Positions 1 to 64,000 of a DNA stretch of 64,000 nucleotides are shown here, piece after piece. The position numbers and the translations under genes were made by a program. The notes beneath the pieces were generated by a model. That model was not told the origin of the DNA, made no database searches, and worked only from the letters and a program-made list of their open reading frames with translations. Positions within the stretch are counted from its first letter, which is position 1; the number at the start of each line of letters is the position of its first letter. The stretch is from Ectobacillus funiculus (lineage in GTDB: Bacteria > Bacillota > Bacilli > Bacillales > Bacillaceae_G). The stretch spans positions 1 through 64,000 of the forward strand of contig NZ_SCFM01000036.1 of assembly GCF_004138295.1 (NCBI RefSeq), given 5' to 3'.

Positions 1-31
1 CAATGTTGAATTGTAACTTTTAGTAAGTTTT

Positions 32-376
32 GTGAACCAGGTGAATGGATTGGCATATTACAAAAAGTACCTCGAGCATTTAATGGTTCCGCTCGGTTAC
101 TATGTAGGATGTCTCTCATTACCGTGTTGCCCTAACCCAACTGAGTCTTGCTGTGGTTGTACATGCTGCGGTTGTAAGTCCTATAGTTGTACAGGTTGCA
201 GTTGTAAGTCTTATAGTTGTACAGGTTGCAGTTGTAAGTCCTATAGTTGTACATGCTGCAATTGTAAGTCCTATAGTTGTACAGGTTGCAGTTGTAAGTC
301 CTGTAGTTGTACATGCTGCAATTGTAAGTCCTGCAGTTGTACAGGCTGTTGCGGTTCTTGTAAGTGTAAACAGTAA
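32..376 (+). CDS. Cysteine-rich decapeptide-repeat protein, unknown function
   Basis: The predicted protein of up to 114 residues carries about 33 cysteines. After a short non-repetitive N-terminus it is built from a ten-residue unit of the form CKSYSCTGCS, present about six times with TCCN and KSCS variants, ending in CKCKQ. The 30-bp DNA unit is equally clear. An in-frame stop lies at 14-16, so the start is inside the window, but it is uncertain: GTG at 32, TTG at 50 (with AGGTGA just upstream) and ATG at 83 are all possible. No signal peptide or membrane segment is evident. Two hairpins follow the stop, the second a strong terminator, which argues for a real transcribed gene. Such composition could suit metal binding or a disulfide-crosslinked spore or coat protein, but neither is shown. 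The opposite-strand reading frames over it are shadows. Confidence 0.6.
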   Translation: MNQVNGLAYYKKYLEHLMVPLGYYVGCLSLPCCPNPTESCCGCTCCGCKSYSCTGCSCKSYSCTGCSCKSYSCTCCNCKSYSCTGCSCKSCSCTCCNCKSCSCTGCCGSCKCKQ

Positions 377-396
377 GCAGGTCAGGGAGAGAGAAG

Positions 397-448
397 GGAA
401 CGAGAGCGTTCCTGCACAAAAAAGTCGATTATCGAATCGACTTTTTTG
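397..448 (+). terminator. Double hairpin with intrinsic terminator after the Cys-rich gene
   Basis: A GGAACG-AGAG-CGTTCC hairpin at 397-412 is followed at 418-447 by a 12-bp perfect inverted repeat, AAAAAAGTCGAT and ATCGACTTTTTT, with a six-base loop. The second is a classic rho-independent terminator and works in either direction. Confidence 0.9.
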
Positions 449-463
449 TGTTTTTCGCAAAAT

Positions 464-510
464 CAGAAAGTATAACCTTTCGAGCCTTTTCCGCTTTTCT
501 TACACTTTAA
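464..510 (+). repeat. Family B repeat, minimal copy
   Basis: It has the family B left end (AGAAAGTATAACCTTTCG) joined almost directly to the right end (CCGCTTTTCTTACACT). The middle of the element is missing. Compare the copies at 10448-10522 and 32688-32841. Confidence 0.6.
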
Positions 511-547
511 GACAGTATATTTTCTTTATGTTTTTCGCCCGAAGAGC

Positions 548-1363
548 TCAAAAACGTGCATCACTCCAGAAGTTTACCTCGACATGGTGGTCCGGACTGT
601 AAGGAAGCAGCTCATAGCCGCTGTTGCGCAGGAAAGCGATAATGTTAGGCAATGCTTTGACGGTTACAGCAGAGTCATGCATTAGAATAACTTCTACATT
701 ATGTCTGCTTTGATTCATTACATTTTTCACTAAGGAAGAGGCAGTTTGTGTTTGCTTCCAATCATCTGTGTCAACAGTCCAATCCCATAGCTTGAAATGG
801 GAGCTGGCCAGGGCATCTCGATAGGGCTGTTTTAAATAGGGCTTGCTTCCGTATGGCACGCGGACTAAATGTGTTTGTACGCCAGTGACAGACGCAACAA
901 TGTTTTTTGCTTGCTCCATCTCTGTTAGTAAAATTTCAGGATCGCTATTGTATAATTTTCCAGCGTTGTGTGACATGCTATGTAGACCGAGATAGTGACC
1001 ATGCTGCAGAATGAGGCGCATGGTTTGTGGGTAGCGGGATACTTGACTGCCGATGACGAAGAAGGTTGCTTTTGCTTTTTCCTTTTTTAATATACTTAAA
1101 ATGTGGGGTGTGTATTTGTTTGGTCCGTCATCAAAGGTCAGGTAGGCAACTTTTTTAGGATAATGAATTTCGACGTTAACGCATTCCTTTACGAAGCGAG
1201 ATTGCTCTGGTGAGAGTGGTTTAGGCGATAAGCTTGATTGTCGCTCTCGGTGTGTATGAACAGGTGAAGCAAACGGAAAAGCCCTAGCAGATGGCGAAAA
1301 GCAGAAAAGCGAGATGACTATGCTCATACAAAGAAAGTAAATGAGCAGAAGCTGTTTTCTCAT
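548..1363 (-). CDS. Secreted polysaccharide deacetylase (NodB homology, PdaA/YheN-like)
   Basis: This 271-residue protein has a hydrophobic N-terminal segment (about residues 4-25, signal peptide or anchor) and then a carbohydrate esterase 4 domain. Visible motifs are TFDDGP (about 76-81), the metal-binding LHSMSH (about 127-132), RVPYG, WDWTVDTDDW and VILMHDS. Together these are the five NodB motifs with the catalytic Asp and the His pair intact. The family removes N-acetyl groups from peptidoglycan or other surface GlcNAc polymers outside the membrane. I chose the ATG at 1363 because AAGGTGAT sits nine bases upstream; a GTG at 1375 has no site. The exact substrate cannot be read from the sequence. 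Confidence 0.85.
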   Translation of the reverse strand: MRKQLLLIYFLCMSIVISLFCFSPSARAFPFASPVHTHRERQSSLSPKPLSPEQSRFVKECVNVEIHYPKKVAYLTFDDGPNKYTPHILSILKKEKAKATFFVIGSQVSRYPQTMRLILQHGHYLGLHSMSHNAGKLYNSDPEILLTEMEQAKNIVASVTGVQTHLVRVPYGSKPYLKQPYRDALASSHFKLWDWTVDTDDWKQTQTASSLVKNVMNQSRHNVEVILMHDSAVTVKALPNIIAFLRNSGYELLPYSPDHHVEVNFWSDARF

Positions 1364-1493
1364 ATTGTTCATCACCTTGCATATGATGGAGTTATATTAT
1401 TAGTGTGTTCGAATAGATTCTGCCTAAACCGAGCAGATTATGGAAATCAGAAAAACGGAATCGAGCTATTCTGCTTATAAAGGAGACAGTTTT

Positions 1494-1530
1494 TCACACT
1501 GCAGGAAGGTGTAAATTTCCAGATAGGGGT
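1494..1530 (+). repeat. Family A repeat, left-end fragment (degenerate)
   Basis: CACACTGCAGGAAGGTGTAA followed by ATTTCCAGAT resembles the first 35 bases of family A; the rest is lost. It lies in the gene-free stretch 1376-1585, where I see nothing else of note. Confidence 0.4.
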
Positions 1531-1585
1531 CTTTATACGAAAAGGGCTTTACGGCAACAGATTGATGGGCTATATAACAGCAAAA

Positions 1586-1615
1586 AAACGCCATTCCCAA
1601 AAGGGAATGACGTTT
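1586..1615 (-). terminator. Terminator of tagO, overlapping its stop codon
   Basis: On the minus strand, AAACGTCATTCCC, a short loop and GGGAATGGCGTTT are followed by a run of T. The stem begins within the tagO stop codon. Confidence 0.9.
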
Positions 1616-2693
1616 ACATATCCTGATAGCGAGATTGCTGACGTGTCTTTACCTTCTTAAAGAACGATAAAATCGGTCTATATCGCTCGTGCACAATTCC
1701 AATAATTTCTGCTACAATCTCCATGAGTAAAATCAAGCCGAAGATAATGATGATGGATACCCATACAGTTGCGCTTTTAAATAAGACAGCGATTAAGCTG
1801 AAGAAAATCCCAAATGTGTAAATGAGTAAAACCGTTGTACGATGGGAAAATCCCATTGCTAGTAAACGATGATGCAAATGTGATTTATCTGGCGCAGAAA
1901 TCGGCTTTTTGTTGACAATTCTGCGAATAATAGCAAATGTAGTATCAAAAATTGGTACACCCAAGATGATAATCGGAACGATAAAGCTAAACATCGTTAC
2001 ACTTTTGTATAAGCCCAGCAATGAAAGAATCGCAATACAGTATCCTAGAAATAATGCACCGGTATCTCCCATGAAAATTTTCGCTGGATGGAAGTTATAG
2101 AACAAAAATCCTAGTGTACTTGCTAATGCAATAATAGCAAGTGTGGCAATCAGCAATCTGCCTTCTAAAAATCCCATGGTAGCGATTGTTGCTAAGGCGA
2201 TGGAAGAGATGCCTCCGGATAAGCCGTCTAGTCCGTCAATGAGATTAATAGCGTTTGTGATAGCAACAATCCAAATTACTGTAACTGGATATGCCCATAC
2301 GCCAAGCTCATATTTGTCAAGAAGCGGAATGGTAAGATGGTCAATGGTAAGTCCGCTTTTCACAATGAGAAGGGCAGCGGCAATTTGACCAATCAGTTTA
2401 ACCTTTGCTGATAATTCATGTACGTCATCTAAAATTCCGATGCCAACAATAATGAGGGCGCCGACGATGATCGTTGTCATTTGTTGGTGATACAATCCGC
2501 TTGCAAAATATCCTGCTGCAACCCCGATAAAAATCGCTAATCCTCCAAGGCGAGGCATAATTCGCTGATGTACTTTGCGGGCATTCGGCTTATCGATGGC
2601 ACCGATCTTAAAAGCCAGCTTCATAACAACAGGGGTCGCGATCACTGCTGTGATCAGGGATATTACAAACGCAAAAATAATTTGCGAGTTCAC
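1614..2693 (-). CDS. tagO: Undecaprenyl-phosphate GlcNAc-1-phosphate transferase (TagO/WecA family), copy 1
   Basis: The enzyme transfers GlcNAc-1-phosphate from UDP-GlcNAc to undecaprenyl phosphate, the first lipid-linked step of wall teichoic acid and related polymers. The 359-residue protein is almost entirely membrane segments. Family motifs are present: DDVHEL at about 89-94, NAINLIDGLDG at about 147-157, FMGDTG at about 207-212, and a cytoplasmic HLHHRLL near residue 275, which is typical of the WecA/TagO branch rather than MraY. The start is GTG at 2693 with GGGTGGGG upstream; the ATG at 2697 is out of frame. It is transcribed divergently from gtaB across a 350-bp gap. A second paralogue lies at 7329-8396. 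Confidence 0.93.
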   Translation of the reverse strand: MNSQIIFAFVISLITAVIATPVVMKLAFKIGAIDKPNARKVHQRIMPRLGGLAIFIGVAAGYFASGLYHQQMTTIIVGALIIVGIGILDDVHELSAKVKLIGQIAAALLIVKSGLTIDHLTIPLLDKYELGVWAYPVTVIWIVAITNAINLIDGLDGLSGGISSIALATIATMGFLEGRLLIATLAIIALASTLGFLFYNFHPAKIFMGDTGALFLGYCIAILSLLGLYKSVTMFSFIVPIIILGVPIFDTTFAIIRRIVNKKPISAPDKSHLHHRLLAMGFSHRTTVLLIYTFGIFFSLIAVLFKSATVWVSIIIIFGLILLMEIVAEIIGIVHERYRPILSFFKKVKTRQQSRYQDM

Positions 2694-2954
2694 TCATACC
2701 CCACCCTTAAGTATAGTTTTAAAATGGTTTTCACAAAACTATTTATAGGCTATTAATATATACGTTCCTCAACTCATAACATATCGTATCATAAAAAATC
2801 TAGAATTCAATCTTTTTTTATTATGAATTTTATTACCTTCTTGTAACAATGTAAAAAAACAATGTAAACATAAGATATAGGTTGTTTTTTTAAAATCAGG
2901 AAATTTTTATATGGTAAACTGCCTGGAGTTTCAGCAACTGCAGGTATGAAAAGA

Positions 2955-2970
2955 CTGAATATGGTATAAT
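2955..2970 (+). promoter_or_regulatory. Extended -10 promoter for gtaB
   Basis: TGGTATAAT (TG-N-TATAAT) ends at 2970, about 75 bases before the gtaB start. There is no good -35. The remainder of the 2694-3044 gap is AT-rich and holds the divergent tagO promoter region, with no gene. Confidence 0.5.
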
Positions 2971-3044
2971 TATCATGAAATGGAATATTTACAATCCTTG
3001 GAGTTGAATAGATTTATATAGATCGTGAATAGGAGGGAATATGT

Positions 3045-3938
3045 TTGAAAAAAATTCGTAAAGCTATTATCCCAGCAGCTGGTCTTGGTACACGCTTTTT
3101 GCCTGCAACAAAGGCAATGCCAAAGGAAATGCTTCCGATTGTTGAAAAGCCGACTATTCAGTATATTGTGGAGGAAGCAATTGATTCAGGTATTGAGGAT
3201 ATTATTATCGTAACCGGAAAAGGGAAACGGGCAATTGAAGATCATTTCGATCATGCATTTGAGCTAGAGCAAAATCTGTTGGAGAAGGAAAAGTATGATT
3301 TGCTAGAAAAGGTGCAGGCATCCTCCAGAATGGCGAATATCCACTATATCCGCCAAAAGGAGCCAAAGGGGCTCGGGCATGCGGTTTGGTGTGCGCGTAA
3401 CTTCGTCGGTGACGAGCCATTTGCGATTTTACTCGGCGATGACATTGTACAATCGGAGACGCCCTGCTTGCGACAGCTGATGGATGAATACGAGCGAACA
3501 TTTTCCTCTGTGATTGGCGTCATGCAGGTGGATGAAGAGGAAACGCATCGTTACGGTGTTATTGATCCGGTTGAGCAAACAGGCCGCCGCTATCAGGTTC
3601 GTAAATTTGTTGAAAAGCCAAGTCCAGGAACTGCGCCTTCGAGTTTGGCGATTATCGGGCGCTATATTTTAACACCGGAAATCTTCTTGTTTCTGGAGCG
3701 TCAGCAAATTGGCACTGGCGGCGAGATTCAATTAACAGATGCGATTGAAAGCTTAAATGGTATTCAGCGCGTATTTGCCTATGAGTTCGAAGGAAGACGC
3801 TATGATGTTGGGGAGAAGCTTGGCTTCGTAGAAACGACTCTCGAATTTGCTTTGCAAAATGAAGAGTTGCGACGCCCGCTCCTAGACTTTATGAAGCATA
3901 AGCTGAAGGAGCATGAGAGATCAAACGAGGTATTGTAA
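3045..3938 (+). CDS. gtaB: UTP--glucose-1-phosphate uridylyltransferase
   Basis: It makes UDP-glucose from UTP and glucose-1-phosphate in the cytoplasm, feeding wall teichoic acid glucosylation, glycolipids, and (through GalE and the dehydrogenase downstream) UDP-galactose and UDP-glucuronate. The 297-residue length is normal. The N-terminal nucleotide-binding signature [19 protein letters not shown] (residues about 12-30) is complete, followed by [10 protein letters not shown] and FVEKPSPG. The start is TTG at 3045, seven bases after AGGAGGG. An ATG at 3041 between them is out of frame and opens only a six-codon reading frame that ends at TAA. Its neighbours galE and ugd support a UDP-sugar role. 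Confidence 0.95.
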
Positions 3939-4081
3939 AAAATGCTTATTTAGGTTGCGCTTTTTGTCGGATACCTATAGCATGGAGTCTAGCTGGCTGA
4001 TGTTTCAGAAAACATTCAGCTAAGGCACAGAACTTTTTTGTATAATGAATGCTATACAGCATACTACATGGAGGGAACCAG

Positions 4082-5068
4082 ATGATTTTGGTGGTAGGAG
4101 GCGCTGGTTATATCGGCAGCCATACAGTAAAGCAGTTATTAGATAAAGGGCATGAGGTTGTTGTGCTTGATAATCTTTCAACAGGGCATTCAGAAAGCAT
4201 TGATACAAGAGCGGCGTTTGTTGAAGGAGATTTAAGCAGCCCGACAGATTTAGATCGTGTATTTGGAACATATCCTGTTGAAGCGGTAATGCACTTTGCG
4301 GCAAGCAGCCTTGTTGGCGAATCGGTCAGCAATCCGTTAAAGTATTATAAAAATAACGTTGCCGCAACACTAACGCTGCTTGAAAAGATGATGGAACATC
4401 AAGTGGATAAATTCATTTTTTCTTCTACCGCAGCTACATACGGTATACCTGAAACGAATATGATTGACGAATCAAATCCAACGAATCCGATCAATCCGTA
4501 CGGTCGTTCCAAGCTTATGATTGAGCAGATTTTGCAAAACTTCTATGATGCGTACGGTATGAAGCATGTGATTCTTCGTTATTTTAATGCGGCAGGTGCG
4601 CATGAATCAGGAGAGATTGGTGAAGATCACAGCCCGGAAACCCATTTAATTCCGCTTGTTTTACAGCATTTGCTAGGGAAGCGGGAAACGATTTCTGTCT
4701 TCGGAACAGACTATCCTACATCGGATGGAACATGTATCCGCGATTATATCCATGTAACAGACTTGGCAGAAGCACATATTCTAGCGCTGGAAAGTCTGCG
4801 CAATGGATCAAAAACAAACGAAATCTATAATTTGGGCAATGGAACAGGCTTCTCTGTCAAGCAAGTCATTGAGGTGTGTGAGAAAGTAACTGACAAGCAA
4901 GCCAGCATTGTGTATACAGAGCGTCGCGCTGGGGATCCCGCGCAGCTGGTTGCCTCTTCAGAGAAGATTTATAAAGAGCTTGGTTGGAAGGCAAAGTATT
5001 CTCTGGAAAAAATGATTGAAACGGCGTGGAACTGGCACCAAGCTCATCCGGATGGATACGGGCAATAA
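4082..5068 (+). CDS. galE: UDP-glucose 4-epimerase
   Basis: It interconverts UDP-glucose and UDP-galactose using bound NAD. The 328-residue protein shows the Rossmann motif GGAGYIGS at residues 6-13, the short-chain dehydrogenase triad pieces SSTAATYG and PYGRSK (Tyr and Lys of YxxxK), and RYFNAAGAHESG typical of GalE. The ATG at 4082 is chosen because GGAGGG lies seven bases upstream; a longer frame from 4049 lacks a site. TATAAT at 4041-4046 may be its -10 box. Two hairpins with T-runs follow (5088-5144). It lies 143 bp after gtaB. Confidence 0.94.
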   Translation: MILVVGGAGYIGSHTVKQLLDKGHEVVVLDNLSTGHSESIDTRAAFVEGDLSSPTDLDRVFGTYPVEAVMHFAASSLVGESVSNPLKYYKNNVAATLTLLEKMMEHQVDKFIFSSTAATYGIPETNMIDESNPTNPINPYGRSKLMIEQILQNFYDAYGMKHVILRYFNAAGAHESGEIGEDHSPETHLIPLVLQHLLGKRETISVFGTDYPTSDGTCIRDYIHVTDLAEAHILALESLRNGSKTNEIYNLGNGTGFSVKQVIEVCEKVTDKQASIVYTERRAGDPAQLVASSEKIYKELGWKAKYSLEKMIETAWNWHQAHPDGYGQ

Positions 5069-5087
5069 TCCAGATAAAAGTTCATAC

Positions 5088-5144
5088 TTCCTATTGCTAG
5101 GAATTTTCTTTTTTGAGGGACTCACAAATTAGTGGGTCCTTTTT
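5088..5144 (+). terminator. Two successive terminator hairpins after galE
   Basis: TTCCTA-TTGC-TAGGAA followed by TTTTCTTTTTT (5088-5114), then GGACTCAC-AAATTA-GTGGGTCC followed by TTTTT (5118-5144). Confidence 0.8.
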
Positions 5145-5217
5145 CACTGTATTTTCTCTTTTGCTCATTAGAATGCAAAGTGTAGACAGGATAGCTTATC
5201 AATAAGGAGGTGAAAGA

Positions 5218-5364
5218 ATGAAAAAAGGAAAATGGTTACTCTGGGCGCTAGAGGCTAAAACAAAGGCAAGCCAAGCCCTTGCCGCACCGTTTCAGCCAAG
5301 CGGGAATTCCCTTTTGCAGGCTGAGGCAGAACAAGAATTGGAATGGTTAAAAGCAGCGAAGTAA
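5218..5364 (+). pseudogene. In-frame fusion remnant of a duplicated Lia/PspA-like operon
   Basis: A 48-codon frame begins MKKGKWLLWA, matching the start of the membrane protein at 31282 (MKKGKWLVWA). It continues as LEAKTKASQALAAP and ends QELEWLKAAK, matching the C-terminus of the PspA-like protein at 31817 (LEAEAKASQEIAAP, QQLEQLKAAK). The promoter region and the AAGGAGGTGA ribosome site upstream (about 5140-5217) are also recognisably the same as 31205-31281. The two parent sequences share TGGGCG(T/C)T at 31306 and 32342, exactly at the fusion point, so a deletion of roughly 1 kb between short direct repeats explains it. Its frame is open and has an ATG, a ribosome site and a terminator, so translation is possible, but I see no function. 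Confidence 0.85.
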
Positions 5365-5418
5365 ACAGCTGTTTAATGAAAAAACATTGCTTTCCCCCTA
5401 TTCCCTATAGAAAATATT

Positions 5419-5445
5419 AACCCTCTTGTATAAAGAGGGTTTTTG
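5419..5445 (+). terminator. Terminator after the fusion remnant
   Basis: AACCCTCTT, a five-base loop and AAGAGGGTT are followed by TTTT. Confidence 0.85.
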
Positions 5446-5588
5446 CACTGCTAAGAAAGGATAAATTTTCAGCTGGAAAAAAATTCGACGTAGTCGGAAA
5501 TTTTAGGAACACAGTATAAGTAGGGCTACACCTCTGTCTGCGCCCAAAGGCAGGGCTCACCAATCGGCGAGTTTTCTTTATGCTTTAA
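5446..5588 (+). repeat. Family A repeat, full copy
   Basis: It runs from CACTGCTAAGAAAGG through TCAGCTGG, TTCGACGTAGTCGGAAATTTT and CAGTATAAGTAGGGCT to the hairpin CTCACC-AATC-GGCGAG and TTTTCTTTA. It carries two AGGGCT direct repeats, the pair implied in the short-form copies. The rest of the gap up to 5798 holds an extended -10 (TGGTAGAAT near 5748-5760) for the dehydrogenase gene. Confidence 0.9.
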
Positions 5589-5798
5589 GGAGATGTCAAT
5601 TTCGAGAAGGCAATATCGGTGCAGCTCCGCCAGCCAAGGAGTGGATTGTGTAAAGATTAGGTAAAATATCCTCTGTTTTGTTGTACTGGGCTAAGGTTCC
5701 TTATACTCTAGAAGGAAAGCGAAACAAGCAACATAGTTGGACGGAGAAAATGTGGTAGAATCCAGTAAAGAAAATAACTTCCTTTAGAGAGGTGTAAG

Positions 5799-7115
5799 AT
5801 GCACATTACAGTTGTGGGAACAGGGTATGTTGGTCTTGTGACGGGAGTCGGGCTGGCGACAATCGGACATCGCGTCACCTGTCTGGACATTGATAAGGAG
5901 AAGGTGACGCGTCTGCAAAGTGGAGAGGTGCCAATTTACGAACATGGTCTTGCTGAATTAATGAGGGAGCAAATGGCGCAAGAATTGCTTACGTTTACAA
6001 CAAATGCGCAGGAGGCGTATGCGAGGGGAAAGGTTGTTTTTATTGCGGTGGGAACGCCGTCAAACCCAGATGGGTCCGCAAATTTAACGTATATTACGCA
6101 AGTATGCGCTGAGATTGGAATGTACGCCAGGCAGGATATGATTGTAGTAACAAAAAGCACGGTTCCTGTTGGGACAAATGATTATATAAAGGAAACCATC
6201 GAGCGGCATCTATGCTCAGATGTAGCGATTAGTATGGCTTCTAACCCTGAATTTTTGCGGGAGGGCTCAGGTGTGCATGACTTTTTTCAGGGAGATCGTA
6301 TTGTAATCGGAACAGCTGATGAGCCGACAGCGAGTGTGCTTGAAGAGCTGTTCAAACCGCTCGCAATTCCTATTTTTAAAACCGATATTCGTAGCGCGGA
6401 GATGATTAAATACGCTTCTAATGCGTTCCTGGCAACAAAAATAAGCTTTATTAATGAGATTTCAAATATATGCGAGAAGCTTCATGCCAATATTGAGGAT
6501 GTAGCAGCCGGGATGGGGCTTGATAAGCGGATTGGAAGTCAGTTTTTGAAGGCGGGCATTGGCTACGGCGGCTCATGTTTTCCAAAGGATACCGATGCGC
6601 TTGTCCAAATTGCTGGTAATGTGAAGCATGATTTTCAGCTGCTAAAGGCAGTGATTGAAGTAAACAATAAGCAGCAGACCTCGCTTGTGCAGAAGGCAAA
6701 GCAGTTGATGGATCTAAATGGAAAAAGGATTGCGATGCTTGGGCTGGCATTTAAGCCAAATACAGATGATATGCGGGAAGCACCTTCGCTCGTAATTGCT
6801 GATCAGCTGCTTACAGAGGGAGCATATGTTGTTGCATATGACCCACAGGCTAAGGAAAATGCAAAGCTCCTGTTACCTCATATTCAATATGTCGGCAGCA
6901 TTGATGAGGCAATTTCAGAGGCAGATGCTGTGTTTCTTGTGACAGAGTGGGATGAAATTAAGCAGTATCCGTTAGAGCAATATGTGGAGCTTATGAGGCA
7001 GCCTGTCATATTTGATGGCCGAAATTGTTTTGAGCTGGAGAGGGTAAGGCAATATGCGATAGATTATTATTCGATCGGACGTGTACCGGTGCTACGCAGG
7101 CAGATTTCGGTGTAA
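5799..7115 (+). CDS. tuaD: UDP-glucose 6-dehydrogenase
   Basis: It oxidises UDP-glucose twice to UDP-glucuronate with NAD, the precursor of teichuronic acid or other acidic surface polymers. The 438-residue length is standard. The N-terminal Rossmann motif is VVGTGYVGLVTG (about 5-16), and the catalytic cysteine lies in GIGYGGSCFPKD (about 251-262). The C-terminal UDP-binding domain starts near LGLAFKPNTDDMREAPS. AGAGGTG lies five bases before the ATG. In B. subtilis this enzyme is TuaD or Ugd/YtcA; I cannot tell which from sequence alone, and no teichuronic acid operon follows here. A terminator ends the unit. Confidence 0.92.
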   Translation: MHITVVGTGYVGLVTGVGLATIGHRVTCLDIDKEKVTRLQSGEVPIYEHGLAELMREQMAQELLTFTTNAQEAYARGKVVFIAVGTPSNPDGSANLTYITQVCAEIGMYARQDMIVVTKSTVPVGTNDYIKETIERHLCSDVAISMASNPEFLREGSGVHDFFQGDRIVIGTADEPTASVLEELFKPLAIPIFKTDIRSAEMIKYASNAFLATKISFINEISNICEKLHANIEDVAAGMGLDKRIGSQFLKAGIGYGGSCFPKDTDALVQIAGNVKHDFQLLKAVIEVNNKQQTSLVQKAKQLMDLNGKRIAMLGLAFKPNTDDMREAPSLVIADQLLTEGAYVVAYDPQAKENAKLLLPHIQYVGSIDEAISEADAVFLVTEWDEIKQYPLEQYVELMRQPVIFDGRNCFELERVRQYAIDYYSIGRVPVLRRQISV

Positions 7116-7158
7116 TATCGTCCGCTTTGTAATACTGTACTCATTTCATAAACATCTA

Positions 7159-7195
7159 AAAACACCACTGCCAATGGAGCAGCGGTGTTTTTTTT
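7159..7195 (+). terminator. Terminator after the UDP-glucose dehydrogenase gene
   Basis: AACACCACTGC, a loop and GCAGCGGTGTT are followed by eight T. Confidence 0.9.
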
Positions 7196-7328
7196 ACTTC
7201 TGATAGGATAGCGCTAACAATGAGGAGCAGATCCGTGCTTTTTTGATATTATACGTAAAGAGAGGAGCATAATTCAGGACGTTTGAAGAAAAATAACGAT
7301 ACGTATTTTTGTAAAAGTAGGTGTGACG

Positions 7329-8396
7329 ATGCTTTCATTTTCTATATATGCGGAGGCATTTATTCTCTGTTTTCTTATCGCCTTTTTTGCGACTCCTTTC
7401 GTGATTTGGCTTTCATGCCGCTTGGGAATCGTAGACAAGCCGAATGAGCGGAAGGTGCATACGCGTGTGATGCCGCGCATAGGGGGATTGGCTATTTTAG
7501 CGGGCGCTGTAGCTGGACTGTTGTTTTTGCCGATTTCATTTCCCGGATTTTCCGGTATTTTGTTAGGGTCCATTATTATTATTGCGACGGGGCTGCTTGA
7601 TGATATATATACGCTTCCCGCCTTATATAAGCTAATTGGACAGATGGCTGCTGCGGTTGTGCCGATTGCATCTGGCATCTCGATTAATAAGTTTATGCTT
7701 CCATTTTATGGGGAAATTAATTTGGATGTAACAAGCTATATCATTACATTTCTTTGGATTATTCTTGTTACCAATTCCATCAACCTCATTGATGGTCTCG
7801 ATGGCTTAGCCGTTGGTGTATCAACAATTGCGCTTACTATTATGCTGTCCATCGCAGTCGCGCAACAGCAGTATTTCCTCATCGGCTATATCGTTATTTT
7901 AATGGCAAGCAACCTAGGTTTTCTTGTATTTAATTTTCACCCAGCTAAGATTTTCATGGGGGATGTGGGCTCCCTTTTTTTAGGATATTCCGTCTCGCTT
8001 ATTTCCATTGTCGGCTTTTTTAAAGGGATTGCTTTAACAAGCGTGCTTGTTCCGATTATTATTTTAGCTATTCCATTGTCAGATACGTTTTTTGCTGTCA
8101 TTCGGCGCTTGTTAAATCGCCAAAATATTATGGCACCTGACAAGTTTCATCTTCATCATTGCTTGATGAGGCTGGGCTACAGCCACCGCACGAGCGTGTT
8201 GATTTTGTACGGAGTGGGCGCTTTGTCAGGCGTGTTCGCCTTCTTTTTTCCGTATGATAATTACCGTTCTGCGGTTGTGCTATTTATTATCTTTTTAGTG
8301 CTGGTGGAGCTGTTTGCTGAAATTGTCGGACTTATTGGCAAGCGAAGGCAGCCAATACTGAGCCTATTGCGAAAGCTTGTAATGAAGCAATCTTGA
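7329..8396 (+). CDS. Undecaprenyl-phosphate sugar-1-phosphate transferase (TagO/WecA family), copy 2
   Basis: This 355-residue polytopic protein is a second member of the family represented at 1614-2693. It keeps DDIYTL, NSINLIDGLDG, NFHPAKIFMGDVG and HLHHCLMRLGYSHR. Presumably it loads a HexNAc-1-phosphate onto undecaprenyl phosphate. The ATG at 7329 follows AGGTG by five bases; a GTG at 7323 overlaps that site. Having two such enzymes around gtaB, galE and the UDP-glucose dehydrogenase suggests two wall polymers or growth-condition-specific copies, but the sequence does not show which is the housekeeping enzyme. It converges on lytR, with a shared terminator between them. Confidence 0.88.
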   Translation: MLSFSIYAEAFILCFLIAFFATPFVIWLSCRLGIVDKPNERKVHTRVMPRIGGLAILAGAVAGLLFLPISFPGFSGILLGSIIIIATGLLDDIYTLPALYKLIGQMAAAVVPIASGISINKFMLPFYGEINLDVTSYIITFLWIILVTNSINLIDGLDGLAVGVSTIALTIMLSIAVAQQQYFLIGYIVILMASNLGFLVFNFHPAKIFMGDVGSLFLGYSVSLISIVGFFKGIALTSVLVPIIILAIPLSDTFFAVIRRLLNRQNIMAPDKFHLHHCLMRLGYSHRTSVLILYGVGALSGVFAFFFPYDNYRSAVVLFIIFLVLVELFAEIVGLIGKRRQPILSLLRKLVMKQS

Positions 8397-8517
8397 ATAG
8401 CATTGCTATAGAATGCAGCCTTCTCTGGAGTATGCTGTAATGCCTATTTGAGACAGTACTTGATCGTATATCTCCTCTATAGGAGCAGTAAAAATCAGTT
8501 TGTTCAACTTCTAAAAA

Positions 8518-8551
8518 TAAAAAGCTTGGGAGCTGTGTCCCAAGCTTTTTA
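8518..8551. terminator. Bidirectional terminator between tagO copy 2 and lytR
   Basis: AAAAAGCTTGGGA, a short loop and TCCCAAGCTTTTT form a 13-bp stem with A- and T-runs on both sides, serving the two convergent genes. Confidence 0.9.
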
Positions 8552-9577
8552 TTCTTCCTCGTTTGATTCAGAGTCATCTGAAGAACTCGAACTTGAACTC
8601 TCTGGTGGCAAGTCAAGTGTTTTCCATAGTTTATCGTGTATTTCCTGTTGGCTTTCTTTTTTTGGAATATAGTAGTAAATTCCGTTAATATAGTCATCAT
8701 CACCGTCAAGGCGAAGTGTTTCAATGCTGGATGCTTTAAAGCCAGAGAATTTTTGATATAAAGCCAAGCCGTCAGAAACTGGGATATCGGTTTTTACATG
8801 CTTTCCAATAATTTCGGCAATGTCGTCTAGCTTTGTCACGACAGAAGGGGAATTCAGCTTCTCAACGAGGGCGCCTAAGACTTGTCGTTGTCGCTGTGCG
8901 CGGCCGAAGTCGCCCATTGGATCATGCTTCCTCATTCTTACATAGGCGAGCGCTTCTTCCCCGTTTAAGTGCTGCGATCCTTTATGGAAGGAAATCCCTT
9001 TTCTTGGGTTTAAATCAGAGCCCTCGACGAAATCAAATGGAACGTCTACTGTAACACCATTTACAGCGTCGACAATTTTTTTAAAGCCCTCAAAGCCAAT
9101 TTCAACATAATGATCGACTGGAACGTTTAAAAAGTCCTCTACGGTGTTCATTGTCATATCTATGCCGCCGTAGGCATGGGCAGCGTTAATTTTATCAAGC
9201 TTATCACGCCCTGAGATGTTTACGCGTGTATCACGCGGAATACTTAGGATTGTGACATGCTTTGTTTTTGGGTTGATGGTAGCAAAGATAATCGAGTCAG
9301 TTCTTCCATTCTTTCCGCCTGTAGCATAATCCTCAACACCTGTTAACAGGATACTAAACGGTTTTTTTGTAATTTCCGCCTCTTCTGTCCGAAGCTTTGA
9401 TTTTTCCCGATCTGACCCGCTATAAATATTAGCTAAGGATAAGAACGGACGAAGGTAGGAATAAGCACCGTATCCTACTCCGCCAATGATTAAGAGCAGA
9501 ATAGTTACAAGAGCGATGCGCCGCCTTCTCCGCTTCACCCTCTTGCGCTCTTGTATATATTGATGACGATCCTTCAT
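8549..9577 (-). CDS. lytR: LytR-CpsA-Psr (LCP) family wall polymer ligase
   Basis: LCP proteins transfer lipid-linked wall teichoic acid or other glycopolymers to peptidoglycan on the outer face of the membrane. The 342-residue protein has a basic cytoplasmic tail (RKRVKRRRRR), one membrane segment at about 21-42 and an extracellular LCP domain. Hallmarks are ILLTGVEDY, GRTDSIIF, SIPRDTRV and AYVRMRKHDPMGDFGRAQRQ, which include the pyrophosphate-binding Arg and Asp residues. The C-terminus is a low-complexity Ser/Asp/Glu tail. AAAGGAG lies seven bases before the ATG. It is next to yvyE on the same strand and near two tagO genes, as in B. subtilis. Confidence 0.92.
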   Translation of the reverse strand: MKDRHQYIQERKRVKRRRRRIALVTILLLIIGGVGYGAYSYLRPFLSLANIYSGSDREKSKLRTEEAEITKKPFSILLTGVEDYATGGKNGRTDSIIFATINPKTKHVTILSIPRDTRVNISGRDKLDKINAAHAYGGIDMTMNTVEDFLNVPVDHYVEIGFEGFKKIVDAVNGVTVDVPFDFVEGSDLNPRKGISFHKGSQHLNGEEALAYVRMRKHDPMGDFGRAQRQRQVLGALVEKLNSPSVVTKLDDIAEIIGKHVKTDIPVSDGLALYQKFSGFKASSIETLRLDGDDDYINGIYYYIPKKESQQEIHDKLWKTLDLPPESSSSSSSDDSESNEEE

Positions 9578-9595
9578 AAGGCAACTCCTTTAAAC

Positions 9596-10243
9596 TTAGA
9601 TTGAAGCAGCCGATACATCTTGTTCAAGGTATAGCATGTCTCCTTCAGCAATTATGCAGCGACCATTTGTTAGTTCTATGATCCATTCCTGGAATGCTTC
9701 CTTTCCGCCTTCCTCTACGTAAGCATCAAAGGTAACATCCTCCAAATAGTGAATATCCTTGATTGTATAGCGAGACTGGCGCAATTCATTTTCGATCTTC
9801 CCCAACAGTGTATAGTCCACCTTTGTCTGCATGACGCGCATCAGCTTTCGCTCGACAATTCCAGTATGATTCAAGCCTTCACTTGTACTTTTGCCGTAAG
9901 CCCGTATTAAGCCGCCAGCCCCGAGCTTAATGCCGCCGAAGTAACGGGTAACGACAACAACGGTATCTTTTAGTTTGCGCTTTTTTAATACCTCTAGCAT
10001 CGGAACACCAGCTGTACCGCTCGGCTCACCGTCATCATTTGCTTTTTGAATCTGATCGTGCGCCCCGATTAAATAAGCGGAGCAATTGTGGTTAGCGTTC
10101 CAATGTTTCTTTTTTATTTCTTGAATAAAGCTCTGTGCTTCTTCCTCGGTAGTCGCACGGCCTACATAGCAAATAAAGCGGGATTTCTCTATAATAATTT
10201 CATGTTCTCCGTACCCTTTAACAGTAAAGTATTGTGCTAACAA
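9596..10243 (-). CDS. yvyE: YigZ/IMPACT family protein
   Basis: The 215-residue protein has the UPF0029 N-terminal domain with CSAYLIG, DDGEPSGTAG and TRYFGGIKLGAGGLIRAYG, the signature of YigZ/IMPACT, followed by the small C-terminal alpha-beta domain. Eukaryotic IMPACT affects translation control by Gcn2; the bacterial role is not established. The start is TTG at 10243 with a weak AGGGGC site. It is 18 bp upstream of lytR and likely cotranscribed. In B. subtilis degS and degU lie between this gene and degV; here they are absent. Confidence 0.9.
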   Translation of the reverse strand: MLAQYFTVKGYGEHEIIIEKSRFICYVGRATTEEEAQSFIQEIKKKHWNANHNCSAYLIGAHDQIQKANDDGEPSGTAGVPMLEVLKKRKLKDTVVVVTRYFGGIKLGAGGLIRAYGKSTSEGLNHTGIVERKLMRVMQTKVDYTLLGKIENELRQSRYTIKDIHYLEDVTFDAYVEEGGKEAFQEWIIELTNGRCIIAEGDMLYLEQDVSAASI

Positions 10244-10447
10244 TGCTATACGCCCCTATTCATTAAAATTACCTATAAGCCTTATTCTAAAAGGGAACTT
10301 TTCGAGTTTCAAACATTTTCTCATTTTTTGTCAGTCGAATGAAGTGAAAATATCGAAGGATTCTATATTTTTTGTTGAAACTTGCAAAATAAATCATTAT
10401 AATGTGTATCTTTCGCTGCCTAGGGAAGATACTTCTTTTTGGCAATA

Positions 10448-10522
10448 TTAAGAAAGTATAACCTTCCGGGTGACGTCTAGCTCCCAAGACCCAAAATGGC
10501 AGGTCTTGTCCGCTTTTCTTAT
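10448..10522 (+). repeat. Family B repeat, medium copy
   Basis: It runs from TTAAGAAAGTATAACCTTCC through GTGACGTCTAGCTCCCAAGAC and CAAAATGGCAGGTCTTG to TCCGCTTTTCTTA. The centre (AAGAC...GTCTT) can pair. The rest of the 10244-10575 gap is AT-rich with no gene. Confidence 0.8.
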
Positions 10523-10575
10523 TTTCGTGTACAATGTACAGAATGAAGGGAAATTTGCTTTATAAGGATGGTAAC

Positions 10576-11421
10576 ATGATGAGAACCGCGATTGTGACGG
10601 ACAGCACAGCATACATACCGGAAGAAATAAGGCGGCAGCTGGACATTCAGATGATCCCTCTGAATGTTATTTTTGGCGATGCTTCTTATCAGGAGGAGCT
10701 GGAATTACAGGCTGATCAATTTTATATAAAGGTGAATGAGCAGGCGGCACTTCCGAAAACCTCACAGCCTGCAATCGGTTTGTTTGTTAAGTTGTTTGAG
10801 GATTTGTCCCGTGAGTATGACGCCATTATCAGCATTCATTTATCAAGCGGGATTAGTGGGACATATCAAACTGCTACGGCGGCTGCTCAAATGGTGGACG
10901 GTGCACGCATTTATACATATGATTCAGAAATTAGCTGTGCGATCCAAGCGTTCTATGTATTGGAAGCAGCGCGAATGGCCATAGCAGGCAAGACGCCGGA
11001 GGAAATTATGCCGCGTATGGACGAGATAAAACAATCAGCTAATGCGCTTTTTGTTGTGGATGATTTAAACCACCTGCAGCGGGGAGGACGTTTAAGCAGT
11101 GCACAAGCATTCATCGGGAGTTTGCTTCAAGTCAAACCGTTACTGCACTTCGAAAATAAAGTAATTGTACCGCTGGAAAAGATCCGGACACGTAAAAAAG
11201 CACTAAAGCGAGTGATAGAATTGTTTGAAGAGGATGCCCGTCAAGGTTTGCCGATGGAGGCCGTTGTGATTCACGCCAACCGAGAGGAAGAGGCACAGGA
11301 ATTTGCGCAGCAGCTAAGGGAAGCCTATCCGCATGTTGAAGTGGGTGTAGGCTATTTTGGAGCTGTGATTGGTACTCATTTAGGCGAGGGAACGATTGGC
11401 TTAGGATGGTATAAGAAGTAA
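10576..11421 (+). CDS. DegV family fatty-acid-binding protein
   Basis: DegV/FakB proteins bind a fatty acid and can present it to the FakA kinase. The 281-residue protein begins MMRTAIVTDSTAYIP and keeps the family markers KTSQPAIGLF (Thr-Ser-Gln-Pro), SIHLSSGISGTYQTA and LNHLQRGGRLS. ATG at 10576 follows AAGGATGG; the longer frame from 10534 has no ribosome site. The gene occupies the degV position of the Bacillus comF region, although degSU are missing beside it. Confidence 0.9.
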   Translation: MMRTAIVTDSTAYIPEEIRRQLDIQMIPLNVIFGDASYQEELELQADQFYIKVNEQAALPKTSQPAIGLFVKLFEDLSREYDAIISIHLSSGISGTYQTATAAAQMVDGARIYTYDSEISCAIQAFYVLEAARMAIAGKTPEEIMPRMDEIKQSANALFVVDDLNHLQRGGRLSSAQAFIGSLLQVKPLLHFENKVIVPLEKIRTRKKALKRVIELFEEDARQGLPMEAVVIHANREEEAQEFAQQLREAYPHVEVGVGYFGAVIGTHLGEGTIGLGWYKK

Positions 11422-11613
11422 TACGGTCGGTGGATGCAAGGCCTGAGAAGCTGGCTTCCCTTCAAACCGTAGTATCTTTTAGTCAATGTAAAAATGGAAG
11501 ATAATTTTTTTTGTGTTTTTGTAAAAAACAGCTTATTTTGGATATAATTTATCATATACTCCTACTTACTTTTTATAAGAAGCTATTTTATAATGAAATG
11601 GAGGTGAAGGCAT

Positions 11614-11925
11614 ATGGAACACAATTCAGCGTTATGTCCGAAATTTGAGTCTGCCTTTACGCTTCTTAGCAAGAAATGGACGGGCTTAATTATCCAATCG
11701 CTGTTGGCGGGGCCGAAGCGTTTTCGTGAAATGGCGGATATCATTCCGAATATGAGTGATAGGATGCTGTCTGAGAGATTAAAGGAGCTGGAAACTGAAG
11801 GAATTGTCGTGCGAACGGTATATCCAGAGGTTCCGGTACGTATTGAGTACGCATTATCCGAAAAAGGAACAGCTCTTGAAACCGTTATGCAGGAAGTGCA
11901 AAAATGGGCAGAGCAATGGGTATAA
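11614..11925 (+). CDS. HxlR family winged-helix transcriptional regulator
   Basis: This 103-residue protein is a complete HxlR-type DNA-binding domain: CPKFESAFTLLSKKWTGLII, then LLAGPKRFREM, SDRMLSERLKELE and the wing with VPVRIEYALSEKG. HxlR proteins are MarR-like dimers that often sense aldehydes or thiol stress through an N-terminal cysteine; Cys8 here is in that position. GGAGGTGA is seven bases before the ATG. No adjacent target gene is obvious, because the flanking genes have their own signals. Confidence 0.88.
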   Translation: MEHNSALCPKFESAFTLLSKKWTGLIIQSLLAGPKRFREMADIIPNMSDRMLSERLKELETEGIVVRTVYPEVPVRIEYALSEKGTALETVMQEVQKWAEQWV

Positions 11926-11937
11926 GAGGAGTTTGTG

Positions 11938-11976
11938 AAGGTGTAACAAAATGTTCGCATTTTGTTACACCTTTTT
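11938..11976 (+). terminator. Strong UUCG-capped terminator after the HxlR gene
   Basis: AAGGTGTAACAAAATG, the loop TTCG and CATTTTGTTACACCTT form a perfect 16-bp stem before TTTT. Confidence 0.95.
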
Positions 11977-12110
11977 TACATTGTAAAAAGGTATGAATTT
12001 CCATCCGGGAGCGGATTCGACGTAGTCAGAAACTTTAGGGATACAGTATTAGTGCAGCTATGCCGCTGTTTTCACCAAGGTCAGGGCTCGCCAGTCGGCG
12101 AGTTTTTTTA
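11976..12110 (+). repeat. Family A repeat, diverged full copy
   Basis: TACATTGTAAAAAGGTATGAA, TTCGACGTAGTCAGAAAC, CAGTATTAGTGCAGCTATGCC and the hairpin CTCGCC-AGTC-GGCGAG with seven T are in the usual order. The following 12111-12327 contains several TTGTAACA/TGTTAC words before the endopeptidase gene, with no gene. Confidence 0.85.
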
Positions 12111-12327
12111 CGACAAATTGTAACAAACATATACTGGTAATTTATAAGAGAATGTCGAGAGGCGCTTGCTATGTAAGCGTTTTTCAACATGGATTGACAA
12201 GGTTAGGAGCAATATTTCATGATTCTACAATCTACGTGTTACATTTATTTTACAAATTTGTAACAACGCCAAATTTTATTGGTAAATATGGTATAAATTT
12301 ATTTGGGAAAGGGAAGGTGTGAATATT

Positions 12328-13578
12328 ATGAACAATTGGAAAGCCGTATCTTGCGCGATCGCCGCAGGATTGATGATATTTACGACAACAGCTCCGGCAG
12401 TAATGGCCGAAGACAACATCCAAGTAGAGTCCACTGTGAGAGCGCAGCAGATTCAAGAGTATCAAAAGCAAATTAGTGACGTGAAGAAAGAAATTGAAAA
12501 GTACGAACAAGACCGGATTGAGAATGAGCAAAAGAAAGCGGAAACGCAAAAGAACTTAACAGAAACGCAGCAGCTGATTGTGCAAAAAAATGAGGAAATT
12601 GCAGCGCTTGAGAAGAAGATTGAGCAGCGTGAGTATGTAATTAAAAATCGTCTGGTTGCACTTCAATCTCAACAGAGATCAAATATGGTAACGGACGTTA
12701 TTGTAGACGCAGAGAGTTTGTCAGATTTGCTCGACCGCATCAGTTCTGTAAGTTTAATTTTCCAATCGGACAAGGATATTTTAGAAGCACAGCAGCGTGA
12801 TGAAGATGCAGTGAAGGCAGCGCAAGAACTTGTTGTGCAAAAACAAAAAGAGCTTACTGAGGTTGCTGCTTCTTTAGATAAGGTAAGTGCGGAAATAGAG
12901 GCAGCTCGCCAAGCGAAGCAAGGGGCTGTTGATGAGCTTGAAGGGAAAATTCAACAGCTTGTTCAAGAAGACCTAGATGAGAAAGCAAGAAAAGAACTAG
13001 AAGAAGCAGCTATGTTTGCACAGCGTATGGCTAATGAAACGTCTATTACTACAGATGAACAGGCGGCACCAACGCAGGAAGCAGCAGCACCAGCGCAGGA
13101 AGCAGCGGCACCAGCACAGACAGCAGCGGCAAAACCAGCACAGGAAGCGGCAAAACCAGCGCAGACTGCACCGGCACAGACTGCACCGGCAAAACCAGCA
13201 CCGGCAAAACCAGCTCCAGCTCCAGCGCCAACATCAGGCGGTGTTGTAGCTAAGGCACAGCAATACTTAGGTGTTCCTTATGTATTCGGCGGCGCATCTC
13301 CAAGCGGTTTTGACTGCAGTGGATTCATCTCTTATGTATATGGTAAAGCACGTACGGACGTAAGCGGCTACTGGAATTCTGTATCTCGCATTAGCCGTGA
13401 TCAATTACAGCCAGGAGATCTTATCTTTTTCCAAAATACATATAAACCTGGTCCATCTCATATCGGAATTTACGTTGGAAACAACACAATGATTCATGCA
13501 GGCGATAGTGGCATTGCATATTCTAATCTTAGCAGCAGCTATAATCAATCACACCTCCTAGGGTACGGCAGATTCTAA
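12328..13578 (+). CDS. cwlO: Secreted D,L-endopeptidase, CwlO-like (coiled coil plus NlpC/P60)
   Basis: A peptidoglycan hydrolase cutting gamma-D-Glu-diaminopimelate links outside the membrane. The 416-residue precursor has a signal peptide ending at about VMA-ED (residue 27), a coiled-coil region (about 35-220), and an Ala/Pro/Gln-rich linker made of PAQEAA and AKPA units. A C-terminal NlpC/P60 domain follows, with the catalytic Cys in FDCSGF, one His in SHIGIYVG and a further active-site position in IHAG. ATG at 12328 is used; GTG at 12319 overlaps the AAGG site. In B. subtilis CwlO is activated by FtsEX, whose genes are also in this window (26458-28027), though the gene is placed elsewhere there. 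Confidence 0.9.
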   Translation: MNNWKAVSCAIAAGLMIFTTTAPAVMAEDNIQVESTVRAQQIQEYQKQISDVKKEIEKYEQDRIENEQKKAETQKNLTETQQLIVQKNEEIAALEKKIEQREYVIKNRLVALQSQQRSNMVTDVIVDAESLSDLLDRISSVSLIFQSDKDILEAQQRDEDAVKAAQELVVQKQKELTEVAASLDKVSAEIEAARQAKQGAVDELEGKIQQLVQEDLDEKARKELEEAAMFAQRMANETSITTDEQAAPTQEAAAPAQEAAAPAQTAAAKPAQEAAKPAQTAPAQTAPAKPAPAKPAPAPAPTSGGVVAKAQQYLGVPYVFGGASPSGFDCSGFISYVYGKARTDVSGYWNSVSRISRDQLQPGDLIFFQNTYKPGPSHIGIYVGNNTMIHAGDSGIAYSNLSSSYNQSHLLGYGRF

Positions 13579-13612
13579 AAATAAACAGGCTTTCCAATGA
13601 AACAGCACACTT

Positions 13613-13657
13613 TAAGCTGATAACTTGCTATTTTCATAGCGGGTTATCAGCTTTTTT
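13613..13657 (+). terminator. Terminator after cwlO
   Basis: AAGCTGATAAC and GTTATCAGCTT, with an inner TGCTAT/ATAGC extension, precede TTTTTT. Confidence 0.9.
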
Positions 13658-13714
13658 GCGTTTTGCCAGCTTTAGCTGGCATTGCTACAATGGGCAGTAA
13701 AAAGGGGGATTAAC

Positions 13715-15088
13715 ATGTACTCAGCTGAGCTTTGCGCATTTTTGGAGGGAAGACGGCTTCTTCCGGGAGAACTGCCTTTTTCAGAGGAATTACTGCGTCA
13801 GCATCAAAGAGAGGGGTTTCTTGCAGCAGAGTCAAGTGTAAAACGGGTGAACCAGGGATATCATTGTACACGGTGCGGTAATGGAGATCCACTGTTTTTC
13901 GCGCGTTTTTCTTGTTCGCGCTGCCAAACAATTTGTACATATTGTCGTCGCTGCATCACGATGGGCAGAACGAGTGAATGCACACCGCTGTTTTACTGGA
14001 AAGGGCCATCAGCAGACAGGGGAGGGATGCAGGTAAAGTTTGTCTGGAAGGGTGTTCTTTCAGATGGACAGCGTACCGCTTCAGAAGCAGTCTTACATGC
14101 AATTGAGCATAAGGAGGAGTGTCTGATTTGGGCAGTGTGCGGTGCCGGGAAAACAGAGATGCTATTTGCCGGTATCTATGCTTCTCTTGCAAAGGGAGAG
14201 CGGGTTTGTATTGCGACGCCGCGTACGGATGTTGTGCTGGAGCTCGAACCGCGGCTCAGGCAGGTGTTTACGAATATTCCGATCGCAGCATTATATGGCG
14301 GCAGTTCGGATCGACATACGCAAGCTCCGTTAACAATTGCTACAACACATCAGCTGCTTCGCTATTTCCATGCCTTTGATACAGTCATTATTGATGAGGT
14401 AGATGCATTTCCATATTCGGCTGATGCCTCTTTGCAATATGCGGTAGAGAACGCGAAAAAAGCAGCTGCAGCTATTATTTATGTGACGGCTACACCGAAT
14501 CGGCGCTGGAAGAAGGAAGCGCGAGCTGGAACGCGGAAGGCTGTTATTATTCCAGTGCGATATCATCGCCATCCTTTGCCAATTCCCTCCTTCTCTTGGT
14601 GCGGCAACTGGAAGGGGAAGCTCAAGAGGCACGTGCTTCCGAAAAACATTATGCATTGGATAGAGAAGCATGCAGCTGCCGGGCGTCCCATCCTGTTATT
14701 CGTGCCGCATATTCGGCAGGTTGAGCCTGTTGCAGCTATTCTAAAGCAGCTAGATAACCGAATCGAAGGCGTGCATGCAGAGGACCCGCTGAGAAAAGAA
14801 AAGATTCGTTTATTTCGGACAGGGGATATTCCGCTGTTAGTTACGACAACTATTTTAGAGCGAGGCGTTACAATAACTGATGTGCAGGTGGCTGTACTTG
14901 GAGCTGAGGAGAATGTGTTTACGGAAAGTGCACTTGTGCAAATTGCGGGAAGAGCTGGGCGGAATGCAGCTTACCCGAAGGGGGATGTGATTTATTTTCA
15001 CTACGGCAAAACAGAGGAAATGGCAGCGGCGAGGCGGCATATTGAAACAATGAATAAAGAAGCCGAGCGAAAGGGATGGCTTGTATGA
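13715..15088 (+). CDS. comFA: ComFA, DNA uptake helicase/ATPase
   Basis: ComFA is a membrane-associated superfamily 2 ATPase that helps pull transforming single-stranded DNA through the ComEC channel. The 457-residue protein starts with a four-cysteine zinc finger region (CTRC, CSRC, CTYCRRC at about 48-82). Two RecA-like lobes follow, with Walker A CGAGKTE, a DEVDAF Walker B box, VTATPNR (motif III) and QIAGRAGR (motif VI). GGGGGA is five bases before the ATG at 13715. It overlaps comFC by four bases (ATGA), so the two are translationally coupled; comFB of B. subtilis is absent. Confidence 0.93.
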   Translation: MYSAELCAFLEGRRLLPGELPFSEELLRQHQREGFLAAESSVKRVNQGYHCTRCGNGDPLFFARFSCSRCQTICTYCRRCITMGRTSECTPLFYWKGPSADRGGMQVKFVWKGVLSDGQRTASEAVLHAIEHKEECLIWAVCGAGKTEMLFAGIYASLAKGERVCIATPRTDVVLELEPRLRQVFTNIPIAALYGGSSDRHTQAPLTIATTHQLLRYFHAFDTVIIDEVDAFPYSADASLQYAVENAKKAAAAIIYVTATPNRRWKKEARAGTRKAVIIPVRYHRHPLPIPSFSWCGNWKGKLKRHVLPKNIMHWIEKHAAAGRPILLFVPHIRQVEPVAAILKQLDNRIEGVHAEDPLRKEKIRLFRTGDIPLLVTTTILERGVTITDVQVAVLGAEENVFTESALVQIAGRAGRNAAYPKGDVIYFHYGKTEEMAAARRHIETMNKEAERKGWLV

Positions 15089-15792
15089 CAGGACATTGTT
15101 TACTTTGCTTTGAGAATCTGTCATACGCCCTTGGCTGGTTTTCATTTCTCGTAAAGGGAGAAGAACAGCTGATTTGCCAGGAGTGTGAAGAGAAATTTGA
15201 AAGGATAGAGGGAGAGCTGTGCGCAATATGCGGACGTTCGCTGGAACGCCTTGCCCCTTCGCATCAAGAAAAAGGGATGTGCAAGGATTGCTTGCGCTGG
15301 GAGGAGGGGCCGATGCGGGGAGCATTGCTGCAAAATCGCTCCTTATATGTCTACGATGATTGGGCGAAGGCGGTATTGGCCCGCTATAAGTTTCGCGGCG
15401 ATGCGATCCTTTCTGAAATTTTTCACAAGGAGATACGGCAGCTGTATAAGCATCTCCCGCAATCCTGCCGGGTAATTCCCGTGCCGCTTAGCAGCGAAAG
15501 GCAATATGAGCGCGGTTTTAATCAGGCTGAGCTGCTTGCAGCTTGCTTACCGTACATGAAATCACCTCTTATTACGCGTGTTCACACTGAAAAACAAAGC
15601 AAAAAGACTCGGATGGAGCGTCTGCAGACACAGTCCCCATTTTTGTTGTCCTCCCGTATTCAATTGGAAGGTGAGCATATTTTGCTGGTTGATGATGTAT
15701 ACACGACAGGTACAACGTTACGCCAAATAGGAAAGGTGTTGCGGGAACAGGGAGCAGCTGCTGTGTACGCTTTGACTGTATTTCGGGGATGA
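15085..15792 (+). CDS. comFC: ComFC, competence phosphoribosyltransferase-fold protein
   Basis: This 235-residue ComF/GntX family protein is needed for efficient transformation, probably handling incoming single-stranded DNA. An N-terminal zinc ribbon has CLLC, CQEC, CAIC and CKDC pairs; the C-terminal phosphoribosyltransferase domain shows the PRPP-binding loop ILLVDDVYTTGTT. ATG at 15085 overlaps the comFA stop and is preceded by AAAGGGA eight bases away; the ATG at 15076 is less well placed. A hairpin (AGGATAGT and ACTATCCT, 15799-15828) ends the operon. Confidence 0.92.
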   Translation: MTGHCLLCFENLSYALGWFSFLVKGEEQLICQECEEKFERIEGELCAICGRSLERLAPSHQEKGMCKDCLRWEEGPMRGALLQNRSLYVYDDWAKAVLARYKFRGDAILSEIFHKEIRQLYKHLPQSCRVIPVPLSSERQYERGFNQAELLAACLPYMKSPLITRVHTEKQSKKTRMERLQTQSPFLLSSRIQLEGEHILLVDDVYTTGTTLRQIGKVLREQGAAAVYALTVFRG

Positions 15793-15798
15793 AAATTG

Positions 15799-15828
15799 CC
15801 AGGATAGTGAAAGTATATATCTACTATC
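15799..15828 (+). terminator. Hairpin after comFC
   Basis: AGGATAGT and ACTATCCT enclose a 14-base loop; the following bases are T-rich but interrupted, so termination may be weak. Confidence 0.55.
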
Positions 15829-15839
15829 CTTGTATTTTA

Positions 15840-15960
15840 GTGAGGTGTAAATTTCCAGATGGAGGTGGATTCGACGTAGTTAGAAATTTTAGGAGTGCAG
15901 TGTAAGTGCAACTACGCCTCTGTCTTCGCCTAACGGCTCGCCAATCGGCGAGTTTTCTTT
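15840..15960 (+). repeat. Family A repeat, first of a tandem pair
   Basis: AGGTGTAAATTTCCAGATGG, TTCGACGTAGTTAGAAATTTT, GTGCAACTACGCC and the CTCGCC-AATC-GGCGAG hairpin are present. Its left end has diverged. It abuts the next copy at a shared TTTCTTTACACTGTAAGAAA boundary. Confidence 0.9.
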
Positions 15961-16092
15961 ACACTGTAAGAAAAAGTATAAATTTCCAGCAGGAAGTCAA
16001 TTCGACGTAGTCGGAAATTTTAGGAATACAGTGTAAGTGCAACTACGCCTCTGTCTTCGCCTAACGGCTCGCCAATCGGCGAGTTTTCTTTA
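15959..16092 (+). repeat. Family A repeat, second of a tandem pair
   Basis: A full copy with arms AAATTTCC and GGAAATTT and the hairpin CTCGCC-AATC-GGCGAG followed by TTTTCTTTA. Confidence 0.92.
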
Positions 16093-16152
16093 AAAATCAA
16101 CAGAAATCGCTTTTGAATGTCGAATAATGGCATAAAAACACGACAAGACAGT

Positions 16153-16205
16153 TTGGACTTTCCCTCTCTTTATCCGTTATAGTCAAATTGTGGGGTTTTT
16201 CCCAC
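16153..16205 (+). promoter_or_regulatory. Promoter and leader hairpin of the first cold-shock gene
   Basis: TTGGAC (16153-16158) and TATAGT (16178-16183) lie 19 bases apart. Just downstream is the hairpin GTGGG-GTTTTT-CCCAC (16190-16205). The segment CCGTTATAGTCAAATTGTGGG is almost identical upstream of the third cold-shock gene, and all three genes share GATTGAAGGGAATGG before the ATG. Confidence 0.6.
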
Positions 16206-16233
16206 GAGTTTATGATTGAAGGGAATGGGAATC

Positions 16234-16434
16234 ATGCAACAAGGTACAGTAAAATGGTTTAACGCAGAAAAAGGATATGGCTTCATCACAGTAGAAGGTG
16301 GAGAAGATATCTTTGTACACTTTTCTGCGATTCAAACAGATGGCTTCAAGACACTAGAAGAAGGACAACGTGTATCCTTCGATGTTACAGAAGGAAACCG
16401 CGGCGCACAAGCTGCAAACGTTGTGAAGCTATAA
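16234..16434 (+). CDS. Cold-shock protein, copy 1
   Basis: A 66-residue single OB-fold cold-shock domain with the RNA-binding motifs [12 protein letters not shown] (RNP1) and DIFVHFSAI (RNP2). CspA-family proteins bind single-stranded RNA and melt structure at low temperature or in stationary phase. ATG at 16234 follows AAGGGAATGGG; an in-frame ATG at 16216 is part of the leader. The gene has its own terminator at 16490-16513. Confidence 0.95.
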
Positions 16435-16489
16435 GAGCCCAGTTTATAAGCAGCATACGCTTCATATAAAATAGGGAAACGCAATGCCA

Positions 16490-16514
16490 CCTCCATTCTT
16501 TAATGGAGGTTTTA
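16490..16514 (+). terminator. Terminator after cold-shock gene 1
   Basis: CCTCCATT-CTTT-AATGGAGG followed by TTTTA. The remaining bases up to 16759 hold a TAAAGATT/AATCTTTA inverted repeat (about 16619-16657) and a possible -10 (TATAGT) for the next gene. Confidence 0.8.
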
Positions 16515-16759
16515 TCGTAAGCGCTTGCTTTTTGTGGGTGAAATAAGAATTGAATCCCCAGCATACTTAGCTGAGGCCGAAGAGTGAGGAAAAATGAAAG
16601 GGTTTACATGTGATTATCTTAAAGATTTATATTGATGATATACATGTCGAATCTTTAGATAAAATTACGATGAAATAACTTAGACACTAAGCTTTTTTAT
16701 ATATTATAGTTAGGGTAAGCATTGGTATATGAGTTTACGATTGAAGGGAATGGGAAAGC

Positions 16760-16960
16760 ATGCAACAAGGTACAGTGAAATGGTTTAATGCCGAAAAAGG
16801 ATTCGGGTTTATTCAAGTTGAGGGCGGAGACGATGTCTTCGTTCATTTCAGTGCGATTCAAGGATCAGGCTTTAAAACACTAGAAGAGGGTGCAAAGGTA
16901 GAGTTTGAAATTGTACAGGGTGCACGTGGCCCGCAGGCAGCGAACGTAGTAAAGCTATAA
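16760..16960 (+). CDS. Cold-shock protein, copy 2
   Basis: A 66-residue cold-shock domain ([12 protein letters not shown] and DVFVHFSAI) very similar to its two neighbours. The leader shares GTTTACGATTGAAGGGAATGG with the first gene but lacks the GTGGG hairpin. It has its own -10-like TATAGT at about 16705. No clear terminator follows within the 137 bp to the next gene. Confidence 0.95.
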
Positions 16961-17018
16961 CAATTACTAGTTCATTTGTATAGAGCTCTGGTTATTTGCA
17001 GAAAAATGGAGTCCATTT

Positions 17019-17070
17019 TTGACTTTTTAATGGTTAATCCGTTATAGTCAAATTGTGGGCTAAACCACAA
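17019..17070 (+). promoter_or_regulatory. Promoter and leader hairpin of the third cold-shock gene
   Basis: TTGACT (17019-17024) and TATAGT (17043-17048) are 18 bases apart. They are followed by TTGTGG-GCTAAA-CCACAA, the counterpart of the 16190 hairpin with a different loop. Confidence 0.65.
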
Positions 17071-17097
17071 GATTTAAGATTGAAGGGAATGGAAGGC

Positions 17098-17295
17098 ATG
17101 CAAGGAAAAGTAAAATGGTTTAATGCAGAAAAAGGATTTGGTTTTATCGAGCGTGAAAATGGAGACGACGTATTCGTACACTTCTCTGCAATCCAAACAG
17201 ACGGCTACAAGTCTTTAGAAGAAGGCCAAGAAGTAGAATTCGATATCGTTGAAGGCGCACGCGGTCCGCAAGCAGCGAACGTAGTAAAGCTATAA
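17098..17295 (+). CDS. Cold-shock protein, copy 3
   Basis: A 65-residue cold-shock domain with [12 protein letters not shown] and [19 protein letters not shown] at 17098 follows AAGGGAATGG. The longer frame from 17053 runs through the leader and is not credible. A perfect terminator follows at 17351. Confidence 0.95.
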
Positions 17296-17350
17296 TAACC
17301 CGTTTATAAGCAGCTCGTGCTTTACATAAATCAGGGAAAAAGCACACCAA

Positions 17351-17377
17351 CCCCCGTTTTGCAAAACGGGGGTTTTT
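17351..17377 (+). terminator. Terminator after cold-shock gene 3
   Basis: CCCCCGTTTT-GC-AAAACGGGGG followed by TTTTT. Confidence 0.95.
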
Positions 17378-17382
17378 CATAT

Positions 17383-17418
17383 TTCACTGTAAGAAAGTAT
17401 AAATTTCTAGCCGGCCCG
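17383..17418 (+). repeat. Family A repeat, left-end fragment
   Basis: CACTGTAAGAAAGTATAAAT followed by TTCTAGCCGG is a clean copy of the first 33 bases; the sequence then changes abruptly. Confidence 0.75.
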
Positions 17419-17488
17419 ATGCAGCGCATCAATCAGTATACCGCTGCAAAGCTAGTAAAGCTTCTTATTCAGACAGCTAATAAAATTT

Positions 17489-18718
17489 CTAAACAGCTTG
17501 ATTGTGCTGGCCGCTAGGATTTTCGTTCCCATACTGTTTTGAACGAGTGGATGCAGCAGCGTGATCCCTGTTCAATGTATAATAGACGCCAACGCCGATC
17601 AAAACAAGAAGAGAACAGTATAAATATAAAGAGCTTAAATGAATATGAACCGCAGCCAAGCCGATTACAAATGAACCAAGACCAACTCCGCTGTCAAAGA
17701 TGGAAAGAAAGGTCGCGGTAGCCACTCCTCTTCGCTGGGGAGCAGCGTTTTGAACAGCAATTGTTTGAAAGCATGGGAATAGCGTGCCCCATCCGAGACC
17801 GATACAAGCTGCCGAAAGCAGAAACAGAAAGGTTGTATGTGCCATACTAAGCAGCAGCATGCCGAGTGCAAAGAAAATAATCGCCGGATAAATAATGACA
17901 TTTGCACCGCGCTTGTCAAACAGTTTTCCCGTAAACGGTCTCGATAGCAGCATAACAACGGCATAGACAACAAAAAAGTAGCTCGCTGCTTTTGCTAAAC
18001 CAATGTCCTTTGCGTATACCGATACAAAGGAAAGTATGGAGGCATACACAAATGAGAAAAAGGCTGCGGTCACAGAGATGCGGACGGCGGAGACCTCAAA
18101 TAATTGCTTAATGTGAAAGGCTGCTTGTGTTTTCGTCGCTACAGTCTGTTGTTCCTTAGGCAATCGGAGGGAGCCGCCGAGAATCAAGGCGAAAAGCGCA
18201 AAGATGCTGCTTATGATAAAGGAAGTGGTTGCGCCCCATTTATAAAAGGTAGTGAGCCCGACAAATGGGCCAATAACCATCGCCAGGTTCATTGCCATGG
18301 CATAATAGCCCATACCTTCTCCTTTACGCGAATTTGGAATTAAATCAGCCACAATTGTGCCGCATACAGTGGTTACAATTCCAAAGCTAATGCCATGCAT
18401 AAAGCGGAGTACGAGCAGGCTTCCTATAGAATGCATAAAGAAATAAAATAGGTCAGCGATTAGAAATAGACATAAAGAGAGGAGCAGCAGTGATCGTTTT
18501 TCGATTCGTCCAAGCCACTGACCGGCAATCGGCCGGATCAGAATAGCTGCAAGCAGAAACACTGTAACAACAAGACCTGCATCTGTCGCCTGACCGTGCA
18601 GGTCTTCTAGCGCATACAGCGGCAAAATGACAAGCAAGCAGTAAAATGTTAAAAACAAAAACAATGTACTGGCGGAAATGCTAATAAAGTTTCTTGTCCA
18701 TAACTTTTCTGAGTTCAT
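17489..18718 (-). CDS. MFS transporter (drug efflux type)
   Basis: The 409-residue protein shows about twelve hydrophobic segments. The loop between segments 2 and 3 reads IRPIAGQWLGRIEKRSLLL, a diverged form of the MFS motif A. RFMHGISFGIVTTVCGTIVA matches motif C-type sequences of the DHA1 family. The substrate is unknown. It overlaps the upstream marR gene by four bases and is therefore probably controlled by it. Confidence 0.88.
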   Translation of the reverse strand: MNSEKLWTRNFISISASTLFLFLTFYCLLVILPLYALEDLHGQATDAGLVVTVFLLAAILIRPIAGQWLGRIEKRSLLLLSLCLFLIADLFYFFMHSIGSLLVLRFMHGISFGIVTTVCGTIVADLIPNSRKGEGMGYYAMAMNLAMVIGPFVGLTTFYKWGATTSFIISSIFALFALILGGSLRLPKEQQTVATKTQAAFHIKQLFEVSAVRISVTAAFFSFVYASILSFVSVYAKDIGLAKAASYFFVVYAVVMLLSRPFTGKLFDKRGANVIIYPAIIFFALGMLLLSMAHTTFLFLLSAACIGLGWGTLFPCFQTIAVQNAAPQRRGVATATFLSIFDSGVGLGSFVIGLAAVHIHLSSLYLYCSLLVLIGVGVYYTLNRDHAAASTRSKQYGNENPSGQHNQAV

Positions 18719-19149
18719 ATTCTCTCCTCCTCAAGCATGAGATCCTTAAGCCAATCAGAGAGAAGCATTTGTAGCTGCGTTTGTGAAAGACCGGACAGAG
18801 AGTTAAGCAGTGATTGATGTGTATGAAGAACAGCCTGCTCCCACTCTGGAAAAGATGCAATTGCTTCGTCCGTTAGCACAATTTGCTTCGCACGTTTGTC
18901 CTTGCAGGGAATTTGCTTTACGTACCCTTGCTTAATGAGCCGCTGAATGGTCCGGGTCATAGGAGGGGCTTCTACAGATAAATATTCGCATAGCTCCGTT
19001 TGTGTTAGTGTGCCCTTGATATGTAGAGTGTACAAAACGGACCATTGTGCGCTATACAATCCGAAAGGCTGTAAGGCTTCGTTTATTCTTTTTGTCAGTT
19101 GTCGGGACAACTGGTTAATAGAGTGAAATAAATGGTGATGATTTGACAT
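18715..19149 (-). CDS. MarR family transcriptional regulator
   Basis: A 144-residue winged-helix regulator with the MarR layout: an N-terminal dimerisation helix, LTQTELCEYLSVEAPPMTR as the recognition helix region, and IPCKDKRAKQIVLTDE as the wing. GGGAGAG precedes the ATG. Its stop overlaps the start of the MFS gene, a common MarR/efflux pairing. A 12-bp palindrome in its promoter is the likely operator. Confidence 0.92.
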   Translation of the reverse strand: MSNHHHLFHSINQLSRQLTKRINEALQPFGLYSAQWSVLYTLHIKGTLTQTELCEYLSVEAPPMTRTIQRLIKQGYVKQIPCKDKRAKQIVLTDEAIASFPEWEQAVLHTHQSLLNSLSGLSQTQLQMLLSDWLKDLMLEEERI

Positions 19150-19176
19150 GATATCTCTCCCTGTTTGTTAAATTAG

Positions 19177-19188
19177 TTACCTAGGTAA
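19177..19188. promoter_or_regulatory. Palindromic operator candidate upstream of marR
   Basis: TTACCTAGGTAA is a perfect 12-bp palindrome 28-39 bases before the marR ATG, the size and position of MarR-type autoregulatory sites. Confidence 0.65.
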
Positions 19189-19267
19189 ATTTATCATACT
19201 CCTCTAGTGTGGTCAAATCATTGAAAGCCGCTTTTCTTCACATGTAACGAATTATTCATATTTTGGT

Positions 19268-19297
19268 TTGGCTTTTGCTTTGTCTGAGGGATATACT
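19268..19297 (+). promoter_or_regulatory. Promoter region of hpf, possibly sigma-B type
   Basis: GCTT at 19271 and GGGATA at 19288 are 13 bases apart, close to the sigma-B pattern GTTT-N13-15-GGGTAT. TATACT at 19292 could be a sigma-A -10. B. subtilis hpf is a sigma-B/sigma-H target, so a stress promoter is plausible but unproven here. Confidence 0.35.
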
Positions 19298-19381
19298 ATA
19301 AGTGTCAGGTACACTCTCTCTTTCAACAAAATTCGTGAAAAAGGAAGTGTTTTTTTCTACATTTTGCGATTTGTGGAAGGG

Positions 19382-19404
19382 ATATTCGACATCCCGTCGA
19401 ATAT
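19382..19404. promoter_or_regulatory. Perfect inverted repeat in the hpf leader
   Basis: ATATTCGAC-ATCCC-GTCGAATAT has nine-base arms and ends 33 bases before the ATG. It has no T-run, so it is a leader hairpin or operator rather than a terminator. Confidence 0.6.
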
Positions 19405-19437
19405 AGTACTACATAGCTTGAAAGGAGGAGTTCATCT

Positions 19438-19965
19438 ATGAAATTCAACATTCGCGGTGAAAATATTGAGGTAACTCCAGCACTAAGAGAGTATGTGGAG
19501 AAGAAGCTCAGCAAGCTTGAGCGCTATTTTGATACCTTTCCGGAAATCAAAGTAAATCTTAAGGTGTACTCTGATCAGCAGCGTGTGGAAGTGAATATTC
19601 CGTTTCCAGATTTATTGCTTCGTGCCGAGGAAGCTCACACAGATATGTACGCAGCAATTGATTTGGTCGTTGATAAATTAGAAAGACAAATTCGCAAGCA
19701 TAAAACAAAAGTAAATCGCAAAGTGCGTGAAAAGGTTGCCGTGGCAGCGACAGAAGCCCCATCCCAAGACGTTCTTGATGAGGATGATATTGAGCTTGTG
19801 CGTACGAAGCGATTTGACCTCAAGCCAATGGACATTGAAGAAGCCATTTTACAAATGAACATGCTAGGACATAATTTCTTCGTGTTTACAAATTCTGAAA
19901 CAAATGAAACAAGTGTTGTGTATACACGTAGGGATGGAAAATACGGCTTAATTGAGACAAAATAA
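19438..19965 (+). CDS. hpf: Ribosome hibernation promoting factor, long form
   Basis: Long HPF dimerises 70S ribosomes into inactive 100S particles in stationary phase. The 175-residue protein has the N-terminal S30AE domain (MKFNIRGENIEVTPALREYV onward), a linker (VAATEAPSQDVLDED) and the C-terminal dimerisation domain (RTKRFDLKPMDIEEAILQM and FFVFTNSETNETSVVYTRRD). GGAGGAG is seven bases before the ATG. It precedes secA as in Bacillus. The flagellar block that lies between comFC and hpf in B. subtilis is missing here. Confidence 0.95.
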   Translation: MKFNIRGENIEVTPALREYVEKKLSKLERYFDTFPEIKVNLKVYSDQQRVEVNIPFPDLLLRAEEAHTDMYAAIDLVVDKLERQIRKHKTKVNRKVREKVAVAATEAPSQDVLDEDDIELVRTKRFDLKPMDIEEAILQMNMLGHNFFVFTNSETNETSVVYTRRDGKYGLIETK

Positions 19966-19976
19966 TGATTTATGCG

Positions 19977-20008
19977 AGGCGCGTTCCGAACGGATCGTGC
20001 CTTTTGTG
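19977..20008 (+). terminator. Terminator after hpf
   Basis: GGCGCGTTCCG and CGGATCGTGCC pair with a wobble and one mismatch, followed by TTTT. Confidence 0.65.
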
Positions 20009-20278
20009 TGCGCACCCAGTTCTGCAAATTGTTAATCTTAGAGAGGCTCCCCGCCCTGCCCTCGTGTCTGTCCTTTTGCTATAGTATTGGCATATTTATA
20101 ATGCAAGTGTTACAATTAGCCTATCTTGACTTTTCTTTCTTACTTTTAAAAGTCCTCGTATTATGTATATAAATAAAGAACTACTAAGAAAGTTTTAGGC
20201 TTTCTATAATGAAAGCAATAATGAAATAGCATTTTCAGTTCATTTGAAAAATTTTTCGGTAAAAGAGGAGCGTATGCC

Positions 20279-22789
20279 ATGATTGGGATTTTAAAAAAGG
20301 TATTTGATACGAATCAACGTCAAATTAACCGTATGCAAAAAATCGTGGATCAGATAGAAGAATTAGAGCCGCAGATTTCTGCCTTATCCGATGAACAGCT
20401 GCAGGCAAAGACACCAGCATTTAAGGAGCGTCTCACAAAAGGTGAAACGTTGGATGATTTGCTTCCAGAAGCTTTCGCAGTTGTTCGTGAGGCTGCGAAG
20501 CGCGTACTTGGTATGCGTCCGTATCAGGTTCAGCTCACGGGGGGCCTTGCCCTTCATGAAGGAAACATCGCTGAGATGAAAACAGGGGAAGGGAAAACCT
20601 TAACTTCTGCGCTCCCGGTATATCTGAATGCTTTAACAGGAAAAGGCGTGCATGTCGTGACGGTTAATGAATACCTAGCACATCGTGATGCAACCGAGAT
20701 GGGAAGGCTTCATGAGTTTCTTGGCCTGACAGTTGGTCTAAACCTGAACTCGCTATCTCGTGAGGAAAAGCAAGTGGCTTATGCAGCTGATATTACGTAT
20801 ACGACAAATAATGAGCTTGGTTTCGATTATTTGCGCGATAACATGGTGCTGTACAAGGAACAGTGTGTACAACGCCCGCTTTCCTTTGCGATTATAGATG
20901 AGGTAGACTCAATTTTAATTGACGAAGCACGTACACCTCTTATTATCTCCGGACAAGCGAAAAAGTCAGCAGATCTGTATATATTCGCGAATGCATTTGT
21001 GCGCACGCTCAATAAGGAAGCCGATTTTTCTTACGATGAAAAAACAAAAAATGTCATGCTGACAGAAGAGGGCATCACAAAAGCGGAAAAGGCGTTTCAT
21101 ATTGAAAACCTATTCGATTTAAAACATGTAACGCTGCTGCATCATATTAATCAGGCGCTTCGCGCACATGTTGTCATGCAGCGCGATATTGACTACGTGG
21201 TGCAGGACGGTGAAATTGTAATTGTTGACCAATTCACAGGCCGCTTAATGAAGGGGCGTCGTTATAGCGAAGGCTTGCATCAGGCAATTGAGGCAAAGGA
21301 AGGCGTCGAAATTCAAAATGAAAGCATGACGCTTGCGACGATTACATTCCAAAACTACTTCCGGATGTACGAAAAGCTTGCTGGTATGACTGGTACAGCG
21401 AAGACGGAAGAAGAGGAATTCCGTAATATTTATAATATGAACGTCCTTGTCATCCCTACGAATCGTGATGTGCAGCGTGATGACCGTCCAGATTTGATTT
21501 TCAAATCTATGGAGGGCAAGTTTAACGCAGTTGTGGGGGACATTGTGGAGCGCCATCGTAAAGGACAGCCTGTTCTTGTTGGTACAGTTGCAATTGAAAC
21601 ATCGGAGCTGATTTCCAAAATCCTTACGCGCAAGGGCGTGCGTCACAACGTCCTAAACGCCAAAAATCATGCGCGTGAAGCTGATATTATTGCGGATGCT
21701 GGACAAAAGGGAGCCGTAACCATTGCAACAAATATGGCGGGGCGCGGTACGGATATTAAGCTAGGAGAAGGCGTGAAGGAAGTTGGCGGCCTTGCGGTTA
21801 TTGGTACAGAGCGCCATGAAAGCCGACGTATTGACAATCAGCTGCGCGGTCGTTCGGGGCGTCAAGGTGACCCGGGTGTCACACAGTTCTACTTGTCCAT
21901 GGAGGACGAGCTTATGCGCCGCTTCGGCTCTGATAATATGAAAGCGATGATGGATCGTCTTGGTATGGATGATACACAGCCGATTGAAAGTAAAATGGTT
22001 TCTCGTGCAGTAGAATCGGCCCAAAAACGTGTAGAAGGAAATAACTTTGATGCACGTAAGCAGCTATTACAATATGATGATGTGCTTCGTCAGCAGCGCG
22101 AGGTGATTTACAAGCAGCGTCAAGATGTACTTGAAGCAGAAAATCTTCGTACGATTATTGAAGGGATGATGCAGGGTACGATCGAAAGATCCGTAGCAGC
22201 TCATACGGCAGAAGATCTTGAGGAAGAATGGAACATAAAAGGTTTAATTACTTTCCTTGAGACAACGGTTCTTGAAGAAGGCGATATAACAGAGGACGAG
22301 CTGCGCCGCCTCGCTCCGGAGGAGATGAGCGAGGTCATCATCCAAAAGGTGAAAGAGCATTATGATGCGAAAGAGGAGCAGCTTCCATATGAACAGCTTC
22401 GTGAATTCGAGAAGGTAGTTGTGCTGCGCGTTGTTGATTCAAAGTGGATGGAGCATATTGATGCGATGGATCATTTACGCGAAGGCATTCACTTGCGTGC
22501 GTATGGCCAAATTGACCCGCTTCGTGAGTACCAAATGGAAGGGTTCGCGATGTTCGAAGCAATGGTTGCGGCTATCGAGGAAGAAGTATCTCGTTACATT
22601 ATGAAGGCGCAAATTGAGAACAACTTAGAGCGTCAAGAGGTTGCACAAGGAGAGGCTGTTCATCCAAAAGATGACGGCGCTGACGTAAAGAAGAAGCCTG
22701 TTGTGAAGGGTGAACAAGTTGGCCGCAATACTCCATGCCCATGTGGCAGTGGTAAGAAATATAAGGCTTGTCACGGTGCATTTGAATAA
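20279..22789 (+). CDS. secA: Preprotein translocase ATPase SecA
   Basis: SecA drives secretory proteins through SecYEG. All landmarks are in the 836-residue protein: MKTGEGKT Walker A near residue 100, [21 protein letters not shown] (Walker B), [10 protein letters not shown] and [14 protein letters not shown]-type motor motifs (here [14 protein letters not shown]), the helical scaffold region, and a C-terminal zinc motif [14 protein letters not shown] that binds SecB or ribosomes in other species. The length is typical of Bacillus SecA1. GAGGAG precedes the ATG at 20279. Confidence 0.97.
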
Positions 22790-22821
22790 AATTAGGACTA
22801 ATCTCCCTTGTTCCTTAGATT

Positions 22822-22871
22822 AAGAAAGCATTCCTTTTTGGGTGCTGTCAGCTTTTTCTCGCTTTTCTTAT
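22822..22871 (+). repeat. Family B repeat, short diverged copy
   Basis: It starts TTAAGAAAGCATTCC and ends TCTCGCTTTTCTTA, with TTTTTGGGTGCTGTCAG between. It is the only hairpin-like structure right after secA. Confidence 0.5.
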
Positions 22872-22933
22872 ATGAATGGTTGACTTCAAGCAGGGATTTG
22901 AGGGAAGATACAACATATACACGTCATGCGGGC

Positions 22934-22966
22934 AAACTCTCTCTGCTTAGGCAGAGAGAGTTTGCT
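22934..22966 (+). terminator. Terminator between secA and prfB
   Basis: AAACTCTCTCTGC-TTAG-GCAGAGAGAGTTT is a perfect 13-bp stem followed by GCTTT. Confidence 0.85.
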
Positions 22967-23009
22967 TTGTGAATAAGCTATCTTCAAATACAATATAGAG
23001 GTGGATAAC

Positions 23010-24111
23010 ATGGAATTAACAGAAATTCGACAAGAGTTAGAGAAAATGGCTAAGCGATTAGCGGACTTTAGGGGGTCTCTTTGACCTCGCTGGCAAAGAG
23101 CAGCGTATTGAAGAACTAGATGAAATGATGTCTGACCCTAGCTTTTGGGATGATCAAAAAAGCGCACAGGTTGTTATTAATGAAGCGAATGTGTTAAAGG
23201 AACAGGTTGGGCAGTTTAACGAAATGAATGAAATGCACGAAAACTTGGAAGTAACCCATGAGCTTGTGAAAGAAGAATACGATGAAGAACTGAAGCAGGA
23301 GCTTGAGCGTGAGGTTCGCACGCTTTTACAAAGCATGAACGAATTCGAGCTTCAGCAGCTGCTAAGCGATCCATATGACAAAAATAATGCGATTTTAGAA
23401 TTGCATCCAGGTGCAGGTGGAACAGAGTCGCAGGACTGGGGCAGTATGCTGCTGCGTATGTATACACGCTGGGCAGAAAAACGCGGCTTTAAAGTAGAAA
23501 CACTGGATTACTTGCCGGGTGATGAAGCAGGTATTAAGAGCGTCACGCTTTCAATCAAAGGACATAATGCGTATGGATATTTAAAAGCCGAAAAAGGTGT
23601 ACACCGCCTTGTACGTATTTCTCCATTCGACTCTTCGGGCCGCCGGCATACATCATTTGTATCCTGCGAGGTTATGCCGGAGTTTGACGACAATATTGAA
23701 ATTGACATCCGCACTGAGGATTTGAAAATTGACACGTACCGAGCAAGTGGTGCGGGTGGACAGCATATTAACACGACGGACTCTGCTGTTCGGATTACAC
23801 ACGTTCCTACAAACACGGTTGTAACATGTCAGACAGAGCGTTCTCAAATTAAAAACCGTGAGCGTGCGATGAAAATGCTTCAGGCGAAGCTCTATCAAAA
23901 GAAATTAGAAGAGCAGCAGGCGGAACTGGACGAGATTCGCGGTGAACAAAAGGAGATCGGCTGGGGCAGCCAAATCCGCTCCTACGTGTTCCATCCATAC
24001 TCCCTTGTAAAGGATCATCGTACAAATACCGAGATTGGAAATGTACAAGCAGTCATGGACGGAGAAATTGATACGTTTATTGACGCATACCTGCGTTCTC
24101 GCATGGCATAA
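23010..24111 (+). CDS. prfB: Peptide chain release factor 2, with programmed +1 frameshift
   Basis: RF2 reads UGA and UAA stop codons and hydrolyses peptidyl-tRNA. The gene is read as 23010-23081 joined to 23083-24111, giving 366 residues. Codon 25 is an in-frame TGA (23082-23084) in the context TTTAGGGGGTCTCTTTGACC, with an internal Shine-Dalgarno AGGGGG before CTT-TGA-C. This is the conserved autoregulatory frameshift site. After the shift come [12 protein letters not shown], the stop-codon-reading [10 protein letters not shown] (SPF) and the catalytic [16 protein letters not shown] (GGQ). GAGGTG precedes the ATG at 23010. Annotation starting at 23125 would lose the first 38 residues. Confidence 0.97.
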
Positions 24112-24164
24112 AAGCAAAACATGCGGTTCTGCAAAAGATAATGCAGGGAAGTAGCCCTTATGAT

Positions 24165-24208
24165 CCTCGTCACAAAAGGTAGTTTTCTTTTGGTGGCGGG
24201 GTTCTCTT
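24165..24208 (+). terminator. Weak terminator-like hairpin after prfB
   Basis: CCTCGTCAC-AAAAG pairs with CTTTT-GGTGGCGGGG with a bulge, followed by TTCTCTT. Between here and 24687 the gene-free stretch holds the repeat below and further hairpins. Confidence 0.4.
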
Positions 24209-24290
24209 ATGAATAAGGAATCTCTTAGATGAGACTCTTTCACTTAGCTTTAGGCTGCCACTTCATAAGGCTGAGGAAAGATTAAAGATC

Positions 24291-24397
24291 ATAAAGAAAA
24301 CTCGCCGATTGGCGAGCCCTACTTATACTGTGTTCCTAAAATTTCCGACCACGTCGAATTCACTTCTTGCTGGAAATTTATACTTTCCTACAGTATA
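24291..24397 (-). repeat. Family A repeat, short form
   Basis: In minus orientation it reads TATAAATTTCCAGCAAGAAG, TTCGACGTGGTCGGAAATTTT and CAGTATAAGTAGGGCTCGCC to GGCGAGTTTTCTTTAT. It lacks about 30 bases between two AGGGCT words that flank the middle in longer copies. Confidence 0.9.
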
Positions 24398-24477
24398 AAA
24401 AAATGCCAACGCGATGTTGGCGAATGGGGAGAAAACGGAGAATGTCTTTGTATTCTCTCTATTGGGGAATATAAGGG

Positions 24478-24512
24478 GAAGAGAAGTTGTATAGCAGCTT
24501 CTCTTTTTATGA
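24478..24512 (+). terminator. Terminator-like hairpin upstream of the YitT gene
   Basis: AGAGAAG and CTTCTCT enclose an 11-base loop and are followed by TTTT. Another hairpin, GCCAAC-GCGAT-GTTGGC at about 24403-24420, has an A-run on its left and would terminate minus-strand transcripts. Confidence 0.55.
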
Positions 24513-24687
24513 ATGGCATGTATATCATAATCGATATACATATTTGCTGTAAAAAGTCGAAAATTAAGGAATATATAGAGAGGGCTTATAAAAACCCTTC
24601 TTATAATGTTTGCTTTCGATAGTACAGAAAATAGAAAAGTATTACTGTAAATAAAAAAAGATATAGCGTGTTTTGGGGGATTTAAAA

Positions 24688-25548
24688 GTGAAACGGAACG
24701 AAGTAGATTATCATCCAAGTGTAGGAATCATCTTAGAATATTTGTACATTCTTCTTGGTTCGGCTGTTATTGCAATTGTTTTTAATGTAGTTTTATTGCC
24801 AAACAAAATTGCTTCAGGCGGTGTAAGCGGCATTAGTACGATTTTGTATGCTGTATTTAACTGGCAGCCCGCTTATGTACAATGGTGCTTTAATATTCCT
24901 TTGTTTATTGCCGGGGTTATCTTTCTTGGTAAGAAGTTTGGCGCCAAAACGCTTATAGGCACTTTGTTTTTACCCTTTGTTGTGTATTTAACACGGGATT
25001 GGCAGCCGGCGACACATGAACCATTGCTTGGCGCTTTATTTGGCGGTGTTGGAGTTGGTATTGGCCTTGGGATTGTCTTTCGCGGGAAGGCTTCTACAGG
25101 CGGAACGGATTTAGCGGCACAAATTGTTCATAAGTATACAGGGCTGAGCCTGGGGATGTGTGTTGCGGTCATCGATGGCTTGATTGTAGTAACGTCTGCA
25201 ATTGTATTTAGTCTAGAGAGTGGAATGTATGCTCTATTGAGTTTATATGTGACAAGCAAAACAATTGATATTATCCAGGTCGGCTTTAGCCGCTCGAAAA
25301 CAGCGCTGATTATTACGAATCACGAGCAGGAAGTGCGGCGCGGTATTTTTGAGGAAATTGACCGCGGTGTAACAACGTTTCCAGGGAAGGGCGGCTTCAC
25401 AGATGATGAGCGTCCTGTACTGATGTGCGTTGTACACCAAAGGGAGTTCACAAAATTGAAACAACTTGTGCGACGTCTTGATCCTTCAGCCTTTGTTATC
25501 GTAATGGATGCCTCAGAGGTGCTTGGGGAAGGATTTAGCAGAGCATAA
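24688..25548 (+). CDS. yvjA: YitT family membrane protein (YvjA-like)
   Basis: The 286-residue protein has about five to six hydrophobic segments in its first 200 residues, with LPNKIASGGVSGISTI and GKASTGGTDLAAQI, typical of the YitT/DUF161 family. A soluble C-terminal DUF2179 domain follows (GVTTFPGKGGFTDDERPVLM). Function is not established. GTG at 24688 is selected because GGGGGA is seven bases upstream; the frame from TTG 24673 includes that site. B. subtilis has yvjA in the same place, between prfB and cccB. Confidence 0.88.
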   Translation: MKRNEVDYHPSVGIILEYLYILLGSAVIAIVFNVVLLPNKIASGGVSGISTILYAVFNWQPAYVQWCFNIPLFIAGVIFLGKKFGAKTLIGTLFLPFVVYLTRDWQPATHEPLLGALFGGVGVGIGLGIVFRGKASTGGTDLAAQIVHKYTGLSLGMCVAVIDGLIVVTSAIVFSLESGMYALLSLYVTSKTIDIIQVGFSRSKTALIITNHEQEVRRGIFEEIDRGVTTFPGKGGFTDDERPVLMCVVHQREFTKLKQLVRRLDPSAFVIVMDASEVLGEGFSRA

Positions 25549-25623
25549 TTTTTTTCCAAATCACGGAAGGGTTATTATAATAAAAAATGGTATGAAATTC
25601 TTTCCAAGTAGGAGGTGAGAAAA

Positions 25624-25962
25624 ATGAATAAGAAATTGTTAGCTGTTGTGGCAGGGGCAACTCTTCTTTTAAGCTTAGGTGCATGTGGAAAAACAGAAGA
25701 AAACACATCTTCTAATTCAAAATCCAATCAAACGGCAAGTAGTGGTGCAGATCCGGATAAGGTGTTTCAGCAAAGCTGTGCAAGCTGTCACGGCAATGAT
25801 CTTCAAGGGCAGATTGGACCAAACCTGCAGAAGGTTGGCAATAAATACAGCCAAGAAGAAATTGAGAAAATTATTTTAAATGGACGCGGCAGTATGCCGG
25901 CCGGAGTTGTTGAGGGCGAGGATGCAACGAAGCTTGCAGAATGGCTTTCCCAAAAAAAATAA
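25624..25962 (+). CDS. cccB: Lipoprotein cytochrome c-551
   Basis: A small membrane-anchored electron carrier. The 112-residue precursor has a lipobox LGAC at about residues 18-21, a Ser/Asn-rich linker and a cytochrome c domain with the haem site CASCHG and a likely axial Met in GRGSMPAG. Lipid attachment would be by Lgt (45926-46738). GGAGG lies eight bases before ATG 25624; a GTG at 25615 overlaps it. Neighbours yvjA and ftsE match B. subtilis order. Confidence 0.93.
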
Positions 25963-25970
25963 AGACGCAG

Positions 25971-26004
25971 GAACCTTTTGCTGCTTAGAGCAGAAGGTTC
26001 TATA
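25971..26004 (+). terminator. Terminator-like hairpin after cccB
   Basis: GAACCTTTTGCT, a six-base loop and AGCAGAAGGTTC (with one wobble) are followed by TATAT rather than a clean T-run. Confidence 0.55.
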
Positions 26005-26029
26005 TACCCTCTCTAGGCTTAAGTCACTT

Positions 26030-26136
26030 CTTTTAGTGTAATTTCCACCTCAGAAACCATTCAACGTAGTAGAGATGTTAAATGTAATGAAGCTGCTGTT
26101 TTTACCTAACGTCTCGCCAATCAGCGAGTTTTCTAT
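26030..26136 (+). repeat. Family A repeat, strongly diverged copy
   Basis: TTCAACGTAGTAGAGATGTT, GAAGCTGCTGTTTTTACC and CTCGCC-AATC-AGCGAG with TTTTCTAT are recognisable. It is directly followed by a better copy. Confidence 0.65.
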
Positions 26137-26267
26137 GCACGTTAGGAAAGTATAAATTTCCAGCTGGAGGCGAATTCGACGCAGTCGGAAATTTTAGGAA
26201 TAAAGTATAAGTGCAACTACGCCTCTGTCTGCGCCTAACGGCTTGCCAATCAGCGAGTTTTCTATAT
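26137..26267 (+). repeat. Family A repeat, full copy
   Basis: GTTAGGAAAGTATAAATTTCC, TTCGACGCAGTCGGAAATTTT, GTGCAACTACGCC, CTTGCC-AATC-AGCGAG and TTTTCTATA. Apart from the two repeats and an AT-rich stretch before ftsE, the 25963-26457 gap shows nothing else. Confidence 0.9.
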
Positions 26268-26457
26268 CTGACAAAAGGTACTCTTTTTCTTGTTTGTAAC
26301 AAAACTGTAATAAAAATGTAGATACATTTGAAAAATAATGATGTTACAATGAGGAGCGTAGCTAAAAGCGTTTATTTTTTTGCGTAGATTTTCAGGAAAT
26401 TTGTCGTATAGATTTGAACAGTGTCGAAGGGAAAATATGTTTGATCGGGTGATGTAA

Positions 26458-27144
26458 ATGATAAGAATGAACAATGTATATAAAACATATTCAAACGGCG
26501 TAAAAGCTATCAATGGGATTTCCGTGAACATTAAGCAGGGTGAATTTCTTTATGTAGTCGGACCGAGCGGAGCAGGGAAATCAACCTTTATTAAGATGAT
26601 GTACCGTGAGGAAAAGCCGACCACGGGTTCTATTAATGTAAATACTATTTCAATAGAGTCTCTGCGCGAGCGGGATGTTCCACATTTCCGTCGTCAAATT
26701 GGCGTAGTCTTTCAGAACTATCGTCTTCTTCCAAAAATGACAGTCTATGAAAATGTGGCATTTGCCTTAGAGGTTATTGAAGAGGAGCCAGCAGTGATTG
26801 AAAAACGCGTGATGGAAGTATTAAAACTCGTGAAACTTGAACATAAAGCACAATCTTTTCCCACTGAGCTTTCTGGAGGCGAACAGCAGCGCGTAGCGAT
26901 TGCCCGCGCTATTGTGAATAATCCAAAGGTTGTAATTGCGGACGAGCCAACAGGAAACTTGGATATGAATACCTCTTGGGAGATTATGGATATTTTTAAA
27001 GAGATTAATGAACAAGGTGCAACAGTTATTATGGCAACTCATAATGCTGATATTGTGAATACAATTCGCCACCGCGTAATTGCAATCGAAGGCGGAACAA
27101 TTGTGCGCGATGAGGCTGAGGGAGGATACGGCTATGAAGATTAA
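26458..27144 (+). CDS. ftsE: Cell division ATP-binding protein FtsE
   Basis: The ATPase of the FtsEX complex, which controls peptidoglycan hydrolases across the membrane. The 228-residue ABC protein shows Walker A GPSGAGKST (about 37-45), a Q-loop VVFQNYRLLP, signature LSGGEQQR, Walker B VVIADEPTG and the H-loop ATHN. ftsX starts inside its last codons (27134), an 11-bp overlap. In B. subtilis this complex activates the CwlO endopeptidase, for which a candidate is at 12328-13578. Confidence 0.96.
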   Translation: MIRMNNVYKTYSNGVKAINGISVNIKQGEFLYVVGPSGAGKSTFIKMMYREEKPTTGSINVNTISIESLRERDVPHFRRQIGVVFQNYRLLPKMTVYENVAFALEVIEEEPAVIEKRVMEVLKLVKLEHKAQSFPTELSGGEQQRVAIARAIVNNPKVVIADEPTGNLDMNTSWEIMDIFKEINEQGATVIMATHNADIVNTIRHRVIAIEGGTIVRDEAEGGYGYED

Positions 27145-28027
27145 AACCTTTTCCCGGCACTTGCGTGAGGGAGCGAAAAGTCTGGCACGAAATGGCTGGA
27201 TGACATTTGCTTCTATCAGTGCTGTGACGATTACACTCTTACTTGTCGGGGTATTTTTGGCAGTTATTATGAATATGAACCACTTTGCTTCAAAGGTTGA
27301 AAAGGATGTAGAGATTCGTGTGCACATTGATCCGGCTGCCACTAAGGAGGATCAGGAGGCCTTAAAAGCAAGTATTCAAAGCCTCCCAGAAGTTGATTCT
27401 ATCAAGTTTTCTTCTAAACAAGATGAATTAAAACGTGTAATTAAAAGTTTTGGAGATAGCGGCAAGTCGTTTGAGCTATTTGAACAGGACAATCCGCTGA
27501 AGGATGTATATATTTTAAAAACGAAGAAACCTACTGATACAGTAAAAGCAGCCAAAAAAATCGAAAAGATGCAATTTGTAAGCATGGTACAGTATGGTAA
27601 AGGTCAGGTTGAAAAGCTTTTCAGCACAGTGAAAATCGGGCGTAACATCGGAGTGGTTTTAATTGCCGGTTTGTTGTTCACAGCTATGTTTTTGATTTCA
27701 AATACAATTAAGATTACAATTTATGCAAGACGTACAGAAATTGAGATTATGAAGCTTGTCGGTGCGACGAATTGGTTCATTCGCTGGCCATTTTTGCTTG
27801 AAGGCTTGTTCCTCGGTGTGCTTGGTTCAATCCTTCCGATTGCCTTAATTTTAACGGCATACAACTCTGCGCTTAGTGTGCTGAATGAAAAATTAACAGG
27901 TACAATTTTTGAAATGCTTCCTTATAACCCATTTGTGTTCCAACTTTCTGCGCTGCTTCTGTTGATTGGTGCGGTTATTGGGATGTGGGGAAGTGTAATG
28001 TCGGTACGCAGATTCTTGAAAGTGTAA
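27134..28027 (+). CDS. ftsX: Cell division membrane protein FtsX
   Basis: The permease-like subunit of FtsEX. The 297-residue protein has a cytoplasmic N-terminus (RHLREGAKSLARNGWMT), a first membrane segment at about 22-46, a large extracellular loop to about 170, then three membrane segments, with ARRTEIEIMKLVGAT before the third. The loop contacts the hydrolase partner in B. subtilis. ATG at 27134 follows GGGAGGA; the frame from 27080 overlaps ftsE without a site. Confidence 0.95.
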   Translation: MKIKTFSRHLREGAKSLARNGWMTFASISAVTITLLLVGVFLAVIMNMNHFASKVEKDVEIRVHIDPAATKEDQEALKASIQSLPEVDSIKFSSKQDELKRVIKSFGDSGKSFELFEQDNPLKDVYILKTKKPTDTVKAAKKIEKMQFVSMVQYGKGQVEKLFSTVKIGRNIGVVLIAGLLFTAMFLISNTIKITIYARRTEIEIMKLVGATNWFIRWPFLLEGLFLGVLGSILPIALILTAYNSALSVLNEKLTGTIFEMLPYNPFVFQLSALLLLIGAVIGMWGSVMSVRRFLKV

Positions 28028-28094
28028 CAATGACTCGATAAAAAAGTTGCAAACATATTTCGTACAAGCTTATCATATAGTAGGTATAGGTTGG

Positions 28095-28122
28095 GCATCG
28101 CACAGTAGTGTGATGCCTTTTC
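28095..28122 (+). terminator. Terminator after ftsX
   Basis: GCATCGCAC-AGTA-GTGTGATGC followed by CTTTTC. Confidence 0.75.
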
Positions 28123-28216
28123 ATACACATACATATTACTCGGCTAATTTTTCTCGTATCTACAAATGCGGTTGAAGGACCGAAATATTATGCGAACCGG
28201 AAAGGAGAGTTCCGCA

Positions 28217-29638
28217 TTGAAACGTAAAGTGGCTATCGTTTGGATTATTGCGGCGTTTTTGTTAGGAGCAGGCGGAATGTTTGCCGGCGGACGTTATTGG
28301 CTTGGAGCAGGACAATTGGGTCAATCCGACTCGGCGACCAAGGAATCTGATTTACAGAAGATTGAACAGGCATATGACCTCATTGATTCCCGGTATGTAA
28401 AGGATGTGGATGATCATAAGCTTGTAGAAGGAGCTATTCAGGGGATGCTTGGAACGCTGAAGGATCCATACTCTGCTTATATGGATAAGGAAACAGCGAC
28501 TCAATTCCAGCAATCTTTAGATTCATCGCTGGAAGGCATCGGTGCAGAGGTGAACAAGGTTGACGACAAGCTTATTATTATTTCTCCGATTAAGGATTCA
28601 CCTGCTGAGAAGGCGGGGATCAAACCAAATGATCAAATTGTAGCGGTAGATGGAAAAAGCGTAGCCGATTTAACACGCGAAGAGGCAGTACTCAAAATCC
28701 GCGGGAAGAAAGGGACTTTTGTGACCCTTGATATTAAACGTCCAGGAACAGATGGGACAATTACGTTTAAAATTAAACGCGATACAATTCCAATGCTAAC
28801 AGTGTTTAGTTCGGTTAAGAAGGAGAATGGAAAGGATATCGGGTACCTGCAAATTACCTCCTTCTCAGAAGATACAGCGAAGGAATTTGCAAGCAAGCTT
28901 GGGGCACTGGAAAAGAAGGATATCTCAGGTCTTATCATTGACGTGCGCGGGAATCCAGGCGGATATTTAGAAAGTGTGGAATCGATTTTGAAGGAGCTTG
29001 TAACGGATAAAAAGCCAATGCTGCAAATCGAAGATCGAGACGGTAAGAAGCAAAAGTATTTTACAGATTTAAAAGAACGTAAGCCATATCCAATTGCTGT
29101 CTTAATTGACAACGGCAGCGCATCCGCATCCGAAATTTTAGCAGGAGCGCTCAAGGAAGCGGAAGGCTACCCGCTTATTGGCGTAAAATCATTCGGAAAA
29201 GGAACGGTTCAGCAGGCAGTGCCGATGGCTGATGGCAGCAATATTAAGCTTACAATGTTCAAATGGCTAACACCAGACGGAAATTGGATTCATCAAAAGG
29301 GAATTGAGCCGACGCTGGAAGTGAAGCAGCCTGCCTACTACTATGCTACACCAATTCAGTTTGCAAAGACCTTGTCCTTTAACGATAACAATGACCAGGT
29401 GAAAAGTGCACAGCAGCTCTTAAATGATCTTGGCTATGAGACAGGACGCAAGGACGGCTACTTTAGCAAGGAAACAGAATCAGCGGTGAAAACATTCCAG
29501 CAGACAAATAAGCTCGAAGCAACTGGTAAAATTGATAAACAGACGGCAGAAGCGATTCAAAACAAAGTAATAGAAAAAATTCGCTCCGGTGAAAATGACT
29601 TACAGCTGCAAGCAGCAGTGAAATTACTGGCGAAGTAA
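28217..29638 (+). CDS. ctpB: Carboxy-terminal processing protease CtpB
   Basis: An S41 serine protease exported to the space outside the membrane; in B. subtilis it cleaves SpoIVFA/BofA to time sigma-K activation. The 473-residue protein has an N-terminal signal anchor (VAIVWIIAAFLLGAGG), a PDZ domain (SPIKDSPAEKAGIKPNDQIV), the protease core with catalytic Ser in NGSASASEIL and Lys in SFGKGTVQQ, and a C-terminal peptidoglycan-binding domain (DLGYETGRKDGYFSKET). TTG at 28217 is chosen because AAAGGAGAG is seven bases upstream; ATG 28190 and 28166 are weaker options. Confidence 0.92.
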   Translation: MKRKVAIVWIIAAFLLGAGGMFAGGRYWLGAGQLGQSDSATKESDLQKIEQAYDLIDSRYVKDVDDHKLVEGAIQGMLGTLKDPYSAYMDKETATQFQQSLDSSLEGIGAEVNKVDDKLIIISPIKDSPAEKAGIKPNDQIVAVDGKSVADLTREEAVLKIRGKKGTFVTLDIKRPGTDGTITFKIKRDTIPMLTVFSSVKKENGKDIGYLQITSFSEDTAKEFASKLGALEKKDISGLIIDVRGNPGGYLESVESILKELVTDKKPMLQIEDRDGKKQKYFTDLKERKPYPIAVLIDNGSASASEILAGALKEAEGYPLIGVKSFGKGTVQQAVPMADGSNIKLTMFKWLTPDGNWIHQKGIEPTLEVKQPAYYYATPIQFAKTLSFNDNNDQVKSAQQLLNDLGYETGRKDGYFSKETESAVKTFQQTNKLEATGKIDKQTAEAIQNKVIEKIRSGENDLQLQAAVKLLAK

Positions 29639-29667
29639 GACAGGGATTTCATAGAAATTGTCGAAAA

Positions 29668-29698
29668 GTATACAGACAGAGTGTCTGTATACTTTTTT
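29668..29698 (+). terminator. Terminator after ctpB
   Basis: AGTATACAGAC-AGAGT-GTCTGTATACT followed by six T. Confidence 0.93.
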
Positions 29699-29773
29699 GT
29701 ATGAACAAAAACGAAAAAAGCCGTGAGTATGATAAAATTAAAAAAGAAAGCTTATAAGTAAGGTGGTGTAGCA

Positions 29774-30970
29774 ATGAGTATAGTTGTTTCAGAGATACTC
29801 AACGCATTTGGGCGCTTTTTTATGCATCCTGTTTTTTATATATTCTTTATCAGCAGCTTATTAGCTGGGTATTGGCGCGTAAAGCGGGAGCGCAAGGATT
29901 TTTCATTTAAAGTGTATGATGTTTGGTACGAGCTTCGTACATCTGCCACGTCAGGTATTGGCTTTGGGATGATACTATCTGTGATCTTTATTGGCGTCGG
30001 TATCATCCTTTCGAAAGCAAGTCTTCTCATCATCGCTTGTTGGACCATTTTGTTTGCGCTTCTCACGCAATATCGTTATTTATCAGCAGCCTACAGCTTT
30101 GGCATTGCTATTTTTTATTTTTTGCTTTCTCCATCATGGAAGACAGGGCAGCCTCTGTTGGATGCATGGCTGGCAGACAGCAGCGCTACCAATTTAACGG
30201 CGCTTGCGGTGCTAATGGCGTCTCTGCTTATTGTAGAGGGTCTGCTCATTTTAGGACGAGCTTCGCGTATCTCTACGCCAAAGGTCTTAAAAGGAAAGCG
30301 TGGTATGTCTATTGGCATGCATGTTTGCAAGAGGCTTTGGTTCGTCCCGATTTTTATCTTGGTGCCAGGGGATGCAATGACGAAGGTGTTTGCTTGGTGG
30401 CCGGTAATCACGATTGATACTAATGTGTTTTCTCTTTTCCTTGTGCCATTTAGCATCGGATTTTCTAAATCGATAAAAGGACAGCTTCCTAGCCGGGCAA
30501 TCTTTTATACTGGACGACGTGTAGCTGGTTTAGGCCTTTTTGTGCTACTGTTAGCGGTCATTAGTTACTGGCTGCCGGGGATTGCGATTGCAGCTGCAGG
30601 TGCCGCAATGCTTGGCCGGCTTTCCATTACGATTCGCGAGCAAATAGAGGATGAAAAACATCCGGCATTCTTCTCGCCGAAAGGTGCCGGCTTAATGATT
30701 TTAGATACGCTTCCGAATTCGCCTGCTGAGGAAATGGGCCTTAAGCCAGGAGAGATTATCTCAAAGGTAAACGGTGTTGTACCAAAATCGCTTCGCGAGT
30801 TTTATCAAGCGCTTCAGCACAATACATCGGGAGCTTTTTGCAAGCTTGAGGTGATTGATGTCAACGCCGAGCCGCGTATCCTGCAGCGCGCCATTTTCGA
30901 GAATGACCACCATGAGCTAGGGATTATTTTTGTACAGCGTGATTATGATTTGGATATAGAAGCGGTGTAA
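29774..30970 (+). CDS. minJ: MinJ-like polytopic PDZ protein (division site topology)
   Basis: MinJ links DivIVA to MinCD and restricts division to mid-cell. The 398-residue protein has about seven or more membrane segments up to residue 295, then a cytoplasmic PDZ domain (GAGLMILDTLPNSPAEEMGLKPGE, given here as GAGLMILDTLPNSPAEE with MGLKPGE) and a C-terminal acidic tail. It follows ctpB as in B. subtilis, where swrA lies between the two; swrA is absent here. AAGGTGG precedes the ATG. Confidence 0.87.
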   Translation: MSIVVSEILNAFGRFFMHPVFYIFFISSLLAGYWRVKRERKDFSFKVYDVWYELRTSATSGIGFGMILSVIFIGVGIILSKASLLIIACWTILFALLTQYRYLSAAYSFGIAIFYFLLSPSWKTGQPLLDAWLADSSATNLTALAVLMASLLIVEGLLILGRASRISTPKVLKGKRGMSIGMHVCKRLWFVPIFILVPGDAMTKVFAWWPVITIDTNVFSLFLVPFSIGFSKSIKGQLPSRAIFYTGRRVAGLGLFVLLLAVISYWLPGIAIAAAGAAMLGRLSITIREQIEDEKHPAFFSPKGAGLMILDTLPNSPAEEMGLKPGEIISKVNGVVPKSLREFYQALQHNTSGAFCKLEVIDVNAEPRILQRAIFENDHHELGIIFVQRDYDLDIEAV

Positions 30971-31026
30971 TTTTGTGCTTGGTGATAAAAGTTTAGAATC
31001 CTGGCAGAGGTAAATATACTTATCAA

Positions 31027-31064
31027 AAAAGCTACGTACGATTCCTCGTTACTGTAGCTTTTTT
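31027..31064 (+). terminator. Terminator after minJ
   Basis: AAAAGCTAC and GTAGCTTTT enclose an 18-base loop and precede a long T-run. Confidence 0.8.
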
Positions 31065-31069
31065 CTTTT

Positions 31070-31176
31070 TTACACTTTCAGAAAGTATAAAGTTCTAGCT
31101 AGAAGACAATTCGACGTAGCGAGAAATTTTAGGAATACAGTATAAGTAGGGCTCGCCAATCGGCGAGTTTTTTTTA
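31070..31176 (+). repeat. Family A repeat, short form
   Basis: ACACTTTCAGAAAGTATAAA, TTCGACGTAGCGAGAAATTTT, CAGTATAAGTAGGGCTCGCC, GGCGAG and eight T. It has the same internal deletion as the copy at 24291. Confidence 0.9.
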
Positions 31177-31281
31177 TTAAGAAAATATTTATGTTCTTTA
31201 GGATTTTCACTGTATTTTCTCTTTTCTCTACTACAATTCAAAGTGTAGACAAGGTAGCTTATCGAAAAGGAGGTGACAGTG

Positions 31282-31815
31282 ATGAAAAAAGGAAAATGGC
31301 TTGTGTGGGCGTTTATTACTGTAGCAGTGTTTGTAATTGCGCGCATCACATTCCAGCAGCTTAACGTGTTTGGAGGAGGCTTCGGATCACAAGGCATGCA
31401 TCAGTTCCAAGGCGGCGGATTTGCTCCAGGAGGACATTTCCGTGGCGGCACAGAGTTTTCTTCTGGAATGGGTAGACATGGTCATATGCATGGCTTTGGG
31501 ATTATCCATATTCTGATACAAGCCGGTCTTTTCATAATCGGATGGGTGACATGGAAGCTTGCCGCGGGCAATCGAATCCGTAAATGGATTGGAATTGCAC
31601 TCATGGTATGGGCAGCTATTCTGTTATTGCCAAAGGTGCTGATTCTTCCGATTATTCTTGTAGCAGCTTATCTTGCTTATAAAAACGGCCGAAATGAGGA
31701 CGCCTCTTCTGCAAATTATGTACAAGCAGAAGCAGCAGGCGTTTCTAGCTTGGATTCACATAAACTTGATTACTTAGACGAATGGGAAAATAAAATCCAT
31801 AAGGAGGAGCAGTAA
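31282..31815 (+). CDS. Small membrane protein upstream of pspA (LiaI-like position)
   Basis: The 177-residue protein has one N-terminal membrane segment (WLVWAFITVAVFVIA), a Gly/Phe/His-rich stretch (about residues 28-75, with FGGGFG, FQGGGF, GRHGHMHG), two or three more hydrophobic segments (IIHILIQAGLFIIGWV, IALMVWAAILLLPKV) and a charged tail. It is one base upstream of a PspA-type gene, so it likely anchors or regulates it as LiaI does LiaH. I cannot assign it to LiaI by sequence. The ATG at 31282 has AAGGAGGTGA upstream. The 5' end and promoter are duplicated at 5140-5250. Confidence 0.7.
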   Translation: MKKGKWLVWAFITVAVFVIARITFQQLNVFGGGFGSQGMHQFQGGGFAPGGHFRGGTEFSSGMGRHGHMHGFGIIHILIQAGLFIIGWVTWKLAAGNRIRKWIGIALMVWAAILLLPKVLILPIILVAAYLAYKNGRNEDASSANYVQAEAAGVSSLDSHKLDYLDEWENKIHKEEQ

Positions 31816-31816
31816 G

Positions 31817-32467
31817 ATGGGGATTTTTAGACGAATAAAAAATATCGCACTTGCTGATGTGCATAGTGTGCTTGATAAAGCGGAAGATCCACTCAGCATG
31901 ATCAAGCAATACTTGCGCGAGATGGAGGAGCAGCTCGTAAAGGCGCAGCAGGCACTGTCTGAGCAGCTGTTTTTGGAGAAAAAGTATGAAATGCTTACTT
32001 TGCAAACGCAGGAAGCTGTTGAAAAGCGCCTTAGACAAGCAAACCTTGCAGTGGAGCGAAATGAGGACGAAATTGCAAAATTAGCGCTGCAGGATAAGAT
32101 TGTACAGGAACGCAAGCTAGCATCGTACAAGCAACAGTATGAAGTGATGCAAGTACAAACTACTAATTTGTATGAAAAGGTAAAGGCTCTGCAGGAAAAG
32201 TATGAAGAGCTGAAGCTAAAGCAGCAGGAGCTGATCGCCAGAGCGCATGCTGCGAGGGCTGTGAAGGAAATTAATACAACAATTGCGTCTTTTAATGCAG
32301 ATAACGCAATGCGCGGCTTTGCCAGAATGGAAGAGCGCATCTGGGCGTTAGAAGCTGAAGCAAAAGCAAGCCAAGAAATTGCAGCTCCACATCAACCGAG
32401 CATGAACCCCCTCTTGCAGGCTGAAGTGGAACAGCAATTGGAACAGTTAAAAGCAGCGAAGTCCTAA
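31817..32467 (+). CDS. PspA/IM30/LiaH family membrane stress protein
   Basis: PspA-family proteins form large coiled-coil assemblies on the inner face of the membrane and protect it from envelope stress. The 216-residue protein begins MGIFRRIKNIALADVHSVLD, has the DPLSMIKQYLREME helix and continues as coiled coil (about 25-145). It ends in a linker and a C-terminal helix (EQQLEQLKAAKS). AAGGAGGAG is seven bases before the ATG. It forms an operon with the membrane protein before it; a terminator follows. Confidence 0.92.
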   Translation: MGIFRRIKNIALADVHSVLDKAEDPLSMIKQYLREMEEQLVKAQQALSEQLFLEKKYEMLTLQTQEAVEKRLRQANLAVERNEDEIAKLALQDKIVQERKLASYKQQYEVMQVQTTNLYEKVKALQEKYEELKLKQQELIARAHAARAVKEINTTIASFNADNAMRGFARMEERIWALEAEAKASQEIAAPHQPSMNPLLQAEVEQQLEQLKAAKS

Positions 32468-32544
32468 GGAAGGACAAGCTGCTCGACTTAGCTAAACCCT
32501 TTCTCATGTTATGCCTTACCCCCCTTATTTAATATAAATTGTTG

Positions 32545-32572
32545 TCCCTCCGTTTGGGGGGATTTTTTTTAT
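32545..32572 (+). terminator. Terminator after the pspA-like gene
   Basis: CCCTCC-GTTT-GGGGGG followed by ATTTTTTTT. Confidence 0.8.
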
Positions 32573-32687
32573 ACTTTAAGAAAGTATAAATTTCTAGCAG
32601 GAAGACCATTCGACGTAGTGAGAAATTTTAGGAACAAAGTATAAGTGCAACTACACCTCTGTCTTCGCCTAACGGCTTGCCAATCGG
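32568..32687 (+). repeat. Family A repeat, right end replaced by family B
   Basis: TATACTTTAAGAAAGTATAA, TTCGACGTAGTGAGAAATTTT, GTGCAACTACACC and CTTGCC-AATCGG are intact. At 32688 the copy stops inside its terminal hairpin and family B begins (TTACTGTAAGAAAGG). Confidence 0.9.
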
Positions 32688-32841
32688 TTACTGTAAGAAA
32701 GGATAACTTTTCGGGGCGATGTCTAGCTCCCAAGGCCAAAGTGGCAGCGTAGGGCTGAACCTCCGCAAAAGGAAAAAAGCGTCTTTTACTCCGGCCCACC
32801 CCTACGCTGCCATAAAAGGCGGCCCTTGTCTGCTTTTCTTA
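32688..32841 (+). repeat. Family B repeat, longest copy
   Basis: It runs from CTGTAAGAAAGGATAACTTT to TGTCTGCTTTTCTTA. Inside, TGGCAGCGTAGGG and CCCTACGCTGCCA form a perfect 13-bp stem, flanked by CAAGGCC and GGCCCTTG, so the element is one long imperfect hairpin. Confidence 0.88.
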
Positions 32842-32875
32842 ATGCTTTCAGCATTCGTTTCATCTTCTTATAGTG

Positions 32876-34525
32876 CTATCCTCTCAACAGCGTTGGTGGG
32901 ATTTCTTCTTGATCAACCATTACCTCAACTACTGTCGGTCCGTTGTGATTGTTCAGAGCTTCCTTGAGAGCCAGGTGTAAGTCTTCAATAGTCCAACACT
33001 TAAAGGATAATGCTCCCATTGCTTCACTATATTTTTTAACGTCGAGTTCATTTTTGAAAATAGTGCCAACAGCTTTTCCAGCATTGTTTGACATACCTTT
33101 ATCGACCATATCAAGTCTTCCATTATTCAAAACAATAAAGATAGTAGCTGCATTGCTGTCAACTGCTGTTGAAACCTCATTTCCATGCATAAAAAAGCAT
33201 CCATCACCTGTTAAACAGACGATAGGCTTAGTAGGATTGCTTAACTTCGCACCAATACTAAAACCAATAGCATGTCCCATTGCGCCAAAAACATCATCAA
33301 AATAGAATGTGGCCTGCTTTGTCAGTGTTAGGTGCTGAATAGCATAAAAGGAATGGCTGCCATCATCACCAAAGAAAACAGTATCTGCGGGAAAATTCTC
33401 TCTTAGGGCAGCAATGACTTGCTTTGCTAGTAGCCTTTCAACTGTAATCGGTGTTTCCTTTTGTAGCTCTGCACTAATATGTATCTGCGGCTTTGAAAAA
33501 GGTTTAGCTAATCTATCTGTCTTAATTAATTTTAATAAACTCTCAAGATTATGCTTAGCGTCACCAAGAACAAGCTGTGTTGCAACAGGAATTGATTTGC
33601 CAATAAACGTATAGTCGTAATCAAAATGAATAATTTTATCTGGATACAAAGCGGGATCCAGTCCAACAATAGACATATCAGATAACTTAGATCCTATTAC
33701 AATTATGAGATCACTCTTATTCTTTAAATACTCACTAGCTTTTGCAGAGCCGCCTAGTCCAAACCCATCTAGGGACAGATCATGTGTTGTTGGAAATGTT
33801 CCTTTTCCGCCAGGTGTTGTCATGACTGGTATGTTAAAGGTTTCCGCTAAACGAATGACTTCCTCATAGGCTCTGGAGGAATGCACACCTTTTCCTAAAA
33901 TCATGACAGGCCGCTTAGAAGTTAAAATACAATCTAAGGCTTGTTGTAACTCCTTTTGGGTCGCTATCACATGTGGAACTTCATCGGGTATGTCTAAAAT
34001 AAAAGATTCTGCCTGCTCATCCAATACATCCATAGGGAGTGAAAGGTGAACAGGTCCCTTCACTCCATATAATGCGCTCTCAATAGCATGAGAAAAGATA
34101 CTTTTAAATGATTCAGCTCGGTCTATGCGTGCACTAAATTTTGTTACTGGCTCAAACATTTTTATTAAGTCTGTCCCAAATGCTGAAGAGTCTTGTCCAA
34201 ACGGTTTACCCATATCTTTAGCAGAGGGGTGCCCTGTAATAAAAACAACTGGTAAATGCCATGCTTTTGCTTGTGCCGCAGCCGTCAGCAAATTGGTGCC
34301 GCCTGGACCAGAAGTACCTATTGCGACTCCAATAGAATCATTCATTAAGGAATAACCAGAAGCAATATAACCAGCTCCAGTTTCATGCCTAGTTAGATTG
34401 AATTGAATACCATGGTTCTCTAATTCGAGTAAAATTGGAACAATAGGTTTTCCAGGAACACCAAATGCATGACGTACACCCATATTCTTAAGATTAATAG
34501 CAAGGATTTCTGCAACTTTTCTCAT
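32876..34525 (-). CDS. Thiamine-diphosphate-dependent enzyme, acetolactate-synthase-like
   Basis: The 549-residue protein has the three-domain layout of ThDP enzymes such as acetolactate synthase, benzoylformate decarboxylase or glyoxylate carboligase. The N-terminal catalytic Glu lies in TRHETGAGYIASGY, the central domain has PVMILGKGVHSS, and the C-terminal ThDP-Mg site is GDGCFFMHGNEVSTA ending in VLNNGRLD. The substrate cannot be assigned; no small IlvN subunit or partner gene is adjacent, which argues against the biosynthetic enzyme. AAAGGA precedes ATG 34525. The leader contains two c-di-GMP-type riboswitches, so expression is probably tied to the motile/sessile switch. Its base composition is more AT-rich than its neighbours, suggesting acquisition. 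Confidence 0.85.
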   Translation of the reverse strand: MRKVAEILAINLKNMGVRHAFGVPGKPIVPILLELENHGIQFNLTRHETGAGYIASGYSLMNDSIGVAIGTSGPGGTNLLTAAAQAKAWHLPVVFITGHPSAKDMGKPFGQDSSAFGTDLIKMFEPVTKFSARIDRAESFKSIFSHAIESALYGVKGPVHLSLPMDVLDEQAESFILDIPDEVPHVIATQKELQQALDCILTSKRPVMILGKGVHSSRAYEEVIRLAETFNIPVMTTPGGKGTFPTTHDLSLDGFGLGGSAKASEYLKNKSDLIIVIGSKLSDMSIVGLDPALYPDKIIHFDYDYTFIGKSIPVATQLVLGDAKHNLESLLKLIKTDRLAKPFSKPQIHISAELQKETPITVERLLAKQVIAALRENFPADTVFFGDDGSHSFYAIQHLTLTKQATFYFDDVFGAMGHAIGFSIGAKLSNPTKPIVCLTGDGCFFMHGNEVSTAVDSNAATIFIVLNNGRLDMVDKGMSNNAGKAVGTIFKNELDVKKYSEAMGALSFKCWTIEDLHLALKEALNNHNGPTVVEVMVDQEEIPPTLLRG

Positions 34526-34562
34526 GTCATTAAAATTCCTTTCGCTTGAGATTCAGCAAATA

Positions 34563-34690
34563 TAAAAAAACCCCTGTATAGACATAAATGGGGTGAAAAT
34601 AAAGATTTATGTAACCAGCCATCATAGTACAACTGCCGTAGACCTGTAGGCTTTACGTCCTCGACTTGGGACGGGTTTGCCTCATATAGA
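34563..34690 (-). promoter_or_regulatory. c-di-GMP-I (GEMM-I) riboswitch, gene-proximal copy, with terminator
   Basis: On the minus strand it reads GAGGCAAACCC, then GAGGACGTAAAGCCTACAGG, TCTACGGCAG and CTATGATGGCTGGTTAC, the order and spacing of the GEMM-I aptamer. A terminator with arms ACCCC and GGGGT and seven T follows at 34563-34594. Compared with the second copy, the P2 loop is CCAA instead of GAAA and GACGCAAAG has become GACGTAAAG, so ligand binding may be weakened or altered. Confidence 0.8.
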
Positions 34691-34845
34691 TTTAGCTGTT
34701 TCCTGTTACGAATTAAAATTTATTATCAGTACTTTAGGACATAAAAATATGACGCTTCGTATCATGATTTAAATATGCTATATATCTATATGGGCGTTAA
34801 CTTATGTATTATTTAGGAACCGTTTCATTTTGCGGACTGGCAAAT

Positions 34846-34975
34846 ACAAAAAACACCCTATATAGACATAAATAGGGCGTAAACAAAAAATTTATGCAAC
34901 CCAGCCATCATAGCACAACTGCCGTAGATCTGTAGGCTTTGCGTCCTCGACTTTCGACGAGTTTGCCCTATTTAG
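34846..34975 (-). promoter_or_regulatory. c-di-GMP-I (GEMM-I) riboswitch, distal copy, with terminator
   Basis: On the minus strand it reads AGGGCAAACTCGTCGAAAG, TCGAGGACGCAAAGCCTAC, CTACGGCAG and CTATGATGGCTGGGTTGC. The GAAA tetraloop, ACGCAAAGCC and the receptor-side CTATGATGG are all present. A terminator (GCCCTAT, TATAGGGTG, TTTTTT) follows at 34848-34881. The aptamer 5' strand TAAATAGGGC is perfectly complementary to the terminator arm GCCCTATTTA. Confidence 0.88.
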
Positions 34976-35134
34976 ATTTCATTTTTCCTGCTGCAAATTA
35001 ACGCTGCAAGGTGGCGTGACATTGCTCTTAAATTCATGTACAACAATTGGAAAATCCGCTTTTCAATAAATTTAAATATAATTTATCACGTATTCTGAAT
35101 AAAATAAACCAATATTCGACAAATTATTAGTTCT

Positions 35135-35268
35135 TTTACACTGTAGGAAAGTATAAATTTCGGAGGCAAATTCGACGCAGTCCGGAATTTTAGGAATATA
35201 GTGTAAGTGCAACTACACCTCTGTCTTCACCCAAGGGCAGAGCCTGCCAATCGGCGAGTTTTCTTTAT
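35135..35268 (+). repeat. Family A repeat, full copy with altered stem
   Basis: ACACTGTAGGAAAGTATAAA, arms AAATTTCGG and CCGGAATTT, GTGCAACTACACC, CTGCC-AATC-GGCGAG and TTTTCTTTA. Both arms of the first stem have changed relative to other copies yet still pair. Confidence 0.9.
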
Positions 35269-35365
35269 AAAAACTAAAGGGAATTCTAAACTACCGGGAG
35301 AGAAAAGCAAAAAATTTTCAACATATGTATACAAAGGCTGCAAAATGTGAGAGATAAACATATGC

Positions 35366-35412
35366 AAAAGGGATTTCAAAGACCGTATAGGTCTGTTTGA
35401 AATCCCTTTTTA
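35366..35412. terminator. Bidirectional terminator after the repeat-protein gene
   Basis: AAAAGGGATTTCAAA and TTTGAAATCCCTTTT are perfect 15-base arms, with GACC/GGTC pairing inside. Confidence 0.92.
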
Positions 35413-35431
35413 TACATAGGCTATCAGAAGA

Positions 35432-36859
35432 TTAACGCATTCCTCTGCCTTTGCCGCCTATTCCCTTACCATAGCCAAAGTTATGATAATTATCTTGAAA
35501 TAATGTTTTTGCTGTTTCAGGGGATTTAGTAGAAATCTCCTTCATAAGCTCTTTTGTTGTTTTATTGGCTGTATCAATACTGAGCTCTTTTGCTGCCTTT
35601 AACACTTTCGCATCTTGGACTTCCTTAGCTAGTGTTTGGGTGTCCTTATCATCGGTGGAGATGCCAAGCTCTTTTGCATCTTTTTTCACCTGTGCGTCAC
35701 GCACCTCACTAGCTAAAGTTTCTGTGTCTTTGCCGTCAGTAGAGATGCCAAGCTCTTTTGCATCTTTCTTCACCTGTGCGTCACGCACCTCACCAGCTAA
35801 AGTTTCTGTGTCCTTGCTGTCAGTAGAGATGCCGAGCTCCTTTGCTTCAGCCTTCACCTTCGTGTCACGAATTTCCTTTTGGAGTGTTTCACTGTCTTTA
35901 CCGTCGGTGGAAATGCCAAGCTCCTTTGCTTCAGCCTTCACCTTTGTATCACGAATTTCCTTTTGGAGTGTTTCACTGTCTTTATCGTCAGTGGAAATGC
36001 CAAGCTCCTTTGCTTCAGCCTTCACCTTTGTATCACGAATTTCTTTTTGGAGTGTTTCACTGTCTTTACCGTCGGTGGAAATGCCGAGTTCCTTTGCTTC
36101 AGCCTTCACCTTTGTATCACGAATTTCCTTTTGGAGTGTTTCACTGTCTTTATCGTCAGTGGAAATGCCAAGCTCCTTTGCTTCAGCCTTCACCTTTGTA
36201 TCACGAATTTCTTTTTGGAGTGTTTCACTGTCTTTACCGTCGGTGGAAATGCCGAGTTCCTTTGCTTCAGCCTTCACCTTTGTATCACGAATTTCCTTTT
36301 GGAGTGTTTCACTGTCTTTATCGTCAGTGGAAATGCCAAGCTCCTTTGCTTCAGCCTTCACCTTTGTATCACGAATTTCTTTTTGGAGTGTTTCACTGTC
36401 TTTACCGTCGGTGGAAATGCCGAGTTCCTTTGCTTCAGCCTTCACCTTTGTATCACGAATTTCCTTTTGGAGTGTTTCACTGTCTTTATCGTCAGTGGAA
36501 ATGCCAAGCTCCTTTGCTTCAGCCTTCACCTTTGTATCACGAATTTCTTTTTGGAGTGTTTCACTGTCTTTACCGTCAGTGGAAATGCCAAGCTCCTTTG
36601 CTTCCTGCTTTAACTGGACATCGCGCACTTCTTTAGCTAAAGTTTGTGTATCTTTACCATCTGTTGCAATTCCTAATTCCTTTGCCTTTTGTGTAACAGC
36701 CTCCGTGCTTAGTTCTTTTCCATGACCATATTTCTGTTCCGCTGCTTGTGTTGTTTGCGTTGTAGTGCTTTGCGCTGCAAATGCCGGCATACCGTTTACA
36801 AGTCCGATTCCGAAGGCGAGAGTTCCTGCAGCTACGATTCCTAATGTGCGTCTTTTCAT
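35432..36859 (-). CDS. Secreted protein of fourteen 28-residue repeats
   Basis: The 475-residue precursor has a signal peptide (about 1-28, ending FAA), a short linker, fourteen tandem 28-residue units of the type AKELGISTDGKDSETLQKEI plus RDTKVKAE, and a Gly/Lys-rich tail (GYGKGIGGKGRGMR). The central nine units are nearly identical and alternate strictly between STDGKDS and STDDKDS, giving a 168-bp higher-order period. The first, last and C-terminal four units are diverged. Each unit looks like two helices around a turn and loosely resembles SAP/HeH-type helix-loop-helix modules; this is inference. AGGAGGAAAAGG precedes the ATG. Function unknown; an exported, highly charged repeat protein could act at the cell surface or spore. 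Repeat number is likely to vary between strains. Confidence 0.85.
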   Translation of the reverse strand: MKRRTLGIVAAGTLAFGIGLVNGMPAFAAQSTTTQTTQAAEQKYGHGKELSTEAVTQKAKELGIATDGKDTQTLAKEVRDVQLKQEAKELGISTDGKDSETLQKEIRDTKVKAEAKELGISTDDKDSETLQKEIRDTKVKAEAKELGISTDGKDSETLQKEIRDTKVKAEAKELGISTDDKDSETLQKEIRDTKVKAEAKELGISTDGKDSETLQKEIRDTKVKAEAKELGISTDDKDSETLQKEIRDTKVKAEAKELGISTDGKDSETLQKEIRDTKVKAEAKELGISTDDKDSETLQKEIRDTKVKAEAKELGISTDGKDSETLQKEIRDTKVKAEAKELGISTDSKDTETLAGEVRDAQVKKDAKELGISTDGKDTETLASEVRDAQVKKDAKELGISTDDKDTQTLAKEVQDAKVLKAAKELSIDTANKTTKELMKEISTKSPETAKTLFQDNYHNFGYGKGIGGKGRGMR

Positions 36860-36901
36860 GACCTTTTCCTCCTATAGTGTTGATATGTATGTGGTTTCGT
36901 T

Positions 36902-37028
36902 GCACTGTAAGAAAGTATAAATTTCCAGCTGGAAGTGAATTCGACGTAGCCGGAAATTTTAGGAATACAGTATAAGTGCAACTACGCCTCTGTCTTCGCC
37001 CAAGGGTGGGCATTGTCCGCTTTTCTTA
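36902..37028 (+). repeat. A/B hybrid repeat
   Basis: The left 100 bases are family A (CACTGTAAGAAAGTATAAAT to CTCTGTCTTCGCCCAAGGG). The right end is family B (GGGCATTGTCCGCTTTTCTTA) in place of the CTCGCC hairpin. The junction is at about 37007. Confidence 0.85.
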
Positions 37029-37162
37029 CACTGTGAGAAAATATAAATTTCCAGCTGGAAGTGAATTCGACGTAGCCGGAAATTTTAGGAATACAGTATA
37101 AGTGCAACTACGCCTCTGACTTCGCCCAAGAGCAGGGCTCGCCAATCGGCGAGTTTTCTTTA
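37025..37162 (+). repeat. Family A repeat, full copy in tandem with the hybrid
   Basis: ACACTGTGAGAAAATATAAA, TTCGACGTAGCCGGAAATTTT, GTGCAACTACGCC, CTCGCC-AATC-GGCGAG and TTTTCTTTA. It shares the TTACACTGT boundary with the preceding element. Confidence 0.93.
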
Positions 37163-37210
37163 TTTGCTACAGGTTTTACTATACGGACGAATGGTGAAAA
37201 GAGAGTGAAA

Positions 37211-38023
37211 ATGGAGCTGAATGATTTTGTGGAGCATACTACTGCGTGTATGATGGAGCTATTAGCAAAGAAAGCGGTGGTTCAGGAAATGGGGATTAAA
37301 GGAGTTTTATTCGATAAGGACGGTACGCTTTTAAATTTTGGCATGCTGTGGGTGGCAATTGAATATGAAGTAATTGATGCATTGCTGGAAAAAGTGGGAG
37401 AAGCAAGAAATAGTGGGCTGAAGGAGGCGTTATGTACCTCCATTGGCCTCCATAATGGTCAGGTAGATGAGAAAGGATACTTTGCCAGCGGTACCTCTCT
37501 CGATATTTCACGTGCATTTCAAGCTGTGCTTCCTTATGATATCCCCGACTTGCACGGGTGGCTTATGGAGCAAGCTACTCTAAAAACGAAGGAACACATT
37601 CAGAATGTGCAGCCGACATGTGACTTACAGACGCTGTTTTCGCAGATGAAGGAAAAGGGGCTCACGATTGGTATTGCTACGTCTGATGATGATGAAATTA
37701 CAAGGCTTTGTGTCGAGGCACTTCATATTGAAGAGTATATTTCATTTGTTGGCACGGCTGAATTATATCCAAAAAAGCCGGATCCTGCTGTAGTGTACGC
37801 CTTTTGCAGGCAGTTTGGATTACAGCCGCATGAGGTGGCTATTGTAGGAGATACGGAGAAGGATTTACAGTTAGCGAAAAATAGCGGTGCAGGCTGTGGC
37901 ATTAGTGTATTATGCGGCGTTGGCTCCGAGGAAGAACTATCTGCCCTTGCTGATTTTGTTGTGTTAAGCCCGGCGCACCTCATCCAGGATGGAGTGCTGA
38001 TTTGGGACCGGCAATCGGGATAG
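37211..38023 (+). CDS. HAD-superfamily phosphatase (phosphoglycolate-phosphatase-like)
   Basis: The 270-residue protein carries all HAD motifs: the nucleophile FDKDGTLL, motif II IATSDDDE, a Lys in KKPDP and motif IV VGDTEKDLQLAKNSG. A helical cap (C1 type) sits after motif I. About 28 residues precede the domain; the start is uncertain (ATG 37211, with weak GAGAG, or a later ATG). The substrate is unknown. The 172-bp stretch that follows contains no gene. Confidence 0.82.
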   Translation: MELNDFVEHTTACMMELLAKKAVVQEMGIKGVLFDKDGTLLNFGMLWVAIEYEVIDALLEKVGEARNSGLKEALCTSIGLHNGQVDEKGYFASGTSLDISRAFQAVLPYDIPDLHGWLMEQATLKTKEHIQNVQPTCDLQTLFSQMKEKGLTIGIATSDDDEITRLCVEALHIEEYISFVGTAELYPKKPDPAVVYAFCRQFGLQPHEVAIVGDTEKDLQLAKNSGAGCGISVLCGVGSEEELSALADFVVLSPAHLIQDGVLIWDRQSG

Positions 38024-38195
38024 CATGATAGATATGGGGGGACTGTTGAAGCATGTGGATGCTGTAATGCATCAGACGAAGAAAAGAGGGGAAAATAATT
38101 ATCGATTTCGGAAATAAATTCCTGAAAATTTGGGCACTGCATGTATGAATCTGCCTCTTTTTATTCAAACTAGAGAAGAGAGGGAGGTTTAAAGT

Positions 38196-38660
38196 ATGAA
38201 GCATATAACTGTATTGCTTGTTAAATTTATAAGCTGCATCATTGCTTTTGCGGTTGGTTTAGATTTATTTTTTGATGCGAACATTGTTGACATTCTGTCA
38301 TTCAGTTTGTTCGTTACTGTTGTTTCGTATATGCTAGGAGACAGAATTGTCCTGCCAAACTGGGGACGTGCAGCCGCTACTGTGGTGGATTTCCTTTTAG
38401 TGTATTTAAGTGTCTGGATTTTTGGCAGTGTGCTCCTGCACAGCTATATCCAAATTGCTTGGGGCAGTATTTTATCGGCAGTGATTATAGGAGCCGCGGA
38501 AATTTTCGTTCATGCGCGTCTTCTTGACCATATTTCCCCTGAGCGAGAGATAAGAGATAGACAATCAGCTGTCTTTAATCCAAGACTGGCATATGGAACC
38601 GAATTTGGTGAGGAACAGGACATCCGATCAGCTAAGTACGAAAAAGAATATGAAGAATAA
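38196..38660 (+). CDS. DUF2512 family membrane protein (YndM-like)
   Basis: The 154-residue protein has four hydrophobic segments in its first 105 residues (VLLVKFISCIIAFAVG, DILSFSLFVTVVSYMLG, VVDFLLVYLSVWIFGS, AWGSILSAVIIGAAEIF) and a charged C-terminal tail. This pattern matches the Bacillus DUF2512 family of unknown function. GGGAGG precedes the ATG. It stands alone with its own terminator. Confidence 0.78.
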   Translation: MKHITVLLVKFISCIIAFAVGLDLFFDANIVDILSFSLFVTVVSYMLGDRIVLPNWGRAAATVVDFLLVYLSVWIFGSVLLHSYIQIAWGSILSAVIIGAAEIFVHARLLDHISPEREIRDRQSAVFNPRLAYGTEFGEEQDIRSAKYEKEYEE

Positions 38661-38672
38661 CGAACTGTCAGC

Positions 38673-38706
38673 ACGGGTGAACATCGCTTCGCCCGTGTTT
38701 TTGTTT
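38673..38706 (+). terminator. Terminator after the DUF2512 gene
   Basis: CACGGGTGAA, a loop and TTCGCCCGTG precede TTTTT. The stretch from here to 38914 is AT-rich with no gene; csbA, which precedes uvrB in B. subtilis, is not found. Confidence 0.85.
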
Positions 38707-38914
38707 GCCTCCAGGTTCATATATGATTTATTGATGAAGGCGTCCTTATCCAGCTTTGCATTGTTCATCATATTGTATACTTTTATTAATTAACAGCTTA
38801 TCACTGCACATATTATCCGCTCTAGAAATTCTACTCAAAGAAAAGTTAGAACCGAGTAGATTTGATTCATTTTAATTAAACTGTTTTTATGCCCCTAAAC
38901 TTCAAAACTCTTAT

Positions 38915-38928
38915 CGAATGCTTGTTCG
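38915..38928. promoter_or_regulatory. LexA (SOS) box upstream of uvrB
   Basis: CGAATGCTTGTTCG matches the Bacillus LexA/DinR consensus CGAAC-N4-GTTCG with one mismatch. A TACAAT -10 lies at about 38959, so the box is in the promoter. uvrBA is a known SOS operon in B. subtilis. Confidence 0.85.
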
Positions 38929-38994
38929 TTTTCTTGGTGTTTTTTCCTGTCTTCATGGTACAATAAGGGTAAATTTGTTTTCTGGAGGTTAGAC

Positions 38995-40980
38995 ATGCTG
39001 GAACGTCCATTTGAAGTTGTTTCATCGTACTCTCCGCAAGGCGATCAGCCGAAAGCGATTCAACAGCTAACGGAGGGAATTCGGCAAGGAAAACGCCATC
39101 AGGTGCTGCTCGGTGCGACAGGTACAGGAAAAACTTTTACAATGTCTAATGTGATCAAAGAGGTGAACAAGCCTACGCTTGTGCTTGCTCATAATAAAAC
39201 ACTTGCCGGGCAGCTGTACAGCGAATTCAAAGAGTTTTTTCCGAATAACGCTGTTGAGTATTTTGTTAGTTATTACGATTATTATCAGCCAGAGGCATAT
39301 GTGCCGCAGACGGATACGTATATTGAAAAGGATGCACAGACGAACGATGAAATTGATAAGCTGCGCCACTCTGCGACATCCGCGTTATTTGAGCGAAGGG
39401 ATGTTATTGTTGTAGCGAGTGTGTCATGCATTTACGGCTTAGGTTCACCGGAGGAGTATAAGGAGCTTGTAGTTTCCCTTCGCGTTGGGATGGAGAAGGG
39501 ACGTGATGCACTGCTTCGTCAGCTTGTAGATGTGCAGTACGCGCGCAACGACATAAATTTTCAGCGGGGAACGTTTCGCGTACGAGGCGATGTGGTGGAG
39601 ATTTTCCCTGCTTCTCGTGATGAGCACTGCATTCGCATCGAGTTTTTTGGCGATGAAATTGACCGTATCCGTGAGGTGGATGCATTAACAGGCGAAGTGC
39701 TTGCAGAGCGTGAGCATGTTGCGATCTTTCCAGCATCTCACTTCGTCACAAGGGAAGAAAAGCTAACCGTTGCGATTGAAAATATTGAAAAAGAGCTTGA
39801 TGAGCAGCTAAAGCAGCTGCGTGAGAACGGAAAGCTGCTGGAAGCACAGCGCCTGGAGCAGCGAACGCGTTATGATTTAGAGATGATGCGTGAGATGGGC
39901 TTTTGTTCGGGCATTGAAAACTATTCACGGCATTTGACATTAAGGCCTCCTGGATCGACACCATACACATTGCTTCATTATTTTCCGGAAGACTTTTTGA
40001 TGGTGATTGACGAATCGCATGTGACGCTTCCGCAGGTTCGTGCCATGTATAATGGTGACCAAGCGCGCAAGCAGGTGCTTGTAGACCATGGCTTTCGTTT
40101 GCCGTCTGCTCTCGACAACCGTCCGTTAACATTTGATGAGTTTGAGAGAACTACGCATCAGCTGGTCTACGTCTCAGCGACACCAGGACCTTATGAGCTG
40201 GAGCATGAGCCGCAGCCTGTTGAGCAGATTATCCGCCCGACTGGCCTGTTGGATCCAAACATCGATGTCCGTCCGATTGAGGGGCAAATTGATGATTTAA
40301 TCGGCGAAATCAGAGATCGCGTCGAGAAAAATGAACGGGTGTTAATTACGACGCTCACGAAAAAAATGTCCGAGGATTTAACGGATTATTTAAAGGATAT
40401 TGGGATTAAAGTCAATTATCTGCATTCGGAAATTAAGACGCTTGAACGAATCGAAATTCTCCGCGATTTGCGGTTAGGAAAATATGATGTGCTTGTTGGC
40501 ATTAATCTCTTGCGGGAGGGTCTTGATCTTCCTGAAGTGTCGCTTGTCGCCATACTAGATGCCGATAAGGAAGGCTTTCTTCGTTCGGAACGTTCGCTCA
40601 TTCAGACGATTGGCCGCGCTGCGCGGAATGAGAATGGCCGCGTTATTATGTACGCTGATAAAATTACGAGATCCATGGAGATTGCCATAACTGAGACGCA
40701 GCGCCGCCGAGAAATTCAAGAGGCGTATAACAAACGTCATGGCATTACGCCGCAGACGATTCGCAAGGAGGTACGCGACATTATCCGTGCAACGCAGGTT
40801 GCTGAGGAAACACCGTCATATGAAGCAGAACAGCTGTCCCGTAAGAAAATGACAAAGGAAGAGCGCGTCAATATGATTGCCAGACTCGAAATCGAAATGA
40901 AGGAAGCGGCCAAAGCACTCGATTTCGAACGTGCTGCCGAGCTTCGTGATTTGCTGTTGGAATTAAAAGCAGAGGGGTGA
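38995..40980 (+). CDS. uvrB: Excinuclease ABC subunit B
   Basis: The damage-verifying helicase-like subunit of nucleotide excision repair. The 661-residue protein has Walker [10 protein letters not shown] (about 40-48), the beta-hairpin region ([12 protein letters not shown]), VIDESHVT (Walker B), [22 protein letters not shown] (motif VI) and a C-terminal UVR domain ([19 protein letters not shown]) that binds UvrC. GGAGGTTAGAC precedes the ATG. uvrA follows after five bases; a LexA box lies upstream. Confidence 0.97.
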
Positions 40981-40985
40981 CAAGG

Positions 40986-43853
40986 ATGAACGATAAAATT
41001 ATTGTAAAGGGTGCACGAGCCCATAATTTAAAAAATATTGATGTCACCATCCCGAGAAATGAGCTTGTTGTTGTAACGGGATTGTCCGGTTCGGGAAAGT
41101 CCTCTCTCGCATTTGATACGATTTATGCAGAGGGGCAGCGGCGCTATGTTGAATCCCTTTCAGCGTACGCCCGCCAGTTTCTCGGACAAATGGATAAGCC
41201 GGATGTAGATGCAATTGAAGGGTTGTCGCCTGCAATTTCCATTGACCAAAAAACAACGAGCCGCAACCCGCGTTCCACAGTCGGAACAGTGACAGAAATC
41301 TATGATTATTTGCGTTTGTTGTTCGCACGCATTGGTACCCCGATTTGTCCGAATCATGGCATCGAAATTACATCACAAACGATTCAGCAGATGGTCGACC
41401 GCATCTTGGAGTATCCGGAGCGAACAAAGCTGCAGGTGCTCTCGCCAATTGTTTCAGGACGAAAGGGAACGCATGTCAAGGTGCTTGAGGATATTAAGAA
41501 GCAGGGCTATGTACGCGTTCGGATTGATGGTGAAATGCGCGAGCTATCTGATGATATTCAGCTTGATAAAAATAAAAAACACTCGATTGAGGTTGTAGTG
41601 GATCGCATCGTAATGAAGGAAGGCATTGCCTCTCGTCTTGCAGATTCGCTTGAAACAGCTCTTAAGCTTGGAGAAGGGCGTGTGTTGATCGACGTTATCG
41701 GAGAGGAGGAGCTGCTGTTTAGCGAGCATCATGCTTGCCCGCTTTGCGGCTTTTCCATTGGTGAGTTGGAGCCGCGGATGTTCTCCTTCAACAGTCCGTT
41801 TGGAGCATGTCCATCTTGTGATGGGCTTGGCGCGAAGCTTGAGGTTGATTACGAGCTCGTGATTCCGAATCCGGATTTGACGCTGCGCAATCATGCAATT
41901 GCACCGTGGGAACCGACCAGCTCACAATATTATCCGCAGCTGCTTGAAGCAGTTTGTAATCATTACGGCATTGAAATGGATATCCCGGTGAAGGACATTC
42001 CAAAGCATTTGTTGGATAAGGTGCTATATGGAAGCGGGGATGAGAAGGTCTATTTCCGCTATGTAAACGACTTTGGCCAACTCAAGGAAGGCGAAATCTT
42101 CTTTGAAGGTGTGATCCTGAATATTGAACGCCGCTATCGCGAGACAAGCTCTGACTACATTCGTGAGCAAATGGAAAAATACATGGCGCAGCAGCCATGT
42201 CCGAAATGTAAGGGTGCCCGCTTAAAGCCGGAAACTCTTGCTGTGTTTGTCGGCGGCAATACGATTGCGGATACAACTAAGTTCTCAGTAACAGAAGCTT
42301 ATGCATTTTTTAATACATTGTCGCTAACAGATAAGCAAGAAGCGATTGCCCGGTTAGTTTTGCGAGAAATTAAAGAACGTCTCAGTTTTTTACTGAATGT
42401 TGGATTAGATTACTTAACGTTAAACCGATCAGCAGGCACACTGTCAGGTGGAGAGGCACAGCGCATTCGTCTAGCCACACAAATTGGCTCTCGATTAACG
42501 GGAGTATTATATATTCTTGATGAACCTTCAATCGGTTTGCATCAGCGGGATAATGACCGTCTCATTCAAACGCTGCAAAATATGCGTGACCTTGGTAATA
42601 CCCTCATTGTTGTAGAACATGATGAGGATACAATGATGGCGGCGGATTATCTGATCGATATCGGGCCAGGTGCAGGCATTCACGGCGGACGGGTTGTCTC
42701 AGCCGGTACGCCTCGTGAAGTGATGGAGGATGAGAACTCGCTGACAGGACAATACTTAGCTGGTAAAAAATTCATTCCGATACCTCTGGAACGTCGCAAA
42801 GGCGATGGGCGCAAAATTGAAATTGTTGGTGCGAAGGAGAATAATTTAAAGAATGTGAAGGTGTCCTTCCCGCTCGGTACGTTTATTGCAGTAACAGGTG
42901 TGTCCGGTTCCGGGAAAAGTACGTTGATTAATGAGGTGCTTTACAAAACGCTCGCACAAAAGCTGCATCATGCGAAAAGCAAGCCTGGTCAGCATAAGGA
43001 TATTAAAGGTCTTGAGCATCTTGATAAAGTCATCGATATTGACCAATCACCAATCGGCAGAACACCGCGCTCAAATCCTGCTACTTATACAGGTGTGTTC
43101 GATGATATTCGCGATGTATTTGCGCAAACAAATGAAGCGAAGGTGCGTGGCTATCAAAAAGGGCGCTTCAGCTTTAACGTCAAAGGCGGGCGGTGTGAGG
43201 CTTGCCGAGGTGACGGTATTATCAAAATTGAGATGCATTTCTTGCCGGACGTATATGTACCGTGTGAAGTTTGTCATGGCCAGCGGTATAATCGTGAAAC
43301 GCTGGAAGTAAAATATAAGGATAAAAATATTGCTGACGTACTCGATATGACGATTGAGGACGCGCTTGTGTTCTTTGAAAATATTCCTAAGATTAGAAGG
43401 AAGCTGCAGACGATTGCTGATGTTGGTCTTGATTATATGAAGCTAGGCCAGCCGGCAACAACACTTTCGGGCGGTGAGGCGCAGCGTGTGAAGCTGGCAT
43501 CAGAACTGCATCGTCGTTCAAGCGGGCGTACTATCTATATTTTAGATGAGCCGACAACAGGTCTTCATGTGGATGATATCGCACGTTTGCTTAAAGTGCT
43601 GCAGCGGCTTGTAGAAAATGGGGACACGGTACTTATAATCGAGCATAACTTGGATGTGATCAAGGCTGCAGATTATATCATTGACCTCGGCCCAGAAGGC
43701 GGTGACAAGGGAGGACAAATTGTTGCGACCGGTACGCCTGAGCAGGTAATGCACGAGGAGAAGTCGTATACGGCAAAGTATTTAAAAACGATTTTAGAAC
43801 GTGATAAGGCTCGGATGAAGCAGCGGGTAGAGGAAGTCGAATTGATGAAGTAG
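40986..43853 (+). CDS. uvrA: Excinuclease ABC subunit A
   Basis: The damage-sensing ATPase that loads UvrB. The 955-residue protein has two ABC modules: Walker [10 protein letters not shown] near residue 30 and GVSGSGKST near 640, signatures [12 protein letters not shown] and [12 protein letters not shown], and Walker [11 protein letters not shown] and [10 protein letters not shown]. Zinc fingers show CPLCGFS/CPSCDG and [18 protein letters not shown] 40986 is preceded by GAGGGG within the end of uvrB; GTG 40977 overlaps that site. Its stop is followed at once by inverted family A and B repeats. Confidence 0.97.
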
Positions 43854-43855
43854 AT

Positions 43856-43993
43856 AAAGAAAACTCGCCAACTGGCGAGCCCTGCTTTTGGGCGAAGCCC
43901 GAGGCGTAGTTGCCCTTATACTGTATTCCTAAAATTTCCGACTACGTCGAATTCACTTCTAGCTGGAATTTTATACTTTCCTACAGTGTAAGA
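43856..43993 (-). repeat. Family A repeat, full copy directly after uvrA
   Basis: In minus orientation: CACTGTAGGAAAGTATAAAA, TTCGACGTAGTCGGAAATTTT, CAGTATAAGGGCAACTACGCC, CTCGCC-AGTT-GGCGAG and TTTTCTTTAT. It begins three bases past the uvrA stop. On the plus strand no other terminator for uvrA is visible. Confidence 0.92.
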
Positions 43994-44100
43994 AAAGCGG
44001 ACAAGGCCCGCCTTTTATGGCAGCATAGGGGCGGACCGGAGTCTGCCATTTTGGGTCTTGGGAGCCAGACGTCATCCCGAAAAGTTATCCTTTCTTATCT
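43989..44100 (-). repeat. Family B repeat between two family A copies
   Basis: In minus orientation: GATAAGAAAGGATAACTTTT, GACGTCTGGCTCCCAAGACC, AAAATGGCAGACTCCGG, TGCTGCCATAAAAGGCGGGC and TTGTCCGCTTTTCTTACACT. It shares the TTACACTGTA junction with the family A copy before it, giving an A-B-A cluster. Confidence 0.9.
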
Positions 44101-44102
44101 TG

Positions 44103-44232
44103 TAAAGAAAACTCGCCGATTGGCGAGCCCTGCTCTTGGGCGAAGCCCGAGGCGTAGTTGCCCTTATACTATATTCTTAAAATTTCTGACTGCATCGAAT
44201 GGTTCTTAATTAGGAATTTATACCTTCCTATC
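44103..44232 (-). repeat. Family A repeat, full copy
   Basis: In minus orientation it begins GGAAGGTATAAATTCC and contains TTCGATGCAGTCAGAAATTTT, ACTACGCC, CTCGCC-AATC-GGCGAG and TTTTCTTTA. Confidence 0.88.
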
Positions 44233-44238
44233 CATACA

Positions 44239-44276
44239 AAAAGCTCCAAAAGAAAAGCTTTTCTTTTGGAGCTTTT
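44239..44276. terminator. 38-bp perfect palindrome, bidirectional terminator
   Basis: AAAAGCTCCAAAAGAAAAG is followed directly by its exact reverse complement, ending GGAGCTTTT. It has no loop bases and lies 32 bp before the yvlD start. Confidence 0.75.
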
Positions 44277-44308
44277 CCATACATAAGTTTTAAAGGATGT
44301 GTAAAAGA

Positions 44309-44683
44309 ATGAGATGGATCATCTCAATTATAAGCAACAGCATTGTACTCATTGTGATAGCAGGGATTTTTAAAATTTTGGTGCCGTCTTCTTTTTATAT
44401 AGAAAATGTTACGACGGCCGTCGCAGCGAGTATTGTATTGGCTCTTTTGAATGCGTTTATTAAACCGCTGCTCATTGTAGTGACACTGCCGATTACAGTT
44501 GTTACGTTTGGACTATTCCTCATTGTTATTAATGCGATTACGTTAAAGATTGCGGACAGCCTTCTTGGGGCATCATTTGATATTAAAGGCTTCGGCACAG
44601 CAGTAGCGGTAGCTGTATGCATCTCTGTTTTGAATATGCTTATTGATAAGGTGATAGTAGAACCTCTGTCAAGGAAGGACTAA
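44309..44683 (+). CDS. yvlD: Phage-holin-like membrane protein YvlD
   Basis: A 124-residue protein with four hydrophobic segments, including IVLALLNAFIKPLLIVVTLP and FGLFLIVINAITLKIADSLL, the YvlD/holin-4 family pattern. The family is implicated in envelope stress and membrane homeostasis but its mechanism is unknown. B. subtilis yvlD also lies between uvrA and hprK. ATG 44309 is favoured over 44297, which overlaps the AAAGGATG site. The 240 bp after it contains no gene. Confidence 0.85.
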   Translation: MRWIISIISNSIVLIVIAGIFKILVPSSFYIENVTTAVAASIVLALLNAFIKPLLIVVTLPITVVTFGLFLIVINAITLKIADSLLGASFDIKGFGTAVAVAVCISVLNMLIDKVIVEPLSRKD

Positions 44684-44923
44684 GCATAGAGGAAGAACAG
44701 CTGAAAGGATCTAGTCTAGAGGCAGCATTGTAATTATGGAGTAAGCAAGGCTAGCTGATTTCGAGTTAACCAGCAGACTAAGGAGCGGTTGTCCGGCAGC
44801 TGAAGTGAGAAGCGGCTTATTTTCCTAAATGGTAGTGTTCCTTATTTTTATCCAATCTTTATTTTTTGTTTCTTCAAAAAAATGATACAATGAACAACGT
44901 ATACTTAAGATGGAGGTAGCGAT

Positions 44924-45853
44924 ATGCCGAAGGTTCGCGCAAGAGATTTAATTGAGCAATTTCAGCTGCAGCTTGTCAGCGGAGAAGAGGGTGTAAACCG
45001 CCCAATTCAAACGAGCGATTTATCGAGACCGGGGATTGAAATGGCCGGCTTCTTCACATATTATCCGGCGGAGCGTGTACAGTTGCTTGGGAAAACAGAG
45101 TTAACGTTCTTTCATACGCTTAGTCCAGAGCAAAAGGCAGAGCGGATGAACGCGCTTTGTACACCAACAACACCTTGCATTATTGTTACGCGCGGTCAGG
45201 AAGTGCCAGAGGAGCTGATTATAGCTTCGCGTGAGACGGATGTGCCAATTTTGCAGTCTTCTTTGAAAACAACAAGGTTGTCCAGCCGACTGACAAATTA
45301 TTTAGAAAGCAAGCTTGCGCCAACAACAGCAATTCATGGTGTATTGGTTGATATATACGGGGTTGGCGTACTTATTATGGGTTCAAGCGGTGTCGGAAAA
45401 AGTGAAACAGCGCTGGAGCTAGTGAAGCGCGGACATCGTCTTGTTGCCGATGACAGTGTGGAGATTCGTCAGGAGGATGATGATACACTTGTTGGTAGTT
45501 CGCCAGAGTTAATCGAGCATTTGCTTGAAATTCGCGGTTTGGGCATCATTAATGTTATGACATTGTTCGGAGCAGGAGCAGTCCGCAATCATAAACGTAT
45601 TTCGTTAGTTATCAATCTTGAGTTATGGGATCAAAAGAAGAACTATGATCGTCTTGGTCTAGATGAGGAAAAAATGAGAATTATTGATACGGAAGTAACA
45701 AGAATTACGCTTCCTGTTCGTCCAGGTCGAAACCTTGCAGTTATTATCGAGGTGGCCGCGATGAACTTCCGTTTGAAACGCATGGGTGTCAACGCAGCGC
45801 AGCAGTTTTCTGAACGCCTTATGAGTGCGATTGAGATGAGCAATCAGGATTGA
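44924..45853 (+). CDS. hprK: HPr kinase/phosphorylase
   Basis: It phosphorylates Ser46 of HPr and Crh when fructose-1,6-bisphosphate is high, and removes the phosphate otherwise, controlling carbon catabolite repression. The 309-residue protein has an N-terminal domain, Walker [10 protein letters not shown] (about 153-161), the acidic ADDSVEI site and the family signature [11 protein letters not shown] (about 201-211). GGAGGTAG is seven bases before the ATG. Its substrate Crh is encoded at 54791-55048. It starts the hprK-lgt-ppaX-yvoF cluster. Confidence 0.97.
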
Positions 45854-45925
45854 TTCGGTCTGGGGACGAGAGCTGTCTCGTCTTAAGCCTAATCACAAAC
45901 CGAGAAAGAGAGAGGAGCGGAGAAG

Positions 45926-46738
45926 ATGCTGCTTGGAAGTATTCCGCATTTAAATCGCGTTGCCCTTCAGCTCGGGCCTTTTCCGATTTACTGGTACGGT
46001 CTAATTATTGGCTCAGGTGTACTGCTTGGGTTATGGCTTGCTGTTCGGGAGTCGGAGAGACGGGGTTTGCCAAAGGATACATTTGTTGATGTTGTATTGT
46101 TTGCGGTACCGATTGCGATTTTATGTGCACGTGCGTATTATGTGTTGTTCGAATGGAGTTATTATTCTGCTAACCCTAGTCAAATTATTAATATCCGTCA
46201 GGGCGGCCTGGCGATTCATGGCGGCTTAATTGGTGCCATGATAACCGGTGTTGTTTTTGCAAGAATGAGAGGTTTGTCATTTTGGAAACTGACTGATATT
46301 GCAGCGCCGAGCATTTTGCTAGGACAGGCGATAGGCCGCTGGGGCAACTTCATGAATCAGGAAGCGCACGGCGGGGAAGTGACGCGCGGGTTTTTGGAAG
46401 GTCTACATTTACCTGACTTTATTATTAATCAAATGTATATTGACGGTGTGTATTATCAGCCGACCTTTTTATATGAATCACTTTGGAATTTTGCAGGGGT
46501 CATTGTTTTATTATTATTACGAAAAGCCAACCTTCGCCGCGGCGAGCTGTTTTTAACATATTTGATTTGGTATTCTGCTGGTCGTTTCTTCATTGAAGGG
46601 CTGCGAACGGATAGTTTAATGCTTGGTCCGCTCCGCATTGCGCAGGTGATGTCGATCGTGCTGATTGTTTTAGCTATTGTACTCATCTTCGTTCGCAGGA
46701 AAATGGGGTATGCTAATAAACGTTACCTAGAGGCGTAA
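45926..46738 (+). CDS. lgt: Prolipoprotein diacylglyceryl transferase
   Basis: Lgt attaches diacylglycerol to the lipobox cysteine of prelipoproteins such as CccB here. The 270-residue protein has seven membrane segments and the Lgt signature [14 protein letters not shown] (about 135-148), with the conserved IHGG near residue 98. AGAGGAG precedes the ATG. A terminator and a family A repeat separate it from ppaX. Confidence 0.96.
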
Positions 46739-46764
46739 GTCCGCGGGAGATGCATTCGAGTGAG

Positions 46765-46797
46765 CATAGCGCCTTGTAGAGGGTGCTATGTTTTTTT
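46765..46797 (+). terminator. Terminator after lgt
   Basis: CATAGCGCC and GGTGCTATG enclose an eight-base loop and precede seven T. Confidence 0.88.
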
Positions 46798-46928
46798 ACA
46801 CTGTAAGAAAGTATAAATTTCTAGCCGGAAGCCAATTCGACGTAGCGAGAAATTTTAGGAATACAGTATAGGTAGGGCTACGCCTCTGTCTGCGTGTGGC
46901 GGCTTGCCAATCAGCGAGTTTTCTTTAA
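46796..46928 (+). repeat. Family A repeat, full copy
   Basis: ACACTGTAAGAAAGTATAAA, arms AAATTTCT and AGAAATTT, CAGTATAGGTAGGGCTACGCC, CTTGCC-AATC-AGCGAG and TTTTCTTTA. It abuts the lgt terminator T-run. Confidence 0.92.
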
Positions 46929-47000
46929 GTTTTACAGCAATTGTACGCAAGATTTTGGTTTCAATCATCTGAAGAAGAGTTGAATGAAAGGAATGGGCTT

Positions 47001-47633
47001 ATGAAAATTAATACTGTATTATTTGATTTGGATGGAACGTTGATTAATACGAATGAGTTGATTATTGCTTCATTTTTGCATACGTTGGATACGTATTATC
47101 CGGATACATATAAACGGGAGGATGTGCTCGCATTTATCGGTCCTTCGCTGCGTGAAACTTTTTCATCTATGGATCTGGAGCGTACAGAGGAAATGATTCA
47201 GGCGTACCGCGAATTCAATCATGCGCATCATGATGAGCTTGTGCAAGAGTATGAGACGGTCTATGAAACAGTAGAGCAGCTCGCAAAACAAGGCTATAAG
47301 CTAGGGATTGTTACAACAAAAGCGCGAAAAACGGTAGAAATGGGCTTGAATTTGACAAAGTTACATCAATTTTTTGATGTCATTGTCACGATTGATGATG
47401 TCGAGCATGTGAAGCCGCATCCGGAGCCGATTGAAAAGGCACTGCGTCTTTTGGATGCCAATCCTGCTACTACGCTCATGGTTGGGGATAATCATCATGA
47501 TGTTTTAGGAGGCAAAAACGCTGGTACCAAAACTGCGGGTGTAGCCTGGACAATTAAAGGGCGCGATTACCTAGCTGCGTATAAGCCGGATTATATGCTG
47601 GAGAAAATGAGCGACTTGTTGACTATTTTATAA
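47001..47633 (+). CDS. ppaX: Pyrophosphatase PpaX (HAD family)
   Basis: PpaX hydrolyses the pyrophosphate released by HprK-catalysed dephosphorylation of HPr-Ser-P. The 210-residue protein has HAD motifs FDLDGTL (about 8-14), [18 protein letters not shown] and [18 protein letters not shown] 47001 follows AAAGGA; the frame from 46941 runs back into the repeat. Its position next to hprK and lgt supports the assignment. Confidence 0.9.
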
Positions 47634-47648
47634 CGAGGAGAGAAGGCT

Positions 47649-48152
47649 GTGAGGCGGACGACGCGGTACCCTGTAAACGGTGCGAACTCGCTATGGCAGA
47701 TATATCAAACTGTATCCTTTTGGAAGGTGGTCAAAACCTTTACCATTATTCAAATAGCGCGGTATACGCCGTTTTTGAATGTGAAAAACTGGCTGTACCG
47801 CACCTTCTTGCGTATGGAAATTGGTGAGCAAACAGCCTTTGCGCTTATGGCTATGCCTGATACGATGTTTCCAGAAAAAATTAAGGTTGGCTGCAATACA
47901 ATCATTGGCTACAATACAACGATTTTGGCGCATGAGTATTTAGTGACCGAATATCGTCTGGGAGATGTAATCATTGGCGATGAGGTAATGATTGGAGCGA
48001 ATACAACGATTTTGCCGGGTGTCGTGATTGGTGACGGCGCTGTTGTATCAGCTGGTACACTTGTACATAAGGATGTTCCAGCAGGAGCGTTTGTCGGCGG
48101 GAATCCGATGCAAATCATTTATACAAGAGAAGAGATGGCTAGGCGTACATAA
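47649..48152 (+). CDS. yvoF: Left-handed beta-helix acyltransferase YvoF
   Basis: The 167-residue protein ends in hexapeptide repeats (VGCNTIIGYNTTILAHEY, IIGDEVMIGANTTIL, VVIGDGAVVSAGTLV), the fold of maltose- and galactoside-type O-acetyltransferases. The conserved catalytic His may be in LAHEY. The substrate is unknown. GTG at 47649 has GAGGAGAG upstream and lies 15 bp after ppaX, so it is probably cotranscribed. The B. subtilis order hprK-lgt-yvoD-ppaX-yvoF is kept apart from yvoD. Confidence 0.85.
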   Translation: MRRTTRYPVNGANSLWQIYQTVSFWKVVKTFTIIQIARYTPFLNVKNWLYRTFLRMEIGEQTAFALMAMPDTMFPEKIKVGCNTIIGYNTTILAHEYLVTEYRLGDVIIGDEVMIGANTTILPGVVIGDGAVVSAGTLVHKDVPAGAFVGGNPMQIIYTREEMARRT

Positions 48153-48153
48153 T

Positions 48154-48186
48154 AAAGCAATCGGCAGGTAGTCGATTGCTTTTATC
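48154..48186 (+). terminator. Terminator after yvoF
   Basis: AAAGCAATCG and CGATTGCTTT enclose a nine-base loop and precede TATC. Confidence 0.75.
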
Positions 48187-48189
48187 ATT

Positions 48190-48240
48190 TTCTGAGAGGA
48201 TACATTTTTAGCCGGGGGACGATTTGACGCAGTGAGGTAA
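48190..48240 (+). repeat. Possible family A left-end remnant
   Basis: TCTGAGAGGATACATTTTTA followed by GCCGGGGGACGATTTGACGC resembles the first 50 bases of family A with many changes. Confidence 0.3.
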
Positions 48241-48389
48241 AAGAGCCCTCTAGGGCGGTATCTGCACGTATTGTATAAAACTCCATAATCTGTATATAAT
48301 ATATTGTTTTGTTTTCTTAGGAATCGTTTATACTTATAATTAAAGATACTGTGGATTTCGTGTGGGACAAAGAGAAAAGTGGAGGTTTT

Positions 48390-49916
48390 ATGGGGAAAAA
48401 TGAAAGAGTGCGAGAAGTGAAGGGACAAGTTGTGACCTTCCATCAGTCTGCCGAATTTTTTTATGAAAGAGGCATGAAAGCATATCGGCGCAATAATCTG
48501 CAAGAGGCAGTTAAATATTTAAAGAGAGCAGTGGACGTGAAGAAGGAGCCATTTATGTTATGTCAGTTGGCCATTACTTTATCCGAGGTTGGAGAGTACC
48601 ACGAGTCTAATCAAATTTTCTCGGCGGTGTTACGTGCGGATTCCACTGTGAAGGAATGCCATTATTTTATGGCAAATAATTATGCATATCTTGGGTTGTT
48701 TCAGCAGGCAAAGAAATATGCTCAGCGTTATTTGGAGACGGCGGAAGAGGAAGAATTCGTCGAGGAAGCATTGGATTTGCTCGATTTGATTGCTGAGGAA
48801 GAAGGCGGAGCAGAGTTCGAGGACGAGGACGAGCTTATTCTTATGCAGGAAGAAGCAAATGGATATATCCGCAATGGAAGGTTAGAGGAGGCGATTGCGG
48901 TTTTACAGGATATCATCGCTGGATATCCGGAATTTTGGGCTGCTTATAACAACTTGGCGATCGTTCGCTTTCAGCTTGGGGATGTTGAGGGAGCACTTCA
49001 AATTTGCGAGGAAGTATTGGAAAAAAATCCGGGGAATTTGCATGCTTTGTGCAATAACGTTATTTTCTTTTATGCCATCGGCCGTCAAAAGCAGGTTGAG
49101 GAACTGGCGAAGGGACTGGAACGTGTGTACCCGATTTTGACGGAGCATCGCTTTAAATTAGGAACAACGTTTGCGACAATCGGACATTTTGAGCTTGCAT
49201 ATAAATGGTTGAAGCTGCTCAGACGTCGTGGTTATGAAGGAGATGTTAGCTATTATTACTGGCTTGCATATTCCGCTTATATGGTTGGCGATGAGCAGAT
49301 GGCTGAAAAGGTATGGAAGCAGGTGATTGACCTGTATCCGGAAAGAGAAGGCAAGGAGCCTTGGAGAGCCGCCGATTTTACAGAGGACGGACCTCACCAG
49401 CAGGCTTTACTCATGCAGCTGAAATATTCGTTTGAGGAAGAGGAAACGACGCAGGGGAAAATGCTTGCACTCTATTTAATGAATGAGCTGCAGACGGAAG
49501 AAAAGGCGGATGTTTTTTTGCGTATTGCACAATTATCTTCTGAATTTGGGATTCTTTCTCGGTGGGCACATTATTTCTTCTTAAAGACGGTTGGTCAAAC
49601 AGTAGATAGAGATTTAGAAATGTTTGAGCAGTGTGCACAGGTCGCGAATGTCTTATACAGCTATACACGAAAAGATGATGAGTTAATTGAGGAGTGCTTG
49701 CAGTTTTGGTTTTATACGTTTTTGCATCTTTATGAGAAGAGTACAGGATTGTCTAATGCATCTGCCTGGTCAGCCGCTGTTGAGTATCTTGTACGCAGTG
49801 ACCAAAAGAAAAACATGACGCAAGCCGAAATTGGAAATATATATAATGTGTCAGTATCAACTGTCCGTAAATATGTGCAGGCGTTAAAACAGGTCTTTAG
49901 GGAGACAAATCAGTAG
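48390..49916 (+). CDS. yvcD: TPR-repeat protein with C-terminal helix-turn-helix (YvcD-like)
   Basis: The 508-residue protein is made of tetratricopeptide repeats (for example AEFFYERGMKAYRRNNLQEA and WAAYNNLAIVRFQLGDVEGA) with an acidic patch near residues 125-150. The C-terminus, MTQAEIGNIYNVSVSTVRKY, reads as a helix-turn-helix. It has no signal peptide, so it is a cytoplasmic scaffold or possible DNA-binding protein of unknown role. GGAGG is five bases before ATG 48390. It precedes trxB as yvcD does in B. subtilis. Confidence 0.82.
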   Translation: MGKNERVREVKGQVVTFHQSAEFFYERGMKAYRRNNLQEAVKYLKRAVDVKKEPFMLCQLAITLSEVGEYHESNQIFSAVLRADSTVKECHYFMANNYAYLGLFQQAKKYAQRYLETAEEEEFVEEALDLLDLIAEEEGGAEFEDEDELILMQEEANGYIRNGRLEEAIAVLQDIIAGYPEFWAAYNNLAIVRFQLGDVEGALQICEEVLEKNPGNLHALCNNVIFFYAIGRQKQVEELAKGLERVYPILTEHRFKLGTTFATIGHFELAYKWLKLLRRRGYEGDVSYYYWLAYSAYMVGDEQMAEKVWKQVIDLYPEREGKEPWRAADFTEDGPHQQALLMQLKYSFEEEETTQGKMLALYLMNELQTEEKADVFLRIAQLSSEFGILSRWAHYFFLKTVGQTVDRDLEMFEQCAQVANVLYSYTRKDDELIEECLQFWFYTFLHLYEKSTGLSNASAWSAAVEYLVRSDQKKNMTQAEIGNIYNVSVSTVRKYVQALKQVFRETNQ

Positions 49917-49996
49917 AAAAAAGATATCGCATGGCAGTATAATGAACCTGTAAATGGAGAGCACAGAAGAAGTGTATGACCTTGATGTCGGAATAA

Positions 49997-50962
<966 letters not shown>

Positions 50963-51060
50963 TATATTGGTAATAGTTCTATCATGCTGCTGTAAATGTA
51001 ACGCAATATAAATAGGGTATAGTATAGATGGCAAGTACCCCCACTTATTTTATTATATGC

Positions 51061-51096
51061 AGAGCATAGGCAATAACGCTTATGCTCTTTTTTTTG
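51061..51096 (+). terminator. Terminator after trxB
   Basis: AGAGCATAGGC, a loop and GCTTATGCTCT precede eight T. Confidence 0.88.
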
Positions 51097-51230
51097 CACT
51101 GTAAGAAAGTATAAATTTCCAGCTGGAAGGGAATTCGACGTAGTTGGAAATTTTAGGGATACAGTATAAGTGCAACTACGCCTCTGTCTTCGCCCAAGGG
51201 CAGGGCTCGCCAATCGGCGAGTTTTCTTTA
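51095..51230 (+). repeat. Family A repeat, near-consensus copy
   Basis: GCACTGTAAGAAAGTATAAA, TTCGACGTAGTTGGAAATTTT, CAGTATAAGTGCAACTACGCC, GCCCAAGGGCAGGG, CTCGCC-AATC-GGCGAG and TTTTCTTTA. It begins inside the T-run of the trxB terminator. The following 210 bp to the Nudix gene show nothing beyond an AT-rich promoter region. Confidence 0.95.
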
Positions 51231-51446
51231 TTATCTTGCAATTTTATCGGGAGCTTGCTTGAAAGTGAGGGGTACAATTACATATTAAGCAGAAAATGTT
51301 CAATTTTTATATTTATTTGCATTTTTACTTATTCTCTCGGTACTCTCTCCATTCATTGTGACAAACCGGAATTGATAGTATAATGGAACGTAAGCATAGG
51401 CAGAAAGCGGTGCGGTTTGCCGCTTATACAACTGAGGTGAATGAGC

Positions 51447-51905
51447 TTGCAAAGAGTAGCGAACTGCGTATTATTAAAAGACAATCAAATACTTTTGCTG
51501 CAAAAGCCGCGCCGCAACTGGTGGGTGGCTCCGGGAGGAAAGATGGAGCGCGGTGAAACCATTCGTGAAGCTGTCGTGCGTGAATACAGGGAGGAAACCG
51601 GGATCTATTTAAAGAATCCTTCTTTAAAGGGTGTATTCACATTTGTTATCAAGGAGAACGATAAGGTTGTCTCGGAGTGGATGATGTTTTCCTTTCTTGC
51701 TACTGATTTTACTGGCGGGAACAAGCCGCAAAGCGAGGAAGGGATTCTGCAGTGGCATCTTTTGGCTGATGTTGACTCCTTGCCGATGGCTCCGGGTGAT
51801 TATCATATTATTGATTACTTGCTTCAAGGAAGCGGCATGATTTATGGAACGTTTGTATATACGCCTAATTTTGAACTGCTGTCATATCGCTTAGACCCTA
51901 GTTGA
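51447..51905 (+). CDS. yvcI: Nudix hydrolase, YvcI-like
   Basis: The 152-residue protein has a full Nudix box, [23 protein letters not shown] compressed as GG-K-ME-RGE-5x-REYREETG (about residues 30-52), with RRNWWVAP just before it, as in the YvcI/MutT group. Likely substrates are damaged nucleotides or other diphosphates. TTG 51447 is preferred because GAGGTG lies seven bases upstream; ATG 51441 is almost touching that site. It starts the yvcI-rapZ-yvcK-whiA-crh cluster and its stop overlaps the frame of the next gene. Confidence 0.88.
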
Positions 51906-51928
51906 GTCTAAAAAGGAGGGAATCGGTT

Positions 51929-52810
51929 ATGAAACAGCAAAATGATATTAAAATGGTCATCATTACAGGTATGTCTGGCGCTGGAAAAACAGTAGCGTTG
52001 CAAAGTTTCGAAGACTTAGGTTACTTTTGTGTAGACAACTTGCCGCCTACACTCCTTCCGAAATTTGTGGAGCTCATGAGCGAAACAACTAATAAAATGG
52101 ATAAGGTAGCACTTGGTGTGGATTTACGCGGTCGTGAGTTTTTTGACCATTTGTGGGGAGCGCTTGATGACTTAACAGAACGCACGTGGATTATCCCCAA
52201 CATTTTATTTCTTGACGCAAAGGATAGCACTCTTGTGTCACGCTATAAGGAAACGAGACGATCCCATCCGCTTGCTCCTACAGGCCTTCCTTTAAAGGGG
52301 ATCGAACTGGAGCGTGAGTTATTAGCTGATATGAAGGCACGTGCTAATTTGGTATTAGATACATCTGATTTAAAGCCAAAGGAGCTACGTGAAAAAATTA
52401 CAGAGCAGTTTTCTACAAATGATCAGCATACATTCCGTGTAAACGTAATGTCATTTGGCTTCAAATACGGCATCCCTATTGATGCGGATCTTGTGTTTGA
52501 TGTGCGTTTTTTACCAAACCCGTACTATATTCCTAACATGAAGCCGTTAACGGGGCTTGATGAAGAAGTATCTTCTTATGTTCTCAAATTTAATGAAACG
52601 CATAAGTTTTTGGAAAAGCTAACGGATTTACTTTCCTTTATGTTGCCGCATTATAAAAGAGAAGGAAAAAGCCAGCTTGTTATTGCCATCGGCTGTACTG
52701 GAGGACAGCACCGTTCCGTCACGCTTGCTGAATACCTGGCGAAAAAATTGGGGAATGACTATAAAACGCATGTATCTCACCGTGATGTGGAAAAAAGAAA
52801 GGGACATTAA
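51929..52810 (+). CDS. yvcJ: RNase adapter/nucleotide-binding protein RapZ (YvcJ)
   Basis: A P-loop protein of the RapZ family. In E. coli RapZ guides RNase E to a small RNA; B. subtilis YvcJ hydrolyses GTP and affects competence. The 293-residue protein has Walker A GMSGAGKT (about 13-20), [37 protein letters not shown] and the C-terminal [10 protein letters not shown] motif. ATG 51929 follows AAAGGAGGG. It is three bases upstream of yvcK. Confidence 0.95.
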
Positions 52811-52813
52811 TAG

Positions 52814-53773
52814 ATGGAGAGAACGCGACATAGAAAGCCGAAAATTGTCATTATAGGCGGAGGTACAGGGCTATCTGTTTTGTTGAGAGGTTTAAAAAAG
52901 TATCCAGTCGATATTACAGCTATCGTCACAGTGGCAGATGACGGTGGAAGCTCTGGGCGTCTTCGCGACGAGCTGGAGATCCCGCCGCCGGGTGATGTGC
53001 GCAATGTACTTGTTGCGCTGTCGGATGTTGAGCCTCTCGTGGAAGCGCTCTTTCAGCATCGTTTTAAGACTGGAGATGGTTTGTCCGGTCATGCGCTCGG
53101 TAATTTGCTGCTGGCAGGCATGATTTCCATTACAGGTGATTTTTTTCATGCGATTACAGAAATGAGTAAGGTACTCAATGTGCGGGGGCGTGTGCTTCCT
53201 GCGGCAAATCAGAGTACCGTCCTGCATGCGGAGCTTGAGGATGGCCGAATTGTAACAGGGGAATCGAAAATTCCTTATTTTGGAAAACGTATTCATCGAG
53301 TATTTTTAACACCAGAGCAGGTCGAGCCTCTGAACGAAACATTGAATGAAATACGAAGAGCAGATTTAATTGTGTGTGGTCCTGGAAGCTTATATACAAG
53401 CATCCTGCCAAATCTGCTTGTCGAAAAAATCGGGCAGGCAGTTGTGGAGGCACAAGCGAAAAAAGTGTATGTATGTAATGTGATGACACAGGCAGGAGAA
53501 ACGCTTGGCTATACTGCAGCCGACCATGTTCAGGCACTGCACGACCATCTTGGCACAAATTTTGTGAATACGATTATTGTAAATAATGGAGACATCCCGG
53601 AAGAATTGCTTGAGAAATATAAACAAGAATTATCAACGCCGGTTTTATGCGACAGCGAGCGTCTGCAGCAGCTTGGAATTGACATTATTGAAGCGGAGCT
53701 CGTGAAGTATGATGATGATGTTGTTCGTCATGACACGTTAAGGCTTGCATCTATTTTATGTTCGCTGCTATAG
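52814..53773 (+). CDS. yvcK: YvcK/MgfK gluconeogenesis and morphogenesis factor
   Basis: It is a UDP-sugar-binding protein needed for growth on gluconeogenic carbon sources and linked to PBP1 localisation in B. subtilis. The 319-residue protein has [14 protein letters not shown] near the N-terminus, [21 protein letters not shown] and [15 protein letters not shown], typical of the CofD-like fold. TAATAGATG shows its tight junction with rapZ. Confidence 0.95.
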
Positions 53774-53825
53774 CATGCATTGCTGTCTCTCGTGTGTAAC
53801 TCATAAGAGGCAGGAGGTAAGTGAG

Positions 53826-54764
53826 GTGTCCTTTGCATCTGAAACAAAAAAGGAATTAACAAATTTAGAAAGTAAGGGCTGCTGTGTGAAGGCGGAGCTA
53901 TCGGCGTTAATTCGCATGAACGGTTCCCTTTCATTTTCCAACCGACACTTTGTGATTGATATCCAAACGGAAAATGCAGCTATTGCTCGCCGTATTTATA
54001 CGCTCTTGAAAAAAAGTTATGAAGTTACGGTAGAATTGCTTGTTCGAAAGAAAATGCGTCTGAAGAAAAATAATGTCTATATCGTCCGCCTTGTTGAAAA
54101 GACAAAAGAGGTTTTGGAAGACTTGCATATTATCCACAACGATTTTACCCTCATCCATGATATCTCAAAGGAGCTTATTAAAAAGAAATGCTGCAAGCGT
54201 TCTTACTTGCGCGGTGCATTTTTGGCGGGAGGATCGGTTAACAATCCAGAGACATCTTCTTATCACCTCGAGATCTTTTCCCTGTACAAGGAACATAACG
54301 ATGCGATATGTGAACTCATGAACGAGTTTGACTTAAATAGCAAGACATTGGAGAGAAAAAAAGGCTATATTACGTATTTGAAGGAAGCAGAAAAAATTAC
54401 AGAATTCCTGAATATTATTGGTGCACATAATGCGCTGCTTCGTTTTGAGGACATTCGTATTGTACGCGATATGCGTAATTCTGTGAATCGTCTCGTGAAC
54501 TGTGAGACAGCGAACCTAAATAAAACGATTGGAGCCGCATTGCGTCAGATTGAAAATATTCGTTACATTGACCGCACTGTCGGACTGGATTTTCTTCCAG
54601 GGAAACTGCGTGAAATTGCTGAGCTACGAGTAAACTTTCAAGATGTAACTTTGAAGGAGCTCGGAGAAATGGTATCAGGCGGAAAAATTAGTAAATCAGG
54701 TATTAATCACCGTTTGCGTAAAATCGATGAGATTGCTGATAAATTGCGGGCTGGTGAAATATAA
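53826..54764 (+). CDS. whiA: WhiA, DNA-binding cell division/sporulation factor
   Basis: WhiA combines a degenerate LAGLIDADG homing-endonuclease fold with a C-terminal helix-turn-helix and influences division and chromosome segregation. The 312-residue protein has [22 protein letters not shown]-like sequence ([15 protein letters not shown]) and the HTH at [23 protein letters not shown] 53826 has AGGAGG eight bases upstream; the longer frame from 53745 overlaps the yvcK end. Confidence 0.94.
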
Positions 54765-54790
54765 GGAAATTAATAAAGGGGGAAACGAAA

Positions 54791-55048
54791 TTGGTTCAGA
54801 AGCAAGTAGAGGTTTTATTAAAGTCCGGATTGCAGGCTCGTCCAGCTGCGTTGTTTGTTCAGGAAGCAAACCGTTTTCAATCAGATGTTTTTATTGAAAA
54901 AGACGGAAAGAAAGTAAATGCAAAAAGCATCATGGGTCTAATGAGCTTAGCTGTAAGTGCCAACACTACCATTACTATTGTGACAGAGGGATCTGATGAG
55001 GTGGAAGCCTTAGATGCTCTCGTAAAATATGTAAAAAAAGAAGGATAG
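54791..55048 (+). CDS. crh: Crh, catabolite repression HPr-like protein
   Basis: The 85-residue protein is HPr-like but has Gln in place of the PEP-accepting His15 (GLQARPAA where HPr has LHARPA), while the regulatory serine remains (KSIMGLMSL). Crh is therefore not part of sugar uptake; after phosphorylation by HprK (44924-45853) it acts as a CcpA co-repressor. The start is TTG 54791 with GGGGGAAA upstream. It ends the yvcI-crh operon and is followed by a terminator shared with clpP. Confidence 0.95.
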   Translation: MVQKQVEVLLKSGLQARPAALFVQEANRFQSDVFIEKDGKKVNAKSIMGLMSLAVSANTTITIVTEGSDEVEALDALVKYVKKEG

Positions 55049-55182
55049 GGCAAAGCGTTGGAGTGGATTAAACGTCGTTAAGGATCGTATGCCATGAGGA
55101 ATGGAGCGGTACTTGCTTATAATAGTTAAAACGGAGAAGGAACCAGGACGTCTTAAGAATAGCTAGATAAGATTCGCTCCGC

Positions 55183-55224
55183 AATAAAAAACAAGCAACC
55201 GAATTCGGTTGCTTGTTTTTTATT
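55183..55224. terminator. 42-bp perfect palindrome between crh and clpP
   Basis: AATAAAAAACAAGCAACCGAA is followed by its exact reverse complement, with A- and T-runs on the outside, so it terminates both convergent units. The 55049-55182 stretch before it contains no gene. Confidence 0.93.
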
Positions 55225-55807
55225 ATTTACGTTCAGTAACAATTTGGTCGATAAGACCATATTCCTTTGCTTTCTCAGCAGTCATAAAGTTATCACGTTC
55301 TGTATCGCGCTCAATTACTTCAAGCGGCTGGCCTGTTCTTTCAGCTAAAATCGTGTTTAATTTATCACGCAAGAATAGAATGCGCTTTGCTGCGATTTCG
55401 ATCTCTGTCGCTTGTCCTTGTGCGCCGCCAAGCGGTTGGTGGATCATAACTTCACTGTTAGGCAGAGCCAAACGCTTCCCTTTTGCACCTGCCGCTAGCA
55501 AGAAAGCGCCCATAGACGCTGCCATGCCCATGCAGATAGTAGAAACCTGAGGCTTAATAAATTGCATCGTATCATAGATCGCCATGCCGGCTGTAATGGA
55601 ACCGCCTGGGCTGTTGATGTATAGATGGATGTCCTTCTCAGGATCTTGTGCTTCTAAGAATAGGAGCTGCGCAACGATGGAGTTTGCAACGTTATCGTCA
55701 ATTCCGCTTCCGAGCATAATAATGCGATCCTTTAAAAGACGGGAGTAAATGTCGTATGCACGTTCACCACGATTTGTTTGCTCAATAACTGTAGGAATTA
55801 AATTCAT
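55223..55807 (-). CDS. clpP: ATP-dependent Clp protease proteolytic subunit
   Basis: ClpP forms the tetradecameric proteolytic chamber used with ClpX, ClpC or ClpE. The 194-residue protein has the catalytic Ser in GMAASMGA (about 93-100), His in MIHQPLGG (about 120-127) and Asp in RDTERDNFM (about 168-176). AAGGAGGA precedes the ATG. A CtsR operator overlaps its promoter. Confidence 0.97.
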
Positions 55808-55842
55808 TATGTATTCCTCCTTATTTAGAACTTACTTTTTAT

Positions 55843-55871
55843 GATACAATTATGGTCAAGAAAGGTCAAAT
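55843..55871 (-). promoter_or_regulatory. clpP promoter with CtsR operator
   Basis: On the plus strand, GGTCAAG-AAA-GGTCAAA (55855-55871) matches the CtsR heptad direct repeat RGTCAAA-NAN-RGTCAAA with one mismatch. On the minus strand it covers the -35 TTGACC, which lies 17 bases from a -10 TATCAT. Confidence 0.9.
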
Positions 55872-55954
55872 AAAAACACTTATGGCTCATCTGAAATAAT
55901 TAAGCCATACTTTTTGTATTCGTTGTAAAAGGAAAATTACCTTCTTTATTGAAC

Positions 55955-56792
55955 TTCAAGAAAGTATAAATTTCTGGCTGGAAGTGGATTCGACGAGTTT
56001 TCTTTACACTGTAAAAGTATAAATTTCTAGCAGGAAGCCAATTCGACGTAGCGAGAAATTTTAGGAATACAGTATAAGTGCAACTACGCCTCTGTCTTCG
56101 CCCAAGGGCAGGGCTCGCCAATCGGCGAGTTTTCTTTACACTGTAAAAGTATAAATTTCTAGCAGGAAGCCAATTCGACGTAGTCAGAAATTTTAGGAAT
56201 ACAGTATAAGTGCAACTACGCCTCTGTCTTCGCCCAAAGGCAGGGCTCGCCAATCGGCGAGTTTTCTTTACACTGTAAAAGTATAAATTTCTAGCAGGAA
56301 GCCAATTCGACGTAGTCAGAAATTTTAGGAATACAGTATAAGTGCAACTACGCCTCTGTCTTCGCCCAAGGGCAGGGCTCGCCAATCGGCGAGTTTTCTT
56401 TACACTGTAAAAGTATAAATTTCTAGCAGGAAGCCAATTCGACGTAGTCAGAAATTTTAGGAATACAGTATAAGTGCAACTACGCCTCTGTCTTCGCCCA
56501 AGGGCAGGGCTCGCCAATCGGCGAGTTTTCTTTACACTGTAAAAGTATAAATTTCTAGCAGGAAGCCAATTCGACGTAGTCAGAAATTTTAGGAATACAG
56601 TATAAGTGCAACTACGCCTCTGTCTTCGCCCAAGGGCAGGGCTCGCCAATCGGCGAGTTTTCTTTACACTGTAAAAGTATAAATTTCTAGCTAGAAGTTA
56701 TTCGACGTAGTCAGAAATTTTAGGAATACAGTGTAAGTGCAACTACGCCTCTGTCTTCGCCTACCGGCTCGCCAATCGGCGAGTTTTCTTTA
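55955..56792 (+). repeat. Tandem array of family A repeats, 132-bp period
   Basis: A truncated unit (55955-56005, joined from TTCGACG straight to GAGTTTTC) is followed by five units starting at 56006, 56138, 56270, 56402 and 56534, exactly 132 bp apart and nearly identical. A diverged last unit runs from 56666 to 56792. Each unit runs ACACTGTAAAAGTATAAATT to GGCGAGTTTTCTTT. Because 132 is a multiple of three, a frame stays open across the array on the minus strand; this is not evidence of a gene. Confidence 0.95.
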
Positions 56793-56912
56793 GAACACTT
56801 TTCATCATTGCCTGATCTATTTCTTTTTAATCAAAGATATACACACTATATGTATGAAGTTTTTAAACTTTTATATGACAGTGTTAAGAATATTTTTTCC
56901 TGCATGCCCCCC

Positions 56913-56941
56913 TTGCGTATAGTGAGAAGAAAGGGTATAAT
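56913..56941 (+). promoter_or_regulatory. Sigma-A promoter for the tRNA gene
   Basis: TTGCGT and TATAAT are separated by exactly 17 bases, about 50 bases before the tRNA. Confidence 0.8.
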
Positions 56942-56990
56942 ATTTCATGTGTCACATGCGAACCTTTGTTGTTTGCAGTGTATGTAATAT

Positions 56991-57066
56991 GCGCTCGTAG
57001 CTCAGTCGGATAGAGCGGTGGTTTCCGGTACCACGTCTTGCGGGGGTTCGAGTCCCTCCGAGCGCG
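56991..57066 (+). tRNA. tRNA-Arg (anticodon CCG)
   Basis: A 76-base cloverleaf: acceptor GCGCTCG/CGAGCGC, D-arm GCTC...GAGC, anticodon arm GTGGT-TTCCGGT-ACCAC with anticodon CCG (decoding CGG), T-arm GGGGG-TTCGAGT-CCCTC, discriminator G. CCA is not encoded. It is a single gene with its own promoter and terminator. Confidence 0.95.
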
Positions 57067-57091
57067 TCCTAGTTTGATACAACGGCATTTT

Positions 57092-57134
57092 AAGACCCCT
57101 CATCTGAGAATTATTTCGGATGAGGGGTCTTTTT
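57092..57134 (+). terminator. Terminator after tRNA-Arg
   Basis: AAGACCCCTCATC, a loop and GATGAGGGGTCTT precede TTTG. Confidence 0.92.
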
Positions 57135-57214
57135 GTTGCACTTTAATTAAGGGGTAAAGTTCCAGCCAAGTAACTTTGGAGGTGTCGATACTTTCTCTGC
57201 GTCAGCACCACCAT

Positions 57215-57325
57215 ATGGATCAGCCCTACGTATTTTCAATGGGACAAATCTTCATAGTTGATGATGAGGCTGCTGACGGAAGAGATGAGGTTCTGCGGAA
57301 CTGGTCATACTATCAGCTGCAATAG
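57215..57325 (+). other. Possible gene remnant or small ORF (36 codons)
   Basis: The frame reads MDQPYVFSMGQIFIVDDEAA and on to an end at NWSYYQLQ, with balanced protein-like composition. It stays open for about twenty codons upstream but has no convincing start or ribosome site. A terminator (GGCTGTC and GGACAGTC, then TTTTTT) follows about 15 bases after the stop. This looks like the tail of a decayed gene. I do not recognise the family. Confidence 0.35.
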
Positions 57326-57340
57326 TTTGTCGAATCTAAG

Positions 57341-57368
57341 GCTGTCATCTTTAGGACAGTCTTTTTTA
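57341..57368 (+). terminator. Terminator upstream of sigL
   Basis: GGCTGTC-ATCTTTA-GGACAGTC (one bulge) followed by TTTTTT. Confidence 0.75.
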
Positions 57369-57493
57369 CATATTTTTGTCGTATTTTTTTTTCTTGCTTA
57401 ATAAGAATAAAATAATCAGTTCTGTAGGGGAACTTTTTTACAGTTTGTTTGTGGAAAATATATTGTACAATAGGAAGCAAGGGGGAGATGGAA

Positions 57494-58780
57494 GTGAAGA
57501 TGGGGCTTTTACAGGAACAAACAATGCGTTTAGCGATGACACAAGAATTGAGACAAGCAATTACGATGTTGCAATATAACGCACAGGAATTAACAGAGTT
57601 TTTATATGAACAATCGCTTGATAATCCTCTTATTGAGTTGAAGAGTTTTGACCGTGATAAACGAAGAAAAACGCATAAGCAAATAGCGAATAGTATTGAA
57701 ATTTATGGGGATGTTTCTGTAAGTCTTCAGCAGCATTTACTTGAGCAGCTTCATGATTGGAAATTAAGCTCTGCTGAGAAACGGATTGCTTCTTTTGTGA
57801 TTTCTAATATTGATGAAAATGGATACTTGCAAGAGGGAACAGACGAGATGGCGAAGTGGTTGTCTGTTTCTGTAGAAGAAATCGAGAATTGTATCCAGCT
57901 TGTGCAGAAGTTAGAGCCGACAGGGGTAGCTGCACGGACGCTGCAGGAATGTCTTACAATCCAATTGAAGCGTTTACAAAAAGGAAGCGAAATGGCTGAA
58001 TGTATTATTGAAAACTACTTTGATCTTCTTGCAAAAAAGGATTGGAAGCAGCTAGTGCAAGCGTTAAAATGCACAACGGAGGATTTGCAGGGAGCAGTAC
58101 AGTGTATAATGGCTCTTCAACCGAGGCCTGGGCTGGCGTTTTCCACAGAAAAGCCATTTTACATTGTACCTGACTTAAATGTAACAAAGATAAACAATCA
58201 GCTTGTAATTCAATTGAATGAGGAACACATGCCGAAGATTGAGGTGCATGCACAATACAGCGCGTTGCTGCGAGAAGCGGAGCACGAGGTGGCCTCTTAC
58301 ATATCAGAGAAGCATCAGCAGCTGCAGTGGCTTGTACGCAGCTTGGAGCAACGTAAACGGACACTGCTTCAGGTGATGGATGTAATTGTTGATAGGCAGC
58401 GTGAATTCTTTTTGAATGGACCGCTTTTTTTAAAACCGTTGCAGTTAAAGGAAGTGGCTGAGGAGCTTGGGTTTCATGAATCGACGATTAGTCGAGCGGC
58501 ACGCGGTAAATACGTGCAAACCCCGTATGGCTTAATGGAGATGAAATATTTCTTCAGCAATGCTGTATCAGCAGGAGAAGAAGGTACTTCATCTAAGCGG
58601 GTAAAAGGGCTTATTCAGACGCTTATAGATAAAGAAAATAAGAAAAAGCCGCTTTCAGATCAAAAGATTTGCGATTTGCTTACGCAGCAGTATGATATTT
58701 TAGTATCAAGAAGAACGGTAGCGAAGTATCGGGAACAGCTTCATATTCCTGCATCCTCGCTTCGAAAAACGATTGGATAG
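57494..58780 (+). CDS. sigL: RNA polymerase sigma-54 factor (SigL/RpoN)
   Basis: Sigma-54 directs transcription from -24/-12 promoters with enhancer-binding activators; in Bacillus it serves amino-acid and acetoin use. The 428-residue protein has the glutamine-rich region I (MTQELRQAITMLQYNAQEL), a core-binding domain, an HTH region (LKEVAEELGFHESTISRAAR) and the RpoN box VSRRTVAKYREQLHIP near the C-terminus. GTG 57494 is six bases after GGGGGAG; ATG 57488 and 57500 are alternatives. It is followed closely by the glutaredoxin gene. Confidence 0.94.
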   Translation: MKMGLLQEQTMRLAMTQELRQAITMLQYNAQELTEFLYEQSLDNPLIELKSFDRDKRRKTHKQIANSIEIYGDVSVSLQQHLLEQLHDWKLSSAEKRIASFVISNIDENGYLQEGTDEMAKWLSVSVEEIENCIQLVQKLEPTGVAARTLQECLTIQLKRLQKGSEMAECIIENYFDLLAKKDWKQLVQALKCTTEDLQGAVQCIMALQPRPGLAFSTEKPFYIVPDLNVTKINNQLVIQLNEEHMPKIEVHAQYSALLREAEHEVASYISEKHQQLQWLVRSLEQRKRTLLQVMDVIVDRQREFFLNGPLFLKPLQLKEVAEELGFHESTISRAARGKYVQTPYGLMEMKYFFSNAVSAGEEGTSSKRVKGLIQTLIDKENKKKPLSDQKICDLLTQQYDILVSRRTVAKYREQLHIPASSLRKTIG

Positions 58781-58791
58781 GTGTGTGACAA

Positions 58792-59040
58792 ATGAAAGTG
58801 GTGTTGTATTCAAAGGATGAGTGCTGTCTTTGTGATAACGCAAAGGCAATTTTGCGGGAGTTGCAGAAGGAATTCTCATTTCAAGTAGAAGAAGTGGACA
58901 TTTATAAGGATGACGCTCTACTTGAAAAATATCAGATCATGATTCCTGTAGTCGAAATTGATGGGAAAGAAATCCAATGTGGAATTATTCAGAAAGATGT
59001 GATAAGAAAGCGCTTAACAATGTTTTCAGGTGTTGAATAA
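58792..59040 (+). CDS. Glutaredoxin-family protein
   Basis: An 82-residue thioredoxin-fold protein with a CCLC active site (CxxC, about residues 11-14), the cis-proline in MIPVVEIDG, and a short C-terminal helix. It belongs to the small glutaredoxin-like group (DUF836 type). It lies 11 bp after sigL and is followed by a terminator, so the two may be cotranscribed. Confidence 0.85.
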   Translation: MKVVLYSKDECCLCDNAKAILRELQKEFSFQVEEVDIYKDDALLEKYQIMIPVVEIDGKEIQCGIIQKDVIRKRLTMFSGVE

Positions 59041-59048
59041 ATGTTTGC

Positions 59049-59090
59049 TTCCTGTTACAATACTATCTGTAGCAGGAATTCTTTTTTTTA
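59049..59090 (+). terminator. Terminator before cggR
   Basis: TTCCTGTTAC, a loop and GTAGCAGGAA precede TTCTTTTTTTT. Confidence 0.8.
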
Positions 59091-59097
59091 TAGCGGG

Positions 59098-59133
59098 TGG
59101 GACAAAATACGTCACCACGGGACGTATATTGAC
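59098..59133. promoter_or_regulatory. CggR operator
   Basis: TGGGAC-N6-CGTC-N4-CGGGAC-N6-TGAC fits the tandem CggR operator known from B. subtilis (CGGGAC-N6-TGTC-N4-CGGGAC-N6-TGTC) with a few mismatches and exact spacing. It lies 36 bases before cggR. Fructose-1,6-bisphosphate would relieve repression. Confidence 0.9.
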
Positions 59134-59168
59134 CAGTTAGCGAAGGTAAGTATTGCGAGGAAAAGAAC

Positions 59169-61242
<2,074 letters not shown>

Positions 61243-61262
61243 TTCGACCATTATATAAAAAA

Positions 61263-61305
61263 GGAAAGGGGGGGAGAGGCAATATGCCCTCCTCCCCTTC
61301 TCTTT
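61263..61305 (+). terminator. Hairpin after gapA
   Basis: A purine arm (GAAAGGGGGGGAGAGG) pairs with a pyrimidine arm (CCTCCTCCCCTTCTC), followed by TTTA. It may partly terminate or protect the cggR-gapA message before pgk. Confidence 0.7.
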
Positions 61306-61426
61306 ACATATAATTAACATGCGCCAAGGGCAAAATCTCCTTATATAAAGTTTCACTTTACCCTAAAATGTGGTAAGCTTTGGAGTGGGTTTTGTCAATC
61401 CATTTATAACACGGAGGGAAATCCTA

Positions 61427-62611
61427 ATGAACAAGAAATCGATTCGCGATGTCGATGTAAAAGGAAAACGCGTATTTTGCCGCGTAGACTTCAATGTGCC
61501 AATGCAAGACGGCGTCATCACAGATGAAACGCGCATCCGCGCAGCTCTTCCGACGATCCAGTACTTGGCGGAGAACGGAGCAAAGGTTATTTTAGCAAGC
61601 CATTTTGGCCGTCCAAAAGGACAAGTGGTAGAAGAATTACGTTTAACACCAGTAGCGAAGCGTTTAGGCGAATTGCTTGGCAAAAACGTAATTAAAACGG
61701 ACGAGGCGTATGGTCCTGTTGTGCAAGAAGCAGTTGCTGGCATGAGTGAAGGAGATGTTCTTCTTCTTGAGAACGTTCGTTTTTATGCGGGCGAAGAAAA
61801 GAACGATCCAGCACTTGCGAAGGAATTTGCAGCTTTGGCTGATCTGTATGTAAACGATGCATTTGGTGCGGCACACCGTGCGCACGCTTCCACTGCAGGT
61901 ATTGCTGAGTACATCCCAGCTGTATCCGGTTTCTTGATGGAAAAAGAAATTGAAGTATTAGGAAAAGCGTTGTCTAACCCAGATCGTCCTTTTACAGCAA
62001 TCATTGGCGGCGCGAAAGTAAGAGACAAGATCGGTGTAATTAGCAATCTGCTTGATAAGGTGGACAACCTTATTGTCGGCGGTGGACTTGCGTATACGTT
62101 TATCAAAGCGCAAGGTCATGAAATCGGAAAATCTTTGCTAGAAGAAGACAAAATTGATCTTGCAAAAGAATTCATGGAAACTGCAAAGCAAAAAGGTGTA
62201 AATTTCTATGTTCCTGTTGATATTGTAGTAGCCGATGGTTTCTCTAATGATGCGAACACACAAGAGGTATCTGTTGATGCCATCCCTAGTGATTGGGAAG
62301 GGTTGGATATCGGCCCGAAAACGCGTGAAATCTACGCAGATGTGATTCGTAACTCAAAGCTTGTTATTTGGAACGGACCTATGGGTGTGTTTGAATTGGA
62401 CACATTCGCGAAGGGAACAAAAGCAGTAGCGGATGCTCTTGCTGAATCTCCGAATACATACTCTGTAATCGGCGGCGGTGACTCTGCGGCAGCAGTTGAA
62501 AAATTCGGCTTAGCTGATAAAATGAGTCATATCTCTACAGGCGGCGGCGCATCTCTTGAGTTCATGGAAGGTAAAGAGCTTCCAGGTGTTGTACGTCTAA
62601 ACGATAAGTAA
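61427..62611 (+). CDS. pgk: Phosphoglycerate kinase
   Basis: It makes ATP and 3-phosphoglycerate from 1,3-bisphosphoglycerate. The 394-residue protein has [15 protein letters not shown] at the N-terminus, [10 protein letters not shown], the nucleotide-binding NGPMGVFE and the C-terminal [13 protein letters not shown] and [13 protein letters not shown] 61427 follows GGAGGG by eight bases; the frame from 61370 lies in the leader. Confidence 0.97.
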
Positions 62612-62652
62612 GAAAAGCGAAAGCGGCCTGTTTGAGCTCTATAAGTATGATT
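62611..62652 (-). repeat. Possible family B end fragment between pgk and tpiA
   Basis: AAGAAAAGCGAAAGCGGCCT followed by GTTTGAGCTC resembles the minus-orientation end of family B (TAAGAAAAGCGGACAAGGC). The remaining 130 bp to tpiA contains no clear promoter or gene. Confidence 0.35.
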
Positions 62653-62767
62653 TTTACTGTGTAGCAGCATAACTGTCATTGATGGGCCCTCTTTGGCAAA
62701 AACTCTGACTACCTTGAGAAATTGGAAATATAGAACGAATAAGCCGTAAAGAGCTACACTCGAATAA

Positions 62768-63537
<770 letters not shown>

Positions 63538-63538
<1 letters not shown>

Positions 63539-64000
63539 TGGCAAAGCAACCAACAGCTCTAATTATTTTAGACGGTTTTGCGTTGCGCGAAGAAACATAC
63601 GGTAACGCAATTGCACAAGCAAGCAAACCAAACTTTGACCGATATTGGGAGCAATATCCGCATACGACATTAACGGCAAGCGGAGAAGCAGTCGGTTTGC
63701 CTCAAGGACAAATGGGGAACTCTGAGGTAGGGCACTTAAATATTGGTGCCGGCCGCATTGTGTACCAAAGCTTAACGCGTGTAAATGTTGCAATTCGCGA
63801 GGGTGAATTCGAGCGTAATGAAACATTCGTAAACGCGATAAATCATGTGAAGCAAAAAGGTTCAAACCTTCACTTATTTGGCTTGCTTTCTGATGGCGGT
63901 GTACATAGCCATATCAACCATATGTTTGCACTTCTTCGTTTAGCGGCGAAGGAAGGGATTGAGAACGTGTATATCCATGCGTTCTTAGACGGCCGAGACG
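63538..64000 (+). CDS. gpmI: 2,3-bisphosphoglycerate-independent phosphoglycerate mutase, N-terminal part
   Basis: It interconverts 3- and 2-phosphoglycerate using two manganese ions. The window ends after 154 codons. Visible are the metal-binding [26 protein letters not shown] with the catalytic phosphoserine position, [13 protein letters not shown] and HAFLDGRD, all in the expected order. The start overlaps the tpiA stop by one base, so translation is coupled. The gene continues beyond the window. Confidence 0.95.

Follow-up and report, generated by a model that had tools for sequence, protein, structure and literature searches.

Duplicated c-di-GMP-I riboswitches precede the gene of a predicted ThDP carboligase from a signalling-linked family in Ectobacillus funiculus

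The window analysed here, a stretch of 64,000 nucleotides from Ectobacillus funiculus (contig NZ_SCFM01000036.1), encodes on its minus strand a thiamine diphosphate (ThDP)-dependent enzyme of 549 amino acids (32876-34525), directly behind a leader (34526-34980) that contains two c-di-GMP-I (GEMM-I) riboswitch aptamers. When the whole window was searched against all Rfam families, RF01051 matched the minus strand twice: with 69.5 bits (E = 1.5e-11) over 34892-34977 and with 45.5 bits (E = 1.1e-5) over 34607-34691. Under the curated Rfam cut-offs both exceed the gathering score of 35 bits, in agreement with a first-pass annotation that had read two GEMM-I aptamers here and proposed the Rfam model as a check on 34560-34980. 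That annotation had also assigned each aptamer its own terminator, and a hairpin with a U run indeed follows each: 34853-34880 with a U-tract at 34846-34852 in unit 1 (from the sequence and a forced fold), and 34570-34594 with a U-tract reaching to about 34563 in unit 2 (from the sequence and the minimum-energy fold). A terminator scan allowing loops of 3 to 8 nt detected neither in the leader; read from the sequence, both loops are longer than 8 nt. The aptamer starts lie 285-286 bp apart, and 135 of 163 aligned columns are identical between the units in an alignment that starts 24 nt before the aptamer and includes the terminator, so the earlier description of clearly duplicated aptamer-terminator units of about 130 nt stands, as does the position of the ThDP gene directly after them. 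The start codon (ATG, 34525) has a likely ribosome binding site, AAAGGA (34537-34542), 11 nt ahead of it, and a promoter scan detected no sigma-70-type promoter on the minus strand.

In the Rfam model the ligand-contacting positions are G11, A38 and C83, which we take to be equivalent to G20, A47 and C92 in the usual aptamer numbering; both aptamers keep all three. At the selectivity position, G goes with c-di-GMP and A with c-AMP-GMP (figure legend in PMC9481103); since both aptamers have G, we rejected c-AMP-GMP as a variant ligand.

The leader arrangement recurs outside the window. Two genomes from the genus of Fictibacillus nanhaiensis (loci L113 and L114) carry enzyme orthologues at 73% and 71%. 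Each has a single c-di-GMP-I aptamer, scoring 72.8 bits, at a distance of 66 nt from the start codon, and a terminator lies in the interval. The three enzymes form one clade (SH-aLRT 100) in a tree that excluded L028, which has a split open reading frame (ORF), and L103. Judged by this shared arrangement at the sequence level, the enzyme gene is a real riboswitch target. In F. nanhaiensis itself the aptamer has decayed to 25.4 bits, below the cut-off, and a stop splits the ORF, indicating that the system can be lost. The gene was also absent from all three genomes searched from the genus of the window organism. We surveyed 84 orthologous loci with a model built from eight aptamers and ran Rfam at gathering scores on 10 of 80 named loci. 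Beyond the window and Fictibacillus type, the survey matched only L106, L077 and, weakly, L028. In L106 the aptamer stands in front of a 7TM-GGDEF gene, itself two genes ahead of the enzyme gene, and that of L077 lies behind a carboxymuconolactone decarboxylase-like (CMD) gene and before a response-regulator gene. Neither of these two strong extra aptamers stands directly before the enzyme gene, and the aptamer density of the window genome would lead one to expect 1.4 by chance, so neither was counted as support. We rejected c-di-GMP-I as a general regulator of the family.

The two units in the window are not equal. The upstream aptamer retains 20 of 22 consensus pairs as canonical pairs and its GNRA loop (GAAA), while the downstream one has 17 of 22 pairs in the Rfam alignment and has lost the GNRA loop. 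The two copies differ in 11 columns; with the L113 aptamer as the single outgroup, nine of these changes fall to the downstream copy and two to the upstream copy (two-sided binomial p = 0.065). The downstream aptamer thus looks like a decaying duplicate. The tandem before a ThDP enzyme is confirmed, but two equal units are not; we rejected a balanced tandem switch, and with only the upstream aptamer looking fully sound, the leader comes closer to one switch accompanied by a decaying duplicate.

The enzyme ORF is intact, with its motifs and the TPP_enzyme N, M and C domains present. Among the best 25 of 57 matched NCBIfam models, all fell under their cut-offs, including the top match, the acetolactate synthase model TIGR00118 (311.3 bits against 538), and TIGR02418 (227.4 against 551). 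By both sequence and fold, the nearest solved relatives are BbmA and CsmA, ahead of the acetolactate synthases; the structural alignment gives about 34% identity. Their PDB entries (8x3z, 8x3x and 8xod) are titled “ThDP-dependent HKA synthase,” HKA being alpha-hydroxy-beta-keto acid, and the sections available from two citing papers describe the activity of both as HKA synthases. One of these papers, in the part available, spells the second enzyme BpmA. The earlier label “acetolactate-synthase-like” is therefore right as to a ThDP enzyme but places it too close to the acetolactate synthases: judged by these matches, the window enzyme is no ordinary acetolactate synthase, and we predict a ThDP carboligase of the BbmA/CsmA type. 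It differs from BbmA and CsmA in standing alone in a transcription unit behind riboswitches.

The first-pass annotation had called the enzyme stand-alone, which does not hold for its family, because GGDEF-EAL proteins, histidine kinases or chemoreceptors adjoin it in most loci read. In 53 of 79 orthologous loci the gene immediately upstream, in the same orientation, encodes a GGDEF/EAL protein (a tally that counts L035 and L105, which a stricter one does not), a DhaR-type sensor protein adjoins the enzyme gene in 61 of 79 loci as against 7 of 742 other ORFs there, and a CMD gene follows directly downstream in 60 of 80. L103, which has no ORF in the gene model, was left out of these counts. The CMD protein takes its name from its solved relatives, named carboxymuconolactone decarboxylase. 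Many of the proteins encoded upstream, GGDEF-EAL proteins and histidine kinases alike, have an N-terminal sensor that resembles DhaR along most of its length; the NCBIfam DhaR model scores it below its cut-off. In both sequence and fold, this sensor comes closest to DhaR(N) in complex with DhaK or DhaL (4lrx, 4lry and 4lrz). The sensor module is thus common to DhaR (4lrx) and these neighbours, whereas the output is a sigma-54 activator in DhaR and GGDEF-EAL or histidine kinase in the neighbours. We group such DhaR-type sensor regulators, presumably, with AcoR-type regulators.

The link is tightest in the subfamily that CsmA itself matches at 731 bits. In 30 loci drawn from the 45 genomes with this subfamily, plus L014, taken with 1.5 kb flanks and leaving out L137 as the same place as L013, a GGDEF/EAL gene lies upstream in 31 of 31, compared with 0 of 10 control loci, nine of which pass the TIGR00118 cut-off while the tenth (L021) is another ThDP protein. 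The upstream gene is within 400 bp in 28 of the 31; L136, L140 and L142 have a GGDEF-EAL or EAL gene 445-692 bp upstream. The DhaR-type sensor was not seen within these 1.5 kb flanks. At the window locus itself the sensor is absent, the gene has no CMD neighbour, and the upstream gene (35432-36859) encodes a repeat protein without a GGDEF or EAL match. Elsewhere, the genome holds four CMD homologues, of which the closest (43%) is interrupted by a stop, and no GGDEF-EAL protein matched over the DhaR-type sensor at E up to 1e-10; the sole match to this sensor is a sigma-54 activator. Given that its relatives are mostly encoded beside signalling proteins, the enzyme is probably part of signalling rather than of ordinary metabolism, and control by a c-di-GMP riboswitch agrees with a link that the family shows even where no riboswitch is present.

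How ligand binding could reach the terminators was judged from predicted antiterminators. In unit 1 (34866-34897), the 3' end of the aptamer (34890-34897), a strand that presumably contains the C92-equivalent position, could pair with the terminator loop (34866-34873); in unit 2 (34582-34612), 34605-34612 could pair with 34582-34589. Each is an 8-bp complement, matched in length by 262 and 53 of 5,000 mononucleotide shuffles, respectively, and across the three units 1-9% of shuffles reach the helix length, which counts against an OFF switch. The three units (two in the window and one from the Fictibacillus genus) share the aptamer position at which the helix starts, and one base pair differs on both sides (U-A to C-G) when the window units are compared with the Fictibacillus-genus unit; the direction is thus read from three distinct units, two of them duplicates. 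Unit 1 may also form an alternative antiterminator, a 10-bp helix in the minimum-energy fold between leader positions 34965-34974 and the terminator arm 34869-34878. Free folding (z = -0.77, 0.48 and -0.91) does not settle the direction, and the 3' antiterminator is costlier than the free fold in each unit (-27.0 versus -32.6, -25.6 versus -26.7 and -33.6 versus -34.7). One forced terminator contained a U-U pair, and its energy was left out. Without ligand, the terminator appears in the centroid of unit 1 and in the minimum-energy folds of unit 2 and the L113 unit.

These last two folds are what one would expect if terminators formed by default and c-di-GMP prevented them, so that the enzyme is made at high c-di-GMP. 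Such an ON switch was proposed and measured for the Bc3-5 triple tandem of Bacillus thuringiensis (available text of PMC4759541), which the window resembles in aptamer sequence and fold, in a terminator per unit and in tandem arrangement. For Bc4, however, the same text describes a terminator that loses the binding-site nucleotide, P1 and a portion of P3 to the ligand-bound aptamer. Each window terminator lies entirely beyond the 3' end of its aptamer (34853-34880 as against 34892-34977 in unit 1) without overlapping it, so the ligand would have no terminator strand to extract and cannot break the terminators directly, and the antiterminators we located need aptamer nucleotides. We therefore regard an ON switch as rather unlikely and termination by c-di-GMP, that is, an OFF switch, as the most likely direction, opposite to that of Bc3-5.

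On balance, we think it probable that a duplicated, transcription-terminating c-di-GMP-I riboswitch controls one BbmA/CsmA-type ThDP carboligase gene of a signalling-linked family. The leader would act on this single gene, its duplication having occurred in this lineage. Once the upstream aptamer bound c-di-GMP, its 3' end would no longer be free for the terminator loop, the terminator would form and the gene would be OFF, and the downstream copy may add a weak second brake. The enzyme would build an alpha-hydroxy-beta-keto acid from two 2-oxo acids; in relatives, the neighbouring CMD protein may decarboxylate this product to an acyloin. Most relatives appear tied to c-di-GMP through an operon with a sensor-GGDEF-EAL protein; in the window the riboswitch would be the tie, without such a partner gene. 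If the direction is OFF, the riboswitch would wire this c-di-GMP-linked enzyme family in a further way.

What the family does in signalling can be read in more than one way. The DhaR-type sensor might read the enzyme or its occupancy rather than a free product, the riboswitch setting the amount of the sensor's partner. The DhaR structures, solved with DhaK and DhaL bound, and the adjacency of the sensor and enzyme genes are consistent with such a trigger enzyme, which we nevertheless consider unlikely, since the window genome offers only the sigma-54 activator as a sensor and the CsmA-subfamily flanks showed none. It is conceivable, at a tentative level, that the carboligase makes an acyloin-type signal, finished by the CMD protein and read by the adjacent DhaR-type or GAF-like sensor to set c-di-GMP output through GGDEF-EAL proteins, phosphorelay output through histidine kinases or chemotaxis output through chemoreceptors, with the riboswitch closing the loop in the window and Fictibacillus-genus lineages. 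If true, this would be a widespread, so far unnamed signal-maker and receptor system of Bacillales. CqsA and LqsA are the PLP enzymes of alpha-hydroxyketone autoinducer systems, to which there would be a likeness only if the product is an acyloin signal. Ordinary metabolism, in which acetolactate or acetoin is made, c-di-GMP tunes carbon overflow in sessile cells and the neighbours reflect metabolic regulation, seems doubtful: the acetolactate synthase models stay under their cut-offs, BbmA and CsmA are closer, and none of the nine acetolactate synthase loci has a GGDEF/EAL neighbour. That both switches, and possibly the gene, are remnants on the way out and regulate nothing is very unlikely. 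The degenerate downstream aptamer and the losses in F. nanhaiensis and the same-genus genomes point that way, but the upstream aptamer keeps its score and ligand positions, the enzyme ORF is intact and two Fictibacillus-genus genomes carry a full-strength aptamer.

c-di-GMP riboswitches are mainly known before adhesion, motility and wall genes. Bc1 and Bc2 exemplify these usual targets (available text of PMC5816809). Tandem c-di-GMP-I arrangements are known, with 347 doublets and 12 triplets reported in the available part of PMC9481103. In the part of PMC12452182 at hand, yebA (transglutaminase-like) is listed under tandem c-di-GMP-I, and COG0028 under T-box or T-box/guanidine arrangements. 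The window differs from tandems elsewhere by its ThDP carboligase target. In the portions of the open-licence PMC literature searched, a ThDP enzyme as a tandem c-di-GMP-I target was not found, in keeping with the earlier view that such a target would be unusual, nor did the open-licence PMC literature yield a link of c-di-GMP or EAL with a thiamine pyrophosphate-binding protein. The target here is a carbon-carbon bond-forming enzyme whose family, in Bacillales, has its genes beside those for c-di-GMP turnover even where there is no riboswitch, which also provides a natural context for CsmA, cited for synthetic uses in the available text. This raises a testable question: does the product of the ThDP carboligase feed c-di-GMP signalling? 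A tractable strain exists in Priestia megaterium ATCC 14581, whose plasmid-borne orthologue lies behind a gene annotated as an ATP-binding protein, which we take to be kinase-like.

The gene for the 549-aa ThDP enzyme (32876-34525, minus strand) is preceded by a ribosome binding site and, ahead of it, by two c-di-GMP-I aptamers, each followed by a hairpin and a U-run. The first-pass annotation had proposed tandem GEMM-I aptamers here, and both exceed the Rfam cut-off of 35 bits: aptamer 1, upstream (34892-34977, minus strand), at 69.5 bits and aptamer 2, downstream (34607-34691, minus strand), at 45.5 bits. Its description of two duplicated units of about 130 bp also holds, with each unit spanning about 130 nt, starts 285-286 bp apart, and 135 of 163 aligned columns common to both. 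The same search returned seven c-di-GMP-I matches in the window genome (5.4 Mb in 146 contigs), which its relatives place in the Bacillales, and none in 14 well-known control genomes. The enzyme gene converges on a PspA gene (31817-32467, plus strand). Directly upstream of the leader lies the gene for a secreted-looking 475-aa protein (35432-36859, minus strand), a good part of which is a 28-aa repeat encoded by an 84-bp unit present in 12 registers (65-95% to the reference); its Pfam matches are weak and repeat-driven.

We found orthologues of the enzyme at 50-54% in 4 of 60 relatives searched and in none of three same-genus genomes searched, whose UvrB is 88-89% identical to that of the window genome. 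Scanning 84 orthologous loci with a covariance model of eight aptamers, we obtained three matches with E values no higher than 1. The only match directly before the enzyme in that scan, from Fictibacillus nanhaiensis (L028), is weak (27.3 bits; 25.4 bits in Rfam, below cut-off) and stands before an enzyme ORF broken by an in-frame stop. In the genus of L028, 3 of 18 genomes carry the enzyme gene, one as a split ORF and two intact (L113 and L114, labeled Fictibacillus on the basis of the genus of L028). The intact enzymes are 73% and 71% identical to the window enzyme, and each gene follows a c-di-GMP-I aptamer (72.8 bits in both) and a terminator in the same order as in the window. Downstream come a carboxymuconolactone decarboxylase-type protein (CMD) and then a small uncharacterized gene. 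These two and the window enzyme form one clade (SH-aLRT 100 in a quick tree of 89 rows). Because the leaders of L113 and L114 do not differ across the aligned stretch, we count them as one independent case; the sole further close match among 397 genomes of the order shares its coordinates and score with L114 and is therefore taken to be that genome again. A c-di-GMP-I riboswitch thus precedes this enzyme in two lineages, and the enzyme is not an accidental riboswitch target. Upstream of the riboswitch, BsrG-like sRNA matches occur at L113 804-1060 and L114 3572-3831 (43.7 and 40.5, under the Rfam cut-off of 55).

Genome context ties the enzyme family strongly to c-di-GMP proteins. A GGDEF-EAL gene lies directly upstream in two of the first four orthologues and a PAS-kinase gene in one. 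From 402 relatives in a scan of named genomes, we took the top 80, all Bacillota by title. Under a strict rule, 49 of these loci have a sensor-GGDEF-EAL protein as upstream neighbor, and 2 more have a GGDEF-EAL protein or EAL piece there. The neighbor is a histidine kinase bearing that same sensor in 10 loci, a divergent histidine kinase in 3, and a chemoreceptor in 1; in 14 it belongs to none of these classes, and in 1 it could not be read. The enzyme is directly followed by CMD in 60 of the 80, and 12 have a chemoreceptor no more than three genes downstream. A looser rule places GGDEF/EAL directly upstream in 53 of 79 loci and the sensor in 61 of 79, versus 7 of 742 other ORFs there; all these counts take related genomes as they come, without phylogenetic correction, and use our own ORF picking. 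The 53 sensor-GGDEF-EAL proteins retain GGDEF (49) or SGDEF (4), and 52 retain EAL, which suggests that most can synthesize or degrade c-di-GMP.

Several loci vary this arrangement. Seven (L080, L094-L096, and L098-L100) have the order enzyme, CMD, small uncharacterized protein (~125 aa), chemoreceptor; the ~125-aa protein is likewise found behind CMD in L011 (where it has no Pfam match), L028, L113, and L114. Paenibacillus caseinilyticus (L091, 4368-12639) carries two facing enzyme copies, one after a sensor histidine kinase and the other after a GGDEF-EAL gene. On plasmid pBMV_1 of Priestia megaterium ATCC 14581 (L132), a 54% orthologue annotated as a thiamine pyrophosphate-binding protein sits directly behind genes for an ATP-binding protein and a Spo0E family protein, with IS elements near; this hints that the kinase type may feed the sporulation phosphorelay. 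A Pseudalkalibacillus hwajinpoensis plasmid (L133) has the orthologue split into two annotated genes and no adjoining GGDEF-EAL. The 675-aa orthologue of L012 (1492-3519) holds ~130 extra residues between its central and C-terminal TPP domains, a gap of 189 residues versus 59 in the window enzyme.

Distant relatives (L013-L017), ~33% identical to the window enzyme, also sit behind GGDEF-EAL genes, and one of them (L015) matches the solved HKA synthase CsmA itself at 731 bits. A fold model of the window enzyme strengthens its placement with the BbmA/CsmA type. Among 397 genomes of the order, the CsmA subfamily turns up in 45. Reading loci with 1.5-kb flanks, we found GGDEF-EAL upstream on the same strand in 31 of 31 (one an EAL piece only), 28 of them within 400 bp, and in none of 10 loci taken as controls, whose ThDP enzymes are at ~30% identity; nine of these enzymes score above the acetolactate synthase cut-off, and the remaining one (L021) is a ThDP protein of another kind. 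Longer reads of four subfamily loci show an upstream protein (931-976 aa) with an N-terminal part unlike the DhaR-type sensor, which by eye resembles a tandem GAF. Two long-parted subfamilies thus share this neighbor despite differing sensors.

The N-terminal sensor shared by the GGDEF-EAL proteins and the kinases matches Escherichia coli DhaR(N) across most of its length. A sensor profile with one sigma-54 activator row included matches 4lrx at E 9e-24, a single sensor protein without that row matches NCBIfam DhaR at 7.5e-23, under the model's cut-off, and a sensor model (mean pLDDT 84.5) has DhaR(N)-DhaK/DhaL complexes as its top three fold matches. Because DhaR was solved in complex with enzyme subunits, what this sensor type reads may be a protein instead of a small molecule. 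In the window genome, a sigma-54 activator is 24% identical to the sensor over 188 columns and appears by eye AcoR-like, beside an acoL-like fragment. That genome yielded no GGDEF-EAL protein matching over the DhaR-type sensor and no good CMD partner, so there the riboswitch apparently stands in for the operon link.

The two aptamers are unequal. They differ at 11 of 87 columns; with the L113 aptamer as outgroup, nine changes are derived downstream and two upstream (two-sided binomial P = 0.065). In the usual aptamer numbering, the downstream changes include two GNRA-loop bases, the C46 equivalent, and one deletion, and the ligand-touching G20, A47, and C92 equivalents are retained in both copies. 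Canonical consensus pairs in Rfam's alignment number 20 of 22 upstream and 17 of 22 downstream. On these grounds, the upstream copy is a sound switch and the downstream copy a probably decaying one with a sound terminator. According to a figure legend in PMC9481103, G at the first ligand position marks the choice of c-di-GMP.

An eight-base stretch at the aptamer 3' end, containing the C92 equivalent, complements the terminator loop in both window units and in the L113 leader (8, 8, and 6 bp). The first pair reads G-U, A-U, and G-C across units, and from window to L113 one pair is altered on both sides (U-A to C-G). Unit 1 has an additional 10-bp pairing of the leader, with aptamer GGGC, to the terminator arm. 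The ligand needs the C92-equivalent base, so bound ligand and the 3' antiterminator would be mutually exclusive. Because this antiterminator needs aptamer bases and the terminators stand clear of the aptamers, c-di-GMP rather probably favors termination, as an OFF switch. Three points weigh against this reading: helices equally long arise in 1-9% of shuffles, the 3' antiterminator costs more energy than free folding in each of the three units, and the minimum-energy fold without ligand holds the terminator in unit 2 and the L113 unit. We consider the opposite direction, an ON switch in which c-di-GMP prevents termination, unlikely, as terminators outside the aptamers leave nothing for the ligand to break.

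The chemistry of the enzyme, the direction of the switch, and its purpose are what we infer; the product may be a signal, a sensor cue, or a metabolite required in a particular lifestyle. Tandem arrangements of c-di-GMP-I switches are frequent (347 doublets; PMC9481103), and one triple tandem has been studied (PMC4759541). In the open-licence papers searched, we found no report of this target for c-di-GMP-I or of a GGDEF-EAL/ThDP operon; the family-wide operon link is the more interesting part compared with the riboswitch variant.

Of the five other c-di-GMP-I switches in the window genome, four precede an 89-aa ORF resembling by eye a Spo0E-type phosphatase (L001/L120), a GH18-domain protein of 1161 aa (L003/L122), a 91-aa ORF with an HD protein behind it (L004/L123), and two ArsR-like regulators recognized by eye (L005/L124); the fifth has no clear gene behind it (L002/L121). 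A dispersed repeat of ~110-130 bp occurs in the window at 32564-32673, 35126-35235, 36895-37004, and 37021-37130. The query 32560-32800 has 62 matches in its own genome, self included, partly in tandem arrays of ~134-bp period (e.g., C108:14857-15666 and C24:213120-213909). A cspA thermoregulator match lies at 17000-17378 on the plus strand (85.4 bits; cut-off, 78).
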